In this document: positions 1 to 64,000 of the stretch, in pieces
Layout: the number at the start of each line of letters is the position of its first letter
Position numbering within the stretch: the stretch's first letter is position 1
Assembly (NCBI RefSeq): GCF_024734665.1
Contig: NZ_CP102931.1
Coordinates: 2,788,001 to 2,852,000, forward strand
Direction of reading: 5' to 3'
Length of the DNA stretch: 64,000 bases
DNA from: Variovorax paradoxus
Lineage (GTDB): Bacteria > Pseudomonadota > Gammaproteobacteria > Burkholderiales > Burkholderiaceae_C
Position numbers and translations under genes: made by a program
Notes under the pieces: generated by a model
Seen by the model: the letters and a program-made list of their open reading frames with translations, nothing else
Told to the model about the DNA's origin: nothing
The model's database searches: none

Positions 1-912
1 GGAAGCGATCACTGGGTCGTGATGCCCGGCCTCTTGCCCGCGCGCGAATTCACGGGTGCGCTGGTGGCGGTATCTGTAGGGAGCGCGTTGCTCGCGCTGG
101 CGGGTGCGCTTTGGTTCCAGCGCCGGCTCAACCGGCCGCTGGTGCGCGTGGTGGAGGCCGCGCACACGCTGGCGGCGGGCCGCGAGCCCATGCCGCTGCC
201 CGAAGACGGCCCCACCGAAGTCGCGACCGTGAGCCGCAGCTTCAATCAACTGGTCGGCAGCCTGCGCCAGACCGAGCGCGAGCGCGCCTTGATGCTGGCC
301 GGCATCTCGCACGATCTGCGCACGCCGCTCACCAAGCTGCGCCTGGGCGTGGAAATATTGCGCGACCGCATGGAGCCCGAGCTCGTGAGCAGCATGACGC
401 GCAGCGTGGAAGAAATGGACGCCATCGTCGGCCAGTTCCTCGACTTTGCGCGCGGCGATGGCGACGAGCTCCCGGTGCCGACATCGCTCGACGACATGAC
501 CCGGGCGCTCGGCGCAGCCAGCGCCGACCATGGCCGGCCCATGGCGCTGCAGCTGGGCGGCGCGCCCACGCTGCCGCTGCGCCAGCAAGCCATGCAGCGC
601 GCCATCGGCAACCTGATCGAGAACGCCTGGCGCCACGGCCGGGCGCCGGTCACGCTGTCGACGCGCGTGGTGGGGCAGGAGGCGATTGTCGAAGTCGTCG
701 ACCACGGCGACGGCATCGACCCGGCCGAGGCGGATGCTCTCAAGCAGGCGTTTCGCCGTGGCGATGCGGATCGCGGCGGGACGGCAGGTGCGGGGCTCGG
801 CCTGGCCATCGTGCAGCGCATCGCACAGGCGCATGGCGGTCGGCTCGAACTGGAGACACCCCCGGGCAAGGGCCTGCATGCACGCCTGCGGCTGCCGTTG
901 CCGCCCGGCTGA
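1..912 (+). CDS. EnvZ-type sensor histidine kinase, 5' truncated by the window edge
   Basis: C-terminal part of a membrane two-component sensor kinase. The reading frame is open at base 1, so the first helix and most of the periplasmic sensor lie outside; 303 residues are visible. In order: one membrane helix (about residues 18-40), a HAMP linker containing RRLNRPLVRVVEAA, an H-box ISHDLRTPLTKLR with the phospho-accepting His at visible residue 104, N-box NLIENAWRHG, G1 box DHGDGID and G2 box GAGLGLAIV. All catalytic motifs are intact. The HAMP/H-box style is that of the EnvZ group that pairs with OmpR-like regulators; such a regulator would be expected just upstream, outside the window. The gene converges on the codA-like gene with a 9-base gap. 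The signal sensed cannot be told from this part. Confidence 0.9.
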   Translation, partial: GSDHWVVMPGLLPAREFTGALVAVSVGSALLALAGALWFQRRLNRPLVRVVEAAHTLAAGREPMPLPEDGPTEVATVSRSFNQLVGSLRQTERERALMLAGISHDLRTPLTKLRLGVEILRDRMEPELVSSMTRSVEEMDAIVGQFLDFARGDGDELPVPTSLDDMTRALGAASADHGRPMALQLGGAPTLPLRQQAMQRAIGNLIENAWRHGRAPVTLSTRVVGQEAIVEVVDHGDGIDPAEADALKQAFRRGDADRGGTAGAGLGLAIVQRIAQAHGGRLELETPPGKGLHARLRLPLPPG

Positions 913-921
913 CGGCCTCGC

Positions 922-2208
922 TCAGCCGGCGCGCTTCGGCGCCATCCAGCTCGTTGCGGCGTCGCGTCCCGCGAGGTGCAGGCTTGCAGTGGCGGCAGGC
1001 GTTTCGGCCAGCAAGCGCCCCTTGCGAAACACCTTGAGTCGCGTGGCGCGCAGGCGAATCGCCTCGACCGGATCGCGCGCCTGCAGCAGCACGAAGCTCG
1101 CGTCGCAGCCCGCCTCGACGCCGTAGCCCTGCAGGTGCATCACGCGCGCCGCATTCGTCGTCACCGCCTCGAAGCACTGGCGGATGCCGGCCTGGCTGGT
1201 CATCTGCGCCACGTGCAGGCCCATGTGCGCCACTTCGAGCATGTCGCCCGAGCCCATGCCGTACCACGGGTCCATCACGCAGTCGTGGCCGAAGGCAACG
1301 TTGACGCCGGCGGCCATCAGCTCGGGCACGCGCGTCATGCCGCGGCGCTTGGGGTAGGTGTCGTGGCGGCCCTGCAGCGTGATGTTGATGAGCGGGTTTG
1401 CGATGACGGACACGCCGCTCTGCGCGATCAGCGGCAGCAGCTTGCTCACGTAGTAGTTGTCCATCGAGTGCATCGATGTGCAGTGCGAGCCCGTCACTCG
1501 GCCTTGCATGCCGAGGCGCTGCGCCTCGAAGGCCAACGTTTCGATGTGGCGCGAGAGCGGGTCGTCGGACTCGTCGCAATGCATGTCGACCAGCTTGCCG
1601 CGCTCGGCCGCTATTTCGCACAGCAGCTTCACGCTGGCCGCGCCATCGGCCATGGTGCGCTCGAAATGCGGAATGCCGCCGACCACGTCCACGCCCTTGT
1701 CGAGCGCGCGTTCCAGGTTCTCGACGCCGCCCGGGGAGCGCAACACACCGTCCTGCGGGAAGGCGACCAACTGCAGATCGAGGTAGGGCGCCACCCGGCG
1801 CTTGACTTCAAGCAGCGCGTCGACCGCCAGCAGGCTCGGGTCGCTGGTGTCCACGTGAGAGCGCACGGCCAGCAGTCCTTTGGCCACGGCCCAGTCGCAG
1901 TAGGCCAGCGCGCGTTCGATCAGCGCATCGGCCGTGAGCAGCGGCTTCAGCTCGCCCCACAGCGCAATGCCTTCGAGCAGCGTGCCGCTTTCGTTGACGC
2001 GCGGCAGGCCGTAGCTCAGCGTGGCGTCCATGTGGAAATGCGGGTCGACGAAGTGGGGCGCGAGCAGCAGGCCTTGCGCATCGAGCGTTTCGTGCGCCGG
2101 GGCGACGAGGCCTTCGGCCACTTCGGCGATACGGCCGCCCTCGACGGCAATCGACATGCCGGTGCGGCCGTCAGGGAGGGTGGCGTTGGTGATGAGGAGG
2201 TCGAGCAT
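922..2208 (-). CDS. codA: Cytosine deaminase-like amidohydrolase
   Basis: Metal-dependent amidohydrolase of 428 residues that aligns along its whole length with E. coli CodA, which deaminates cytosine to uracil in the cytoplasm. Visible motifs: metal ligands H57 and H59 in DPHFHMD, substrate-contact Gln152 in AFPQDG, HCDE at 210-213, H242 in GSHCTSMHS, and D309 in FGHDCVMDPW. In E. coli the last motif reads FGHDDVFDPW, so the residue after the catalytic Asp (Asp314 in E. coli) is Cys310 here. Position 314 is known from engineering work to tune substrate choice, so the true substrate may differ from plain cytosine. It is the last gene of the minus-strand pyrimidine operon, 64 bases after the small secreted-protein gene. 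Deamination would feed uracil to the upp/URC genes of the same operon. Confidence 0.85.
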   Translation of the reverse strand: MLDLLITNATLPDGRTGMSIAVEGGRIAEVAEGLVAPAHETLDAQGLLLAPHFVDPHFHMDATLSYGLPRVNESGTLLEGIALWGELKPLLTADALIERALAYCDWAVAKGLLAVRSHVDTSDPSLLAVDALLEVKRRVAPYLDLQLVAFPQDGVLRSPGGVENLERALDKGVDVVGGIPHFERTMADGAASVKLLCEIAAERGKLVDMHCDESDDPLSRHIETLAFEAQRLGMQGRVTGSHCTSMHSMDNYYVSKLLPLIAQSGVSVIANPLINITLQGRHDTYPKRRGMTRVPELMAAGVNVAFGHDCVMDPWYGMGSGDMLEVAHMGLHVAQMTSQAGIRQCFEAVTTNAARVMHLQGYGVEAGCDASFVLLQARDPVEAIRLRATRLKVFRKGRLLAETPAATASLHLAGRDAATSWMAPKRAG

Positions 2209-2272
2209 CGTGGGGCCCTGTGATCGGTTGAACGGTATTTTCGGCCGCTTTGAGCGCCGCCGGAGAGCCGCT

Positions 2273-2734
2273 TCAGCGCGTGCTCTGCGCCCGGTACCGG
2301 TACTGCCCCGGCACGGGTCCGACCTCGATGGTCACGCGGCGCAGCTTGTCGTCGTGGCCGGAGTCGGCCTTCGCCGTCACCACGATGCCGCGCGGCGTGG
2401 CGCGACAGGTTAGATCCGTGAGCGTGATCTCCGAATGGTCGTTGTCGAGTTCAGCGATGGCGACCGTGTGCTCGGCATGCAGGCTGCCGTTGGCGTCGCG
2501 CGTCATCCACTGCACGTACAGGAACGACTGCGCGTACTGGTCGGCGTGCACCACGCGGTAGGTGCCCTGGTGGTCCTTGCCCCAGGTGCCGCACATCTGA
2601 ACCCAGCTGACCGCGTCTGGCGTCTTGAAGGCTTCGTAGCTGTAGTCCATTCCCAGCGCCTGGGCCCCGACGCCGGAGAGCGCCAGCAGTGCGGAAAGCG
2701 ACGTGGCCCGAACTCGCGACCCGATCATCGTCAT
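2273..2734 (-). CDS. Small secreted protein of unknown function inside the nucleoside/uracil operon
   Basis: A 153-residue protein not recognised by name. The N-terminus (MTMIGSRVRATSLSALLALS, then a small-residue stretch ending in AQA) looks like a Sec signal peptide, so the mature protein of about 125 residues should be periplasmic. The mature part holds only two cysteines (in MCGTWGK and TCRATPRG), which could form one disulfide, and is rich in short beta-like stretches. The start was set by a strong ribosome site (AAAGGGGGAA) and by TGATG overlap with the preceding permease gene, which argues that it is translationally coupled to the transporter. No catalytic motif is visible. It may be an accessory of the transporter, but this is only context. 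Confidence 0.7.
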   Translation of the reverse strand: MTMIGSRVRATSLSALLALSGVGAQALGMDYSYEAFKTPDAVSWVQMCGTWGKDHQGTYRVVHADQYAQSFLYVQWMTRDANGSLHAEHTVAIAELDNDHSEITLTDLTCRATPRGIVVTAKADSGHDDKLRRVTIEVGPVPGQYRYRAQSTR

Positions 2735-3657
2735 CAACGTTCCCCCTTTCGGTAGGGCTTCATCAGCGCCTGCGGATAGCTCGCCTTGCGCGCCACCAGC
2801 ACCAGCGCCAGGATCGACAGCAGGTACGGCAGCATCAGGTACAGCTGGTAGGGCAGCACGGCATCGCCCGATTGTTGCAGCCGCAGTTGCAGCGCGTCGA
2901 AGAATGCGAACAGCAGCGCGCCGATCAGCGCCTTGCCCGGCCGCCACGAAGCGAACACCACCAGCGCCACGCAGATCCAGCCGCGGCCGTTCACCATGTT
3001 GAAGAAGAAGGCATTGAAAGCCGACAGCGTGAGGAACGAGCCGGCCACACCCATCAGCGCCGAGCCCGCGACGATGGCTCCGGTGCGCGTGGCCGCGACC
3101 GACACGCCCTGGCTCTCGGCCGCCTGCGGGTTCTCGCCGACCATGCGCAGCGCCAGGCCGAGCGGCGTGCGGTACAGCACCCAGCCCACCATGGGCACCA
3201 GCAGCAGCGCGAATAGCGTGAGCGCGGTCTGCGCATTCAGGATCGGCACCGGCAGCCAGTCCATCGGCGCAAACGGCGTGATGGTCGGCGGCGTGTTCAC
3301 TTTCGGAAAGCTCACGCGGTAGCCGAAGTAGCTGAGCGCGGTGGCAAGCAGCGTGATGCCCAGCCCCGACACATGCTGCGACAGCGCCAGGCCCACGGTC
3401 AGAAAGGCATGCAGCAGCCCGAACACCATGCCCGTGAGCGCGGCCACGCCGACGCCCACCCACAGCGGCGCACCCGCATACACCGCGAGCCAGCCGGTGA
3501 AGGCGCCCGCGACCATGATCCCTTCGATACCGAGGTTGAGCACGCCCGCGCGCTCGCAAAGCAGCACGCCGAGCGTGCCCAGAATCAGCGGCGTGGCGAT
3601 GCGCAGCACCGCGACCCAGAAGGCGGGGTTGGCGAGGATGTCGAGGAAGTCCGTCAT
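2734..3657 (-). CDS. Nucleoside ABC transporter permease, second subunit (YufQ/BmpA-system type)
   Basis: Inner-membrane permease of 307 residues in the BPD_transp_2 family, the partner permease of BMP-type nucleoside importers such as Bacillus NupQ/YufQ. Hydrophobic segments run through the whole protein; typical family stretches are CERAGVLNLGIEGIMVAGAF near the N-terminus and LGLALRMVGENPQAAESQGV in the middle, the EAA-like coupling loop for the ATPase. The start overlaps the stop of the first permease (ATGA), and the end overlaps the start of the secreted-protein gene (TGATG). With the neighbouring ATPase, first permease and BMP lipoprotein-like binding protein it completes one importer. 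Confidence 0.9.
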   Translation of the reverse strand: MTDFLDILANPAFWVAVLRIATPLILGTLGVLLCERAGVLNLGIEGIMVAGAFTGWLAVYAGAPLWVGVGVAALTGMVFGLLHAFLTVGLALSQHVSGLGITLLATALSYFGYRVSFPKVNTPPTITPFAPMDWLPVPILNAQTALTLFALLLVPMVGWVLYRTPLGLALRMVGENPQAAESQGVSVAATRTGAIVAGSALMGVAGSFLTLSAFNAFFFNMVNGRGWICVALVVFASWRPGKALIGALLFAFFDALQLRLQQSGDAVLPYQLYLMLPYLLSILALVLVARKASYPQALMKPYRKGER

Positions 3658-4721
3658 TTCTTCATCCGCACCCGGTATTGCGTCAGCAATGTCGCCACCA
3701 GCACCGCGATCAGCGATGCGGCAACGATCACGTCGGCGATGTACGTCGGCACACCGACCGCACGGCTCATGGTGTCTGCACCGACCAGCACGCCCGCAAC
3801 GAATACGGCGGCTGCGATCACGCCCAGCGGATGCAGCCCCGCCAGCATTGCAATCACGATGCCCGTGTAGCCGTAGCCCGGCGACATGTCGAGCGTGACG
3901 TAGCTTGTGCGGCCCGCCACCTCGATCGCGCCCGCCAGCCCGGCCAGCGCACCCGAGAGCAGCGCCACCATCACCACGGTGCGCGTCACCGGCACGCCCG
4001 CAAAGGCCGCGGCGCGTGTATTCGCACCCACAGCGCGGATGTCGAAGCCCAGCACCGTGTACTTGAAAACCGCCCACACCATCACCGCGAGCGACACGGC
4101 CCACAGCAGCCCGGTGTGCACGCGCGTCTGTGCGATGAGCTTGCCGAGTTCGAGATCGGACTGCAGCGACACGCTCTGTGGCCAGCCCATGGCGCTCGGG
4201 TCTTTCATCGGCCCGTCGAGCAGCGCCGACACGCCCAGCAGCACGATGAAGTTGATCAGCAGCGTGGTGACGACTTCGTCCACGCCGAGCTTGTTCTTCA
4301 TCAGCGCCGGGCCCAGCAGCATCAGCGCACCCGCCACGGCGGCGGCCAGCATCATCAGCGGAAACAGCAGCCACGGCGACAGCTCGAAGCCCGTGCCGCC
4401 ATGCATGCCGCCCACGGCGACGGCGGCCAGCGCTCCGGCGTAGAGCTGGCCCTCGGCGCCGATGTTGAAGAGCCGCGCCTTGAAGGCGACGGTGGCCGCC
4501 AGCCCGGTGAGGATGAGCGGGATCGCGCGCGTCAGCGTCTCGCTCCATGCGAAAACCGAGCCGAAGCCGCCCTGCAGCAGCAGCGCGTAGGTGCGGCCGA
4601 CCGGCGCACCGGCCCACAGCACGAGTAGCGCGCTGACTGCCATGGTGAAGACGACCGCGCCGATGGGCGCAAGCACCAGCGCCATGCGCGAGGTTTCGTG
4701 GCGCCGTTCGAGCCGCATCAT
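3654..4721 (-). CDS. Nucleoside ABC transporter permease, first subunit (YufP type)
   Basis: Inner-membrane permease of 355 residues, larger partner of the BMP-type nucleoside importer. It shows many membrane helices and the family stretches FKARLFNIGAEGQLYAGALA and GFDIRAVGANTRAAAFAGV, the latter a likely ATPase-contact loop. The chosen start is the first ATG of an ATGATG pair at 4721, because it overlaps the ATPase stop as ATGA; the second ATG at 4718 would remove only one residue. Its stop overlaps the next permease gene, again by ATGA. This tight coupling suggests equal production of ATPase and both permeases. Confidence 0.9.
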   Translation of the reverse strand: MMRLERRHETSRMALVLAPIGAVVFTMAVSALLVLWAGAPVGRTYALLLQGGFGSVFAWSETLTRAIPLILTGLAATVAFKARLFNIGAEGQLYAGALAAVAVGGMHGGTGFELSPWLLFPLMMLAAAVAGALMLLGPALMKNKLGVDEVVTTLLINFIVLLGVSALLDGPMKDPSAMGWPQSVSLQSDLELGKLIAQTRVHTGLLWAVSLAVMVWAVFKYTVLGFDIRAVGANTRAAAFAGVPVTRTVVMVALLSGALAGLAGAIEVAGRTSYVTLDMSPGYGYTGIVIAMLAGLHPLGVIAAAVFVAGVLVGADTMSRAVGVPTYIADVIVAASLIAVLVATLLTQYRVRMKK

Positions 4722-6349
4722 GGCGTGGCTCCCTTGGCGTGCGCAGCCGTCGCGCCGGCCATGGCCAGCCCGATGGCTTCGCGTGTCCAGGCCGCGGCCG
4801 GGCGTGCCTCGCCCAGATGGCCGCCGTGCATCACGGCCACGCGGTCGCCGAGCGCGAGCACTTCGTCGAGGTCGTCGGAAATCACCAGCACCGCCGCGCC
4901 GGCATCGCGCGCGGCAATCAGCTGCTGCTGCACATAGGCCACGGCGCCGATGTCGAGGCCCCAGGTCGGCTGGTGCGCGACGATCAGGCGCGGCGCGCGG
5001 TTCGGGTACTTCTTGTTGTCGTCGCCCTTGGCCATTTCGGGCTGCTCGGGCGCCAGCAGGGCGCGGCCCAGAATCAGTTTCTGCATGTTCCCGCCGGAGA
5101 GCGAACGGGCCGGCGCCATCAGGCCGGCGCCGCGCACGTCGAATGCTTTTTCGATGCGTCGCGCATGCAGGCGGGCGGCCGCGCGCTTCACGATCCACGA
5201 CCAGCGCGAGAACACCGGGCTGCGCAGGCGCTCCGACACAGCGTTCTCCCACACCGGCAGGTCGCCGACCACACCGACGGCGTGCCGGTCTTCAGGAATG
5301 CGCGCAACGCCGCGCTGCACCAGCCGGGCGGGCGAGGGCGGCAAGGCGCGGCCCATCAGCTGAGCGGTGCCTGACGTGGCGCGGCGCGTGCCGCACAGCA
5401 GCTCGGCCAGCGCCACCTGCCCGTTGCCAGAAACACCGGCGATGGCGGTGATCTCGCCAGCCCGCAGCGTCAGCGACACCTCGCGCAGCCGGTCTTGCCC
5501 GCCGTTCTTGTCTGATGCGGTGCTCACGTGGTCGAGAACGCAGACGGCATCGCCCACCGACTTGGCTGGCCGCCGCTGCGGCACATCGACTGCATGCCCG
5601 ACCATCCACAGCGCGAGCTGTGCCTGCGTGGTATCGGCCGTGCGCGCTTCGGCCACGAGCTTGCCGCCACGCAGCACGGCGATGCGGTGCGATACGCGCA
5701 GCACCTCGCCGAGCTTGTGGCTGATGAAGATCACCGACAGCCCCTGCGCCACCATCTGCGCGAGCGTGGCGAACAGTGCCTCGCTTTCCTGCGGCGTCAG
5801 CACGGCGGTCGGCTCATCGAGGATCAGGATGCGCGCGCCGCGATACAGCGCCTTGAGAATTTCCACACGCTGTCGTTCGCCCACCGACAGGTTGCCAATT
5901 TGAGCGTCGGGCTGCACCGGCAGGCCGAAGCGTTGAGCCACATCGAGCAGCCGGGCGCGAGCGGCCGCGCGGCGCGACACCGGGCGCCATAGAGGCTCCG
6001 TGCCCATCATCACGTTGTCGAGCACGCTGAGGTTGTCCGCCAGCGTGAAATGCTGGTGCACCATGCCCACGCCGGCAGCGAGCGCTGCCTTGGGGTTGCC
6101 CGGAGGCAGCGGCGCGCCGAAGACTTCGATGCTGCCTTCGTCGGCGACGTAGTGGCCGAACAAGATAGACATCAGCGTCGACTTGCCCGCGCCGTTCTCG
6201 CCGAGCAGCGCGAGCACTTCGCCGGCCTGCAGGTCGAGGGAAATGGCGTCGTTGGCGACGAGGCTGCCGAAGCGCTTGGTGATGCCCTGGAGGCGCAGGA
6301 CGGTGGCGTCGCTTCCTCCCTCCGTGGGAGGGAGTGAAGGCGGGGTCAC
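4718..6349 (-). CDS. Nucleoside ABC transporter ATP-binding protein (tandem-domain, YufO type)
   Basis: A 543-residue protein with two fused ABC ATPase domains, energising the adjoining permeases. First domain: Walker A GENGAGKST (residues 50-58), signature LSVGERQRVEILKAL, Walker B ILILDEPTAVLTPQE. Second domain: degenerate P-loop region GVSGNGQVALAELLCG, signature LSGGNMQKLILGRAL, and a Walker B-like stretch LIVAHQPTWGLDIGA. About 18 charged residues (around EMAKGDDNKKYPN) are inserted between signature and Walker B of domain two, where relatives are continuous. No ATG suits the start; GTG at 6349 overlaps the stop of the nucleosidase gene (GTGA), giving a 19-residue lead-in before the domain. 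Confidence 0.9.
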   Translation of the reverse strand: MTPPSLPPTEGGSDATVLRLQGITKRFGSLVANDAISLDLQAGEVLALLGENGAGKSTLMSILFGHYVADEGSIEVFGAPLPPGNPKAALAAGVGMVHQHFTLADNLSVLDNVMMGTEPLWRPVSRRAAARARLLDVAQRFGLPVQPDAQIGNLSVGERQRVEILKALYRGARILILDEPTAVLTPQESEALFATLAQMVAQGLSVIFISHKLGEVLRVSHRIAVLRGGKLVAEARTADTTQAQLALWMVGHAVDVPQRRPAKSVGDAVCVLDHVSTASDKNGGQDRLREVSLTLRAGEITAIAGVSGNGQVALAELLCGTRRATSGTAQLMGRALPPSPARLVQRGVARIPEDRHAVGVVGDLPVWENAVSERLRSPVFSRWSWIVKRAAARLHARRIEKAFDVRGAGLMAPARSLSGGNMQKLILGRALLAPEQPEMAKGDDNKKYPNRAPRLIVAHQPTWGLDIGAVAYVQQQLIAARDAGAAVLVISDDLDEVLALGDRVAVMHGGHLGEARPAAAWTREAIGLAMAGATAAHAKGATP

Positions 6350-7305
6350 TTCCACGCAGCCAGGAAAGCCAGCATGACCTTGGCGGAGTTGTCCGCCGCG
6401 ATGCCCATGAAGGTGCCCATCTCGTTCTCGCCGTCGCCGCCGCCCGCGAGGTCGCTGAGCGAGCGGAAGGCGATGTAGGGCACGCCGTTGCTGTAGGCGA
6501 CCATGCCCACGGCTGCGGTTTCCATGTCGAGCACGTTGGCCTGGAAGGTCTTGTAGGTGTATTCGCGGTAGGCCTTGTTGTCCATGAAGGCCTGGCCCGA
6601 GACACCGTTGCCACCGACCACCAGCTGGGGCTTGCGCGGCAGGCACTTGCCGGCGCTGCAGTTGGCCAGGTCGACGTTGCGGATGCTGCGTGCCACCTCG
6701 AGCATCTTCGGATCGGCTTCGAACCAGAACTTGCGCTGGATCTCCGGACGCGCGGCCGAGCGCACCTCCACCGGGCGCGGGAACATCATGCCGAAGTTGG
6801 GCAGCGTGGCATCGGTGATGAAGGGCGGCGCAGCGTATTTGCCGGGCGCGGTTTCGCGCGCCATCAGCACTTCGAGGTACTGGCCCCATTGCGCCGGCAC
6901 CGTGACGTCGCCGACATGCAGCGATGGATTCACGCCACCCGCAATGCCGCTGAACACGATGTTCGTCACGCGAAAGCGGTTGAGCACGAGCTGCGTGTTC
7001 ATCGTCGCGTTCGTCATGCTGATGCCCGACAGGAACAGCACCACGGGCTTGCCTTCGAGCGTGCCGGTGGTGAACTCCACGCCGTTCACGCTGTGCTTCA
7101 CGGGGCCTTGCAGACGCGTGAGCAGCAGCTTGAGCTCGGGCTCGAAGGCCGAGAGCACCGCGATGCGCGGGGTGTCGTCCAGGCGCGTGCTGCTGTTGAT
7201 GCTGACGCCGGTACCCTTGTAGACGCCAACGCAGCCCACGAGGCCAAGGGCCAGCACGCCGGCCGCGAGAAGGGAAGCCCAGCGGATCTTCATCGGCGCG
7301 CTCAC
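6346..7305 (-). CDS. Lipoprotein nucleosidase of the PNP/MTA-SAH nucleosidase family
   Basis: A 319-residue protein of the PNP_UDP_1 fold, whose members split the glycosidic bond of purine nucleosides (water or phosphate). Family signs: RIAVLSAFEPELKLLL at the fold start, FSGIAGGVNPSLHVGDV (base/ribose loop), VLDMETAAVGMVAYSNGVPY (the conserved M-E ribose-binding pair), and SLSDLAGG (catalytic Asp loop). Unlike cytoplasmic Pfs it begins with a signal peptide and lipobox LGLVGC, so it should be a lipid-anchored envelope enzyme. The GTG at 7305 overlaps the binding-protein stop (GTGA); an in-frame ATG at 7293 (MKIRWASLL) gives a more typical signal peptide and may be the true start. Next to a nucleoside importer, it may release bases outside the cytoplasm. 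Confidence 0.8.
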   Translation of the reverse strand: MSAPMKIRWASLLAAGVLALGLVGCVGVYKGTGVSINSSTRLDDTPRIAVLSAFEPELKLLLTRLQGPVKHSVNGVEFTTGTLEGKPVVLFLSGISMTNATMNTQLVLNRFRVTNIVFSGIAGGVNPSLHVGDVTVPAQWGQYLEVLMARETAPGKYAAPPFITDATLPNFGMMFPRPVEVRSAARPEIQRKFWFEADPKMLEVARSIRNVDLANCSAGKCLPRKPQLVVGGNGVSGQAFMDNKAYREYTYKTFQANVLDMETAAVGMVAYSNGVPYIAFRSLSDLAGGGDGENEMGTFMGIAADNSAKVMLAFLAAWK

Positions 7306-8303
7306 TTTGCGGTGGACTTCGGTTGCGCGTCGTCCACCTTCACGATGAACTTGCCCGAGAGGATGTCAGCCTGCCTGGCCTTCACCTTGGCGACGATGTC
7401 GGCAGGCACTTTCTTCTCGAAGGTGCCCAGCGGCGCCAGCTCGGAGCCCTTGTGCTTCATCTGCGCATACACGCCGTAGTCTTCGGCCGCGAACTTGCCT
7501 TCCTTCACGAGCTTGATCGCGCGGTCGGCCGCGGGCTCGAAATTCCACAGGGCCGAAGCGACCACCGTGTCTGGGTACTGGCTCTGCGTGTCGATCACGT
7601 TGCCGATGGCGAGCTTGCCCTTTTCCTTGGCCGCGTCCGAGACGCCGAAGCGCTCGGCGTACATCACGTCAGCGCCCTTGTCGATCATGGCGAAGGCCGC
7701 TTCCTTGGCCTTCGGCGGGTCGAACCAGCTGTTGATGAAGCTCACGCTGAACTCGACCTTCGGGTTCGTTTCCTTCGCGCCGGCCATGAACGCGTTCATC
7801 AGCCGGTTCACTTCGGGAATCGGGAAGCCGCCGACCATGCCGATGCGATTGCTCTTCGTCATGCCGCCGGCCACCATGCCGCTCAGGTAGGCCGGCTCCT
7901 GGATGTAGTTGTCGAACACGCTGAAGTTGGGCGCCTGCGGCTTGAGCGACGAGCCCATCAGGAAGGCGACCTTCGGAAAGTCTTTCGCGACCTTGCGCGC
8001 TGCCGCCTCCACGCCGAACACCTCGCCCAGGATCAGCTGGTTGCCGGCCGTGGCGTACTCGCGCATCACGCGCTCGTAGTCGGCGTTGCTGACGTTCTCG
8101 GTGGCCTTGTATTCGATCTCGCCGCGTGCCTCGGCAGCCTTCAGCGCCTTGTGGATGCGGCCCACCCATTGCTGCTCGAAGGGCACGGTGTACACCGCCG
8201 CCACCTTCAGCTTGGCCTGCGCGAGCGCAAGGCCGGGCGCGCCGGCCGCAAGTGCTGCGGCAATGGCGACGGAACGGATGATCAACTGGCGGCGTGCTGT
8301 CAC
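7302..8303 (-). CDS. BMP-family substrate-binding protein of the nucleoside ABC transporter
   Basis: Periplasmic binding protein of 333 residues, of the Bmp/PnrA group that binds purine and other nucleosides. Signal peptide from VTARRQLIIRSVAIAAALAA to the LALAQA cleavage region, then LKVAAVYTVPFEQQWVGRIHKAL, the usual opening of the ligand-binding fold, and VAFLMGSSLKPQAPNFSVFD typical of this family. GTG at 8303 was chosen because it has a strong ribosome site (GAGGAG, 7 bases upstream) and places the signal peptide correctly; reading further upstream gives non-signal sequence. It lies 82 bases after upp and overlaps the nucleosidase gene, so it belongs to the same operon. Confidence 0.9.
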   Translation of the reverse strand: MTARRQLIIRSVAIAAALAAGAPGLALAQAKLKVAAVYTVPFEQQWVGRIHKALKAAEARGEIEYKATENVSNADYERVMREYATAGNQLILGEVFGVEAAARKVAKDFPKVAFLMGSSLKPQAPNFSVFDNYIQEPAYLSGMVAGGMTKSNRIGMVGGFPIPEVNRLMNAFMAGAKETNPKVEFSVSFINSWFDPPKAKEAAFAMIDKGADVMYAERFGVSDAAKEKGKLAIGNVIDTQSQYPDTVVASALWNFEPAADRAIKLVKEGKFAAEDYGVYAQMKHKGSELAPLGTFEKKVPADIVAKVKARQADILSGKFIVKVDDAQPKSTAK

Positions 8304-8385
8304 GGTGCTTCTCCTCGAGGTATGGAAATCTTCTTGTCGCCGCCCGAGGGGCAGCGCGGCCGCCACGAATCGTGGCGTCGGGGCC

Positions 8386-9015
8386 TTACTTGGTGCCGAA
8401 AATCCGGTCGCCTGCGTCGCCAAGGCCGGGCAGGATGTAGCCGTGGCTATTGAGCTCGCGGTCGATCGCTGCGGTATAGATCGGCACATCCGGATGGGCC
8501 TTCTGCATCGTCGCCACGCCTTCGGGGCAGGTCAGCAGGCAGACGAACTTGATCGACTTGGGGTTGAGCTCCTTCAGGCGCTCAACCGCGGCCACGGCGG
8601 AGTTGCCGGTGGCCAGCATCGGGTCGACCACGATCACGTCGCGGTTCTCCATTTCGCCGGGCATCTTGAAGTAGTACTCGACGGCCGTCAGCGTCTTCGG
8701 GTCACGGTACAGGCCGATGTGGCCGACGCGTGCGCCGGGCACCACGGTGAGCATGCCGTCGAGGATGCCGGTGCCGGCGCGCAGGATGGAAACCAGCACC
8801 AGCTTCTTGCCGTCGATGACTTTGGCCTGCATGGTCTCGAGCGGGGTTTCGACCTCGATGTCCTGCATCGGCATGTCGCGCGTGACCTCATAGGCCATCA
8901 GCATGCTGATTTCATTGAGGAGCCGGCGGAAGCTGTTGGTGGACGCATCCTTGCGGCGCATCAGCGTGAGCTTGTGCTGGACGAGGGGGTGATTGACGAG
9001 GTGGACGTTGCTCAT
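8386..9015 (-). CDS. upp: Uracil phosphoribosyltransferase
   Basis: Cytoplasmic enzyme of 209 residues, the usual length, that makes UMP from uracil and PRPP. Recognised from the N-terminus ([20 protein letters not shown]), the PRPP-binding loop [14 protein letters not shown] (about 127-140), and the uracil-binding C-terminal stretch [17 protein letters not shown]. In the yeast URC uracil-degradation set one member (URC6) is a uracil phosphoribosyltransferase, so this copy next to URC1 and URC4 homologues may serve catabolism as well as salvage. It lies 36 bases after the URC4 gene. Confidence 0.96.
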
Positions 9016-9051
9016 TGGATTTTTTCTACCGTTGCTGCTGAACCCGGGAGT

Positions 9052-10454
9052 CTAAAAGACGGTGCCGTCGCTCTCGATCAACAGAGGTGGAGCACCGTCA
9101 CGCAAGCGTTGTGCCAGCGCCCGGCCCGCGGCCCAGGTGCCGCCTTCGAGCACGCAGGCCAGCGGCAGCTCTTCCTCGGTGCGGTCGAGCACCTTGCGCA
9201 CGCGCGGCGCCACTTCGTCGAGCAGCGCCACGGTGAGCGCGCGCCATTCGACGATGAATTCGTCGCTCGCCTTCCAGCGGCGGGTGAGAAAGGCCGGGTC
9301 CTTCGGCACGATCACGCCGCTGTCGATCAGCAGGCCGCCGTTGCGGTACTCGGGCAGGGCGGTGAGCGCATCGAGGTGGCGCACCTTCACGCCGGCCCAT
9401 TCGAAGGGTTCGAGCAGCGAATACGTGAGCCACTGCGAGAGCTTGTGAAAGGGCATCCAGCCGTTGGTGAGGCCGGGGCCGCGCACTGCGCTGTGGCGCC
9501 AGCAGTCGCCCAGTGCCAGCGCCGGGTCGCCGGAGCCGATGCCGCCCGCGCTGTCGCTCCCGTCGGCCGCGATGCTGTCGACGGCATTGGCCGAGGGCCA
9601 GATGCGCGACAGCGTTTCGAGCAGCAGCGAGAGGATCTGGTGCGCGGTGATCTCCGCGGTGGGCGGAGCGGCCGGGCCGTAGGGGCCGACCAGCGCGTCG
9701 AACAGGCCACCGGGCCGGCCGTCGTCACCGAAGGTCTCGGGCTGCTCGCTCATGGCCTCGCCGAGCCGGCGCAGCAGCGTGGTGCGGCCCGCCAGGCCGA
9801 CCAGCGGATTCACCTCGCTGACCTGGAAGGCGTCGCCGAGCCGGTCGGTGACCAGGCCGCGCAGGCCGGCCGCATCGGCCTGGTAGGGGTGGTTTGGGTC
9901 GGACGAGAAAAGCCCGCTCATGAACGCGTGGTAGCTCGCCACGCCCAGCCCCTCGGAACGCGTGAAGCGCTCGCCGGTGGCCGATTCGATGTAGTGCCAG
10001 TCGGGGCCGGCACCGGCGTCGAGCAGCACGCTCACCAGCACCAGGTCGATGTGGGCCCGGGCGCGCTGGCGGGCGTCGCATTCGCCAAGCAATGCGTCGA
10101 GTTCTTCGAGGCGATTGACACCGCCAGCCTCGAAATGGCGCCAGCGGCTGTGGTACGGGATGGTGTCCCACGGGTAGCGCTCGCGCGTGACCTCGGCGAC
10201 GGTGCGCGCCGCGTCTTCGAGCATGTTGTCGCCGCCGATGCGGAACCACGGCGATTCGCCTCGGCGCGCGCGCGCCAGCAGGGCGCCCGCGCGCTGGCGA
10301 ATGGCTGCGGTGGTGCGCAGCAGGCTGGCCGCGCCGGCCGGGTGCGCGGTGTCGGCTGTGAACTCGATGGACGGATCGACCTTGCCCGCGCCGCCTGGCG
10401 GCAGGCTGCCGGAGCCGTCGACGGGCATGTTCTTGTCGTCGCTGTTGCGGTTGC

Positions 10455-10458
<4 letters not shown>
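9052..10458 (-). CDS. URC4/Urg3-family protein (DUF1688), uracil catabolism
   Basis: A 468-residue soluble protein of the DUF1688 family, which includes Lachancea kluyveri URC4 and Aspergillus Urg3, genes needed to use uracil as a nitrogen source. The biochemical step is not firmly known to me. Recognisable family stretches include IRQRAGALLARA, RYPWDTIPYHSRWRHFEAGG, GPDWHYIESATGERFTRSEG, NPLVGLAGRTTLLRRLG and a C-terminal FIVEWRALTVALLDEVAP. The first 50 residues are low-complexity (Pro/Gly/Ser). The start overlaps the stop of the URC1-type gene as ATGA. Adjacent URC1 and URC4 homologues plus UPRT make the family call firm by context. Confidence 0.85.
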
Positions 10459-11765
<1,307 letters not shown>

Positions 11766-11785
11766 TGGTAGCCCTCAAAAAATGC

Positions 11786-11814
11786 AATGTACCGATCACT
11801 TGTGCGGCTGGCAA
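11786..11814 (-). promoter_or_regulatory. Predicted sigma-70 promoter of the pyrimidine operon
   Basis: On the minus strand the sequence shows a -35 box TTGCCA (11814-11809) and a -10 box TACATT (11791-11786) with exactly 17 bases between them. It ends about 20 bases before the ATG of the URC1-type gene at 11765, so a short untranslated leader is expected. No clear operator was identified around it. Confidence 0.5.
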
Positions 11815-11928
11815 GCGAGGGCGCGCCCTTGGTCGCAGGCCCCCTTCGCTGTTCGCCGGCCCGCGGATGTTGAACAACAATGCGCCTGGACGGACCGCAC
11901 CCACAACATCTTTTGCTGGAGGAAATCA

Positions 11929-12264
11929 ATGCGCACGCTTCTCTGTGTATTTCTCGTCTTGAGCCTGTCTGCCTGCGACAAGGCCACCGAAGGCTTCTCG
12001 CAGGGCTTCGATTCGGCCTTCAAGACCAACTTCAGAACAAGCTTCATCGACAGCTGCGTCAAGAGCGCTGGATCGCGCGGGAACAAGTCGCAGGAAGAGC
12101 TCACCAAGCTGTGCACCTGCGCGGCCGATGGCGTCATGAAGGACGCCACCGTGTCGGATCTGCAGGACGTGGAAAAGACCAAGAGCAGGAGCGGCCCGAT
12201 CATCGAGCGATGCGTGAAGGAGTCCGTCGGCCTCGTGGTGGATACGCCGACGCGGGTGTCTTGA
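11929..12264 (+). CDS. Small lipoprotein of unknown function
   Basis: A 111-residue protein with a clear lipoprotein signal (MRTLLCVFLVLSLSAC; lipobox LSAC), so lipid-anchored in the envelope. The mature part is short, largely polar and predicted helical, with four further cysteines (in DSCVKS, CTCAAD and ERCVKE) that could form two disulfides. The start is set by the ribosome site GGAGGAA eight bases upstream of ATG at 11929; the frame is open far upstream but without a suitable start. It stands between the pyrimidine operon (divergent) and the sigma-factor gene. Function unknown. Confidence 0.75.
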   Translation: MRTLLCVFLVLSLSACDKATEGFSQGFDSAFKTNFRTSFIDSCVKSAGSRGNKSQEELTKLCTCAADGVMKDATVSDLQDVEKTKSRSGPIIERCVKESVGLVVDTPTRVS

Positions 12265-12344
12265 GGTCCCGGCCCGGGGCCGGCCGCTGGGCGCGGCACA
12301 ATCCACCGGAACTTTTTTCGACAAGGCTGTAACCAGCCAGCCCG

Positions 12345-12935
12345 ATGGAACGAAACACCGTAGGCAGCAGGACGAACCCAGGCGACGCGGAAGCGGCGCT
12401 GCGCAGCCTGTTCCTTCGCGGCCTCGACGGCGACGCGAAGGCCTACCGCGACTTCCTGCAGCGACTCAGCGCGCACCTGCGCGCCTTTCTGGGCAAGCGC
12501 CTCTTTGGCTGGCCCGATGAAGTGGAAGACCTCGTCCAGGAATGCCTGCTCGCCATGCACAACCAGCGCCACACCTACCAGAGCGACCAGCCGCTGACGG
12601 CATGGGTGCATGCGATTGCGCGCTACAAGATGATCGATCTGCTGCGCGCCAAGTCGGTCCGCGAAGACCTGCATGACCCGCTGGACGACGACCTGGCCGT
12701 GTTCGCCGAATCGGCCGAAGAGGCCAGCGATGCGAAGCGCGACCTCGGAGGCCTGCTCGAAACCTTGCCCGAGCGCCAGCGGTTGCCGATCGTGCACGTG
12801 AAGATCGAAGGCCTGTCGGTTGCCGAGACCGCGAGCCTGACGGGCATGTCGGAGTCGGCGGTCAAGGTCGGCATTCACCGGGGGCTCAAGGCGCTGGCCG
12901 CCCGGTTCGGCAACAGCTGGGGAGGTGCGGCATGA
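12345..12935 (+). CDS. ECF-type RNA polymerase sigma factor paired with NrsF anti-sigma
   Basis: A 196-residue sigma factor. Region 2 is seen as [21 protein letters not shown] followed by [19 protein letters not shown], and region 4 as [18 protein letters not shown] with the helix-turn-helix [26 protein letters not shown]. There are no regions 1 or 3, which is the ECF layout. The downstream gene overlaps it by four bases (ATGA) and encodes an NrsF-type membrane anti-sigma, so this sigma is likely held at the membrane until released. In Caulobacter a comparable pair (SigF-NrsF) answers oxidative or heavy-metal stress; the signal here is not visible. Confidence 0.92.
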
Positions 12936-13573
12936 AGACCGACGATCTCGTCGCGATGCTGGCGAGCGGCGAGGTGGCCGTGCCGCGCCGCCGTGCCAGC
13001 CGGCGCATCTGGCTGGCGGTGCTGCTGGGTTTGCCGTTCTCGCTCCTGATCCTGTTCGGCGAGTACGGCATGCGGCGCGACATCGTGCAGGCCATGTTCT
13101 GGCCGATGTTCTGGGTCAAGGTGCTGTTTCCCTTGTGCATCGCAGCGGCTGGCTTCGTGGCCGTGGAGCGGCTTGCGCGGCCGGGCGTCGAGCCGCGGCG
13201 CACCTGGGTGGGCGCGGTGCTGCCCGTGCTCGCGGTGTGGGTACTGGCGGTGATCGCCTGGTTCACCGTGCCGGCCGAGGAGCGCATGCCTTCGCTGATG
13301 GGGCAGTCATGGCGCGTCTGCGCGCTGAGCATCGGGCTGATGGCGCTGCCGGTGTTCGCGGCCACGATGGTGGCGCTCAAGGGGATGGCGCCCACGCGGC
13401 CGGCGCTGGCCGGGGCCGCGGCAGGGGCGCTTGCCGGGGGCATTGGCGCGGCGGTCTATGCGCTGCACTGCATGGAGCTGACCGCACCGTTCCTTGCGGT
13501 CTGGTATGTGAGCGGGATCGCGGTGCCGGTGCTGGTTGGTGCCGTGCTCGGGCCACGCCTGCTGCGCTGGTAG
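12932..13573 (+). CDS. nrsF: NrsF-family anti-sigma factor (DUF1109)
   Basis: A 213-residue inner-membrane protein with six predicted helices: [18 protein letters not shown], a second around [20 protein letters not shown], then [54 protein letters not shown] and a last near the C-terminus. The short cytoplasmic N-terminus ([13 protein letters not shown]) matches the DUF1109 family pattern thought to bind the sigma factor. Two cysteines sit at or near membrane edges (LCIAAAG, LHCMEL), as in NrsF where such cysteines matter for sensing. Start ATG overlaps the sigma-factor stop. Confidence 0.88.
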
Positions 13574-13709
13574 GCCCTCGACAGAGCCCGATGTCCCCGC
13601 CGTGGGACAAACCCTAGTCGGGCCCGAAATGTCGTTCCGATAACAGTTCGCAGAAAACGAAAGTAGTGGAATCGCGTCGCCTTTTTCTTCAAATAACGAA
13701 GGAGACACG

Positions 13710-16061
13710 ATGCGAGACATCTATCGAGCAGGGCTCAGGATACTGGGCCTGTGTGTATTGGCTTCCCTCATCAACTGCGGCGGCGACGGGGGAGGCGGCA
13801 GCGGCTTCGTGCCGATCGTCCCGCCATCGGGCAACGCGCCGCCCGCGACCAACCCACCCGCGCCGGTAGTCGGCGAACTGAAGATCCGCACGCTGTCGAA
13901 CCGCGCCGACATGATCAGCGACGGCGATGCCTACGTCGAGATCGTGCTGCCGGAGGGCAAGAGCGCGCTCGACCTCGCCGTGGACCTCGACGGCAAGGAC
14001 GTGTCCTCGGCGTTCGCCTTGCGCGCCAACGGCCGCGTGCTCGGCACGGTCACCGGGCTTCGCGTGGGCAGCAACACGCTCACCGCCACGCTCAAGTCCA
14101 GCAAGACGGGCGCCAAGCTGGCCATCGAGAACTTCGGCCGCGGCGGCAACATCTTCGCGGGCACGCCGATCCAGCCCTGGGTCTGCGCCACGAAGGCCGG
14201 CACGGTCGCGACGGTGACTGTGCCCGGCACCGGCCTCTCGGCCACCGTGACGACGCAGGTGAGCGGGCTCGACGCCGACCCCGTCGATGCCGATTGCAAT
14301 GCGCCCACCGTCTACACCTATTACTACCAGCCCAAGGCCAAGGAAGGCACCGACTGCGGCCAGCAGCCGTTCGGCCCCTACGCCTGCTTCGTGCAGTACG
14401 ACCCGGCCAAGCGCCCGAAGGATGCCGACATCGCGAACTTCACCACCGACCGTGGCGACACCGTGAAGGCCCTGCTGCGGGTGGAGCTAGGCACGATGGG
14501 CCGCAGCGAATACCAGGTGGCGGTGTACTTCGACCCGGCCAAGCCCTGGACGCCCTGGGAGCCGCAGAAGGGCTGGAACGGCAAGGTGCTCTGGAAGATG
14601 GGCGCCTCGGCCTCGGGCAACCGCTTCCAGCAGAACCCGGGCACCGCGCTCTTCGACGACAACGCGCTGCGGGCCGGCTACATGACGGTCAATTCGCAGC
14701 TGACCAACCACAACGACAACAACAACGAATTCCTGGCGACCGAGAACATCATGATGGTCAAGGAGCACATCGTCGATACCTACGGCGAGATCCGCTTCAC
14801 CATGTCCGACGGCGGCTCGGGCGGCTCGATGATGCAGACCGTGCCGGCTTCGGTGATGCCCGGCCTGCTCGACGGCTTGCAGACAGGCTACAGCTACCCC
14901 GATGCGGTGACGACCTGGATCGAGACGCGCGACTGCGGCAACCTCTGGCGCTACTACGGCACCGGCCCGGGCGCGGGCCTGTCGCCCGCAGCGAGGGCGG
15001 CGATCGAGGGCCATCCGACAGCCGACTACTGCACCAGCTGGGTCTATTCCTTCCTGGCGCCGCAGAACCCCGTGCTGGCCACCAACTGCGGACCGGGCTT
15101 TCCGGCCGCGCTCGTGTACGACCCGGTGCTGCGGCCCGACGGCGTGCGCTGCACGATCCACGACGTGATGACTTCGATCCTCGGCACCGCTGACCTCAAC
15201 GGCCGCACCGTGCCCAACCTGCCGTACGACAACACCGGCGTGCAGTACGGGTTGAAGGCCTTGCGCTCCGGCGCCATCACGCCGGAAGAGTTCGTCGCGC
15301 TCAACGAAGGCGTCGGCAGCTGGGACGCCGACATGGTCTGGTCGGGCGACAAGGCCGTCACGCCCGCCGCACGCGCCAGGGCGCAGCCGGGCGCGATGAC
15401 AGCGCTCTACCGCAGCGGCCTGGTCAGCTACGCGAAGAACCTCGCGAAGGTGCCGATCATCGACCTGCGGCCCGAGCTCGGCGCCGACATCCATATGGCG
15501 TGGCGCACCTTCGAGCAGCGCGCGCGCCTGGACGCGGGCAACGGCGGGCACGACAACCATGTGGTTCTGGCGAGTGCGGCCGGCACGGGCGTCGCGCTGA
15601 CCAGACAGGCCTTCCTGATGATGGACCGCTGGCTGAGCGCTATCGAGACCGACAAGTCGCAGGGCGCAAAGGAGGCGAAGGTCGTGAAGAACAAGCCCTC
15701 CGACGCGATCGATCTCTGCCTCGCGACCGCGGGCACGACCAACGCCGAGCTGGTGGACATCGGCTTCACGAGCGCCGCCTGCCCGGTGAAGCCGTACGAG
15801 TCGGTGCGCATCGTGTCAGGCGGTCCGCTGTCGGAGGACGTGTTCAAGTGCCAGCTGAAGCCGATCGACTTCGCATCGGCCGACTACGCCGGCATCGGCT
15901 TCACGGGCGGCCAGCAGGTTCGCCTGCAGGCCACCTTCCCCGATGGCGTGTGCGACTGGAGCAAGCCGGGCGTGGGGCAGGTGCCATGGACGCCGACCAC
16001 CTTCCGCAACGGCCCCGGTGGGCAGGACATGCCGGCCGCGCCGGCCTCCGTGGCGTTCTGA
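13710..16061 (+). CDS. Large exported protein, DUF6351-like
   Basis: A 783-residue exported protein. The N-terminus (MRDIYRAGLRILGLCVLASL then INCGGDG) is a signal peptide with a lipoprotein-like cysteine at residue 23, followed by a Gly/Pro/Asn-rich linker to about residue 55. I assign it to the DUF6351 family from memory of its layout; no enzyme activity is established. The middle contains SDGGSGGSMM, which resembles a Ser-hydrolase nucleophile elbow, and a late GGHDNHV stretch that could supply a histidine, so an alpha/beta-hydrolase-like role is possible but unproven. Many paired cysteines suggest an oxidising compartment. A GGAG ribosome site precedes the ATG. It converges on a Crp/Fnr-type gene. 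Confidence 0.65.
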   Translation: MRDIYRAGLRILGLCVLASLINCGGDGGGGSGFVPIVPPSGNAPPATNPPAPVVGELKIRTLSNRADMISDGDAYVEIVLPEGKSALDLAVDLDGKDVSSAFALRANGRVLGTVTGLRVGSNTLTATLKSSKTGAKLAIENFGRGGNIFAGTPIQPWVCATKAGTVATVTVPGTGLSATVTTQVSGLDADPVDADCNAPTVYTYYYQPKAKEGTDCGQQPFGPYACFVQYDPAKRPKDADIANFTTDRGDTVKALLRVELGTMGRSEYQVAVYFDPAKPWTPWEPQKGWNGKVLWKMGASASGNRFQQNPGTALFDDNALRAGYMTVNSQLTNHNDNNNEFLATENIMMVKEHIVDTYGEIRFTMSDGGSGGSMMQTVPASVMPGLLDGLQTGYSYPDAVTTWIETRDCGNLWRYYGTGPGAGLSPAARAAIEGHPTADYCTSWVYSFLAPQNPVLATNCGPGFPAALVYDPVLRPDGVRCTIHDVMTSILGTADLNGRTVPNLPYDNTGVQYGLKALRSGAITPEEFVALNEGVGSWDADMVWSGDKAVTPAARARAQPGAMTALYRSGLVSYAKNLAKVPIIDLRPELGADIHMAWRTFEQRARLDAGNGGHDNHVVLASAAGTGVALTRQAFLMMDRWLSAIETDKSQGAKEAKVVKNKPSDAIDLCLATAGTTNAELVDIGFTSAACPVKPYESVRIVSGGPLSEDVFKCQLKPIDFASADYAGIGFTGGQQVRLQATFPDGVCDWSKPGVGQVPWTPTTFRNGPGGQDMPAAPASVAF

Positions 16062-16080
16062 GCGGCGCCGCGTTACACCG

Positions 16081-16110
16081 CATTCAGCCGCATTCAGCCG
16101 CATTCAGCCG
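16081..16110. repeat. Three tandem copies of a 10-base unit (CATTCAGCCG)
   Basis: The decamer CATTCAGCCG occurs three times without interruption, between the DUF6351-like gene and the convergent Crp/Fnr-type gene. The last copy includes the regulator's stop codon (16104-16106). No stem with a T-run is apparent, so it is not an obvious terminator; replication slippage is the simplest origin. Confidence 0.8.
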
Positions 16111-16811
16111 GGCTGATTGGTCGGGTATCTCGACAGGCGTTGCCTGTCGAGCACGTTGATGTAGCCGTAGCCCGTCTTGATGAGCCGGACCGCTTCGAGC
16201 TCGTGCAGCGCCACGTTCACCCGCTGGCGCGACACGCCGACCATCCAGCCGATTTCTTCCTGGCTGATCTGCAGCGTGGCGTCGGTGTTCGGGTAGAGCA
16301 CCGGATGGAAGAGGCTCGCAATGCCGCGCGCCACGCGGGCAGTGGGCTCCAGCAGCCGGTCGAACTTCACGGTCGCGATGAACTGGCTCAGCCGCTCGTT
16401 CAGGTGCGACAGCATGAAGTGATTGAAGGGGACGCTGCGGTCCAGCAGCCACGCGAAGGTGTCGCGCGGCAGGTGCAGCGTGGTGGTGGGGCGGGTCGCG
16501 GCAATCTCGTACTTGCGCTGCTCTACCTTCAGCAGCGAGCCTTCGCCGATCCAGCCGCCAGCGGCCACGCCGGTGAACATCACCGGCTTGCCATCGGCCG
16601 AGGTGTCCTGCACGCGGAGGAAGCCGCGGATCACGCCGATCCAGCTGTCGGCGATCTCGTTGCGCTGGCAGACGAATTCGCCCGGGCCGTGCTCGCGCGT
16701 GAAGAGCGCCTTGTAGACCACGTCGCGCTCGCTCTGGGTCAGCACGCGCGGCCAGATGCAGCGCTCCCAGAATTCGTAGACCTCCTTGTCCGGCAGCTTG
16801 CTGGTGGACAT
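16104..16811 (-). CDS. Crp/Fnr-family transcription regulator
   Basis: A 235-residue regulator with an N-terminal cyclic-nucleotide-like beta-roll (ALFTREHGPGEFVCQRNEIADSW and VAAGGWIGEGSLL) and a C-terminal winged helix-turn-helix (LQISQEEIGWMVGVSRQRVNVALHELEAV). The cluster of N-terminal cysteines that would hold an FeS centre in Fnr is absent; only two cysteines, C18 and one in FVCQRN, are seen. Start ATG at 16811 was chosen because upstream in-frame sequence continues into the HerA-type gene with no better start. It is 34 bases after that gene on the same strand and may be co-transcribed. Target genes are unknown. Confidence 0.88.
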   Translation of the reverse strand: MSTSKLPDKEVYEFWERCIWPRVLTQSERDVVYKALFTREHGPGEFVCQRNEIADSWIGVIRGFLRVQDTSADGKPVMFTGVAAGGWIGEGSLLKVEQRKYEIAATRPTTTLHLPRDTFAWLLDRSVPFNHFMLSHLNERLSQFIATVKFDRLLEPTARVARGIASLFHPVLYPNTDATLQISQEEIGWMVGVSRQRVNVALHELEAVRLIKTGYGYINVLDRQRLSRYPTNQPG

Positions 16812-16845
16812 GCAGGTCTTCGTGCGCGGCCGGTTGCCGTCGACC

Positions 16846-18363
16846 TCAGCGCTTCTTGGAGCCGAAGATCCCGCCGAGCACCCCGCGCAGGATTTCCTTG
16901 CCAACAGACGTACCCATGGTGCGCACCGCCGACTTGGCCATGGTCTGCACCAGCCCGTCGTGCTTCGCGCCGCGCGGGCCGGTGGTGCCGAAGAGCATGT
17001 CGTTGAGGACGCCGCCCATGCCGGAACCCGACGATGCCGCTGCATCCTTGCCGCCGGGCACTGTCGCGGTCGGTGCGTCGGGTGCGCTGTCGGCGCGGCC
17101 CTTGAGCTTTTCGTAGGCCGATTCGCGGTCCACCGTCTTCTCGTAGACGCCGGCGACCAGCGAGCCGGCGATCAGTGCCTTGCGCTGGTCGGGCGTGATG
17201 GGGCCGAGTTGGCTGCCGGGCGGCAGCACGAACACGCGCTCGGTCACGCTCGGGCGGCCCTTTTCGTCGAGGAAGCTCACCAGCGCCTCGCCGACCGCAA
17301 GCTCGGTGATGGCGGTCTCGATATCGAGGCCCGGCTTCTGGCGCATGGTGCTGGCAGCCGCCTTCACGGCCTTCTGGTCGCGCGGCGTGAAGGCGCGCAG
17401 CGCGTGCTGTACGCGGTTGCCCAACTGGGCCAGCACCGTGTCAGGGATGTCCAGCGGGTTCTGCGTAACGAAATACACGCCCACGCCCTTGGAGCGCACC
17501 AGCCGCACCACCAGCTCGATGCGTTCCACCAGCGCCTTGGGCGCCTCGTTGAACAGCAGGTGGGCCTCGTCGAAGAAGAAGGCCAGCTTGGGCTGCTCGG
17601 GGTCGCCGATTTCGGGCAGCTGCTCGAACAGCTCCGACAGCATCCACAGCAGGAAGGTGGCGTACAGGCGCGGCGAGTTCATGAGCTTGTCGGCCGCGAG
17701 GATGTTGACGACCCCCTTGCCGCCCACGGTCTGCATGAAGTCGGCGATGTTGAGCATCGGCTCGCCGAAGAACTTGTCGCCGCCCTGGGTTTCGATCTGC
17801 AACAGGCCGCGCTGGATGGCGCCCACGCTGGCGGCGCTGATGTTGCCGTACTGGGTGGTGAACTGGCTGCTGTTTTCGCCCACGTACTGCAGCATGGCGC
17901 GCAGGTCCTTCAGGTCGAGCAGCAGCAGGCCGTTGTCGTCGGCGATCTTGAACACGAGGTTCAGCACGCCGGCCTGCGTTTCGTTCACGTCGAGCATGCG
18001 GCCCAGCAGCAGAGGCCCCATGTCGGAGACGGTGGCGCGCACCGGGTGGCCCTGTTCGCCAAACACGTCCCACACCGTGACGGGGCAGGCGGAGGGCTCG
18101 GGTACCTCGATGCCGCGTTCCTTCAGGGTGGTGGCCAGTTTGCCGCCGATGGCACCCTTTTGACTGATACCGGTCAGGTCGCCCTTGACGTCGGCCATGA
18201 ACACCGGCACGCCGATGGCGGAGAGCTTTTCGGCGATGGTCTGCAGGGTGACTGTCTTGCCGGTGCCGGTGGCGCCGGTGATCAGGCCATGGCGGTTGGC
18301 CAGGCCGGGGAGAAGACTGCACTCGATGATGTCGTGCCGTGCGATCAGAAGTGGGTCGGCCAT
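16846..18363 (-). CDS. HerA/YjgR-type P-loop ATPase (DUF853)
   Basis: A 505-residue cytoplasmic ATPase of the HerA-FtsK group, matching E. coli YjgR in length and layout. Walker A GATGTGKT (about 30-37), Walker B-like [12 protein letters not shown], a sensor-like [12 protein letters not shown] and an arginine-rich [18 protein letters not shown]. The C-terminal 100 residues are Gly/Ser/Ala-rich and end in [14 protein letters not shown]. HerA proteins move DNA together with nucleases, but the YjgR branch has no settled role and no nuclease gene is next to it. It is divergent from the polyene-like cluster. Confidence 0.9.
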
Positions 18364-18413
18364 GGGGCGCTCCGGGTCGTATCGAAGCGGGCAGTCTAAT
18401 CAAGCGGCACTCC

Positions 18414-18419
18414 TATAAT
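18414..18419 (+). promoter_or_regulatory. Consensus -10 box upstream of the polyene-like cluster
   Basis: A perfect TATAAT lies 45 bases before the TTG start of the ACP gene. At the matching -35 distance (about 18390-18396) the sequence is GC-rich and poor, so the promoter may be weak or need an activator. It is the only obvious plus-strand promoter before the ten-gene cluster. Confidence 0.4.
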
Positions 18420-18464
18420 CCACGGCCCGCACGGTAGTTCAGGAAAAAGTTTTAGGAGGTTTTT

Positions 18465-18776
18465 TTGTCATCGACTGCTCAGCCCCCCATTCCCGCCACT
18501 GGCGATGCCTCCGAACAGTCGCCGATCGAAAAAGAGCTGGCCGTGCTGCTCGTGAACGCGCTGAACCTCGAAGTGGCTCCCGAGGACATCGTGCCGACCG
18601 ATCCGCTCTACGGCGAAGGCCTCGGGCTCGACTCGATCGACATCCTCGAAGTGGCGCTCGAAGTCTCGCGCCGCTATGGCTTCCAACTGCGTTCGGACGA
18701 CGAACGCAACCAGCAGATTTTCCAGTCGCTGCGCACGCTCGCGACCCACGTCGCCGAGCATCGCGTGGCTTCCTGA
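18465..18776 (+). CDS. Acyl carrier protein, first gene of an aryl-polyene-like cluster
   Basis: A 103-residue phosphopantetheine carrier protein. The attachment motif is GLGLDSIDILEVALE, with the modified Ser in DSID at about residue 57. The first 20 residues are a flexible Pro/Ser-rich lead. The start codon is TTG at 18465, chosen because a perfect AGGAGG sits seven bases upstream and no ATG fits. It should carry the growing chain between the adenylation, dehydratase and reductase enzymes encoded downstream. The gene opens the cluster just after a TATAAT box. Confidence 0.9.
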   Translation: MSSTAQPPIPATGDASEQSPIEKELAVLLVNALNLEVAPEDIVPTDPLYGEGLGLDSIDILEVALEVSRRYGFQLRSDDERNQQIFQSLRTLATHVAEHRVAS

Positions 18777-18780
18777 TCCC

Positions 18781-19425
18781 ATGTCACGATGGCGAATAGC
18801 ACTCCTGCTGGTGGCGGGCGTGGCGTATGCCGGCCTGTCCCACTGGATGACGCTGTTCCATGCCACGGAACCGTGGGCGGTCGTGGTGTTGCTCGGTCCG
18901 CTCTGGCTCGCGGCCATGGGCCTTGCCGCCAGCTGGTTCGGTCGCTGGGGCCTTGCCGCCGTGGCTGTTCTGGGTATCGGCGGGTTCTCGCTCGTCTTCC
19001 TGGGTGAGGCGGGCGATCCCAACCGCTTGTACGTGCTGCAGCACGTGGCCATCAACGCCGCGCTGTGCGGCTGGTTTGGCTCGACGCTGCGTGGCCGGGG
19101 CCTGCCGCTGATCACGCAGTTCGCGCAGCGGGTGCACCCGCTCAAGGGGCACATGCTGTCCTACACCACGCAGCTCACGCGCATCTGGACCGGCTTCTTT
19201 GCGCTGACGGTGCTGGCGTCGATCCTCATCTACCTGACCCGGCCGTTCTCCGACTGGTCGTTGTTCGCCAATGTGCTGTCGCCCGTGATGGTGACGCTGC
19301 TCTTCGTGGGCGAGCACTTTGTGCGCTACCGGCTGCATCCCGAATTCGAACGCACGCGCCTCGTGGATGCGGTGCGCGCGTTCTATGGCACATCGTCGGT
19401 GGACACCAGCCCCGGCGGCCAATGA
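18781..19425 (+). CDS. Membrane protein of aryl-polyene clusters (COG4648-like)
   Basis: A 214-residue inner-membrane protein with about six helices: IALLLVAGVAYAGLSHWM, WAVVVLLGPLWLAAMGLAA, LAAVAVLGIGGFSLVFLG, then two in the middle and VLSPVMVTLLFVGEHFVRYR near the end. The conserved-looking loop TLRGRGLPLITQFAQRVHP and the C-terminal EHFVRYRLHPEF fit the COG4648 membrane proteins that travel with polyene-type biosynthesis genes. Its exact role is not known. The gene begins four bases after the ACP stop. Confidence 0.75.
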   Translation: MSRWRIALLLVAGVAYAGLSHWMTLFHATEPWAVVVLLGPLWLAAMGLAASWFGRWGLAAVAVLGIGGFSLVFLGEAGDPNRLYVLQHVAINAALCGWFGSTLRGRGLPLITQFAQRVHPLKGHMLSYTTQLTRIWTGFFALTVLASILIYLTRPFSDWSLFANVLSPVMVTLLFVGEHFVRYRLHPEFERTRLVDAVRAFYGTSSVDTSPGGQ

Positions 19426-19441
19426 CACAGGCGCCGCCCGC

Positions 19442-21148
19442 GTGACGACAGATACCCGTTTCCTGCCACTGCTCACCGACCGAGACCCAGATTCCATCCT
19501 GGCCTGGCGCGCCGGCGTGCCGGTGAGCACGCGGCAGTTCCTGGCCGACGTGGCCCGCTTCGCGCCCGAACTTCCGGGTGAGGGCTCTGCCGTCAATCTC
19601 TGCGTAGACCGCTATGCCTTTGCCGTAAGCCTGGGCGCGGCGCTGGTGCGCGGCCATGCCAGCCTGCTGCCGCCCGACGCGCGGCCTGACACGCTCGCGC
19701 GCCTGCTCGAATCCGGCGGTCCGCGTCTTTTTGCGCTCACCGACGATCTGAAGCAGCAAACGCCCGGCATGCAGCGCGTGCTGGTCGAAAACAGCCAAAA
19801 CCGCGCGAGTTCTGAGGGCCCCGTGCCGCAGATCGACGCAGCCATGCACGCCGCAAGCCTGCTGACCTCTGGCTCGACCGGCGTGCCGCAGCCGCACGCC
19901 AAGACCTGGGGCACGCTGGTGGGCGACGTGGCGGTGGCCGTGAAGCGGCTGTGCCGGGTGCTCGAGTGCCCCACGCTGGAAGGCCTGACGTTGGTCGCGA
20001 CCGTGCCGGTGCAGCACAGCTACGGGCTCGAGTCATCGGTGCTGCTGGCAATGCTGGGGGGCGCGGCCTTCGAAAGCGGCCGGCCGTTTTTCCCGGCCGA
20101 TGTGGCGAAGACGCTTGCCTCGGTGCCGCGCCCCCGCGCGCTGGTGACCACGCCGTTCCATCTCAAGACATTGCTGCTCTCGGGCATCGAGCTGCCGCCG
20201 GTCGACCTGATCCTGTCGGCCACCGCGCCGCTGTCGCCGCAGCTTGCGCAGCAGGCCGAGCAGGCCATGGGCGGCGTGCTGCTCGAAATCTACGGCAGCA
20301 CCGAGTCGGGCCAGGTCGCCACGCGCCGCACCACCGACAACGAGATCTGGGAAACCTTCGGCGAAATCCGCGTGCACGCCGAGCCCTCGGCGGACGGTGG
20401 CCCCGAGCGCTTCATCTTCAGCGGCGACTTCATACCCGAGCCCACGCCGATGGCAGACGTGCTCGAACTGCTGGACGAGCGCCGCTTCCGCCTGTTCGGC
20501 CGGGCCAACGACCTGATTCACGTGGCGGGCCGACGCAGTTCGCTCGCGCACCTGAACTTTCACCTCAACAGCATTCCCGGCGTGGACGACGGCGCCTTCT
20601 GGCTGCCCGACGAGGTAGCCGACGGCGTCGTGCGGCCGGTGGCTTTCGTGGTGGCGCCCACGCTTTCGGGGGGCGACATCATCGCGGCCCTGCGGCAGCG
20701 GCTCGAACCCGTGTTCGTGCCGCGCCGCGTGGTGCAGGTCAAGGCCTTCCCGCGCGAAGGCACGGGCAAGCTCACCGTGCGGGCGCTGCGCGAATTTGCG
20801 CTGGCGCAGCTCGCGGAAGACGACACACCGGTGCAGATGGCTCACGTGGTGCCGGCCGATCACCCGGTCTTTGCCGGTCATTTCCCGGGGCAGCCGCTGC
20901 TGCCGGGTGCGCTGGTGCTGGCGGAGGTCATGGAGGCCATTCGCCGCGTGCCGGCTCTGATGGCGCGGCTGGGGGCCAACCCCACGCTTGCGGCAGCCAA
21001 GTTCCTGGCGCCGGTGCGGCCTGGCGCCGCGCTGTCCATCGAGCTGCATCCGGAAGCCGGGCCCGGTCGCGGCGTGCGTTTCGACGTGCGTTGCGACGGC
21101 GTGGTGGCTGTCACGGGCCGCTGGACAGCCGTGCAAGAGTCCGCGTGA
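19442..21148 (+). CDS. Adenylation enzyme fused to a hotdog dehydratase (ApeH-ApeI-like)
   Basis: A 568-residue fusion. Residues 1-460 are an ANL-type acyl/aryl-adenylating domain: SLLTSGSTGVPQP (140-151, phosphate loop), EIYGSTESGQVATRR (A5 motif), FRLFGRANDLIHVAGRR (hinge) and a catalytic-lysine stretch FPREGTGKLTVRAL. Residues 466-568 are a hotdog domain with VFAGHFPGQPLLPGALVL, the FabZ-like active-site His and substrate tunnel. In other aryl-polyene loci these are separate enzymes (starter-activating ligase and dehydratase). The start is GTG at 19442; there is no strong ribosome site, and translation probably depends on the gene before. Starter activation, perhaps of 4-hydroxybenzoate, is inference. 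Confidence 0.85.
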   Translation: MTTDTRFLPLLTDRDPDSILAWRAGVPVSTRQFLADVARFAPELPGEGSAVNLCVDRYAFAVSLGAALVRGHASLLPPDARPDTLARLLESGGPRLFALTDDLKQQTPGMQRVLVENSQNRASSEGPVPQIDAAMHAASLLTSGSTGVPQPHAKTWGTLVGDVAVAVKRLCRVLECPTLEGLTLVATVPVQHSYGLESSVLLAMLGGAAFESGRPFFPADVAKTLASVPRPRALVTTPFHLKTLLLSGIELPPVDLILSATAPLSPQLAQQAEQAMGGVLLEIYGSTESGQVATRRTTDNEIWETFGEIRVHAEPSADGGPERFIFSGDFIPEPTPMADVLELLDERRFRLFGRANDLIHVAGRRSSLAHLNFHLNSIPGVDDGAFWLPDEVADGVVRPVAFVVAPTLSGGDIIAALRQRLEPVFVPRRVVQVKAFPREGTGKLTVRALREFALAQLAEDDTPVQMAHVVPADHPVFAGHFPGQPLLPGALVLAEVMEAIRRVPALMARLGANPTLAAAKFLAPVRPGAALSIELHPEAGPGRGVRFDVRCDGVVAVTGRWTAVQESA

Positions 21149-22161
21149 TGAAGCACACCGACGTCGAGGCGCGCGCCGTGAAAGAGGCAACCCGGGCAGG
21201 GCAGGCAGCACCGAAAGGCGAAAGCGGCGACTGGGCCCGTGCGCCCGAGCGCAGCAACATGCTTGCGCTGCGGTTCATCGTCCTGATGGCGCTTGTGTGC
21301 GGACGTCACGTCACGCGCCTGCTGCTGCCGCCCATCGCGCTCTACTTCCTGCTGTTCGCGCCGGCGCAGCGCCGGCACATCAAGCGCTACCTGTTCCGGG
21401 CCATCGGTCCGCAGGCGGGTTGGGTCGACGGCTTCCGCCTGCTGCACGCCTTTGCCTCGACGGTGCTCGACCGCGTGTACTTTCTGCGCGGGCGCCTGGA
21501 CCTGTTCAAGGTCAGCATCGAAGGCAATGCCCCGATCGATGCCGAGATCGCGCGGGGGCGGGGCGCCTTCCTGCTCGGCGCCCACATCGGCAGCTTCGAG
21601 GCGCTGGGCGCCTGCAAGCAGCAGACGCACCAGCACAACCTGCGCCTGGCGATGCTGATGTACCCGGACAACGCGCAGCGCATCACGGCCATCCTCAACA
21701 CCATTGCCGTGCCCGAATTGCGGCCGCACGTCATCGCGCTGGGCCGGCCGCATTCGATGCTGGCCCTGCGCGACTGGCTCGACGGCGGCGGCCTGGGCGG
21801 CATGCTGGCCGACCGCACACTGCCGGGCAGCGAAGAGCAGCCCGCGCACCAGCGCGGCAACAACATCGTGCTGCCGTTTCTCGGGCAGCCCGCGGTTTTC
21901 AACGATGGTCCCTTCCGGCTTGCGGCCTTGCTGCGCCGCAAGGTGTTTTTCATGGCCGGGCTCTACGGCGGCGGTGCTCGCTACGATGTTCGGTTCGACC
22001 CGCTGGCCGACTTCGGCGAGCCGGTTTGCAGCCCCGCGGAGCGCGAAGCGCGTATTCGCGCGGCCGTCGAAGCCTATGTGGCGCGCCTTGAAGCGCTGTG
22101 CCGCGCATACCCCTACAACTGGTTCAATTTCCATGATTTCTGGCTCGAAGATGCGGCTTGA
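21148..22161 (+). CDS. Lipid A/HtrB-like acyltransferase of the polyene-like cluster
   Basis: A 337-residue membrane-associated acyltransferase of the LPLAT/Lip_A_acyltrans family. One hydrophobic anchor (ALRFIVLMALVCG to IALYFLLFA), then the catalytic HX4E motif in LLGAHIGSFEALG and the later GGMLADRTLPG and LPFLGQPAVFNDGPFRLA stretches typical of this fold. In aryl-polyene loci such an enzyme attaches the polyene acyl chain to a lipid or sugar carrier. ATG overlaps the previous stop (TGATG). The first 37 residues are polar and of low complexity. Confidence 0.85.
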   Translation: MKHTDVEARAVKEATRAGQAAPKGESGDWARAPERSNMLALRFIVLMALVCGRHVTRLLLPPIALYFLLFAPAQRRHIKRYLFRAIGPQAGWVDGFRLLHAFASTVLDRVYFLRGRLDLFKVSIEGNAPIDAEIARGRGAFLLGAHIGSFEALGACKQQTHQHNLRLAMLMYPDNAQRITAILNTIAVPELRPHVIALGRPHSMLALRDWLDGGGLGGMLADRTLPGSEEQPAHQRGNNIVLPFLGQPAVFNDGPFRLAALLRRKVFFMAGLYGGGARYDVRFDPLADFGEPVCSPAEREARIRAAVEAYVARLEALCRAYPYNWFNFHDFWLEDAA

Positions 22162-22780
22162 CTGGCTTTGCAGGGCATGCGTGCTCGCACTGGCCTTCTG
22201 CGCCGTGCCGGCCTGGGCGGCGTTCGACCTGCCCGAGCTGATGACGCTGCTGGCCAAGCAGAAGAGCGGGGAGGCCCGCTTCACCGAACAGCGCTTCGTG
22301 CACGGCCTGGAAGGCCCGCTCGACGCCAGCGGCACGCTGAGCTTTGACGCGCCCGACAAGCTGGTGCGCCGCACGCTGTCGCCGCGCGTCGAGACCATGG
22401 CGGTCGAGGGCAACACGCTGACGCTGTCGCGCGGCGGCCGCAACCGCACGCTGGCGCTCGACAGCATGCCCGAGCTGCTCGGCCTGGTCGAAGCCATGCG
22501 CGGCACGCTGACCGGCGACGGCGCCACGCTGCAGCGCTATTTCCGCAGCACCGTGTCGGGCTCCGCCGCCAAGTGGACGCTCGACCTCGTGCCGATGGAC
22601 AGCCGGCTGGCCGCGCAGGTGCGCAGCATCCGCATCAGCGGCCGCGCGAGCGACGTGCTGGGGCTCGATATGGAGTTTGTCGGCGGTGACCGCTCGGCCA
22701 TGAACATCACGCCGGGCGCGACTGCACCCGCGCCAGCCAACGCGGCTCCGTCCGGCGCCACCGGACGCACCACACCGTGA
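22151..22780 (+). CDS. LolA-like periplasmic lipid carrier of the cluster
   Basis: A 209-residue secreted protein with signal peptide MRLDWLCRACVLALAFCAVP ending at AWA. The mature part has the LolA-family start FDLPELMTLLAKQKSGEARFTEQRFV and the half-barrel repeat pattern of beta strands (LDASGTLSFDAPDKLVRRTL). The ATG at 22151 is preferred over ATG at 22133 because it gives the cleaner signal peptide; it overlaps the acyltransferase gene by 11 bases. In such loci a dedicated LolA-like protein is thought to ferry the acylated product from the exporter to the outer membrane. Confidence 0.85.
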   Translation: MRLDWLCRACVLALAFCAVPAWAAFDLPELMTLLAKQKSGEARFTEQRFVHGLEGPLDASGTLSFDAPDKLVRRTLSPRVETMAVEGNTLTLSRGGRNRTLALDSMPELLGLVEAMRGTLTGDGATLQRYFRSTVSGSAAKWTLDLVPMDSRLAAQVRSIRISGRASDVLGLDMEFVGGDRSAMNITPGATAPAPANAAPSGATGRTTP

Positions 22781-25173
22781 CGCCACAGCAGCGGGCGGGC
22801 GGCCCGCCGGGTTGGCGGCGCAGGGCGGTCGTGCTGCTGGCGTGGCTGCTGGTGCTGCTGTGCGGCGCCGTAGTCATTGCGCGCACGCAGATCGGTGCCG
22901 ATCTCTCGGCCTTTCTGCCCAAGAGCCCCGACGTGCGCCAGCGCGTGCTGATCGAGCAGCTGCAAAGCGGCGTCGCCTCGCGCACGCTGATGCTGGGCAT
23001 CGAAGGCGGCAGTGCCGAGCAGCGCGCCGCAGCGTCGCGCGCGGTGGCAAAGGACATGCGCGAGAGCAAGCTCTTCGACCTGATCCAGAACGGAGACGTC
23101 GGCGACTGGAGCGAGGCGGGGAACTGGGTGCTCCAGCACCGCTACCAGCTGTCGCCCGGCGTCACGCCCGGGCAGTTCACTGCCGAGGGCTTGCGCGACG
23201 CGATCAACGAAACGCTGTCGATGCTGGGCACGCCTGCCGGCAACGTGATCAAGCCCCTCCTTGATCGCGACCCGACCGGGGAGACGCAGCGCATTGCCAT
23301 GGAGCTGACGCCCGCCAGCGCGCCGCGCAGCGAGGACGGCGTGTGGATGTCGCGCACCGCGCCGCGCGCGCTGATGGTCGCCACTACGCGTGCCGCCGGC
23401 AGCGACCTCGACGCGCAAGCCATCGCCATTGCGCGCGTGCACGCCGCCTACGCGGCCGCGACGCGCGACATGGGGGCCACGGCGCCCAAGCTGCTGCTGA
23501 GCGGTCCGCCCGTGTTCTCGGTGATGAGCCGCGACAAGATCAAGACCGAAGCGATCCACCTCGCGGTGGTGGGTGGCATCGTGATGGGCGGGCTGCTGTT
23601 GCTGGCGTTTGCATCGCCACGCGCGCTGGTCATCGCCTTCCTGCCCGTGGCCACGGGCGTGGTGATCGGCACCGCGAGCGTGAGCCTGGTGTTCGGCTCG
23701 GTGCATGGCCTCACGCTGGGTTTCGGCAGCACGCTGATCGGGGAGACGGTCGACTACGCCATTTATTACCTCATCCAGGCGCGTGGCGCCGCCGTGGCAG
23801 GCACCGGCTGGCAGCGCTGGCGCGACCTGAACTGGCCGACCGTACGGCTCGGGCTGCTGACCTCGGTGTGCGGCTTTGCAGCACTGGTGTTCTCGGGCTT
23901 TCCGGGGCTGGCGCAGCTGGGTGTGTTTTCCATTGCAGGCCTCGTTGCGGCCGCGCTGGCCACGCGTTACGTGTTGCCGATGCTGGCGCCGGACGGTGCC
24001 ACCGGCATGGGCATGCGCAAATACATGGCGCAGATGGCCGGCGCGCTGGTGCGCGGCCTGCCGCGTCTGCGCTGGCCGCTGGCCGCGCTGGGCGTGGCAG
24101 CACTGGCACTGGTGCTGTGGCAGGGCGGCCATCTGTGGCGCGCCGACCTTGGCGCGATGAGCCCGGTGCCCAAGGCAGCCCAGCAGCTGGACGAAATGCT
24201 GCGCAACGACATTGGCTCGAGCGACGGTGGCGTGCTGGTGGTCGCCTATGGCGACGACGAACAGGCCGCGCTGCGCAACACCGAAGCGGCGGCGCAGCGG
24301 CTCGATGCGCTGGTGGATCAGGGCGAACTCGTCGGCTACGAAACGGTCACGCGCGTGCTGCCCAGCGTAGAGGTGCAGACGGCGCGCATCGCAGCCCTGC
24401 CGGACGCCGAAACGCTGCGCGCCAACCTGGCAGAGGCAACCAAGGGCATGCCGCTGCCGGCTTCGCGGCTCGGGCCGTTCCTGGCCGACATCGAGGCTGC
24501 GCGCAAGCTGCCACTGGTGCAGCGCGCCGAACTGGCCGCCGGGCCGCTCGGCTCGGTCCTGAACACGCTGATGTACCAGCGCCCGGGCGGCGGCTGGGGC
24601 ACGCTGGTCGTGCTGCATCCGGGCGCCAAGTTCGACCAGGGCCGTCTAGAAGCGGCGCTGGCCGGCCTGCCTGAGGTGCAGGTGGTCGACGTCGGCCGCG
24701 AACTCGCGAGTCTGTACCAGCGCTATCTGCACGAGGCCTTCGTGCAGGTGCTGCTCGGCGCACTGGCGGTGGTGCTGCTGCTCGGCATCTACCTGCGTTC
24801 GTGGCGCCGGCTGCTGGCCGTATGCCAGCCGCTGGTGTTCGCGGTGGTGTTGACGCTCGGCGGCATGGCCGTGCTGCAGGCAGCGCTGGGCATCCTGCAT
24901 CTGGTGGGGCTGCTGCTGATCGTGGCGGTGGGGTCCAACTACGCGCTGTTCTTCGACCAGTTGCGCACCACCGGGCGGGCCGATGAAGACACGCTGGCGT
25001 CGCTGATGCTGGCCAACCTGACGACCGTGGTGTCGTTCGGGCTGATCGCGATTTCGGACATTCCGGCGCTGTCGTCCATTGGCCGCGTGGTTGCGCCGGG
25101 GGCGCTGCTGGCACTGTTGCTTTCGGCAGCATTCGCACGCAGCGTGGGGCCTTCGCAGGCTTCGCGTGGCTGA
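22777..25173 (+). CDS. MMPL/RND-type exporter of the polyene-like cluster
   Basis: A 798-residue RND-superfamily transporter with a first helix (VVLLAWLLVLLCGAVVIA), a large periplasmic loop starting QIGADLSAFLPKSPDVRQ, five clustered helices, a second loop and a second helix bundle. Family stretches: FGSTLIGETVDYAIYYLIQ and LVGLLLIVAVGSNYALFFDQL, the paired membrane segments carrying proton-relay acidic residues. The start is GTG at 22777, overlapping the LolA-like stop (GTGA). Position between the LolA-like gene and the tailoring enzymes fits export of the lipid product. Confidence 0.9.
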   Translation: MTPQQRAGGPPGWRRRAVVLLAWLLVLLCGAVVIARTQIGADLSAFLPKSPDVRQRVLIEQLQSGVASRTLMLGIEGGSAEQRAAASRAVAKDMRESKLFDLIQNGDVGDWSEAGNWVLQHRYQLSPGVTPGQFTAEGLRDAINETLSMLGTPAGNVIKPLLDRDPTGETQRIAMELTPASAPRSEDGVWMSRTAPRALMVATTRAAGSDLDAQAIAIARVHAAYAAATRDMGATAPKLLLSGPPVFSVMSRDKIKTEAIHLAVVGGIVMGGLLLLAFASPRALVIAFLPVATGVVIGTASVSLVFGSVHGLTLGFGSTLIGETVDYAIYYLIQARGAAVAGTGWQRWRDLNWPTVRLGLLTSVCGFAALVFSGFPGLAQLGVFSIAGLVAAALATRYVLPMLAPDGATGMGMRKYMAQMAGALVRGLPRLRWPLAALGVAALALVLWQGGHLWRADLGAMSPVPKAAQQLDEMLRNDIGSSDGGVLVVAYGDDEQAALRNTEAAAQRLDALVDQGELVGYETVTRVLPSVEVQTARIAALPDAETLRANLAEATKGMPLPASRLGPFLADIEAARKLPLVQRAELAAGPLGSVLNTLMYQRPGGGWGTLVVLHPGAKFDQGRLEAALAGLPEVQVVDVGRELASLYQRYLHEAFVQVLLGALAVVLLLGIYLRSWRRLLAVCQPLVFAVVLTLGGMAVLQAALGILHLVGLLLIVAVGSNYALFFDQLRTTGRADEDTLASLMLANLTTVVSFGLIAISDIPALSSIGRVVAPGALLALLLSAAFARSVGPSQASRG

Positions 25174-25192
25174 CGGGGGAAAATCCGGCCTC

Positions 25193-26014
25193 ATGTCTAC
25201 CGCTCCCGTACCTACCGAATCCTGGCCCTGGCCGCCGGCCATCCGCGCCAGCGCGGCGTGGCACGTCGCGGCCATCGGTGCGGGCGTGCTGGTGCCAGGA
25301 GCGTTGCCATGGGCCATCGGCGCGATCGTGTTGAACCATGCGCTGATCACCGGTGCCGGCCTGACGCCGCGCAGCAGCCTGCTGGGCCCCAATGTCACGC
25401 GGCTGCCCGAAGCGGCTGCGGCGCGGCACGAAGTGGCGATCACCATCGACGACGGGCCGGAGCCCGAGGTAACGCCGCGCGTGCTCGACCTGCTCGACGC
25501 GCACGGCCAGCGCGCCACCTTCTTCTGCATTGCCGAGCGCGTGCTGACGCACCCCGAACTGGCGCGCGAGATCGTGGCGCGCGGCCACAGCATCCAGAAC
25601 CACACGGCGCGGCACCGGCACAATTTTTCCTTTCTCGGGCCGCGCGGTTTCGCCGCCGAGATCGCGCGGGCGCAGGACATCCTGAGCGACGTCACCGGCC
25701 AGCGCCCGACCTGTTTCCGCGCGCCCGCTGGCCTGCGCAACCCGTTTCTCGAACCCGTGCTGCACCGCCTCGGCCTCTCGCTCGTGAGCTGGACGCGGCG
25801 CGGCTTCGACACGCGCGAAGGCGACGCCGCCAAGGTGATGGCACGCCTGAGCCACAACCTGCAGGCGCGCGACATCCTGTTGCTGCACGACGGCAATGCC
25901 GCGCGCACCGTTGCTGGACAACCTGTTTTGCTGGAGGTACTGCCCTTGTTGCTCGAACGCCTGCGCGCCGATGGATTGCGCTCCGTGACCCTGCCTGAAG
26001 GATTGAAGTCATGA
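25193..26014 (+). CDS. Polysaccharide deacetylase-family protein (NodB domain)
   Basis: A 273-residue protein with an N-terminal membrane helix (WHVAAIGAGVLVPGALPWAI, about 22-42) and a NodB deacetylase domain: ITIDDGPEP with the catalytic and metal aspartates, IQNHTARHRHN with the metal HX3H pair, CFRAPAG and ILLLHDG. All five catalytic motifs are present. It probably removes acetyl groups from a sugar, either on a glycolipid carrier of the polyene or on cell-wall glycan; the substrate is inference. It begins 19 bases after the exporter gene. Not part of the core aryl-polyene gene set as I know it. Confidence 0.85.
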   Translation: MSTAPVPTESWPWPPAIRASAAWHVAAIGAGVLVPGALPWAIGAIVLNHALITGAGLTPRSSLLGPNVTRLPEAAAARHEVAITIDDGPEPEVTPRVLDLLDAHGQRATFFCIAERVLTHPELAREIVARGHSIQNHTARHRHNFSFLGPRGFAAEIARAQDILSDVTGQRPTCFRAPAGLRNPFLEPVLHRLGLSLVSWTRRGFDTREGDAAKVMARLSHNLQARDILLLHDGNAARTVAGQPVLLEVLPLLLERLRADGLRSVTLPEGLKS

Positions 26015-26076
26015 ACGCCGCCCGGCCGCCCGAAGGCGCTCGCACCGTAGCGCGAAGCGCGGAGGTTTCCGAATGA
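26011..26076 (+). CDS. 21-codon micro-ORF linking deacetylase and methyltransferase genes
   Basis: A short open frame, MNAARPPEGARTVARSAEVSE, starts with an ATG that overlaps the deacetylase stop (ATGA) and ends with a TGA that overlaps the methyltransferase start (ATGA). Both junctions look like normal gene-to-gene coupling, which is unusual for filler sequence. It could pass ribosomes to the next gene, or be the fused ends of a gene that was deleted here. The composition (Ala/Arg-rich) suggests no fold. Whether it makes a working peptide is unknown. Confidence 0.35.
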   Translation: MNAARPPEGARTVARSAEVSE

Positions 26077-26834
26077 GCGCCGTGATGTTGTCCACCGATA
26101 GGGCGTGGCGCGAGCTGCACGAGGCCGCGACCATTCCCTACAAAAAAGGCGGCAGCTTCGCCTGGCACTTCGCACGCGGCAAGCTGGGGCGCGACCCGGT
26201 GTTTCGCGGGCTGCTCGAACGCGGGCTGTTTGGCGCGCCGCACCAGCGCGTGGTCGACATCGGCTGTGGGCAGGGCCTGTTCGCAAGCCTGCTGGCATCA
26301 ATGAGCGCGATGCAGAAGCAGGGCCGCTGGCCGTCATCGTGGCTCGCCACGCCGCACAGCGCCGACTACACCGGCATCGAGCTGATGCCGAAGGACGTGG
26401 CGCGCGCCGAGGCCTCCATCGGTCATCTGCAGCCTACGCCAAGGCTCGTCTGCGCCGACATGTGCTCAGCCGCCTTGCCGGACTGCGACCTCGTCGTGAT
26501 CCTCGACGTGCTGCACTACGTGAACCTCGAAGCGCAAGAGGGCGTGTTGCAGCGCGTGCGCGACGCGCTGCGCCGTGGCGGCAACCCGCACGCACGACTG
26601 CTGCTACGCGTGGGCGATGCGTCGAGCCGTCGTGGCTTCGCAATCAGCCAGTGGGTCGACCGCACGGTGACGCGCATCCGCGGCCACAAGGTCTCGCCGA
26701 CCTGGGGCCGTCCGCTGGCCGACTGGACCGCGCTGCTGCAGCGCCTGGGCTTCCGCGTGCAGAGCATTCCGATGAGCGAAGGAACGCCGTTTGCCAACGT
26801 GCTGCTGGTGGCCGACCTGGAGGCCGCAGCTTGA
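26073..26834 (+). CDS. SAM-dependent methyltransferase of the cluster
   Basis: A 253-residue class I methyltransferase. Motif I is VVDIGCGQGLFASLLA (about 60-75), motif II YTGIELMPKDVARAEA, motif IV CDLVVILDVLHYVN. Upstream it carries YKKGGSFAWHFARGKLGRDP, as in methyltransferases of polyene clusters that add an O-methyl to the aryl head. The exact acceptor is inference. The start overlaps the micro-ORF stop and the end overlaps the TTG start of the dehydratase gene. Confidence 0.85.
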   Translation: MSAVMLSTDRAWRELHEAATIPYKKGGSFAWHFARGKLGRDPVFRGLLERGLFGAPHQRVVDIGCGQGLFASLLASMSAMQKQGRWPSSWLATPHSADYTGIELMPKDVARAEASIGHLQPTPRLVCADMCSAALPDCDLVVILDVLHYVNLEAQEGVLQRVRDALRRGGNPHARLLLRVGDASSRRGFAISQWVDRTVTRIRGHKVSPTWGRPLADWTALLQRLGFRVQSIPMSEGTPFANVLLVADLEAAA

Positions 26835-27313
26835 CTGCACCGCAGACGCTCGACCGCGCGGGCATTGCGCAGCGCATTCCGCACAGCGGCAGCATGTGCC
26901 TGCTGGAGCGACTCGAGAGCTGGGACGCCGACGCGATCCACTGCAGCACCACGACCCATGCGCAAGCGGGCAACCCGCTGCGCACGGAAGGCGGCCTGCT
27001 CGCACCGAACGCAATCGAGTACGCGGCGCAGGCCATGGCGCTGCACGGCGGCTTGCTGGCCACCGAGGGCAGCACGCCATCGGCCGGTTTCCTGGCGAGC
27101 GCGCGCAACGTGAAGCTTGCGGTGGCACGCCTCGACGACGTGCCCGGCGCCTTGCAGGTAGGTGCCCGGCGCCTGTCGGGCGACGATCGTCAGATCCTCT
27201 ATGAATTCACCGTCAAGGCCGACGACGGCCGCATGCTGGCCGAAGGCCGTGCCGTCGTGGTCCTGAACACGCCGCTCGCAGCAGAACAACAAGAAAGCAC
27301 GACATCGCCATGA
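26831..27313 (+). CDS. Hotdog-fold dehydratase (ApeP/FabA-FabZ-like)
   Basis: A 160-residue single hotdog protein resembling the 3-hydroxyacyl-ACP dehydratases of aryl-polyene loci. Signs: AQRIPHSGSMCLLERLESWD with the active-site His in PHSG, and LLAPNAIEYAAQAMALHGGL with the helix-borne Glu. The start is TTG at 26831, overlapping the methyltransferase stop (TTGA); no ATG fits. It would supply the double bonds of the chain with the ketoreductase encoded next, whose gene overlaps its end by four bases. Confidence 0.82.
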   Translation: MTAPQTLDRAGIAQRIPHSGSMCLLERLESWDADAIHCSTTTHAQAGNPLRTEGGLLAPNAIEYAAQAMALHGGLLATEGSTPSAGFLASARNVKLAVARLDDVPGALQVGARRLSGDDRQILYEFTVKADDGRMLAEGRAVVVLNTPLAAEQQESTTSP

Positions 27314-28041
27314 GCCTCGAAGGAAAACGCGCACTCATCACCGGCGCAAGCGGCGCACTCGGCGCCGCCATGGCCGAGCGCCTGGCACGCGACGGCGCCA
27401 CGGTGCTGCTGCATGCCAACTCGCGGCCCGAGGCGGTCGAGCAACTGGCGGCATCGATCACGACCGCGGGCGGCAAGGCGGAATGCCACGTGTTCGACCT
27501 GCGCAGCGACGAAGCCTCGGCGGCGGCATGCGCGCGCATCCTGGAGAGTGGACCGGTCCAGATCCTCGTCAACAACGCGGGCGTGCACGACGACGCCGTA
27601 CTGCCGGGCATGCGCGCCGAGCAGTGGCACAAGGTGATCGACGTATCGCTCAACGGCTTCTTCCGCGTCACGCAGCCCTTGCTGCTGCCGATGATGCGCA
27701 CGCGGTGGGGCCGCATTTTGAACATCTCGTCGGTGGCCGCGATTGCGGGCAACCGGGGGCAGGTCAACTACGCCGCTGCCAAGGGGGCGCTGAACAGTGC
27801 GACCAAGGCTCTGTCACTCGAAGTGGCGTCGCGCGGGGTGACGGTGAATGCGATTGCGCCAGGGATCATTGCATCGCCGATGGCGGATGCGGTGTTCGAC
27901 CAGGCGGTCATCAACCAGATGGTGCCGGTGAAGCGGGCTGGCACGCCGCAGGAAGTGGCGGCGCTGGCGGCGTTCCTGGCTAGTGAGGAAGCCGCCTACG
28001 TCACGGGGCAGGTGATCTCGATCAATGGCGGGATGATCTGA
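27310..28041 (+). CDS. 3-oxoacyl-ACP reductase, FabG-like (ApeQ-like)
   Basis: A 243-residue short-chain dehydrogenase with TGASGALGAAMAERLA (cofactor loop, residues 11-26), NNAGVHDD, a catalytic Ser in NISSVAAIAG and YAAAK, and the FabG-type end YVTGQVISINGGMI. It reduces beta-ketoacyl-ACP using NADPH by family knowledge. ATG overlaps the dehydratase stop. It is the last gene of the cluster; the next gene is on the opposite strand, so the ketosynthase that usually follows in aryl-polyene loci is missing here. Confidence 0.92.
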   Translation: MSLEGKRALITGASGALGAAMAERLARDGATVLLHANSRPEAVEQLAASITTAGGKAECHVFDLRSDEASAAACARILESGPVQILVNNAGVHDDAVLPGMRAEQWHKVIDVSLNGFFRVTQPLLLPMMRTRWGRILNISSVAAIAGNRGQVNYAAAKGALNSATKALSLEVASRGVTVNAIAPGIIASPMADAVFDQAVINQMVPVKRAGTPQEVAALAAFLASEEAAYVTGQVISINGGMI

Positions 28042-28056
28042 GCCGGATTTCGAGCG

Positions 28057-28074
28057 CGGTGCCGGGCGGCACCG
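28057..28074. terminator. Possible bidirectional hairpin between convergent genes
   Basis: CGGTGCC (28057-28063) pairs with GGCACCG (28068-28074) around a four-base loop. It lies between the ketoreductase stop and the stop of the convergent GYF-domain gene. There is no T-run on either side, so it is at best a weak or Rho-assisted terminator. Confidence 0.35.
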
Positions 28075-28083
28075 AATCGCCGG

Positions 28084-28794
28084 CTACTGCGGCTTGATGT
28101 TGCCGGTCTTTTTCCACGCGGCGATCCGCGTCATGTGATGCTGCAGGTAGAAGATGCTGAAGAAGAAGGTCATGGCTCTGGAGAGTTGCAGCCCGATCGA
28201 TTCGACACTGTTGTAGCGCTCGATCATCGAGCGCCTCATCGAGTAGCACCCGCAATAGAAGAGCACATACGACAGGATCTGAAGCAGCCCACCAAAGCCC
28301 TGGGCGCCTGAAGAGTCCGAGGAGGCATCGATCACGCCCCCGACGACAGCCAGAACCACATAGCCGATCAGGTACATGGTGGCATTGGATCGAGGATCGA
28401 TACTGCGCACCCATGTCGACTGGATAAACGGCCAGACGATGGCAAAAATGCCGAAGCTCAGTACCGTGAACAACAGGACCAGCCCCCAGTGCAATTTGGG
28501 TGGCAGGTTCTCCTGTGGCATCGAGGCTTGTGCTCCGTAGGAGGACGGCGGTGCGGCGTAGCCTGGCACAGGGGGCACCTGATGGGCCGGCAGAAGGGGC
28601 GGCGGGACAATGGGAGGCGCAACGGAGTGCGTCGTTCGCGCGCCGAACAGTTGCAAGGCCGTTTGCCATTCGGCCATTCCATCGCGCCAGACCAAGTCTG
28701 TCACAGCGATATTTCCCCGGGCATACAGCGACCTGGCCTCGCTCTCTTCGTAGGGGCCGAAAGCCTGACCATTTCGGTTGACGTGGATGTCCAA
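28084..28794 (-). CDS. GYF_2-domain membrane protein of unknown function
   Basis: A 236-residue protein. Residues 1-50 are a GYF_2 (DUF4339) domain: MDIHVNRNGQAFGPYEESEA with the GPY motif, and DLVWRDGMAEWQT. A Pro-rich linker follows (about 58-95), then four membrane segments (GLVLLFTVLSFGIFAIVWPF, YLIGYVVLAVVGGVIDA, LLQILSYVLFYCGCYS and one near MTFFFSIFYLQHH). Such proteins are common but their role is unknown; the N-terminal domain may bind proline-rich partners. By eye the gene is less GC-rich than its neighbours, which would fit a transferred stretch. Confidence 0.75.
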   Translation of the reverse strand: MDIHVNRNGQAFGPYEESEARSLYARGNIAVTDLVWRDGMAEWQTALQLFGARTTHSVAPPIVPPPLLPAHQVPPVPGYAAPPSSYGAQASMPQENLPPKLHWGLVLLFTVLSFGIFAIVWPFIQSTWVRSIDPRSNATMYLIGYVVLAVVGGVIDASSDSSGAQGFGGLLQILSYVLFYCGCYSMRRSMIERYNSVESIGLQLSRAMTFFFSIFYLQHHMTRIAAWKKTGNIKPQ

Positions 28795-28878
28795 GGTGAA
28801 TCTCCCTCTTTTTGGTTTTTTTGATGTCGAGTCAGGTCAAGTGTTCAGGGCGGAATCTCGACCGACCGCATGAAGGAC

Positions 28879-29571
28879 TTAAAGAGGCAACGTATCGAAC
28901 GCAGCGTAAACCGTAGCCAGCCAAGACTTCACGCGTTGCCGTTCCAACAGCCCCAGGGCATGTGGCCCTTCGCGGTCGTTCACGGCCTTCCAGAAGCTGG
29001 TGTTCTGCGCATCGATCTTCCGCATGCTCGCGTCATGCAAACGTGGCAGCGCAATCACGCGAGCGCCGTTGGCCGTGGCCTTCGAAAGAGATTGCGAACC
29101 CAGCAGCATCCCGAAGTCGCTGCCACGCCCGTAGTTCTGCACCACGATGTAGTTGGGCCGGTTGCCGAAGGTGTCGATCAGCGAGCCGAGCAAGTCGGTT
29201 GAGTCCTTGCCGTCGTCCAACACGTGCCAGAAATTGACCGTGACGCCGATCTCGGCGAACACGTCGAACAGGTCCGATTCCTTGATCCAGCGCGACAGCG
29301 GCGCCAGCGTTTGCGCTGCGAGGTCGACGATCACGCTTTGCTGCGGGTTGGTCTCGAAGCCGTTGACGACGGTGTCGAGTCCTTCGAAGCTGTCGACGAC
29401 CACGGGCGAGGCAAAGCCTTCGTAGAAGCGGGTAAACGAGCTGTGCGAGCGGTCGGTGTCGAAGCCGGTGAAGGGGCGGCTGTGGTCGATGAAGTACTGC
29501 GCCAGCACGCGCGCGGTGACCGACTTGCCGACACCGCCTTTTTCGCCGCCGATGAAATTGATGGAGCTCAT
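28879..29571 (-). CDS. ParA/MinD-like P-loop ATPase without a ParB partner
   Basis: A 230-residue ATPase beginning MSSINFIGGEKGGVGKSVTA, with the deviant Walker A motif KGGVGKS of the ParA/MinD group. A second motif is seen at FTGFDTDRSHSSF (Asp at the A' position) and a third at SVIVDLAAQTL. The usual ParB gene is not adjacent. Relatives occur on mobile elements near mobilisation and toxin genes. It lies 51 bases upstream-side of hipA's 3' end on the same strand, so the order of transcription is hipB, hipA, this gene; whether they share a transcript is unclear. Confidence 0.75.
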   Translation of the reverse strand: MSSINFIGGEKGGVGKSVTARVLAQYFIDHSRPFTGFDTDRSHSSFTRFYEGFASPVVVDSFEGLDTVVNGFETNPQQSVIVDLAAQTLAPLSRWIKESDLFDVFAEIGVTVNFWHVLDDGKDSTDLLGSLIDTFGNRPNYIVVQNYGRGSDFGMLLGSQSLSKATANGARVIALPRLHDASMRKIDAQNTSFWKAVNDREGPHALGLLERQRVKSWLATVYAAFDTLPL

Positions 29572-29622
29572 GAGTTGATGCTGCCTCGAATGGGTTGAAG
29601 AGGGGTGGAGGGCGGATTCATT

Positions 29623-30945
29623 CTAGGGGGCTGCTTTTTCTTTCTGTTTGCCACCTTTTGAAATGGCTTGCAGCAAGGGATGTGCCTGCAAGCGCTGCTG
29701 CAGCCGTTTCTTCCACGGGGCCGGTAGCGCCGAGGCTTCGATCATTGCGGGCCACTTGTCGCGGGCGAGCCGCGCGGTGTCCGCGATCACACGGCGCACC
29801 AGCGGCTCGTGCAGCCCGGTCGAGAAGCAGAAGGCGCGCACGCTGGCAGGCGTGAACAGGGCCGTGCGCCTGGCCGTGCCGGCGGCTGCGGGCAGCAACG
29901 GCAGCAATGGCAAGGCGTGGCCGTCGACACCCTGCAGCGCGGCGTACGCGACGATGTCGTAGGCCGGGGCAAAGCGCGGCGCGATGCCGTCGGGGTACAG
30001 CACGCCGAAGTTCTTCAGATGCGCGTCTGGGTTGCCCAGCAGGTCGTTCACCGCAAGGCGTCGCACGAGTTCGAGCACCGCTTCGTCGCCCAGCGACGGA
30101 AAGGCGCGCATTGCGAGCGCCATGTCGAGGTAGCTCCCGCTGTACTTGCGCATCGGGTCGATCGCCAGCACCTGCGCGAAATCTTCGAAGTGGATGCGGC
30201 GCGCGCCGTCGCGGTCGAAACGTGTCACCGCCAGAAACTCGGGTTCGTCGGGCAGCGCATAGCTGTGCTCTGCGGCAATGGCCGAGAGCGGGGCGAGTTC
30301 GGCATGGCAAACCTCGACGCCCGCCGCGCCGGCCATCTGCAGCGACAGCATCTCGAGTTGCGGCATGTGCGGCCTGCCGGCGACCGGCAGCTTGGCGATG
30401 ACCCGCGTGCTCGCGCCGGCCCGCGTGCGGGCGACATACCGTCCGCCCTGGCGGCGCAGGCCCAGCTTGGGCTGCACGCCCGAGACCGAAATGCCCTGCG
30501 GCATCGGCAGCTCGACCACCGACATCTCCAGCGCATCCTGGTCCTGCGTGATGAGCCGCTGCAGCGTGCCGCGGTCTACCGACACGGGCCTGGCGCTCAC
30601 GGCACCGGGCAGGTCGCCGCCACAGGCCGCGAGCAGCTCGAAATAGTCGTTCTCGCGGCAGCCGCGCAGCTGCGCGATGTGGCTACGCAGCACGCCCTCG
30701 GGCAGCAGGTTCTGGAAAAAGCTCGGCAACTGGCCGCCTTGCGCATTGAACAACGGGTTCTTGACGTCGCTCCACAGCGCCGACTGGGTGGCTGAATCGC
30801 TCGCCACCATCGAGAGCGACAGCACTTCGGGCGACGGACTGGCGACCAGCTCGGGCTCTGCCACGAAGCGGCACAGGTCGGCGTACTGGAACAGCTTGCC
30901 GAAGCGGCGTGCGCCGAGCGAAATCTCGAGGATCTTGACGTTCAT
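29623..30945 (-). CDS. hipA: HipA-type toxin kinase
   Basis: A 440-residue Ser/Thr kinase of the HipA family; E. coli HipA phosphorylates glutamyl-tRNA synthetase and causes persistence. Seen here: N-terminal Couple_hipA-like region (about 1-110) with FQNLLPEGVLR, the activation/ATP loop ISVSGVQPKLGLR, the catalytic loop RLAVNDLLGNPDAHLKNFGV with Asp and Asn in place, and the metal Asp in APAYDIVAYAA. The catalytic set looks complete. Its ATG overlaps the stop of the antitoxin gene (ATGA), the usual arrangement of hipBA. Confidence 0.92.
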   Translation of the reverse strand: MNVKILEISLGARRFGKLFQYADLCRFVAEPELVASPSPEVLSLSMVASDSATQSALWSDVKNPLFNAQGGQLPSFFQNLLPEGVLRSHIAQLRGCRENDYFELLAACGGDLPGAVSARPVSVDRGTLQRLITQDQDALEMSVVELPMPQGISVSGVQPKLGLRRQGGRYVARTRAGASTRVIAKLPVAGRPHMPQLEMLSLQMAGAAGVEVCHAELAPLSAIAAEHSYALPDEPEFLAVTRFDRDGARRIHFEDFAQVLAIDPMRKYSGSYLDMALAMRAFPSLGDEAVLELVRRLAVNDLLGNPDAHLKNFGVLYPDGIAPRFAPAYDIVAYAALQGVDGHALPLLPLLPAAAGTARRTALFTPASVRAFCFSTGLHEPLVRRVIADTARLARDKWPAMIEASALPAPWKKRLQQRLQAHPLLQAISKGGKQKEKAAP

Positions 30946-31256
30946 TGCGGCGAGCGGCGCTTGATGTAGGGCGGGGCGGGCGCCTGCGCCACGGCATGGC
31001 CGACGCGCGTGGTCACGGGGCGATAGCCGGCATCGGTTGCCGTCGTTTCACCGAAGCCCTTGGGCGCAAGCTGCAGTTCGAGCCCCAGTGCATCGACCAG
31101 CGCCAGTAGCGAAGACAGCTGCGGATTGCCCCGCAGGCTCAGCGCGTTGCGCACGGAGCGCTCGGTGAGCCCCGAGCGCAGCGCGATCTCGGCATTCGAG
31201 ATGCCGGCGGCCTCGCGGCGGGCAGTCAGGGTGGTGATGAGTTCCTGCTTGTTCAC
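30942..31256 (-). CDS. hipB: HipB-type antitoxin, XRE-family DNA-binding protein
   Basis: A 104-residue protein with an XRE helix-turn-helix (AAGISNAEIALRSGLTERSVRNAL, about 16-39, and LSSLLALVDALGLELQLAP). It should bind HipA and repress the operon. The C-terminal 35 residues are a polar tail ending PPYIKRRSPQ, which may reach into HipA as the tail of E. coli HipB does. The start is set by MNKQELITTLTARR at 31256. A dyad lies 25-47 bases upstream and is its likely operator. Confidence 0.88.
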   Translation of the reverse strand: MNKQELITTLTARREAAGISNAEIALRSGLTERSVRNALSLRGNPQLSSLLALVDALGLELQLAPKGFGETTATDAGYRPVTTRVGHAVAQAPAPPYIKRRSPQ

Positions 31257-31280
31257 GGAAATATATTACCGCAAATGCAT

Positions 31281-31303
31281 CTTTGGGAAATATCTTTCCA
31301 AAG
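31281..31303. promoter_or_regulatory. Candidate HipB operator (inverted repeat)
   Basis: CTTTGG (31281-31286) and CCAAAG (31298-31303) form a dyad with an AT-rich centre. A further pair, ATGCA at 31275-31279 and TGCAT at 31306-31310, flanks it nearly symmetrically. It lies directly upstream of hipB, in otherwise AT-rich sequence where the hipBA promoter must be. The dyad alone supports an operator; binding by HipB is inferred from position. Confidence 0.55.
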
Positions 31304-31321
31304 ACTGCATTCCCCGCGACC

Positions 31322-32080
31322 TCACTTGGGCAGCAGCGTGAAGAAGGGCATGACCACGCCCATCACCCAGTTCTGGCCGAAGTCGAGCGCCGCGCGGCGG
31401 TATTTTTCGTCGGCCTGGGCGGCCAGCAGGTCGAGTCGCGCCACCACTTTCGACAGTTCGCGGTCGGCCACGAGGTTGCGGCCGCGGTCGCTGATTTCGG
31501 TGGCCAGCAGCAGCGGCTGGCCGTCGGGGCCGGTCTTGGAGGAAATGAGCCAGAGCGAAATTTCGAAGTTGCGCGCGGCCCGGAAGCTGTTCTCGGCGTT
31601 GACGCCATCGATCATGGTCTGGTCCCAGGTGTCGCCGTTGGCCTGCTTGAGCATCGTGGCCCAGCCGACCACCAGCGCCGCCACGCGGTCGCCCTGGTAG
31701 CCCTGCGGCCCGGTGTCGAAGGCCATGCGGATCGCGTCGATGCCGGTGGCGCCCTTCAGCTCAGGCAGGGGCGGGCCCTTGAGCACGGCGTCCCAGGCGC
31801 GCTGGGTGGCTTCGTCCATGCTGGCCGCCGACTTGCGCCATTCGCGCGGGTTGCGCTTGTACAGGGTGCTCTGGACCCGGCGCACCGACTGCAGGTTGTC
31901 GCGCAATGACAGGTTCGCGATGCGGTTGGCGCCGGACTGCAGCCATTCCTGGTTGTTGTAGGGTTCGGCGCGTTGGGTGTCGCGTACCGACGAGCAGCCG
32001 GCAAGACCGAGCAGGGCGGCCGTGCCCGCCAGCAGCCAGGTTCGTCTTACGGCAAGGGGTGAAACCGGGGAATCGCTCAT
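31322..32080 (-). CDS. Lipoprotein of unknown function upstream of smc
   Basis: A 252-residue lipoprotein: signal MSDSPVSPLAVRRTWLLAGT with lipobox LAGC at about residues 26-29. The mature part is about 220 residues, mostly helical by eye, with conserved-looking QEWLQSGANRIANLSLRDNL, LYKRNPREWRK and NGDTWDQTMIDGVNAENSF. I do not recognise a named domain. It is divergent from smc, sharing a 114-base intergenic region. Such divergent placement next to smc suggests it is a stable part of this chromosome and not of the hipBA island. Confidence 0.75.
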   Translation of the reverse strand: MSDSPVSPLAVRRTWLLAGTAALLGLAGCSSVRDTQRAEPYNNQEWLQSGANRIANLSLRDNLQSVRRVQSTLYKRNPREWRKSAASMDEATQRAWDAVLKGPPLPELKGATGIDAIRMAFDTGPQGYQGDRVAALVVGWATMLKQANGDTWDQTMIDGVNAENSFRAARNFEISLWLISSKTGPDGQPLLLATEISDRGRNLVADRELSKVVARLDLLAAQADEKYRRAALDFGQNWVMGVVMPFFTLLPK

Positions 32081-32160
32081 GCCCTGACGTTATCATCCAC
32101 GGCTGGGGCGGCGGCCTGCATCAAGCTGCGGGCCCGTGCAATTTTCCTTACAAATCAATA

Positions 32161-32180
32161 CCTTGGCGCTACAGCCAAGG
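32161..32180 (+). promoter_or_regulatory. Hairpin in the leader just before smc
   Basis: CCTTGGC (32161-32167) and GCCAAGG (32174-32180) form a perfect seven-base stem with a six-base loop, ending 14 bases before the GTG start of smc. No T-run follows, so it is not a terminator. Its place next to the ribosome site could affect translation, or it may be a protein-binding dyad between the divergent genes. Confidence 0.4.
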
Positions 32181-32194
32181 CAGGCCGACAAGTC

Positions 32195-35710
<3,516 letters not shown>

Positions 35711-35724
35711 GCCGAGCGGCACCC

Positions 35725-38957
<3,233 letters not shown>

Positions 38958-39077
38958 GCGGGAAAACGTGACGGCAGATCCTCTTTACCGGCCGTTACGC
39001 GACTTCATCGCAGCGCAGTCAACAGGGTCTACAACCTGGCGTTGAAAGCTAATTGAAGGCCACAAGGAGAGTCCCTC

Positions 39078-39521
39078 ATGCAAAAAATTCGAGTTCTCGG
39101 TGCCTGTGTTGCACTCGGCGGCGTTGCGCTGCTGAGTGGCTGCGTGGGCGTGCCCGGCGATCCCTACTATGGCGGCGGAGGCTATTCGTCGGGGCCTTAC
39201 TACAGCGAGCCTTCGCCCGTGGTGGTGGCGCCCGCGCCGGTCTACATCGAAGGTGGCGGCTACTACGAGGGTCGCCGTCCGTACTACTATGACCGCGGGC
39301 GTCCCTACTATGGTCGTCCGGGCTATCCCGTGCGGCCCGCCTATCCCGGCGTGCGTCCAACGGCCCCGCCGGCCTGGGGCGGCGGAGGTCGTCCTTCCGC
39401 CGTGGTCCCGGCGCGGCCCGGTGGTGTGCCGGGCATCACGCCCACGCAGCCGCAGCAGATGCCGCGAGGGCCTGCGCGGTTGTGGACCTCGCCTGACTCC
39501 AAGACGCAAACCCCTCCCTGA
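39078..39521 (+). CDS. Small Tyr/Gly/Pro-rich lipoprotein
   Basis: A 147-residue lipoprotein with signal [19 protein letters not shown] and lipobox LSGC. The mature part is of low complexity: [20 protein letters not shown], then tyrosine-rich [19 protein letters not shown] and a Pro/Gly-rich tail. It is probably unfolded at the cell surface; Tyr-Gly repeats of this kind are seen in several small Burkholderiales lipoproteins whose role is unknown. An AAGGAGA ribosome site precedes the ATG. It stands alone between ligA and def. Confidence 0.75.
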
Positions 39522-39565
39522 CCCCACCAGGGGCGAGCGCGCGAGGCTGTCGCGATAATCCCGCC

Positions 39566-40105
39566 ATGGCCATCCGCGAAATCCTCAAGATGGGCGACCC
39601 CCGGCTGCTGCGTATCGCGCAGCCGGTCGCCGCCTTCGACACCGACGAGCTGCACCTGCTGGTGCGCGACATGTTCGAGACCATGCATGCGGTCAATGGC
39701 GCCGGCCTTGCCGCGCCGCAGATCGGCGTAGACCAGCAACTCGTGATCTTCGGCACCGATGTCGTGAGCCCCCGTTATCCCGATGCTCCGCCGGTGCCCC
39801 GCACCGTGCTGCTCAATCCCGTCATCACGCCGCTGAACGACGAGGAAGAAGAGGGCTGGGAAGGGTGCCTGTCAGTGCCGGGCCTGCGCGGCGTGGTGCC
39901 GCGCTTCGCCAACATCCGCTATACCGGGTTCGACCCGTACGGCGACCCGATCGACCGGGTCGCCACTGGCTTTCATGCGCGCGTGGTGCAGCATGAAGTC
40001 GATCACCTGCTGGGCAAGCTGTACCCGATGCGGGTGCGCGATTTCTCGCGCTTCGGCTACACCGAGGTCCTGTTCCCAGGTCTCGATGCAGCCGATGACG
40101 ATTGA
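39566..40105 (+). CDS. def: Peptide deformylase
   Basis: A 179-residue cytoplasmic metalloenzyme that removes the N-formyl group from new proteins. All three motifs are present: [11 protein letters not shown] (motif 1), EGCLSVPG with the metal Cys (motif 2), and [11 protein letters not shown] with the HEXXH-type metal site (motif 3). It lacks the fmt partner gene usually found beside def, which suggests a second def copy elsewhere in the genome. Short intergenic spacing (44 bases) to the preceding lipoprotein gene. Confidence 0.95.
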
Positions 40106-40115
40106 TCGAACCTGA

Positions 40116-40526
40116 TCAGTTGTATTTGCTGCTGAGCGCGAAGCGGCCACCGCCCATGAAGGCAAGAGCAAGCGCCGCGAACAGGAACATGCCTTGCAGT
40201 TCCAGCGCCCAGCCGCCTTGCTTGCCGAGCGAGGTCAGGTCCTTCATATGGACCAGCGCGAATGCCACCAGCATGTTGATGACCACGATCCACGCCGCAG
40301 GACGCGTGTAGAGGCCGATGATCAGCAGCACGGGCGCCACCACCTCGCCGATGTAGACCAGATAGGCCAGCGCGCCCGGCAGCCCGTGCTGGGCCAGCAT
40401 GCCGGAGATGAAGCCGACGCCGCCTTGCAGCTTGGCGATGCCGTGCAGCAGGATCAGGACGCCAAGCGAAACGCGCAGGATGAACTTGCCGGTGTCGTCG
40501 GATTTGACCATTTGTGTGGATTCCAT
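40116..40526 (-). CDS. DoxX-family membrane protein
   Basis: A 136-residue protein with four membrane helices: FILRVSLGVLILLHGIAKL, LAYLVYIGEVVAPVLLIIGL, AAWIVVINMLVAFALVHM and MFLFAALALAFMGGGRFAL. This matches the DoxX/YphA group, whose members have been linked to quinone or thiol redox complexes, but whose role is mostly unknown. ATG at 40526 was taken as the start; an alternative ATG at 40511 would shorten it by five residues, and neither has a strong ribosome site. It converges on def and is divergent from the amino-acid transporter. Confidence 0.85.
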   Translation of the reverse strand: MESTQMVKSDDTGKFILRVSLGVLILLHGIAKLQGGVGFISGMLAQHGLPGALAYLVYIGEVVAPVLLIIGLYTRPAAWIVVINMLVAFALVHMKDLTSLGKQGGWALELQGMFLFAALALAFMGGGRFALSSKYN

Positions 40527-40617
40527 TGGAGTGGTTGATTGGAGGGCCGTATGGTAGTGAACCTGTGGCGCTTCGAGCCAGCCTTTTGCGGCGCATATGC
40601 ATCCAACCCGGAGTTCT

Positions 40618-40647
40618 TTGGCAGAGTCTGGTGTCGGCCCGTACACT
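40618..40647 (+). promoter_or_regulatory. Predicted promoter of the amino-acid transporter operon
   Basis: A -35 box TTGGCA (40618-40623) and a -10 box TACACT (40642-40647) are 18 bases apart, ending 32 bases before the aapJ-like ATG, which has its own GAGGAG ribosome site. The boxes are near consensus; no operator is obvious. Confidence 0.45.
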
Positions 40648-40679
40648 GCCTTTTGCCTACTCTTGAGGAGAACACACCA

Positions 40680-41714
40680 ATGAACAATCGATTCCGCCCG
40701 GCACTGCTCGTGGCCGCTTCCGTCATCGCCTTGGCCGCGGCCGCACCGGCCTTCGCCGGCAAGACGCTCGACGCGGTCAAGCAACGCGGCACCGTCAAGT
40801 GCGGCGTGACCAACGGCGTGGCGGGCTTTTCCGCGCCAGACACACAGGGCAACTGGTCGGGCCTCGACGTCGACACCTGCCGCGCCATTGCGGCGGCCGT
40901 GCTCGGCGACGGCAAGAAGGTCGACTTCGTGCCGCTCAACTCGCAGCAGCGCTTCTCGGCCCTGCAGGCCGGCGAAATCGACATCCTCGCGCGCAACACC
41001 ACCTGGACGCTCACGCGCGACGCCTCGCTGGGCTTCAACTTCACCACCATCACCTACTACGACGGCCAGGGCTTCCTGGTGCCGAAAAAGCTCAAGGTGA
41101 CAAGCGCCAAGCAGCTCAAGAACGCGACCATCTGCACGCAGTCGGGCACCACCAACGAGAAGAACGTCTCCGACTACTTCCGTGCCCAGAACATCCCGGT
41201 GAAGACGGTCGTCTTCGAGAGCTTCGAAGCTTCGTTCAAGGCCTTCTTCTCGGGCCGCTGCCAGGCCTTCACGACCGACGCCTCGGCGCTGGCCGGCCTG
41301 CGCAACAAGGAAGCGCCGAACCCCGACGACTACATCATCCTGCCCGAGCTGATCTCCAAGGAGCCTCTCGCGCCCCTGGTGCGTCGTGGCGACGACGAGT
41401 GGTTCGCCATTGCCAAGTGGGTGCCCAACGCGCTCATCGAGGCCGAGGAATTCGGCGTGACGCAGGCCAATGCCGATGAGCTCAAGGCCAGCAGCAAGGA
41501 CCCGGGGCAGCAGCGCCTGGTCGGCACCGGCGAAGACCTCGGCAAGCTGCTGGGCCTCGACAAGGACTGGTCGTTCCGCGCAATCAAGGCTGTGGGTAAC
41601 TACGGCGAGATGTTCGAGCGCAACGTTGGACCGAAGTCGGTGCTGAAGCTGCCGCGTGGCTCCAACAACCTCTGGAGCAAGGGCGGTCTGATCTACGCAC
41701 CCCCGGTTCGATGA
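40680..41714 (+). CDS. aapJ: General L-amino acid ABC transporter, periplasmic binding protein (AapJ/BztA type)
   Basis: A 344-residue periplasmic protein with signal peptide ending at APAFA. The mature protein opens GKTLDAVKQRGTVKCGVTNG and continues GNWSGLDVDTCRAIAAAVLG and ILARNTTWTLTRDASLGFNF, the hallmark stretches of AapJ/BztA, broad L-amino-acid binders with long (about 340-residue) mature chains. The start ATG at 40680 follows TTGAGGAG. The two permease genes follow with ATGA overlaps. Confidence 0.93.
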   Translation: MNNRFRPALLVAASVIALAAAAPAFAGKTLDAVKQRGTVKCGVTNGVAGFSAPDTQGNWSGLDVDTCRAIAAAVLGDGKKVDFVPLNSQQRFSALQAGEIDILARNTTWTLTRDASLGFNFTTITYYDGQGFLVPKKLKVTSAKQLKNATICTQSGTTNEKNVSDYFRAQNIPVKTVVFESFEASFKAFFSGRCQAFTTDASALAGLRNKEAPNPDDYIILPELISKEPLAPLVRRGDDEWFAIAKWVPNALIEAEEFGVTQANADELKASSKDPGQQRLVGTGEDLGKLLGLDKDWSFRAIKAVGNYGEMFERNVGPKSVLKLPRGSNNLWSKGGLIYAPPVR

Positions 41715-42700
41715 ACGGCGGGGCCTCGCGCCGCGGGGTCTGGCTGGCGTGGGCCGTCCAGGCACTGCTGGTGCTGGCCGTGGTGGCCGGCGCGGTCTGG
41801 GTGGTTCACCATGCGCTCGAGGTGCTTCGCGCGCGCGGAGTTCGCTCGGGCTTCGACTTTCTCACCGAGCCCGCGGGCTTTTCCATCAGCGAGGGCTGGC
41901 TCGACTTCGATGCCAGCCAGCCGTTCTGGCGCGCCTTTCTCGCGGGCCTGATCAACACGGTGCGCGCGGCCGTGCCAGCGGCGATCTTCTCGGTCGTGCT
42001 CGGCACGCTGATCGGCATAGGACGGCTCGCGCCGCACGTGCTGCTGCGCGGCATCTGCACCGCGTACGTCGAACTGCTGCGCAACGTGCCGCTGCTGGTG
42101 CAATTGCTGATGCTGGCCTTTGCCATGGCCAACCTGCTGCCCGACCCGACCGAGCCGCTGCGGCTGCTGCCGGGCGTGTGGCTGAGCAAGGGCGGGCTCA
42201 GCGTGCCGTGGCCCATGGTGGGCGAGGGCGGTCTGCATTTCGAGTTTCCCGAGCGTGGTGATTTTGGCGTGAGCGGTGGCGCTGCGCTGAGCCCCGAGTA
42301 CGTGACCATCGTCGCGGGCCTGAGCTTCTATTCGGCCGCCTTCGTGGCTGAGATCGTGCGCGCGGGCATCCTGTCGGTGTCGCAGGGGCAGGTGCTGGCG
42401 GGGCAGGCACTGGGGCTGTCGCCGGTGCAGCAACTGCGCATCGTCGTGCTGCCGCAGGCGCTGCGGGTGATCGTGCCTTCGCTCACCAACCAGCTGTTGA
42501 GCCTCACCAAGAATTCGTCGCTGGCGGTGGCTGTGGGCTATCCGGAGCTGGTGTCGGTGGCCAACACCACCATCGGCTCCAACGGCCGCGCCTTCGAGTG
42601 CATCGCGATCATCATGGCGGTCTACCTGCTGCTGTCGCTGCTGATCTCCTTCGGCATGAACCGCTACAACGCGCGCGTTGCATTGCGAGGCTGGCGATGA
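41711..42700 (+). CDS. aapQ: General L-amino acid ABC transporter permease (AapQ type)
   Basis: A 329-residue inner-membrane permease of the His/Glu/Gln family. A first helix (LAWAVQALLVLAVVAGAVWV), a periplasmic loop with FDFLTEPAGFSISEG, and permease core FLAGLINTVRAAVPAAIFSV. The insertion between core helices (about 140-190) is typical of AapQ. The coupling loop GQALGLSPVQQLRIVVLPQA is present. ATG overlaps the binding-protein stop, and the stop overlaps the next permease start. Confidence 0.92.
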   Translation: MNGGASRRGVWLAWAVQALLVLAVVAGAVWVVHHALEVLRARGVRSGFDFLTEPAGFSISEGWLDFDASQPFWRAFLAGLINTVRAAVPAAIFSVVLGTLIGIGRLAPHVLLRGICTAYVELLRNVPLLVQLLMLAFAMANLLPDPTEPLRLLPGVWLSKGGLSVPWPMVGEGGLHFEFPERGDFGVSGGAALSPEYVTIVAGLSFYSAAFVAEIVRAGILSVSQGQVLAGQALGLSPVQQLRIVVLPQALRVIVPSLTNQLLSLTKNSSLAVAVGYPELVSVANTTIGSNGRAFECIAIIMAVYLLLSLLISFGMNRYNARVALRGWR

Positions 42701-43752
42701 GGAACGTTGCACAAGGCCCCATTGCATGGCGCAGTGAACTCTGGGGTTCGCCGCTGCGCTCGCTGGCCACGGTGATGTTGCTGGCCCTGCTGGCATGGGG
42801 CGGCTTCCACGTCGTCGAATGGGGCATCGTGCATGCGGTGTTCCGGGCTGACGCCGAGGCTTGCCGCGCGGTGCAGCATGGCGCGTGCTGGGGCGTGGTG
42901 GCCGAGAAATGGCGGCCGATGCTTTTCGGGCGCTTTCCATATGAAGAGCAGTGGCGTCCGGCCATCGCGGTGGTCGTGCTGTCTGCTGTCACGATGCTCA
43001 GCGCCTGGCCGCGCAGCTGGCGCTGGTGGCTGGTGCCGCTGTGGGCTGCTGCATTGCTGCTGTTCGTGCTGTTGATGCGCGGTGGCGTGCTCGGCCTGGC
43101 CCAGGTGCCGACGAGCCGCTGGGGCGGCCTGCCGCTGACCATCGGGCTGGCGGTGGTGGGGCTGGCGCTGGCCTTTCCGCTGGCCTTGCTGCTGGCGCTG
43201 GGGCGCCGCTCGGGCTGGCCCGTGGTGCGCACGCTGAGCGCGAGCTATATCGAGCTGGTGCGCGGCGTGCCGCTGATCTCGGTGCTGTTCATGGCCTCGT
43301 TCCTGCTGCCGCTGCTGTGGCCGGCCGGATGGCAGCCTGACGTGCTGGTGCGCGTGCTCGCGGGCCTCGTGCTGTTCGTAGCTGCCTATCTGGCGGAAAT
43401 CATCCGCGGTGGCCTGCAGGCCGTGCCGCGCGAGCAGACCGAAGTGGCCATGGCGCTGGGCTTCGGCCGCTGGCCGGTGCAGCGCGACATCGTGCTGCCG
43501 CAGGCGCTGCGCCTCGTCGTGCCCGCGCTCACCAACAGCGTGGTCGGCACGCTGAAAGACACCTCGCTCGTCACCGTGGTCGGCCTGTTCGAGCTGACCG
43601 GCGCGCTCGGGCTGGCGCTCGGCGGCGACCCGACATGGCGGCCGTTCTACCTCGAGGGCTATCTCTTCATCGCCGTGGTGTACTGGGTGCTGTGCTTCGG
43701 GCTCTCTCGCTACAGCGTGTGGCTCGAAAAGCGGCTGTCGGCCGCTCCCTGA
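42697..43752 (+). CDS. aapM: General L-amino acid ABC transporter permease (AapM type)
   Basis: A 351-residue inner-membrane permease, partner of AapQ. The N-terminal third has the AapM-type GACWGVVAEKWRPMLFGRFP followed by EEQWRPAIAVVVLS; the core holds RWGGLPLTIGLAVVGLALAF and the coupling loop AMALGFGRWPVQRDIVLPQA. ATGA overlap with aapQ sets the start at 42697. The ATPase gene (aapP) that usually follows is not here; the next gene is a leader peptide and homoserine dehydrogenase, so the ATPase must be encoded elsewhere. Confidence 0.92.
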   Translation: MRNVAQGPIAWRSELWGSPLRSLATVMLLALLAWGGFHVVEWGIVHAVFRADAEACRAVQHGACWGVVAEKWRPMLFGRFPYEEQWRPAIAVVVLSAVTMLSAWPRSWRWWLVPLWAAALLLFVLLMRGGVLGLAQVPTSRWGGLPLTIGLAVVGLALAFPLALLLALGRRSGWPVVRTLSASYIELVRGVPLISVLFMASFLLPLLWPAGWQPDVLVRVLAGLVLFVAAYLAEIIRGGLQAVPREQTEVAMALGFGRWPVQRDIVLPQALRLVVPALTNSVVGTLKDTSLVTVVGLFELTGALGLALGGDPTWRPFYLEGYLFIAVVYWVLCFGLSRYSVWLEKRLSAAP

Positions 43753-43790
43753 GCCAAGCGCCGCCGGGCTCCTGTACACTCCGGGCCTTC

Positions 43791-43916
43791 ATGTCGAGCC
43801 ACAACTCCCACCCCGCATCCAACGCAGCCCTGATGGCTCGCATGATGCCGCCTGCCTCCGCGCAGGCGATGGTTGTTGCTCGAATGATTACCACCATTAC
43901 CACCGCGGTCACCTGA
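43791..43916 (+). CDS. Candidate Thr/Ile attenuator leader peptide for homoserine dehydrogenase
   Basis: A 41-codon open frame ending in MITTITTAVT: five Thr (all ACC) and two Ile (ATT) codons in the last ten, with one Val. This closely mirrors the E. coli thr leader, which uses Thr and Ile codons to sense the end products. It is followed by competing hairpins and an intrinsic terminator, then the homoserine dehydrogenase gene. Translation could also begin at inner ATGs (43833, 43842, 43845, 43869 or 43884); none has a strong ribosome site. If transcription starts from the TACACT box at 43775-43780, the ATG at 43791 would be almost leaderless. Confidence 0.6.
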   Translation: MSSHNSHPASNAALMARMMPPASAQAMVVARMITTITTAVT

Positions 43917-43922
43917 CACGCG

Positions 43923-43948
43923 CAGGTGGCCGTTCCGGCAGCCACCTG
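43923..43948 (+). promoter_or_regulatory. Alternative hairpin of the attenuator
   Basis: CAGGTGGC (43923-43930) pairs perfectly with GCCACCTG (43941-43948) around a ten-base loop. The first arm can instead pair with CACCTG at 43910-43915, which overlaps the stop codon of the leader peptide (43914-43916). These are mutually exclusive stems, as needed for ribosome-position sensing. The link from here to the terminator arm (the antiterminator) could not be resolved by eye. Confidence 0.55.
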
Positions 43949-43975
43949 GTGTATCGCTCTCTCCCCGAACGAATG

Positions 43976-44007
43976 AACCCAGCTCTGGCAGCTGGGTTTT
44001 GTTTTTT
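43976..44007 (+). terminator. Intrinsic terminator (attenuator) before homoserine dehydrogenase
   Basis: A nine-base stem AACCCAGCT (43976-43984) / AGCTGGGTT (43990-43998) with loop CTGGC, followed directly by TTGTTTTTT. It is a strong Rho-independent terminator placed after the leader peptide and only 15 bases before the start codon of the next gene, on the same strand. That position makes sense only as an attenuator, or as a terminator of the transporter operon 220 bases upstream. Confidence 0.8.
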
Positions 44008-44022
44008 CGTCTGGAGATGTCC

Positions 44023-45384
44023 ATGTACCGCGATCCCGTTGAATCCTTCGAGCCCTTGCACAGCCGCCCCGCGGCCATTCGTACCCTGCGCGTGGGGATG
44101 ATTGGCATCGGCACCGTGGGCTCGGGCACCTTCCGCGTGCTGGCGCGCAACCGGGCCGACATCGCGGCGCGTGCCGGCCGTTCGATCGAGCTCGTGATCG
44201 TCGCGGCGCGCAACCTGGCGCGGGCCGCCGGCATCGTGGGAGAGGGCGTTCCGCTCACGGCCGACGCAATGCATGTGGCCACGCACCCCGATGTCGACGT
44301 GGTGGTGGAAGTGGCAGGCGGCACAGGCCCGGCGCGCGACTGGGTGCTGGCCGCCATCGCGCACGGCAAGCACGTGGTGACGGCCAACAAGGCCCTGTTG
44401 GCAGTGCACGGCACCGAGATCTTCGCCGCCGCGCGGGAGAAAGGCGTGGTCGTCGCCTACGAGGGGGCAGTGGCCGTGAGCATCCCCATCATCAAGGCGC
44501 TGCGTGAAGGCCTTGCGGCCAACCGCATCGAGTGGGTGGCCGGCATCATCAATGGCACCACCAACTTCATCCTGAGCAAGATGCGCGACGAGGGCCTCGA
44601 CTTCGCCGCCGCGCTCGCGCAAGCACAGGCGCTGGGCTATGCGGAAGCCGACCCGACTTTCGACATCGAAGGCATCGACGCCGCCCACAAGCTGACCCTG
44701 CTCGCCGCCAACGCTTTCGGCATGCCGCTGCGCTTTGCCGATGCGCAGGTGGAGGGCATCACCGCCCTGCAGGGTGTGGACGTGGCGTGTGCCGAACAGC
44801 TCGGCTACCGCATCAAGCTGCTGGGCGTGGCGCGGCGGCAAGCATCTGGCGTTGAACTTCGCGTGCAGCCTGCGCTAGTACCCGAAGACCACCTGATGGC
44901 GCATGTGAAGGGCTCGATGAACGCCGTCATGGTCAAGAGCGACGCGGCTGGCCTCACGATGTACTACGGCGCGGGCGCCGGCTCGGAGCAAACGGCTTCG
45001 GCCGTGATCGCCGACCTCGTGGACGTGGCGCGGCTCGACGGCGTCGACGCCGCGCAGCATGTGCCGCACCTGGGCGTTCACGCGCATGCGACGAATGCAT
45101 TGGCGGTGCTGCCGCGCGCGGCCGTCGACACCTCACACTACCTGCGCGTGCCGGTGCATGCGGTCGGCCAGATCCAGGCGGTCACGGCCTGTCTCGCAGC
45201 GCAGAAGGTGCCCGTGCGGCAAGTCGCGCTGGCGGCCGAGTGCACCGGCGCGGGACCGCAGGTGCTGGTGCTGGCCGGGCCGGTGGTGCAGGGCGCGCTC
45301 GACCTCGCCGTGCATGCACTTCAGGCGCGGCCCGAAGTAGCCGGCCCGGTGGTCACGCTGCGCGTGGAAGCGTTGGAAGGCTGA
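44023..45384 (+). CDS. hom: Homoserine dehydrogenase
   Basis: A 453-residue enzyme that reduces aspartate semialdehyde to homoserine on the way to threonine, isoleucine and methionine. NAD(P)-binding loop GMIGIGTVGSGTF, then VVTANKALLAVHG, the catalytic-domain stretch AGIINGTTNFILSKM, and GYAEADPTFDIEGIDAAHKL with substrate-binding Asp/Glu/Lys. The C-terminal 100 residues form an ACT-like regulatory domain. ATG at 44023 is preferred over 44017 because CTGGAG then lies at the right spacing. No threonine synthase gene follows, so this may be a second, separately controlled copy. The preceding attenuator suggests control by Thr/Ile supply. Confidence 0.93.
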   Translation: MYRDPVESFEPLHSRPAAIRTLRVGMIGIGTVGSGTFRVLARNRADIAARAGRSIELVIVAARNLARAAGIVGEGVPLTADAMHVATHPDVDVVVEVAGGTGPARDWVLAAIAHGKHVVTANKALLAVHGTEIFAAAREKGVVVAYEGAVAVSIPIIKALREGLAANRIEWVAGIINGTTNFILSKMRDEGLDFAAALAQAQALGYAEADPTFDIEGIDAAHKLTLLAANAFGMPLRFADAQVEGITALQGVDVACAEQLGYRIKLLGVARRQASGVELRVQPALVPEDHLMAHVKGSMNAVMVKSDAAGLTMYYGAGAGSEQTASAVIADLVDVARLDGVDAAQHVPHLGVHAHATNALAVLPRAAVDTSHYLRVPVHAVGQIQAVTACLAAQKVPVRQVALAAECTGAGPQVLVLAGPVVQGALDLAVHALQARPEVAGPVVTLRVEALEG

Positions 45385-46857
45385 TCAGGCCGCCCGGATC
45401 TGCAACCCCAGCGCGACCGCATCGCGCTGCGGCGCCCGGGTGGCCAGGCTCACCACCACGACCACGGCCGCATTGATCGCCATTGCAATCAGCCCCGCCT
45501 CCCACTGCGGCACCGCGGTCGCCCAGAACTTCGCAGCGAACGGTGCCAGCAGCGCAACGAAGCCCGCGACCAGACCGGCCAGCACGCCGACCGCGCTCGT
45601 GCGCTTCCAGAGGAACCCGAGGAACACACCCGGCGCGAGCATGCCGATGGCCGAATAGGCGTCGAGCAAAATCTTCACCAGCGAGCCCTTCTGGCTGATC
45701 GACAGCCACACCGCAATCGCCGCGAACACCACCAACGAGCCGCGAGACAAGGCCAGCGACCCGCGCTCGCCCAGCCCCGGGCGAAACGGCCGCACCACGT
45801 TGCGCGTGAAGATCGAGCCCGCCGTCAGCAGCAGCAGCGAGCCCGGTGCCAGCGCCAGCAAAAAGCCCGTGCCAGCCAGCAGCCCGACCGTCCAGGCCGG
45901 GTAGCGGTCCGACACGAACTGCAGCAGGGCCGCGTTCAGGTTACCGCCCGGCGGCTGCGTGTTCGCCAGAAGCGCCGCGAAGCCGAGCAGGATGATGAAA
46001 AAGTAGGCCAGCGAATACAGCGGCTGCCAGATCGCGTTGCGCCGGATCGCGGTGGCGCTGTGCGCCGTGTACGACATCTGGAACAGGTGCGGAAAGACCC
46101 AGTTGCCCAGCGCGATGTTGATGGCCGAGGTCATGAGCCAGATCGCCGTGGTGGGCGAGGTGGCGTCGAGTCCCGGGAACTTGCCGATGCCCGGGTGCTT
46201 GGCTTCCGCCATCGAGAACAGGTCCATCAGCGAGGCTGCTCCGACCTTGCTGGCCACCGTCACGCTGAGCAGCACCACGACGACGACCATCAGGATGTCT
46301 TTCACGCCGGCCGCGAAGGCGGCGGAGCGCACACCGGCCGCGAACACGAAGGCGATCATCAGCACGCCCGCGCCGATGGTCGCGGCTTCGCTCGAGATGC
46401 TGTTGCCCAGCGTGAGTTGCACGATCAGCCCGAGGCTGACGAGCTGGATCTGCACGTACACGACCAGCGACGCAATGCCCACCAGGCCCGTCAGCACGCC
46501 GAGCCAGGGTGCGTCGTAGCGCGCGGCGAAGAAGTCCGATTGCGTGAGCAGCCCGCGCAGCCGTCCCGCGCGCCAGATCTTCGGCATCAGCCAGTAGCCG
46601 ACCGCGTAACTCATCGAGACGGAGCAGAACGCGAGGTACGCGGGCGCTCCCAGTGCCCAGGCGTAGCCCGAGATGCCGAGCACCGCGAAGGTCGTGTAGA
46701 CCTCGCCCGCATTCATGAACCAGAACACGAGCGTGCCGAGGCTGCGGCCGCCCACGGCCCAGTCGGCAAAGCTCTTGCCGTGGCGCGTGCGGCGGCCGTA
46801 GGCCATGGCGCCTGCCACCGTGGCCAGCAGGATGGCGAGGACGATTGCGAGTTTCAT
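45385..46857 (-). CDS. Sodium:solute symporter (SSS family)
   Basis: A 490-residue inner-membrane carrier with about 13 helices. Family signs: FADWAVGGRSLGTLVFWFMN in the first helices, the Na+-site segment YTTFAVLGISGYAWALGAPA, and LALAPGSLLLLTAGSIFTRN. The start is ATG at 46857, overlapping the stop of the small DUF3311 gene (ATGA). Such pairs of DUF3311 and SSS proteins act as one transport unit; the solute is not identifiable. The operon is divergent from an XRE-cupin regulator, which probably controls it. Confidence 0.9.
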   Translation of the reverse strand: MKLAIVLAILLATVAGAMAYGRRTRHGKSFADWAVGGRSLGTLVFWFMNAGEVYTTFAVLGISGYAWALGAPAYLAFCSVSMSYAVGYWLMPKIWRAGRLRGLLTQSDFFAARYDAPWLGVLTGLVGIASLVVYVQIQLVSLGLIVQLTLGNSISSEAATIGAGVLMIAFVFAAGVRSAAFAAGVKDILMVVVVVLLSVTVASKVGAASLMDLFSMAEAKHPGIGKFPGLDATSPTTAIWLMTSAINIALGNWVFPHLFQMSYTAHSATAIRRNAIWQPLYSLAYFFIILLGFAALLANTQPPGGNLNAALLQFVSDRYPAWTVGLLAGTGFLLALAPGSLLLLTAGSIFTRNVVRPFRPGLGERGSLALSRGSLVVFAAIAVWLSISQKGSLVKILLDAYSAIGMLAPGVFLGFLWKRTSAVGVLAGLVAGFVALLAPFAAKFWATAVPQWEAGLIAMAINAAVVVVVSLATRAPQRDAVALGLQIRAA

Positions 46858-47159
46858 GCCGCGCCGTCCTTGTCGTTCTTGCCAGCGTCTTCGGCCTTCA
46901 GGCTCCTGTCGAGGAAGTCGGCCTCTTCGGCCTCGACGCCGGCCCGGGCGTCGAGCCTGAAGACGATCGCGATCACCACGCTCGTGAGCACGATGCCCGC
47001 CATCTGCCAGAACATGGGAAAGGGCATGCCGAAGGGCCTGGCCGCGATGTCGTTCACCGCCGGCGCGAGGCAGGCCTGCCAGACGAAGGGGAAGACCAGC
47101 AACCATCGATGGCCGAGGCGGGGTGAATCGCTGCTGCGCGCGGGAGGGGTGTCGACCAT
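46854..47159 (-). CDS. Small membrane subunit of the symporter (DUF3311)
   Basis: A 101-residue protein with two membrane helices: WLLVFPFVWQACLAPAVND and FPMFWQMAGIVLTSVVIAIVF. The PF..WQACLAPA..N pattern and the placement directly before an SSS symporter are those of DUF3311 partner proteins. Start ATG at 47159 follows ACAGGAGCAGAG; the frame stays open upstream without a ribosome site. The C-terminal tail is charged and acidic. Confidence 0.82.
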   Translation of the reverse strand: MVDTPPARSSDSPRLGHRWLLVFPFVWQACLAPAVNDIAARPFGMPFPMFWQMAGIVLTSVVIAIVFRLDARAGVEAEEADFLDRSLKAEDAGKNDKDGAA

Positions 47160-47183
47160 CTCTCTGCTCCTGTAAAGTGATAC

Positions 47184-47347
47184 TGCACAAAAACTGGCTG
47201 GAGTGTGCAATCGGATTGTCGAAAAGCGCAAGCTGGATTTCAGCTACTACCCGAGAAAATACCAATGCACAAATGTGACGCGAGTGCACCATTGACGTGC
47301 AGCCACACAGCACATACCATCGCCATCCAATGAAGCCACACTGCACA
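47184..47347. promoter_or_regulatory. Cluster of TGCAC motifs in the divergent control region
   Basis: Between the symporter operon and the XRE-cupin gene the motif TGCACA/TGTGCA recurs: TGCACA at 47184-47189, its inverse TGTGCA at 47204-47209 (20-base centre-to-centre dyad), TGCACA at 47266-47271, GTGCAC at 47284-47289 and TGCACA at 47342-47347. Five copies in 165 bases of otherwise unremarkable sequence point to several operators, most simply for the regulator encoded at 47365. Confidence 0.55.
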
Positions 47348-47364
47348 GACAACGGAGCGACCGG

Positions 47365-47901
47365 ATGATCGGCGAGCGATTGAAAGAGCTGCGGACCGTG
47401 CGCGGCCTGTCCTTGCGCGAGCTCGCAGCCCAGGCCGGTGTGTCGGCCACGCTGCTCAGCCAGATCGAGCGCTCGGTCACCGACCCGAGCCTCGAAACCA
47501 TGCGCCGGCTGGCCGGCGTGTTCGGCGAATCGGTCTCGTCGCTGTTCTCCGAGCCCGCGCCGCCCTCGGTGTGGATCAGCCGTCCGGGCGAACGCTCGCT
47601 GCTCACTGCGCCCAAGGGGCAGGTCGGATACGAGCGCCTGACGGCCGGCAACGGCCAGCTCGAAGTGCTGCGCGCCGTGCTCCAGCCGGGTCAGGTGTCG
47701 GCGGACGAACCGCGCGGCCACGCATCGACTGAGTGCGTGTACGTGGTCGCGGGCGCGCTGGTGGCGCAGATCGCGGGCGTCGACTACCCGGTGCTGGCGG
47801 GCGAGAGCATCTCGTTCGACTCGCGCCTGCCGCATCGCTATCTGAACCAGTCGCAGGCGCCGACCGAAATCATCCTGTCGGTGACGCCGCCCAACCCCTG
47901 A
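47365..47901 (+). CDS. XRE-cupin transcription regulator
   Basis: A 178-residue regulator with an N-terminal XRE helix-turn-helix (LKELRTVRGLSLRELAAQAG then VSATLLSQIERSVTDPSLET, 7-46) and a C-terminal cupin domain (HASTECVYVVAGALVAQIAG and SFDSRLPHRYLNQS) that binds a small effector. This is the PuuR/SutR-like layout of small-molecule-controlled repressors. It is divergent from the symporter pair and heads a plus-strand run with the TIGR04076 and aldo/keto reductase genes, which suggests it controls uptake and use of one compound. Confidence 0.9.
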   Translation: MIGERLKELRTVRGLSLRELAAQAGVSATLLSQIERSVTDPSLETMRRLAGVFGESVSSLFSEPAPPSVWISRPGERSLLTAPKGQVGYERLTAGNGQLEVLRAVLQPGQVSADEPRGHASTECVYVVAGALVAQIAGVDYPVLAGESISFDSRLPHRYLNQSQAPTEIILSVTPPNP

Positions 47902-47917
47902 ACACGCGAGGCCCACG

Positions 47918-48271
47918 ATGACCCCCGACCCCAGTTTCACGCTCCACGACCTGCGCGTCGAAGTCGTCGCGCCGGAAGGCGCCCGCATCTACTGCGGTGC
48001 CAAGGTCGGCGACTATTTCGAGCTGCGCGGCGAGATGCTGCATCTGCCCGAGGGGCAGGGCTTCTCGATTTATTCGCTGGGCGCCTTGCTGCCGCTGCTG
48101 GCCGCCAAGCAGCGGCCCACCGACGCGAACGACTGGATGAGCACCGACGCCGAGGTGGCCTGCCCCGACCCGAACTGCCCCTCGCGCTTTCGCATCACCC
48201 GCATGGGGCTGCGCACTTTTCGCCACGCCGACACCACGGCGGTTGTCCATCCATCGAACGAGTCTTCATGA
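47918..48271 (+). CDS. TIGR04076-family small protein
   Basis: A 117-residue cytoplasmic protein. AKVGDYFELRGEMLHLPEGQ, SLGALLPLLAAKQR and ACPDPNCPSRFRITRMG match the TIGR04076 family pattern. Cysteines in RIYCGAK and in ACPDPNCPS could bind a metal. Family members often sit next to aldo/keto reductases, as here, but have no known activity. Sixteen bases after the regulator gene; its stop overlaps the next start by ATGA. Confidence 0.75.
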   Translation: MTPDPSFTLHDLRVEVVAPEGARIYCGAKVGDYFELRGEMLHLPEGQGFSIYSLGALLPLLAAKQRPTDANDWMSTDAEVACPDPNCPSRFRITRMGLRTFRHADTTAVVHPSNESS

Positions 48272-49338
48272 ATCCCTCGCAGCATTCGCACCATCGCATC
48301 GAGCTCGCGCCCGGCTATGAAATTTCCCGCCTGCTGAAGGGAGGATGGCAACTGGCCGGCGGCCACGGCGACGTGGATCATGCAGGTGCCATCGCCGACA
48401 TGGCGGCTTACTACGACGCTGGCATCACCACCTTCGATTGCGCCGACATCTACACCGGCGTGGAAGAAATGATCGGCGAGTTCCGCGCCGACTACCTGCA
48501 GCGCCACGGCCGCGACAGCCTTTCCCAACTGCGCGTGCACACCAAGTTCGTGCCCGACCTCGCCCTCCTGCCGAGCATCGACAAGCGCCAGGTCGAGCAG
48601 ATCATCGATCGCTCGCTGAAGCGCCTGCGCATGGAGCGGCTCGACCTCGTGCAGTTCCACTGGTGGGACTACGGCGTGCCGCGCTACCTCGAGGTGGCGC
48701 ACTGGCTCCTGGAGTTGCAGCGCGCCGGCAAGATCGACCGCGTGGGCGGCACCAATTTCGACACGGCGCATGTGCGCGAACTGGCCGACGCCGGCGCGCC
48801 GCTGTTCAGCATGCAGGTGCAGTATTCGCTGCTCGACCAGCGGCCCTTGCCGCTGATGACGCCGTACTGCGAGCAATCAGGCATGAAGCTGCTGTGCTAC
48901 GGCAGCGTGGCCGGCGGCTTCCTCTCGGAGCGCTGGCTCGGCGTGAGCGACCCAGGCCAGTCGTTCGAGAACCGCTCGCTGGTCAAGTACAAGCTCATCA
49001 TCGACGACTTCGGCGGCTGGGACCTGTTCCAGCAACTGCTGGCGCAGCTCAAGCAGATCGCGCTGCGGCATGGCGTGTCGATTTCGACCGTGGCGATGCG
49101 CTGGGTGCTGCAGCAGCCGTCCGTCGCGGCAGTGATCGTCGGCGTGCGGCGCGGCGACCACCTGGCGGACCACCTGAAGGTGCTCGACCTGCAACTCGAC
49201 GCGGCCGACCTCGCGTCGCTTGATGCAGTGCTCTCGCAACGCAACGCGCCGAGCGGCGATGTCTACGCCGTCGAGCGCGACCTCGAAGGCCGCCATGGCC
49301 GGATCATGAAGTACGACCTGAACGACAAACCGCACTGA
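48268..49338 (+). CDS. Aldo/keto reductase
   Basis: A 356-residue NAD(P)H-dependent oxidoreductase of the AKR TIM-barrel family. The catalytic tetrad is visible: Asp and Tyr in FDCADIYTGVEEMIG, Lys in VHTKFVPD, and His in DLVQFHWWDYG. The cofactor end stretch is VAAVIVGVRRGDHLADHL. The substrate is unknown; co-expression with the TIGR04076 protein and the regulator suggests oxidation or reduction of the compound taken up by the symporter. The last 35 bases overlap the convergent PPC-domain gene. Confidence 0.9.
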   Translation: MNPSQHSHHRIELAPGYEISRLLKGGWQLAGGHGDVDHAGAIADMAAYYDAGITTFDCADIYTGVEEMIGEFRADYLQRHGRDSLSQLRVHTKFVPDLALLPSIDKRQVEQIIDRSLKRLRMERLDLVQFHWWDYGVPRYLEVAHWLLELQRAGKIDRVGGTNFDTAHVRELADAGAPLFSMQVQYSLLDQRPLPLMTPYCEQSGMKLLCYGSVAGGFLSERWLGVSDPGQSFENRSLVKYKLIIDDFGGWDLFQQLLAQLKQIALRHGVSISTVAMRWVLQQPSVAAVIVGVRRGDHLADHLKVLDLQLDAADLASLDAVLSQRNAPSGDVYAVERDLEGRHGRIMKYDLNDKPH

Positions 49339-49714
49339 GTTCGGCGTAGCCGGTGAGCGGGTCGTGCGTGCGCGCGAACTGCCAGTCGGGCAGCACGGCG
49401 ATGAGGATTTCTGCCGTGGTGCGCACCGAGCATCCGGGCGCTGCATGGCCTCCGAAGACCCGCCCCTCGGCATCCGACACGCTGATGTGAAGATGCGAGC
49501 CGTCCGGCGAGAGGCTGCCCGCGAGCGTGAGAATTTCCAGGTCGCCTTCGATGCGCGCCGCGCTCTCTGCGCCTGCAAAGCGGATGCTCGCGCCGCTCAG
49601 GCTGCCGATGCCCGAAACCACGAACGCAGCCTCGGCACCGCCTTGCTTCAATGCCGAATCGAGCGAGGCGCGCAGGTCGTCGCCCGGGTTCAGCCGCAGC
49701 ACCAGCGTCTGCAT
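49304..49714 (-). CDS. PPC/DUF296-domain protein
   Basis: A 136-residue single-domain protein of the PPC (PCC, DUF296) family: LRLNPGDDLRASLDSALKQ, FVVSGIGSLSGASIRFAG, LTLAGSLSPDGSHLHISVSD and VFGGHAAPGCSVRTTAEI. The conserved GGH and HLH histidines may bind a metal. In plants the domain goes with AT-hook DNA-binding; in bacteria it stands alone and its function is unknown. It follows pgm by four bases on the same strand. Confidence 0.85.
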   Translation of the reverse strand: MQTLVLRLNPGDDLRASLDSALKQGGAEAAFVVSGIGSLSGASIRFAGAESAARIEGDLEILTLAGSLSPDGSHLHISVSDAEGRVFGGHAAPGCSVRTTAEILIAVLPDWQFARTHDPLTGYAELSAVCRSGRTS

Positions 49715-49718
49715 GCGT

Positions 49719-51374
49719 TCAGGCTCCCGAGAGCGCTCCGTCCACCACCTGCTGAGCCTCTTCGAGGATGCGCGCGAGGTGTTCCTTGCCCTTGAAGCTC
49801 TCGCCGTAGATCTTGTAGATGTTCTCCGTGCCCGAGGGCCGCGCGGCGAACCAGCCGTTGTCGGTCACGACCTTCACGCCGCCGATGGCCGCGCCGTTGC
49901 CCGGCGCATGGCTCAGCACATTGACGATCTTGTCGCCCGCCAGCTCGGTCGAACGGATCTGTTCCGGCGACAGGCTCGACAGCCGCTTCTTCTGCTCGAC
50001 GGTGGCTGCTGCATCCACGCGGTCTGACACCGGCTGGCCCAGCGCCTGCGTCAGCTCGGCGTAGCGCTCGCCCGGGTCGCGCCCGGTGCGCGCGGCGATC
50101 TCGGCCGAGAGCAGGGCAGGCACCAAGCCGTCCTTGTCGGTGGTCCACACCGAGCCGTCCTTGCGCAGGAAGGTCGCGCCCGCGCTTTCCTCGCCGCCGA
50201 AGGCCAGCGACGCATCGACCAGCCCGTCTACGAACCACTTGAAGCCCACCGGCACCTCGTACAGCCTGCGGCCAAGCCGTGCGGTGACGCGGTCGATCAT
50301 CTGGCTGCTCACCACCGTCTTGCCGACCGCTGCCTGCGCCGGCCATTGCGGGCGGTGCGTGTAGAGGTAGTCGATCATCACCGCGAGGTAGCTGTTGGGT
50401 TGCATCAACCCGGTGCTGCCCGAGACGATGCCGTGGCGGTCGTGGTCGGTGTCGCAGGCGAAGGCGATGCCGAAGCGGTCCTTCAGTTCGATCAGCTTGT
50501 GCATGGCGTCGGGCGACGACGGGTCCATGCGGATGCGACCGTCCCAGTCGAGTGACATGAAGCGGAAGGTCGGGTCGACCTCCTGGCTCAGCACGTTCAG
50601 GCGCGTGAGCTTGTAGCGCTCGGCAATCGCGGGCCAGTAGCGCACACCCGCGCCGCCCAGCGGATCGACACCCAGGTCGAGGTTCACGTCACGGATCGCG
50701 TCCATGTCGAGCACTTGCGCCAGGTCTTCGACGTAGGTGTTCAGGTAGTCGTGCCGGTGCGTGGTCGATGCGCGCAGCGCCTGCGCGAGCGGCATGCGCT
50801 TCACGCCTTCGAGCTTGTTCGCCAGCATCTTGTTGGCCGCCGCCTCGACGGCGGAGGTGATGTCGGTGCCGGCCGGCCCACCGTTCGGCGGGTTGTACTT
50901 GAAGCCGCCGCTCTCGGGCGGGTTGTGCGAGGGCGTGATGACGATGCCATCGGCCAGACCGCTTGTGCGCCCACGGTTGTAGACCAGGATGGCGTGCGAC
51001 ACGGCCGGCGTCGGCGTGTATTCGTCGTCCTTCGAGATCATCAGCTCGACGCCGTTGGCCGCGAGCACCTCGACAGCGCTGCTGAAGGCAGGCGTCGACA
51101 GCGCATGCGTGTCGATGCCGAGGAAGAGCGGACCGTCGATGCCTTTCTGCTTGCGGTAGTCGCAGATGGCCTGGCTGATCGCCAGCACGTGCCATTCGTT
51201 GAATGCATCGTCGAAGGAGGAGCCGCGATGCCCCGAGGTGCCGAAGGCCACGCGCTGGCTGGCCACCGACGGATCGGGCCGACCGGTGTAGTAGGCCGAG
51301 ATCAGGCGCGGCACGTTGACCAGCAGTTCGAGAGGGGCGGGCTTTCCCGCGAGAGGGTTGGTTGCTTGGCTCAT
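49719..51374 (-). CDS. pgm: Phosphoglucomutase (alpha-D-glucose phosphate-specific)
   Basis: A 551-residue enzyme interconverting glucose 1-phosphate and glucose 6-phosphate, length and domain order as in E. coli Pgm. Seen: FGTSGHRGSSFDDAFNEWHV, the phospho-serine loop ITPSHNPPESGGFKYNP, the metal loop ACDTDHDRHGIVS, sugar-binding GGEESAGATFLR and the phosphate-binding ARPSGTENIYKI. It supplies glucose 1-phosphate for UDP-glucose, the BcsA substrate, and its gene lies near the bcs operon. ATGA overlap with the HAD-phosphatase gene. Confidence 0.95.
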   Translation of the reverse strand: MSQATNPLAGKPAPLELLVNVPRLISAYYTGRPDPSVASQRVAFGTSGHRGSSFDDAFNEWHVLAISQAICDYRKQKGIDGPLFLGIDTHALSTPAFSSAVEVLAANGVELMISKDDEYTPTPAVSHAILVYNRGRTSGLADGIVITPSHNPPESGGFKYNPPNGGPAGTDITSAVEAAANKMLANKLEGVKRMPLAQALRASTTHRHDYLNTYVEDLAQVLDMDAIRDVNLDLGVDPLGGAGVRYWPAIAERYKLTRLNVLSQEVDPTFRFMSLDWDGRIRMDPSSPDAMHKLIELKDRFGIAFACDTDHDRHGIVSGSTGLMQPNSYLAVMIDYLYTHRPQWPAQAAVGKTVVSSQMIDRVTARLGRRLYEVPVGFKWFVDGLVDASLAFGGEESAGATFLRKDGSVWTTDKDGLVPALLSAEIAARTGRDPGERYAELTQALGQPVSDRVDAAATVEQKKRLSSLSPEQIRSTELAGDKIVNVLSHAPGNGAAIGGVKVVTDNGWFAARPSGTENIYKIYGESFKGKEHLARILEEAQQVVDGALSGA

Positions 51375-52048
51375 GTCGATGGAAAGTCAAAGTTGATCAG
51401 GTCGCCGATGCGTTCGACGGTGATGTCGGCAGGGGCGTAGGCGGCAATGGCCTGCTCATCAAGTGCATAGTGCCCTTGCCGCACGAAGACCGTCGTCAGA
51501 CGAGGCCCCCAGATGGCCTTCATGGCCGAAAGAATGCGCAGCTTGTCGTCCACCATCACGTAGTGCTGGGCGGGGTGGCACTGCTCGATGGTGTCGAGCA
51601 TCTGCTCCTTGTGCACGTAGATCAGCACGCGGCCCTCGGTGGAGTCCCACAGGCCCGAGCGCTGCACCTTGCGCGGCTGGAACACCACGTCGCCGTCAGA
51701 CAGGATCACCGTGGGCCCGTGGCGGCGCAGGTGCTTCAGGGCTTCCAGCGCGCCGGGGTAGAGCCGGTCGGCAAAGGGGTAGTCGATGAGAAAGCTCGAC
51801 ATCAGCAGCAGCCGCGAATCGCTCATGCCGCGGCGGCTCTCTTCGGCGCGGTAGCGCTGCAGGGCGCCGAGGTAGTCGACGTAGCCGAGCTCGCTGCGCA
51901 ATTGCTCGAAGGCCACCCAGTAGCGGCCGGCGCTTTCGGCGCCGAAGGCCTGCTCGAGATGGGCGCGAAGATCGGCCACGACGCGGTCGTTGTCGAGCAG
52001 GGTGTTGTCGACGTCGATCAGGAAGACGGTGGCGGGAGGAGGTGTCAT
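51371..52048 (-). CDS. HAD-family hydrolase
   Basis: A 225-residue haloacid-dehalogenase-type phosphatase. Motif I FLIDVDNTLLDND with both aspartates, motif II TVILSDGD, motif III Lys region around KEQMLDTIEQ, motif IV YVMVDDKLRIL. The helical cap lies after motif I. The substrate is unknown; co-translation with pgm (ATGA) suggests a sugar phosphate, but this is weak evidence. Confidence 0.85.
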   Translation of the reverse strand: MTPPPATVFLIDVDNTLLDNDRVVADLRAHLEQAFGAESAGRYWVAFEQLRSELGYVDYLGALQRYRAEESRRGMSDSRLLLMSSFLIDYPFADRLYPGALEALKHLRRHGPTVILSDGDVVFQPRKVQRSGLWDSTEGRVLIYVHKEQMLDTIEQCHPAQHYVMVDDKLRILSAMKAIWGPRLTTVFVRQGHYALDEQAIAAYAPADITVERIGDLINFDFPST

Positions 52049-52254
52049 GGGTGTGCGGCCAAAGTGCCTGAACTGGGGCCCGAACTGCGCGTGTCGCGGC
52101 CAGCATACGCCCTGAATGACCCCGAATGCGACGCCAGACAGCCGTCGCGTGAATTGGTTGCCGCTTTGCGGACCATTGACTTAATCCCTGCCACGGGAGT
52201 GGCCCCGGAGTCGAATAAGCTTCCGCCCAGATTGAAGAAGAAGGAGCAAGACAG

Positions 52255-52599
52255 ATGCGCATCACGAACGGTCGACTCCGGGCCGGCTTGCCGGCTGTGG
52301 CCCTGGGCCTTTTGCTGGCTGGCTGCCAGACGCCCCCGGCCGACCGGCCCCTGACATCGGAAGTGCCTGAACCCCCGAGCTTCGTCACACCGCCGGAAAC
52401 CTGCCAGGCCACGGCCGTGCGTTTCGGCCTGGGGTTGCGCATCAGCCAGCAACTGCTGGAAGAAATGCGCCAGCGCTCCGGCGCCCGCGTGGCACGCACC
52501 GTGCTGGCCACCGAAGCCGCCGACCCGGCGCAAGACATGACGCGGCTCAACGTGCAGGTCGAGCCCACCGGACGCGTGGTGGGCGCCTATTGCGGCTAG
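52255..52599 (+). CDS. Lipoprotein with an I78-type peptidase-inhibitor domain
   Basis: A 114-residue lipoprotein with signal MRITNGRLRAGLPAVALGLL and lipobox LAGC. After a Pro-rich spacer, the mature part matches the inhibitor I78 pattern: a Cys and small helix (ETCQATAVRFGLGLR), LLEEMRQRSGARVARTV, and the strand-loop end TRLNVQVEPTGRVVGAYCG, with the two cysteines able to form the family disulfide. The canonical I78 motif is approximate here, so inhibition of a serine protease is inferred. GAAGGAGCAA ribosome site before the ATG. Confidence 0.72.
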   Translation: MRITNGRLRAGLPAVALGLLLAGCQTPPADRPLTSEVPEPPSFVTPPETCQATAVRFGLGLRISQQLLEEMRQRSGARVARTVLATEAADPAQDMTRLNVQVEPTGRVVGAYCG

Positions 52600-52717
52600 C
52601 CACACTGTATGCACGAGTGTTGTTCGTACACCTCGTCTGTAACAAAATCTCACTGCAAGGTGTGGAACGGCCCGGATTGGGAGAACAATAGCCCGCGACT
52701 TTCGGAGCCCCAGTCTT

Positions 52718-54082
52718 TTGTCGAACCAGCAACCCACAGTCTCCTTGCCGTCGTACTACGACGGGTCGGCACGTCTTCCGCCGGATGAAGTGCTGCGCCC
52801 GTTGATGGCCGACTGGGCCCGCGCCGGCAAACGCCTGGCTGCCGTCTGCTACATCGACGTCGACCGCTTTGCCGAGCTGAACGATCACCTCGGCATGGTC
52901 GCCGGCAATGCGGCCCTTGAAGAGGTGGCTCGCCGCATCAAGGCCCAGCTGCCGCGCGAGAGCGTGATGGCCCGTGTGGGCGGCGACGAGTTCGCGGCCC
53001 TGTTCGCCGGTATCGGAACCTCGCAGTGCACCCAGGTGCTCGAGCGCATCCAGGCCTCGCTCGGCGAGCCCTGGAGCTGGCGCGACCAGACAGCCAGCAT
53101 CGGCGCGAGCATCGGCGCCATGATGCTCGACAGCAACGGCCCGCCACCAGAGACAGCCCTGCGCCAGGCGCAGCACGCGGCCTTCTTCGCCAAGCGCGCG
53201 GCCGACGGCAAGGTGCATTACTTCGACGCGCCCCAGGCGCGCGCCGATGAACAGGTGGTGCGCGAGCGCCAGCGCATCCAGGAAGGCCTGCTGCAGGGCG
53301 AGTTCTTCCTGGTCTACCAGCCCAAGGTCGACATGCGGCGCGGCGTGGTGGCCGGTGTCGAGGCGCTGATCCGCTGGCAGCACCCCGAGCGCGGCCTGCT
53401 GCCGCCGGCGCAGTTCGTGCCGCTGATCGAAGACGACCAGCTGGTCGAGCAGGTGGGCGACTGGGCCATTGCCACGGCCCTGTGGCAGGCGCACCAGTGG
53501 CGCCTGGCGGGCCTTCAGATTTCGGTGAGCGTGAACGTGGCGCCGCGCCACATGATGCGCTGGGACTTCGTCGAACGGCTCGCGCGGCACCTGGCGCAGT
53601 TTCCGAAGATGGGCGTGGGCATGCTCGAGCTCGAAATCCTCGAGACCACGGCGATCAGCCAGTTTGCGAACGTCGCGTTGTTCGTCGAGGCCTGCAAGAT
53701 GCTGGGCGTGGGCGTCACCATCGACGACTTCGGCACCGGGTACTCGTCGCTCACCTACCTGCGGCAATTGCCGGTGTCGACCGTGAAGATCGACCAGTCC
53801 TTCGTGCGCGGCATGCTCGACAACGACCAGGACCGCGCCATCGTGCAGGGCATCGTCGCGCTGCTGCACGCGCTCGGCCTCACGGCTGTGGCCGAGGGGG
53901 TGGAAACGGTGAAGCAGGGCGAAGCGCTGCTTGCGCTGGGCTGCACGCTGGGCCAGGGCTACGGCATCGCGATGCCGATGGCGGCCAAGGACATCGTGCA
54001 ATGGGTGGCGCAGTATGAGAGCGCCCCGCTATGGGGCAAGGACGAACGGCCCGGCGTGGCGGCGTTGCCCGACGTCGCCTAG
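52718..54082 (+). CDS. GGDEF-EAL c-di-GMP enzyme
   Basis: A 454-residue cytoplasmic protein with no membrane segment or known sensor. GGDEF domain about 40-175: VGGDEF at 87-92 is intact, but the metal/guanine loop reads IDVDRFAELNDHLGMVAGN, with Met and Asn where His and Asp are usual, and the inhibitory I-site reads RESV instead of RxxD. EAL domain about 187-435: EALIRW at 215, NVAPRH, DDFGTGYSS, KIDQSFV and AEGVET all present. It is therefore most likely a phosphodiesterase. Start TTG at 52718, with GGAG ten bases upstream. It converges on bcsC, so it may tune the cellulose synthase, whose PilZ domain needs c-di-GMP. Confidence 0.88.
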   Translation: MSNQQPTVSLPSYYDGSARLPPDEVLRPLMADWARAGKRLAAVCYIDVDRFAELNDHLGMVAGNAALEEVARRIKAQLPRESVMARVGGDEFAALFAGIGTSQCTQVLERIQASLGEPWSWRDQTASIGASIGAMMLDSNGPPPETALRQAQHAAFFAKRAADGKVHYFDAPQARADEQVVRERQRIQEGLLQGEFFLVYQPKVDMRRGVVAGVEALIRWQHPERGLLPPAQFVPLIEDDQLVEQVGDWAIATALWQAHQWRLAGLQISVSVNVAPRHMMRWDFVERLARHLAQFPKMGVGMLELEILETTAISQFANVALFVEACKMLGVGVTIDDFGTGYSSLTYLRQLPVSTVKIDQSFVRGMLDNDQDRAIVQGIVALLHALGLTAVAEGVETVKQGEALLALGCTLGQGYGIAMPMAAKDIVQWVAQYESAPLWGKDERPGVAALPDVA

Positions 54083-54101
54083 CTCACGGACCCTGCCGGA
54101 A

Positions 54102-57100
54102 TCAGAGCAACGGCGTATAGGGCGAGGTCATGGGTTTCAGCGTGGTGCCGCTTCCGCCGTCATACCCGGGCGCCCCGATGCTGCTCGAACCGCCGAACAC
54201 GTAGCGCAGATAGATGCTGCTCGTGAACTGCCGATAGTTCTGCGCGTTGTTGAAGCCCAGCGCGCCGCCCAGGAACATCTTCGGCGCCAGCTGGTACTCG
54301 AGCACCGCAGCCAGGTTGTAGGCAAGGCCGGTCTTGGAGCTGCTGGCATACATGTTGTTGTATGCCGCGCTGCTCAGGCCCAGCGCCAGCGCCTGTACGG
54401 CCGCGCTAGACGCCGCGCTGTTGCGCGACGGATCCGTAGGGAAGTAGGGCGATGTCTTCTGGGTGAACGACTGCACCCCGAGCGACGCGTTCACGCGCCA
54501 CGAGAGCCGGTCGCTGCGGCCGGTCCAGTCGACGGGGAAGGCCACGCTCACGAAGCTCTGCGGGCTGAAGTAGCCGCCCTGGCCGAATGTGTAGTAGCTG
54601 AGGTTCTTCTCGTAGCCCATCAGCCCGATGTTCATGCCCAGCGTGAGCTTGGAGCCGGGGCTGTTGATCAGGTGCAGGTACGCGCCGCCGCCGGTTTCCA
54701 CGCGCGAGTTGCTGGCCACGTTCTTGCCGGTGATGCCGTGCGCCGCCAGGTAGCTGTACACGCCGTAGGTGCCGTCGTCGTAGCCGATGTCGCCGCGCAC
54801 GCCGGTGGCGACCACGCCGCCCCAGCGCTCGTTGGTGCGCTCGTCCTTCGCGCCCGCGAACGACAGCACGCTGTCGGTCACAGCGCGGCGGGAGATGTCG
54901 GCCTTGTAGTTCCAGGAGTCGCCGAAGCTTCCCTTGAACGTGACGTTGCCGACCACGTTGGTGGTGGGAAAGCCCAGCGGCGTGGTGCCGATGCCGGCAT
55001 CGAGGTTCTTGCCTTCGTAGCCCACGTTCAGGCCGACGCCGGACGCGTTCTGCTGGCCAGGCGATGCGCCGGTGGTCAGTGCTTTGAGGGCCGCCGCGGG
55101 GCCGCCGCCGAAGCGGCTGCCCGTTGCGTAGTCGCTGGCGGGCGTGCCGGCGTCGAGCACCGTGGGCGTCACGCCCACGACGATCTTGCCTTCGCCGACC
55201 GGGAAGCGCGCCTGCACCGGCAACTGGAAATCGGAGAGCCGGCTCAGGCCGGCCTCGCCCGCGCGGTTGCGGTAGACCGTGCCTGCCGTGAGGCTCACCG
55301 CGCGCTGCGCCTCCAGTTCCTGCAGCTCCGAGGTCAGCGTGTTGGCAGGCGCGGTGCGCAGCGGTGCATTCCAGCTCGGCTCGGTGCGCGGTGTGTTGGC
55401 CTGCGCATAGGCGGCGTTGGCCTGCGGATAGACCGGATAGCCGCCAGGTTGACCGGGTTGAGGCTGCGCCTGCGGAATGTAGACCGGCGCAACCTGCTGC
55501 ATGCCTGGCACCGGATACTGCGGTAAGGGCTGCATCGATGGTGCAGCGTAGGCCGAGGCTTGCGGCACGTTGTTGCTCGGGTTGTTGCGCGCGTTGCGCG
55601 TCGACGCCTTGGCCGTCGACTGGCGGCCCTTGGCGTCCGATGCGGCGGGCGCCGTCGAATTCCAGGGCAGGGCACCTGGCGGGTAGGCCTGCGCGCCTGC
55701 CGCGGGGTAAGCGGGATACCCTGCCGCCGGATAAGCCCCGGCGACCGGTGCCGCCGGATAACCCACCGGCTGCGTGCGCGCCTGCGCGAACGGGTTGCCG
55801 TTGGCGGGTGGATAGCCCGCGGGCACGGCCGCGCCCGGCGCGCCGCCAGTCATGCCGGCGAACGGATTGGCAGCGGGCATCTGTTGCACGGGCACGCCGC
55901 CCGGCGCGAAGCCGCCAGAGGCGACCTGCCGTTCGGCGTCCACCGCGGCACGAAGGTACTGCTCGGCCTTGCGGCTGTCACCCGCGTTGCGGTAGACGCG
56001 GCCGGCCGCCGCGAGCACGCGCGACTGGTCGGGCGCCTGCTTCAGCGCGGCCATCACGTAGTTCTCGGCCTCGCTGTGTTCGCGCCGCGCGCTGGCGCTG
56101 GCGGCGGCGGCGAGCAGGGTGTCGAGGTCGGTCGGGTTGCGTTGCAGGATGCGCTGGTACAGCGCCAGCGCCTGGCCTTCGTCTCGCGCCGCCGAATACA
56201 GGCGTGCCAGTGCGGCCATCGCCTGCGGGTCGTTCGGCCGCTCGGCGAGCACCGGCGCCATGGCGTTGTAGGCAGCCTCGAGGTTGCCGGCTTCGCGCAG
56301 GGCGTCGGTCTGGCGCAGCGCGAAGGCCACGCGCAGGTTGTCGAAGTCGTTGCGCTGGGCGGCCGTCATGTTGGCGCTCGCCAGTTGACGCAGCGTGGCC
56401 GACAGCTCGATGTCCTGCCTGGTCTTGAGCAGCACCGACGCATACAGCAGCCGGTCGCCGATGCTCGGGCTCGGCGTGCGTGCCAGCAGCTGGCGGCTCA
56501 TGGAAAGGGCGCGCGGCGCATCGCCGATCTCGGCGTAGGCGCCCGCGAGCTGGCCCCACAGTTCGGCCGGCATGTCGGCGCTGAGCGCCGCCTCGGTCTG
56601 CGCGAGCACACCGCGCGCAGCGTCGACCTGGCCCTGGCGGGCCAGTGCCAGCGCGCGCGCAGCCTGCGACTGCGCCCACAGGCGGCGTTGCAGCGCGGCC
56701 ATGTCGCGTGTGCGCGAGCCGGCAGGAATGCGTTCGAGGTACTGGATGCCCGCCGCCGCATCGCCGGTCTCGGAGGCGAGCAGGGCGCTGGCGTACAGCG
56801 CGTCGGGCATGTCGGGTTGCGACATCAGCAGCCCTTCCATCACGCCGCGCGCCTCGGACACCAGGCCTTGCCTGCGATAGATGTTGGCCAGGTCCAGCCG
56901 CACCCACGGGCTGTCGGGCGCGGCGAGCATCGCATCTTCGAGCGTGCGCTGCGCGCCAGTGGCATCGCCGGCCTCGGCCTGCTGGCGGGCGCGGTTGCGC
57001 GCCTGCTCGACCTGGATGTCGCGCAGGCCGCCGAGTTGGGTGGTCTGTTCGGGCGTGAGGCGGCGGGACAGGGCCAGCGCCTCGTCGGGGCGGCCCGTCT

Positions 57101-58406
57101 GGCCGTACAGCGAGATCAGGCCGCGCAGCGCCTGCGTGTTCTGCGGCCTGCTCTCGAGCACGCGCTTGTAGCCCTGCTCGGCCTGGGCGTAGTCGCCGGC
57201 GGCGGCGCGCAGGTCGGCCAGCGCGTTCTGGCCCACGGGCTCGCGCGGGTCGATGCGCACGGCGCGCTCGTAGAGAGCCTGCGCACCGCGCGTGTCGTTC
57301 CTGGCTTGCGCGGCGCGGGCCTGTCCGACCAGCGCCCAGTAGGTGGCGCTTTGCAGTGCCGAATTCCATTTGCCGCCGCCGCCGCGCGCTGCTCGCTCCA
57401 GCAGCTCCCGTGCCTCGGCAAAGCGCTCCTGGCGCAGCCGCACGAGGCCCAGGCCGCCCAGCGCCTCGGTGTCGTCCGCCTTGGCGCGCAGCGCCTGCTG
57501 GAAGCGCTGCTCGGCGGTGTTCGCGTCACCGCGGTCCAGTGCCTTGAAGCCTTCGCCCACGGGCACGTCGGGTGAATTGGCCGCCGCCGTCTTGGCGGTG
57601 GTGAGCGTTTCAAGCCGTGCGGCCACGGCAGCGTCGGTCTGGTTGTTGCCCAGATAGTCCTGGTAGAGAGGAACGTCGGGCTGGCGCGCGTCCAGCCAGA
57701 TCAGTGCCTGGCGCCAGGCCGCGCGCGCGGCGCCGGCCACGGCGGGCTGCTTCGTCAGCTCGGCCAGTTCGCGGATGCCTGCACGGCGCGTGGCTTCGCT
57801 GTAGGTTTTCTGCTGGGCCAATGCAAGACGGTAGCCGGCGTTCTCCGGGTGGTCCTTCACCAGCTGCTCCAGGCCCTTGCGGCCCTCGTCGGCGCCTTGC
57901 GGCGTGCTGGCCAGCACCTGGTAGTACTCAAGCGCCATCGCTTCGGGCGGCGGGCGGTTGTCGAACTGGCTGCGGTACAGCTCCACCGCCTCGGCGGAGC
58001 GGCCGGCACGCGCTGCGGCGCGGGCGCGCTGCAGCGTGCTTTGCTGGCCGGCCGGTTGCTGCGACTGCTGTTGCAGGCGGGCAATGCGGGCGTCGTTCGG
58101 GTTTGCGGTGCGCAGCCGCGCGATCCAGCTGCGCGCCGCTTCGGAATTGCCGCGCGAGAGCTCGACCTGCGCCATGCCGTACATCGCATCGGTCGATTGC
58201 GGCTGAACGCTCAGCAGCTTCTTCCAGCTTTCCTCGGCAAGGTCGGCGCGGCCCTGGGCCTGCCAGTAGTTGCCCTGTTCGGTCAGCGCCGCGCTGGCAT
58301 CGGCCTGTGCATGCGCGGGGTTGGCGGTGCACAGCACGGCGAGCATGCCCAGGCAGGCCATCGGTGCGAGACGCTTCGGCTTCAAGCCGGTCGATTGGAA
58401 CGGCAT
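54102..58406 (-). CDS. bcsC: Cellulose synthase outer-membrane subunit BcsC
   Basis: A 1434-residue protein: signal peptide ending NPAHAQA, about 800 residues of TPR repeats (for example QGNYWQAQGRADLAEESWKK and YERAVRIDPREPVGQNALAD), then a low-complexity Pro/Ala/Tyr/Gln linker of about 190 residues (around 820-1010), and a C-terminal BcsC beta-barrel (VYRNRAGEAGLSRLSDFQLP to IYLRYVFGG). It exports the glucan through the outer membrane. Start ATG at 58406 has GGAGGA five bases upstream, which makes it overlap bcsZ by 25 bases; ATG at 58418 would add four residues. The linker is unusually long and is the likely species-specific part. Confidence 0.92.
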   Translation of the reverse strand: MPFQSTGLKPKRLAPMACLGMLAVLCTANPAHAQADASAALTEQGNYWQAQGRADLAEESWKKLLSVQPQSTDAMYGMAQVELSRGNSEAARSWIARLRTANPNDARIARLQQQSQQPAGQQSTLQRARAAARAGRSAEAVELYRSQFDNRPPPEAMALEYYQVLASTPQGADEGRKGLEQLVKDHPENAGYRLALAQQKTYSEATRRAGIRELAELTKQPAVAGAARAAWRQALIWLDARQPDVPLYQDYLGNNQTDAAVAARLETLTTAKTAAANSPDVPVGEGFKALDRGDANTAEQRFQQALRAKADDTEALGGLGLVRLRQERFAEARELLERAARGGGGKWNSALQSATYWALVGQARAAQARNDTRGAQALYERAVRIDPREPVGQNALADLRAAAGDYAQAEQGYKRVLESRPQNTQALRGLISLYGQTGRPDEALALSRRLTPEQTTQLGGLRDIQVEQARNRARQQAEAGDATGAQRTLEDAMLAAPDSPWVRLDLANIYRRQGLVSEARGVMEGLLMSQPDMPDALYASALLASETGDAAAGIQYLERIPAGSRTRDMAALQRRLWAQSQAARALALARQGQVDAARGVLAQTEAALSADMPAELWGQLAGAYAEIGDAPRALSMSRQLLARTPSPSIGDRLLYASVLLKTRQDIELSATLRQLASANMTAAQRNDFDNLRVAFALRQTDALREAGNLEAAYNAMAPVLAERPNDPQAMAALARLYSAARDEGQALALYQRILQRNPTDLDTLLAAAASASARREHSEAENYVMAALKQAPDQSRVLAAAGRVYRNAGDSRKAEQYLRAAVDAERQVASGGFAPGGVPVQQMPAANPFAGMTGGAPGAAVPAGYPPANGNPFAQARTQPVGYPAAPVAGAYPAAGYPAYPAAGAQAYPPGALPWNSTAPAASDAKGRQSTAKASTRNARNNPSNNVPQASAYAAPSMQPLPQYPVPGMQQVAPVYIPQAQPQPGQPGGYPVYPQANAAYAQANTPRTEPSWNAPLRTAPANTLTSELQELEAQRAVSLTAGTVYRNRAGEAGLSRLSDFQLPVQARFPVGEGKIVVGVTPTVLDAGTPASDYATGSRFGGGPAAALKALTTGASPGQQNASGVGLNVGYEGKNLDAGIGTTPLGFPTTNVVGNVTFKGSFGDSWNYKADISRRAVTDSVLSFAGAKDERTNERWGGVVATGVRGDIGYDDGTYGVYSYLAAHGITGKNVASNSRVETGGGAYLHLINSPGSKLTLGMNIGLMGYEKNLSYYTFGQGGYFSPQSFVSVAFPVDWTGRSDRLSWRVNASLGVQSFTQKTSPYFPTDPSRNSAASSAAVQALALGLSSAAYNNMYASSSKTGLAYNLAAVLEYQLAPKMFLGGALGFNNAQNYRQFTSSIYLRYVFGGSSSIGAPGYDGGSGTTLKPMTSPYTPLL

Positions 58407-59635
58407 AGCGTCCTCCATGAGGTTTGCAGCTGGCCATTGCGACCGAATTCGTACCGGCCGTCGAGCCAGGCCTGGCCGAAAAGCAACAGGCACTGTTCGT
58501 AATAAGGCAAGGGCGCCACGGGCGGTGCGGCGCGGCCACCCGGCACGCGGGCGACCTGGGCGGCCAGCGCGTCGGTGGCGCCCAGCGCCTTGAGGTAAGG
58601 CAGCATCGCACCCGAAAAACCGAGCGGCGCCATGCCGCGCACAGCGCCGCTCGTGGTGTCGACGTACTCGGGCACCGGCTGGTGGTCGGCCAGCAATTGG
58701 CCCGGGCCACGCAGGCTCAGCAGCAGCATCTTGCGCGCCGGGTCCTTGTCGGACAGCATGCCCGCCCAGAGATAGACGCGGATCGCGTCATAGCTGCCGG
58801 CAGCGCCCTTCTGCGGATCGGCCACGAAGCCGCGCGAATCCTGCGACCAGGCACACCAGTCGGGCGCGAAGCCCTTCGGCGTGACGGCGCCGAACATGCG
58901 CAGCGTGTTCTCGGTGACCTCGCTCCACGGACCGGTCGGGTCGGCCTGCTGGAAGTAGCGCAGCAGCTGCAGCGGCATGTAGCTCGGGTTGAGCCGCCAT
59001 AGCGGCCCGCCGGCCGCCGACTTGGGCCACGGCAGCAGCATGCGGCCGAGCCCGGGCACGGCGATGACTTCGTCGCGCACCGCCAGCGCCAGCAGGCTGC
59101 GGCCGAGTGCGCGGTAGTTGGCGTCGTTCCACAGCCGGCCGGCTTCCATCAGCGCATAGGCGATCCAGAGGTCGGCGTCCGACGCGGCATTGGGGTCGAG
59201 CACGCCCCAGCCGCCCTCGGGCTTGCGGCCCCATTGCCAGGCCGGCAGTTGTTTGGCCAGGCTGCCATTCGCGAGGTTGGCTTCGGTCCATGCCAGCACG
59301 CGCGCGAAAGTGGCGCGGTCGTTGTGCACCAGCGCGAAGAACATGCCGTAGGACTGGCCTTCGGAAGTCGATTGCTGCTGCGGCGTGTTGAAGTCGATCA
59401 CCCGGCCGTCGGGCTGGATGTGGCGCGCGGCGAAGGCGGCCCAGTCGGTGGCGGGGTGGCACGTGTCGGCAGGGGCAGCGGCGGCGGATGCGGAAGCCGC
59501 GGGCGCTTGGGCCGGTGCGGTCGCCGGTGCCGCTGTCACGAGCTTCGGCAGCGCCAGCGCGAGGCCGGCCGCGCGCAGAAGGGCGCGCCTGCCCGAAAGG
59601 CGGTCGTGGGAAGGCGTGATGGGCGAACGTTGCAT
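58382..59635 (-). CDS. bcsZ: Endoglucanase BcsZ (GH8)
   Basis: A 417-residue exported glycoside hydrolase family 8 enzyme, cutting beta-1,4-glucan in the periplasm during cellulose export. Signal region GRRALLRAAGLALALPKLVT has a single pair of arginines, weakly Tat-like, followed by a Pro/Ala-rich stretch. Catalytic motifs: STSEGQSYGMFFALV with the general-acid Glu, and NAASDADLWIAYALMEAGRLW with the Asp pair. Ends CRSNRPA. It lies between bcsB and bcsC, overlapping bcsC. Confidence 0.92.
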   Translation of the reverse strand: MQRSPITPSHDRLSGRRALLRAAGLALALPKLVTAAPATAPAQAPAASASAAAAPADTCHPATDWAAFAARHIQPDGRVIDFNTPQQQSTSEGQSYGMFFALVHNDRATFARVLAWTEANLANGSLAKQLPAWQWGRKPEGGWGVLDPNAASDADLWIAYALMEAGRLWNDANYRALGRSLLALAVRDEVIAVPGLGRMLLPWPKSAAGGPLWRLNPSYMPLQLLRYFQQADPTGPWSEVTENTLRMFGAVTPKGFAPDWCAWSQDSRGFVADPQKGAAGSYDAIRVYLWAGMLSDKDPARKMLLLSLRGPGQLLADHQPVPEYVDTTSGAVRGMAPLGFSGAMLPYLKALGATDALAAQVARVPGGRAAPPVAPLPYYEQCLLLFGQAWLDGRYEFGRNGQLQTSWRTLCRSNRPA

Positions 59636-59642
59636 GGGCTCG

Positions 59643-61955
59643 CTACTTCGCCCTCTTCACTTCGCCGACCGACAGCCGGCGGCGTGCCCGCAACTGCAGG
59701 CCGGCGTACGACACGGCCGCCCCCAGCAGCGCAAGCACGAGCACCAGCCCGGCCAGCATCAGCGGGCTGCGCGACAGGTGCCACTGCACCCAGGCGATCG
59801 GAGGCAGGCGGCCAACGTAGTAGGTGTCGCCGCCAAGCACGCTGTTGACCTGCGTGTCGCGCACGATCGTCATGCTGCCCTGCACGCTCTTGAGCAGGTC
59901 GGGCGTCATCAGCGCGTTGAGCAGCGCCTCCTTCGAGTCGGGGCCGGTGATGGCGGCGATCACGCTGCGGCCGCTGCGCAGCGGCGATTCGAAGCCGGCC
60001 AGCACGGCGTCGCGGCCGTCGCTGCTCACCGCGATCTGCATCGAGCCGGGCAGGTCCTGGCGCGTGCGGGCGCCGATCACGAAGTTGACGGCGTTGTCGA
60101 TCCAGCTGTCGAGCTTGAGCTCGGGCGCGGCGCCGTTGCGCTTGAGCGGCATCTTGTCGGCCCATTGCGTGAACAGCGGCTGGCTCTGCAGGTTGCCGAT
60201 GACGAGCAGGTCCTTGTCGGCCCACTGAGCGGCCTCCGCCGAGCGGCCCACCTTCACGCGCAGCGCGGGGTAGCCGGTGGAGCGGCCGATCTGGCCGAGC
60301 AGGCCGAGGTAGGTCTCGGTATCGGTGTCGTTGGGTTGGTCCGGAAGAATGACGGCCGTCTCGGATAGGTCGGCCATGCGCGAGAACGGGAAGCCGCCGT
60401 TGGCGTAGGCCGCCAGTTCTGGCATGGCAATGAAGTGCGGGAAGCCCGACACGTCGATGCTGGAGGTCGGGTCGATCGAGCCGCGCACGTTGTCCAGCTG
60501 CGGCACGCAGCGCCCGCCCACGGGCTCGAAGTAGTAGTGCAGGCGCAACTGGCTGCGCGGGCCCATGGCCAGCGGCGGCAGGATCACTTCCCGGTGCTCG
60601 GCCAGCGTACCGTCGGGCATCAGCTTCACGGCCAGCGGGTTCCACCAGCTGTCGCCGGCCGGGTTGGCCGAGCGCAGCGGCAATCCGCCCACGAAGTTGT
60701 CGTTGACGTTGACGTTCAGCGTCGACTGGTCGGGCCGCACGCGCGGCGTGTAGCGGTATTGCAGGTCGAGCGGAATGCCGCGGCTGCGCCAGGTGAAGAG
60801 GTCGGGCGGCAGCTGCAGGTTGATGCGGACCACGTCGGGGTTGTAGCCAGTCACCGACAGGTTGGCGGCCGTCGCCAGTTCGCCCAGCTGCAGCGCGCGG
60901 TCGCTCGGAATCCAGCGCGGCGCGTCGTAGGGCTTGCGCGCCGGCGGTTCCTGGAAGGCGGTGACCGCCGCTGTCGCGCCCGCGAAGGCCTTGCTGTTCA
61001 GCGCCAGCGCCGCGGCGGCGGTGCGCAGTTCGTCCGGGGTGCGACCCATCACCAGCAGCAGCTTGCCGGTGGCGTCGCGCGGGTTGTCGACCACCGCCAG
61101 CCCCGGGCCCTGGATGGCGGGCAGCGCGAGGCCTGCAATGGCCGACTCCGGCGTGACGAACACCACCGCGTGGCCGGTGGGCAGTTCGCCGCTGGACACG
61201 GGGAAGGTCGCGCCGCGGTAGTCGGTCAGCGCGCCGAACCACGACGACACGACACCGGCCGCTTCGAGCACAGGGCCCGTGGCGGCGGCGCCGAAGACGA
61301 AGGGAATGCGTGCGCGCCGCACGTCGCGGCGGTCGAAAAATGGCTGGGGCAGCGCGGCCAGGTCATTCGCGAGCTTCAGCGGCGCCACCGTCAGCTTCAG
61401 CGAACTGGAGGCGTCGATGCGCGCCCACAGGCTGGTGTGGGCCGGGTCTTCGCACTCGCGCGTGTAATGGCCGACGAGCTCGACGTTGATGCGGTTGAAC
61501 TCGGTGATCAGGCGGCGGTCGATCGGAATGTCGGCCGTCTGCGGCCGGCCTGCTTCGGCGCGGGTTACCGCCAGCGTGGCCACCAGCACGTCGTTGACCG
61601 TGACCTTGAGGTGCGACAGCTCGGGAATCAGCGAGGGTGAATACGCGTAGTTCAGCTTGAACGAGGCGGCCGTGACCAGCTCGTCGGCGCGCACGTTGAA
61701 CGGAATGCCGACGGTGCCGCTGACACCGCGCAGCTGCACGGCGTAGTCGATGCCCAATTGCGTGAGGTTCAGTTCGCGCACGGTTGCACTGGCTGCCGCC
61801 GATGCGGTTGCCGGGGCACTGGTCGCCGGCTGCGCCACGGCGCCGCCGGCGGCAGCGAAGGCGATCGCAAGCAGGACGGCGCTGGCGGCGAACGAGGGCG
61901 AGGCTGCGCGGGCAAGGGACGCGTCGCGGCGATGCGCGCGCAGGGTGAACGTCAC
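59643..61955 (-). CDS. bcsB: Cellulose synthase periplasmic subunit BcsB
   Basis: A 770-residue periplasmic protein, anchored by a C-terminal helix (LMLAGLVLVLALLGAAVSY), that guides the glucan out of BcsA. A signal peptide (LLAIAFAAAGGAVAQ) and two carbohydrate-binding/flavodoxin-like repeats are visible, for example ELNLTQLGIDYAVQLRGVSG, HLKVTVNDVLVATL, TEFNRINVELVGHYTRECED and SWWNPLAVKLMPDG. The start is GTG at 61955, overlapping the bcsA stop (GTGA). Strong positional and pattern fit. Confidence 0.93.
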   Translation of the reverse strand: MTFTLRAHRRDASLARAASPSFAASAVLLAIAFAAAGGAVAQPATSAPATASAAASATVRELNLTQLGIDYAVQLRGVSGTVGIPFNVRADELVTAASFKLNYAYSPSLIPELSHLKVTVNDVLVATLAVTRAEAGRPQTADIPIDRRLITEFNRINVELVGHYTRECEDPAHTSLWARIDASSSLKLTVAPLKLANDLAALPQPFFDRRDVRRARIPFVFGAAATGPVLEAAGVVSSWFGALTDYRGATFPVSSGELPTGHAVVFVTPESAIAGLALPAIQGPGLAVVDNPRDATGKLLLVMGRTPDELRTAAAALALNSKAFAGATAAVTAFQEPPARKPYDAPRWIPSDRALQLGELATAANLSVTGYNPDVVRINLQLPPDLFTWRSRGIPLDLQYRYTPRVRPDQSTLNVNVNDNFVGGLPLRSANPAGDSWWNPLAVKLMPDGTLAEHREVILPPLAMGPRSQLRLHYYFEPVGGRCVPQLDNVRGSIDPTSSIDVSGFPHFIAMPELAAYANGGFPFSRMADLSETAVILPDQPNDTDTETYLGLLGQIGRSTGYPALRVKVGRSAEAAQWADKDLLVIGNLQSQPLFTQWADKMPLKRNGAAPELKLDSWIDNAVNFVIGARTRQDLPGSMQIAVSSDGRDAVLAGFESPLRSGRSVIAAITGPDSKEALLNALMTPDLLKSVQGSMTIVRDTQVNSVLGGDTYYVGRLPPIAWVQWHLSRSPLMLAGLVLVLALLGAAVSYAGLQLRARRRLSVGEVKRAK

Positions 61956-63985
61956 GTGGATTCCTTCGCTTTGGCAGGACGCAGCCGCGAGGTGGCTGCA
62001 CGGTAGTAGTGGCTGAACATGTCGCGAAAGCCGGTGCCGCTGATGCTGATGAGGTGGCCGAGCACGCGGTGGATCGGCACGCGCGGATGGTTGCCCCAGC
62101 GGGCGGCCCAGATGTCGGCGCGCGCAGTCGTGCACTGCACGAGTGCGCGTTCCTGCGCGAAGCTCATCGGCGCGAAGCGCAGGCCCAGGCGCTTGCCGCT
62201 GCTGAAGCGCACCGTGGAGGCAAAGCGCGACTCCTGGTCGTCGCGGTACAGCGCAACCACGACCGGGGTTTCCGCATCGAGCTTCATGTCCTGCGGCAGG
62301 TCCACGCCCAGGCCGCCGCTGGAGAAGTCGAAGGTATTGCAGCGCAGCGAGCGGCCGTCGGCGAAGTACAGCGTGGCCGGCAGCACGAGCTCCACGCGGT
62401 GCGCGCCGCGCAGCTGGCGCGACTCGTTGGCCGCCGCCACGCAGGCGCCCAGGATCATCATGTTGTAGATGGTCCAGGCCAGGTTGAGCCAGACGGTGGC
62501 GATGTTCTGCGGGTCGACCCAACTCAGGCGCCACGCGCCCAGGCACACGCCCACGAAGTTCAGCGCCAGCAGCACCAGGCTGGCCTTGGCGATGGTGCTG
62601 TCGAAATACTCTTCCTGGATCAGGCCGCCCTTGGCCGTCACGTTGAAGCTGCCGAGCTTGGGGTTGATGAGTGCCACCAGCGTCGGGCGGAAGATGTACC
62701 AGGCCAGCACCGCCTCGTACACCTCGTTCCACAGCAGGTAGCGAAAGCGCCCCTGGATGCGGCTGTTGGTCAGGTTGGCGTGCAGGATGTGAGGCAGCGC
62801 GAAGGCGAAGATCATCGATGCCGAGGCGTGGATCACGCTCGCGCCGAAGTACAGGTACGCCAGCGGCGCCGTCAGGTAGATGAGCCGCGGCAGGCCGTAC
62901 AGGAAGTGCAGCATCGCATTCACGTAGCAAAGGCGCTGCGCCCAGTGCAGGCCGCGCCCGAACAGCGGGTTGTCGATGCGGAAGATCTGCGCCATGCCGC
63001 GCGCCCAGCGAATGCGCTGGCCCACGTGGCCCGAGAGGCTTTCGGTGGCCAAGCCGGCCGCCTGCGGCAGCGCCAGGTAGGCCGTGCTGTAGCCCAGGCG
63101 GTGCATCTTCAGTGCCGTGTGGGCGTCTTCCGTCACGGTCTCCACCGCGATGCCGCCGACTTCCTCGACGATGTTCCGGCGCAGCACCGCGCAGGAGCCG
63201 CAGAAGAATGTGGCGTTCCAGAGATCGTTGCCGTCCTGGATCAGGCCGTAGAACAGCTCGCCTTCGTTGGGCACCTTGCCGAAGGTGTCGAGGTTGCGCT
63301 CGAACGGGTCGGCCGAGAAGAAATAGTGGGGCAGCTGGACCATGCCCAGCTTCGGGTCGCGCCCGAACCAGCCCATGGCGATCTGCAGGAACGAGCGCGT
63401 GGGGATGTGGTCGCAGTCGAAGATCGCGACGAACTCGCCGGTGGTGTTCTTCAATGCGGCATTGATGTTGCCGGCCTTGGCGTGGCGGTTGTTGTCGCGC
63501 GTGACGTGGGTCACGCCGACCTGCTCGCAGAACACGCGGAACTCCTCGCGCCGGCCGTCGTCGAGCACGAAGATCTTGATCTTGTCGCGCGGCCAGTCGA
63601 TCAGCTGCGCGGCCAGCACCGTGGAACGCACCACCGACAGCGCCTCGTTGTAGGTCGGGATGAGCAGGTCGATGGTCGGCCACTCGGCCGGGTCTTCCGG
63701 CAGCGGCACCGGCTTGCGCTCCAGCGGCCAGGCGGTCTGCACGTAGCCCAGCAGCAGAACCACGAAGGCGTACAGCTCGGCCACCAGCAGGCCCACGCCC
63801 AGCACCAGGTCGACCGGGTTGTCCATGAACATGGTCTCGGTCACGCGCCAGTAGGTGTAGCGCGAGGACACGACGACCGACAGGAAGATCAGCACCAGGC
63901 TGGCAAAGCGGCCGCGAAACCGGTTGGTAACGAGCGCCGCCAGGAAGATGCCCACCGACAGCACGATCTGCTGCTCCAGGGTCAT
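61952..63985 (-). CDS. bcsA: Cellulose synthase catalytic subunit BcsA, N-terminus possibly cut by the window
   Basis: GT2 family membrane synthase making beta-1,4-glucan from UDP-glucose. Visible: FVLDDGRREEF, DCDHIPT (DxD), TEDAHTAL, QRIRWARG (QxxRW) in the glycosyltransferase domain; eight or so membrane helices; and a C-terminal PilZ domain with an arginine motif RGAHR and DFSSGGLG (DxSxxG), so c-di-GMP activation should be intact. From ATG at 63985 the protein is 677 residues; E. coli BcsA is about 870. The frame stays open to the window edge (L-I-I-A-P before the Met), so the gene may start outside. Operon order bcsA-bcsB-bcsZ-bcsC. Confidence 0.93.
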   Translation of the reverse strand: MTLEQQIVLSVGIFLAALVTNRFRGRFASLVLIFLSVVVSSRYTYWRVTETMFMDNPVDLVLGVGLLVAELYAFVVLLLGYVQTAWPLERKPVPLPEDPAEWPTIDLLIPTYNEALSVVRSTVLAAQLIDWPRDKIKIFVLDDGRREEFRVFCEQVGVTHVTRDNNRHAKAGNINAALKNTTGEFVAIFDCDHIPTRSFLQIAMGWFGRDPKLGMVQLPHYFFSADPFERNLDTFGKVPNEGELFYGLIQDGNDLWNATFFCGSCAVLRRNIVEEVGGIAVETVTEDAHTALKMHRLGYSTAYLALPQAAGLATESLSGHVGQRIRWARGMAQIFRIDNPLFGRGLHWAQRLCYVNAMLHFLYGLPRLIYLTAPLAYLYFGASVIHASASMIFAFALPHILHANLTNSRIQGRFRYLLWNEVYEAVLAWYIFRPTLVALINPKLGSFNVTAKGGLIQEEYFDSTIAKASLVLLALNFVGVCLGAWRLSWVDPQNIATVWLNLAWTIYNMMILGACVAAANESRQLRGAHRVELVLPATLYFADGRSLRCNTFDFSSGGLGVDLPQDMKLDAETPVVVALYRDDQESRFASTVRFSSGKRLGLRFAPMSFAQERALVQCTTARADIWAARWGNHPRVPIHRVLGHLISISGTGFRDMFSHYYRAATSRLRPAKAKEST

Positions 63986-64000
63986 GGGCGCGATGATCAG

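Follow-up and report, generated by a model that had tools for sequence, protein, structure and literature searches.

The region 43791-44022 of the window, by which we mean the whole stretch of 64,000 nucleotides of Variovorax paradoxus DNA that was analysed, most likely carries a ribosome-mediated attenuator of the homoserine dehydrogenase gene hom2, which would switch on the position of the ribosome on a short leader frame; we give this reading a probability of roughly 0.83. The leader, found in Variovorax-related soil bacteria, looks like a conserved relative, as yet without a name, of the classic attenuators of amino-acid genes in E. coli, and the comparative sequence evidence argues that it belongs to a real, conserved and well-bounded betaproteobacterial attenuator family. 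The aligned sequences show directly the frame and its codons, the helices, the extent to which these are conserved and covary, and the association with hom2. Amino-acid attenuators are best known from gammaproteobacteria, whereas the family described here is betaproteobacterial, and its leader ties three end products to one branch-point enzyme. The original prediction of a Thr/Ile attenuator in front of hom was silent on three points, namely that this hom is a paralogue, that the leader probably has a leaderless start, and that a helix lies over the Shine-Dalgarno site of the gene. The features are as follows.

43775..43780, + strand: -10-like hexamer TACACT, probable promoter, 10 nt 5' of the leader ATG
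43791..43916, + strand: leader peptide frame, 41 codons and TGA, with an in-frame ATG after the box in 22/22 genus rows
43884..43913, + strand: control stretch ATG ATT ACC ACC ATT ACC ACC GCG GTC ACC (MITTITTAVT), recognised by codon conservation in genus and family rows
43906..43915, + strand: segment 1, partner of segment 2 (10 pairs, 95.1% of cells paired, 46 rows)
43923..43932, + strand: segment 2, partner of segment 1, or of segment 3 via 43923-43930
43935..43949, + strand: segment 3 (CCGGCAGCCACCTGG), partner of segment 2 via 43941-43948, or of the whole terminator hairpin
43960..43973, + strand: 5' arm of a helix enclosing the terminator, interrupted in the window (minimum-energy fold; family tests)
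43976..43998, + strand: intrinsic terminator stem-loop, segments 4 and 5 (fold, terminator scan, family pairing)
43997..44007, + strand: terminator T run (window sequence)
44006..44017, + strand: 3' arm of the sequestering helix, with the Shine-Dalgarno GGAG at 44013-44016 (fold; family tests)
44023..45384, + strand: hom2, homoserine dehydrogenase paralogue, 453 aa (Pfam, predicted structure)

Distribution and leader frame

A DNA search of 61 genomes found the element in the genome of the window and in 22 of 36 same-genus relatives, and in none of the 24 genomes from other families of the order. The covariance model R1, built from 22 of the 23 genus rows with L023 left out, recovered, with scores of at least 61.8 bits, 46 of the 399 family genomes; two further matches, at 24 and 23 bits, were discarded. 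A second model, R2, built from those 46 rows, scored the same 46 genomes at no less than 94 bits, with no other match above 31.4 bits. The positive genomes span 17 of 141 genera and stand above a wide gap in score; family matches at or below 31.4 bits were not counted, and L072 and L073, which were inspected, lack the element. When 300 genomes from the order were searched with R2 under strict filters, only the genome of the window exceeded 30 bits, and 58 others matching at 18.6-29.5 bits were taken, by score only, as chance. A pattern scan of named genomes yielded 49 stretches, mostly from Variovorax and Acidovorax, with others from Paracidovorax, Simplicispira, Diaphorobacter, Alicycliphilus, Oryzisolibacter, Curvibacter and a few loosely named metagenome assemblies.

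The leader frame of the window translates to MSSHNSHPASNAALMARMMPPASAQAMVVARMITTITTAVT, followed by TGA; its length is 33-45 aa in the genus rows (n=22) and 31-49 aa in those family rows for which a start was called (n=41). Over the 46 family rows, the core of the leader is composed of Thr (46%), Ile (24%) and Met (21%; n=317), its limits being set by the alignment and its last three residues being excluded from the count. Together these three residues make up 91% of the core, compared with 12.5% of the leader upstream of it (Thr 6%, Ile 1%, Met 5%; n=1157, 41 rows). Thr and Ile occur in the core in 17/17 genera, so that the conservation in relatives on which the original prediction had staked its Thr and Ile codons is borne out; Met occurs in 16/17 and is nearly as frequent as Ile, so a leader of Thr and Ile codons only is too narrow a description. 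Thr, Ile and Met are the three amino acids made from homoserine. The frame is rich in codons for the end products of the pathway, the leader feature that marks the attenuator class, and by codon conservation the putative control codons are those for Thr, Ile and Met. Met itself may be sensed by the leader, with the caveats that ATG is also a possible internal start and that the Met and Ile codons lie one base apart. Val, offered earlier as a further sensed amino acid, is rejected, the core ending in AVT or AVA in just 2/46 family rows. The core of L040 (identical to L023) reads MITTMTAAAP.

Across the 22 genus rows hardly any change is seen in the codons, the stop, the switch segments or the terminator, whereas the 5' part of the leader is conserved in frame and not in residues: differences there fall on the three codon positions in the ratio 819/531/564, and a plain test of coding constraint on this part was negative, with no conservation at the protein level. 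Near-invariance of much of the RNA within a genus would also be expected of a metabolite-binding riboswitch or a protein-bound leader free of ribosome control. We consider this very unlikely, since the conserved bases fall within codons or within segments that have two alternative partners, every one of the 22 genus rows has an open leader frame, and neither the window nor any of 12 loci tested has an Rfam match at gathering score.

The TACACT box is present in 22/22 genus rows, and TACACT, TATACT or TATGCT stands 6-10 nt 5' of an in-frame ATG in 41/46 family rows. Because of this spacing, transcription would begin at or just 5' of the ATG, and the RNA 5' end probably lies at or close to the first codon of the leader frame, making the frame leaderless or nearly so, with a start site placed only by the 6-10 nt distance to the conserved -10-like box. 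A simple sigma-70 scan found no two-box promoter in the window. Further 5', positions 40539-43752 of the + strand encode the binding protein of a polar amino-acid ABC transporter and two permease-like genes.

Overlapping helices up to the hom2 start

The segment 43791-44022 folds with a z of -5.0 (0/200 shuffles as low), and a terminator scan gave 2 sites against a mean of 0.3 in shuffles. Two pairings compete over the stop codon: GGTCACCTG (43907-43915) with CAGGTGGCC (43923-43931), or CAGGTGGC (43923-43930) with GCCACCTG (43941-43948), which are mutually exclusive because both use 43923-43930. Between leader and gene lies an intrinsic terminator whose stem, AACCCAGCT/AGCTGGGTT, has 9 pairs and whose T run, TTTTGTTTTTT, contains one G and ends at 44007, 15 bases 5' of the hom ATG (44023). 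We thus see everything that the original prediction reported here: a leader ending in MITTITTAVT, exclusive helices over its stop codon and a nine-pair stem with a T run that ends 15 bases before hom. Pairing of the loop of helix 2:3 with the stretch 5' of the terminator, as a pseudoknot, was considered by eye and set aside.

In all, four helices overlap: 1:2, 2:3, 3:(4-5) and the terminator. For helix 2:3 and the terminator, 94.8% of 763 cells are paired over the 46 rows, in an alignment fitted to these two helices. Helix 1:2 is backed more by conservation (95.1% paired) than by covariation and is weaker than 3:(4-5) in shuffle tests. A permease gene on the same strand ends at 43752, just 5' of the leader, as it would if the hairpins did no more than terminate transcription of the amino-acid ABC transporter genes upstream, with the small frame a product of chance. 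This reading is highly improbable: the permease end is common to about 8/22 genus rows (by eye) whereas the leader is in all 22, leader and hom2 co-occur, and both the codon content and the switching helices would be left unexplained.

The original prediction could not resolve an antiterminator arm by eye, and a candidate is now located at 43935-43949, which can pair with the entire terminator hairpin, loop included, and covaries with it. This helix, 3:(4-5), was first seen in partition-function folds of five rows with the leader partly masked, and was tested on the alignment of 46 rows, which was fitted to 2:3 and the terminator and not to 3:(4-5). In it 91.4% of 628 cells are paired, and 14 cells in 3/14 pairs have changed on both sides; for paired cells, double-change cells and covariation score, 0/500 shuffles were as high, whereas the remaining two of five measures lie within the range of the shuffles (114 and 145 of 500). 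Versions of the helix slid along the alignment pair in 15-45% of cells. Of the 14 pairs of this helix, one fails to form in 23 rows and another in 16. When segment 3 was combined with partners from other genera, its own pairing exceeded the mean foreign one in 42/46 rows, 28% of foreign partners on average being as good as the own one. The terminator loop covaries with segment 3, as GTCA:TGAC in L045, GTCG:CGAC in L066 and L071, and TGCCT:AGGCA in L048. Such matching loop changes in several genera, judged from the alignment, are not what a terminator alone would explain. Segment 3 paired with the terminator hairpin is the candidate antiterminator, a pairing that excludes the terminator.

The helix over the Shine-Dalgarno site varies in sequence between genera while its pairing is kept. 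At least 7 contiguous pairs are found in 29/46 rows, compared with 12.8% of shuffles; the window lies outside those 29, its helix being interrupted with a longest contiguous run of 5 pairs. In the same swap test the own pairing exceeds the mean foreign one in 41/46 rows, with 25% of foreign partners on average as good. Formation of the antiterminator should free the Shine-Dalgarno site, since the loop of 3:(4-5) contains the upstream arm of this helix. This longer-than-chance and genome-matched helix is also what one would expect if the switch were mainly translational, with the leader ribosome controlling the Shine-Dalgarno helix and termination secondary or absent, as is the fact that L054, L056 and L063 (3/46 rows, two genera) have fewer than 5 T in the 9 nt tested and keep the hairpin without a T run. 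We regard a mainly translational switch as unlikely for the family, since a T-rich tract is kept in 43/46 rows (a loose count, L058 being borderline) and the window has a textbook terminator, yet an interrupted Shine-Dalgarno helix of its own. The three rows without a T run suggest a translational version of the attenuator, and they offer a natural test of a change from a transcriptional to a translational switch. At the Shine-Dalgarno site of L063 the helix has 11 pairs, and at that of L056 just 3 contiguous ones.

Ribosome position and comparison with known attenuators

For an attenuator that switches on the leader ribosome, we infer the start point, ribosome positions, polarity and effect on expression as follows. 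The ribosome would start on the leader near the RNA 5' end and read the Met/Ile/Thr stretch. With plentiful charged Thr-tRNA, and probably Ile- and Met-tRNA too, it would near the stop codon and cover segment 1, so that segments 2 and 3 would pair, the terminator would form and RNA polymerase would stop; in any RNA that escaped, the hom2 Shine-Dalgarno site would be closed in its helix. A stall at the first Thr codons would instead leave segment 1 free to pair with segment 2, releasing segment 3 to pair with the whole terminator hairpin and destroy the terminator. The antiterminator would, by its topology, also open the Shine-Dalgarno site, and hom2 would be made.

Ribosome positions were modelled as equilibrium folds, whereas real folding follows transcription. 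With the core RNA only, meaning that RNA upstream of the ribosome is ignored, a stall at codon 3 lets the antiterminator beat the terminator in 35/46 rows (0.95 versus 0.04 in the window), while at codons 6, 7 and 9 the antiterminator wins in 6, 3 and 3 of 46. When the edge assumed for the ribosome is varied from 6 to 12 nt, this crossover moves by about two codons and persists. With a ribosome at the stop codon the outcome is mixed, the antiterminator being ahead in 18/46 rows, and in 33/46 if the edge is set 4 nt further; the latter result counts against the proposed switch if ribosomes dwell at the stop codon. With the full 5' RNA, the antiterminator is favoured in 18/41 rows at codon 3, 22/41 at codon 4, 4-7/41 at codons 6-10, 12/41 at the stop codon and 16/41 when no ribosome is present. 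For the window, codon 4 alone then favours the antiterminator (0.59 versus 0.40); codon 3 gives 0.36 versus 0.63, codons 1-2 just 0.10, and the stop codon 0.48 versus 0.50. A stall at codons 5-7, which are also Ile/Thr codons, is predicted to cause termination in most rows at the standard edge. The folds therefore predict read-through on a stall at the first Thr codons and termination further on, a difference that is modest with the full 5' RNA, and they indicate that such a switch is possible, not that it works in this way. The natural variation of the family suits tests of co-evolution between codons, ribosome position and overlapping helices.

The thr design combines Thr/Ile leader codons, a terminator and a downstream gene with homoserine dehydrogenase activity, and all three are shared by the hom2 leader and the thr operon attenuator (thrL; RF00506). 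The likeness to the E. coli design invoked in the original prediction holds for the Thr/Ile leader peptide and fails for the structure: RF00506 is absent among the 7 Rfam matches up to E 5 in 43600-44200, and the chain of helices is of the his type. The hom2 leader further departs from thrL in the Met codons of its control stretch, its probable leaderless start and its Shine-Dalgarno helix, and it precedes a monofunctional hom2 instead of thrABC. In the his attenuator of Salmonella and E. coli, segments BC+DE stand for read-through and CD+EF for termination, and the alternating chain is alike here, 1:2 with 3:(4-5) corresponding to BC+DE and 2:3 with 4:5 to CD+EF. By this analogy the helix parity is that of his without its first segment, and not that of trp or thr. 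We noticed no counterpart of the first (A) segment in the hom2 leader, and because of this an untranslated leader need not fall into deep termination. It also differs from his in its amino acids and in a segment 3 that pairs with both terminator arms and the loop.

A 2004 survey of proteobacterial attenuators, reportedly by Vitreschak and co-workers, could list some of these leaders. The hom2 leader family was not found in the available text of the literature searched, including PMC3766115, PMC2965389, PMC8632094, PMC6429828, PMC1262725, PMC1183508 and PMC7298713. The sections of PMC1183508 consulted mention eight ACC codons in the thr leader and an extra hairpin between leader and terminator in his, and a survey proposes, in the part available, that the attenuator motifs held in Rfam may have originated in gammaproteobacteria, with very few transfers (PMC3766115). 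As described in the portion of PMC7298713 consulted, Sinorhizobium meliloti trpL likewise places its leader frame right at the RNA 5' end; it encodes 14 aa in front of the Trp operon of an alphaproteobacterium, and its start was measured whereas ours is inferred. Actinobacterial leader-peptide elements and translational T-boxes resemble the hom2 leader in serving amino-acid genes and in hairpins that hide the Shine-Dalgarno site, and are set apart, by their description in the excerpt available (PMC1262725), by other genes and lineages. The hom2 element appears to combine both outputs, termination and hiding of the Shine-Dalgarno site.

The gene behind the leader

The genome of the window contains two genes with a Pfam homoserine dehydrogenase match, whose products are 57.5% identical. 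In front of the other one, hom1, an upstream frame ends 14 nt before the start, and for this reason there is no room for such a leader. The leader and hom2 (at least 71% identity to the protein of the window) occur in the same 39 of 61 genus genomes, that of the window included, although in G084 the hom2 match is just a 92-residue piece beside the leader. By tblastn, hom2 lies beside the leader in 43/46 family rows. Of 19 genomes tested across the 17 genera, 18 encode two homoserine dehydrogenases; G338 is the exception with one, and there the copy behind the leader no longer has the catalytic part. When 37 leader-bearing and 19 other proteins were placed in a tree, one branch with a support of 100/100 separated the leader-bearing group from the other.

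The Pfam ACT signature was detected in 19/19 Hom1 and in 0/37 Hom2 proteins scanned, and the mean pairwise identity within Hom2 is 0.34 in the C-terminal part compared with 0.68 in the catalytic part, the Hom1 values being 0.83 and 0.89, respectively. The predicted structure of Hom2 from the window (mean pLDDT 89.6) matches the solved homoserine dehydrogenase 3mtj over 433 columns, nearly its full length, and has a C-terminal beta-alpha-beta-beta-alpha-beta unit of ACT-like topology. An initial view that the ACT domain had been lost was corrected on this basis: in the model, Hom2 seems to keep the ACT-like fold though the signature is gone. One may hypothesise that Thr feedback on Hom2 is weakened. 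We tentatively propose, as a broader picture that we hold to be possible though not probable, that a leaderless Thr/Ile/Met attenuator specific to the hom paralogue governs termination and Shine-Dalgarno access by one switch, that some genera dropped the terminator tract and kept the translational half, and that control over the branch point for these three amino acids moved from the regulatory domain of the enzyme to the RNA.

A few rows depart from this gene order. In L057, L061 and L062, all of genus g97, leader and terminator are kept with no Hom2 behind them by tblastn; what remains is a short frame, 114 residues long in one and 119 in the other of the two rows tested, which by eye is similar to the ends of Hom2 and has no Pfam match above cut-off. 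L096, from Oryzisolibacter propanilivorax, contains the same stretch as L057, and L055, the fourth g97 genome, has a full hom2. In L064 the match to Hom2 starts at residue 106 and the frame after the leader is 187 aa long; the gene may be broken, or the assembly wrong, at this point.
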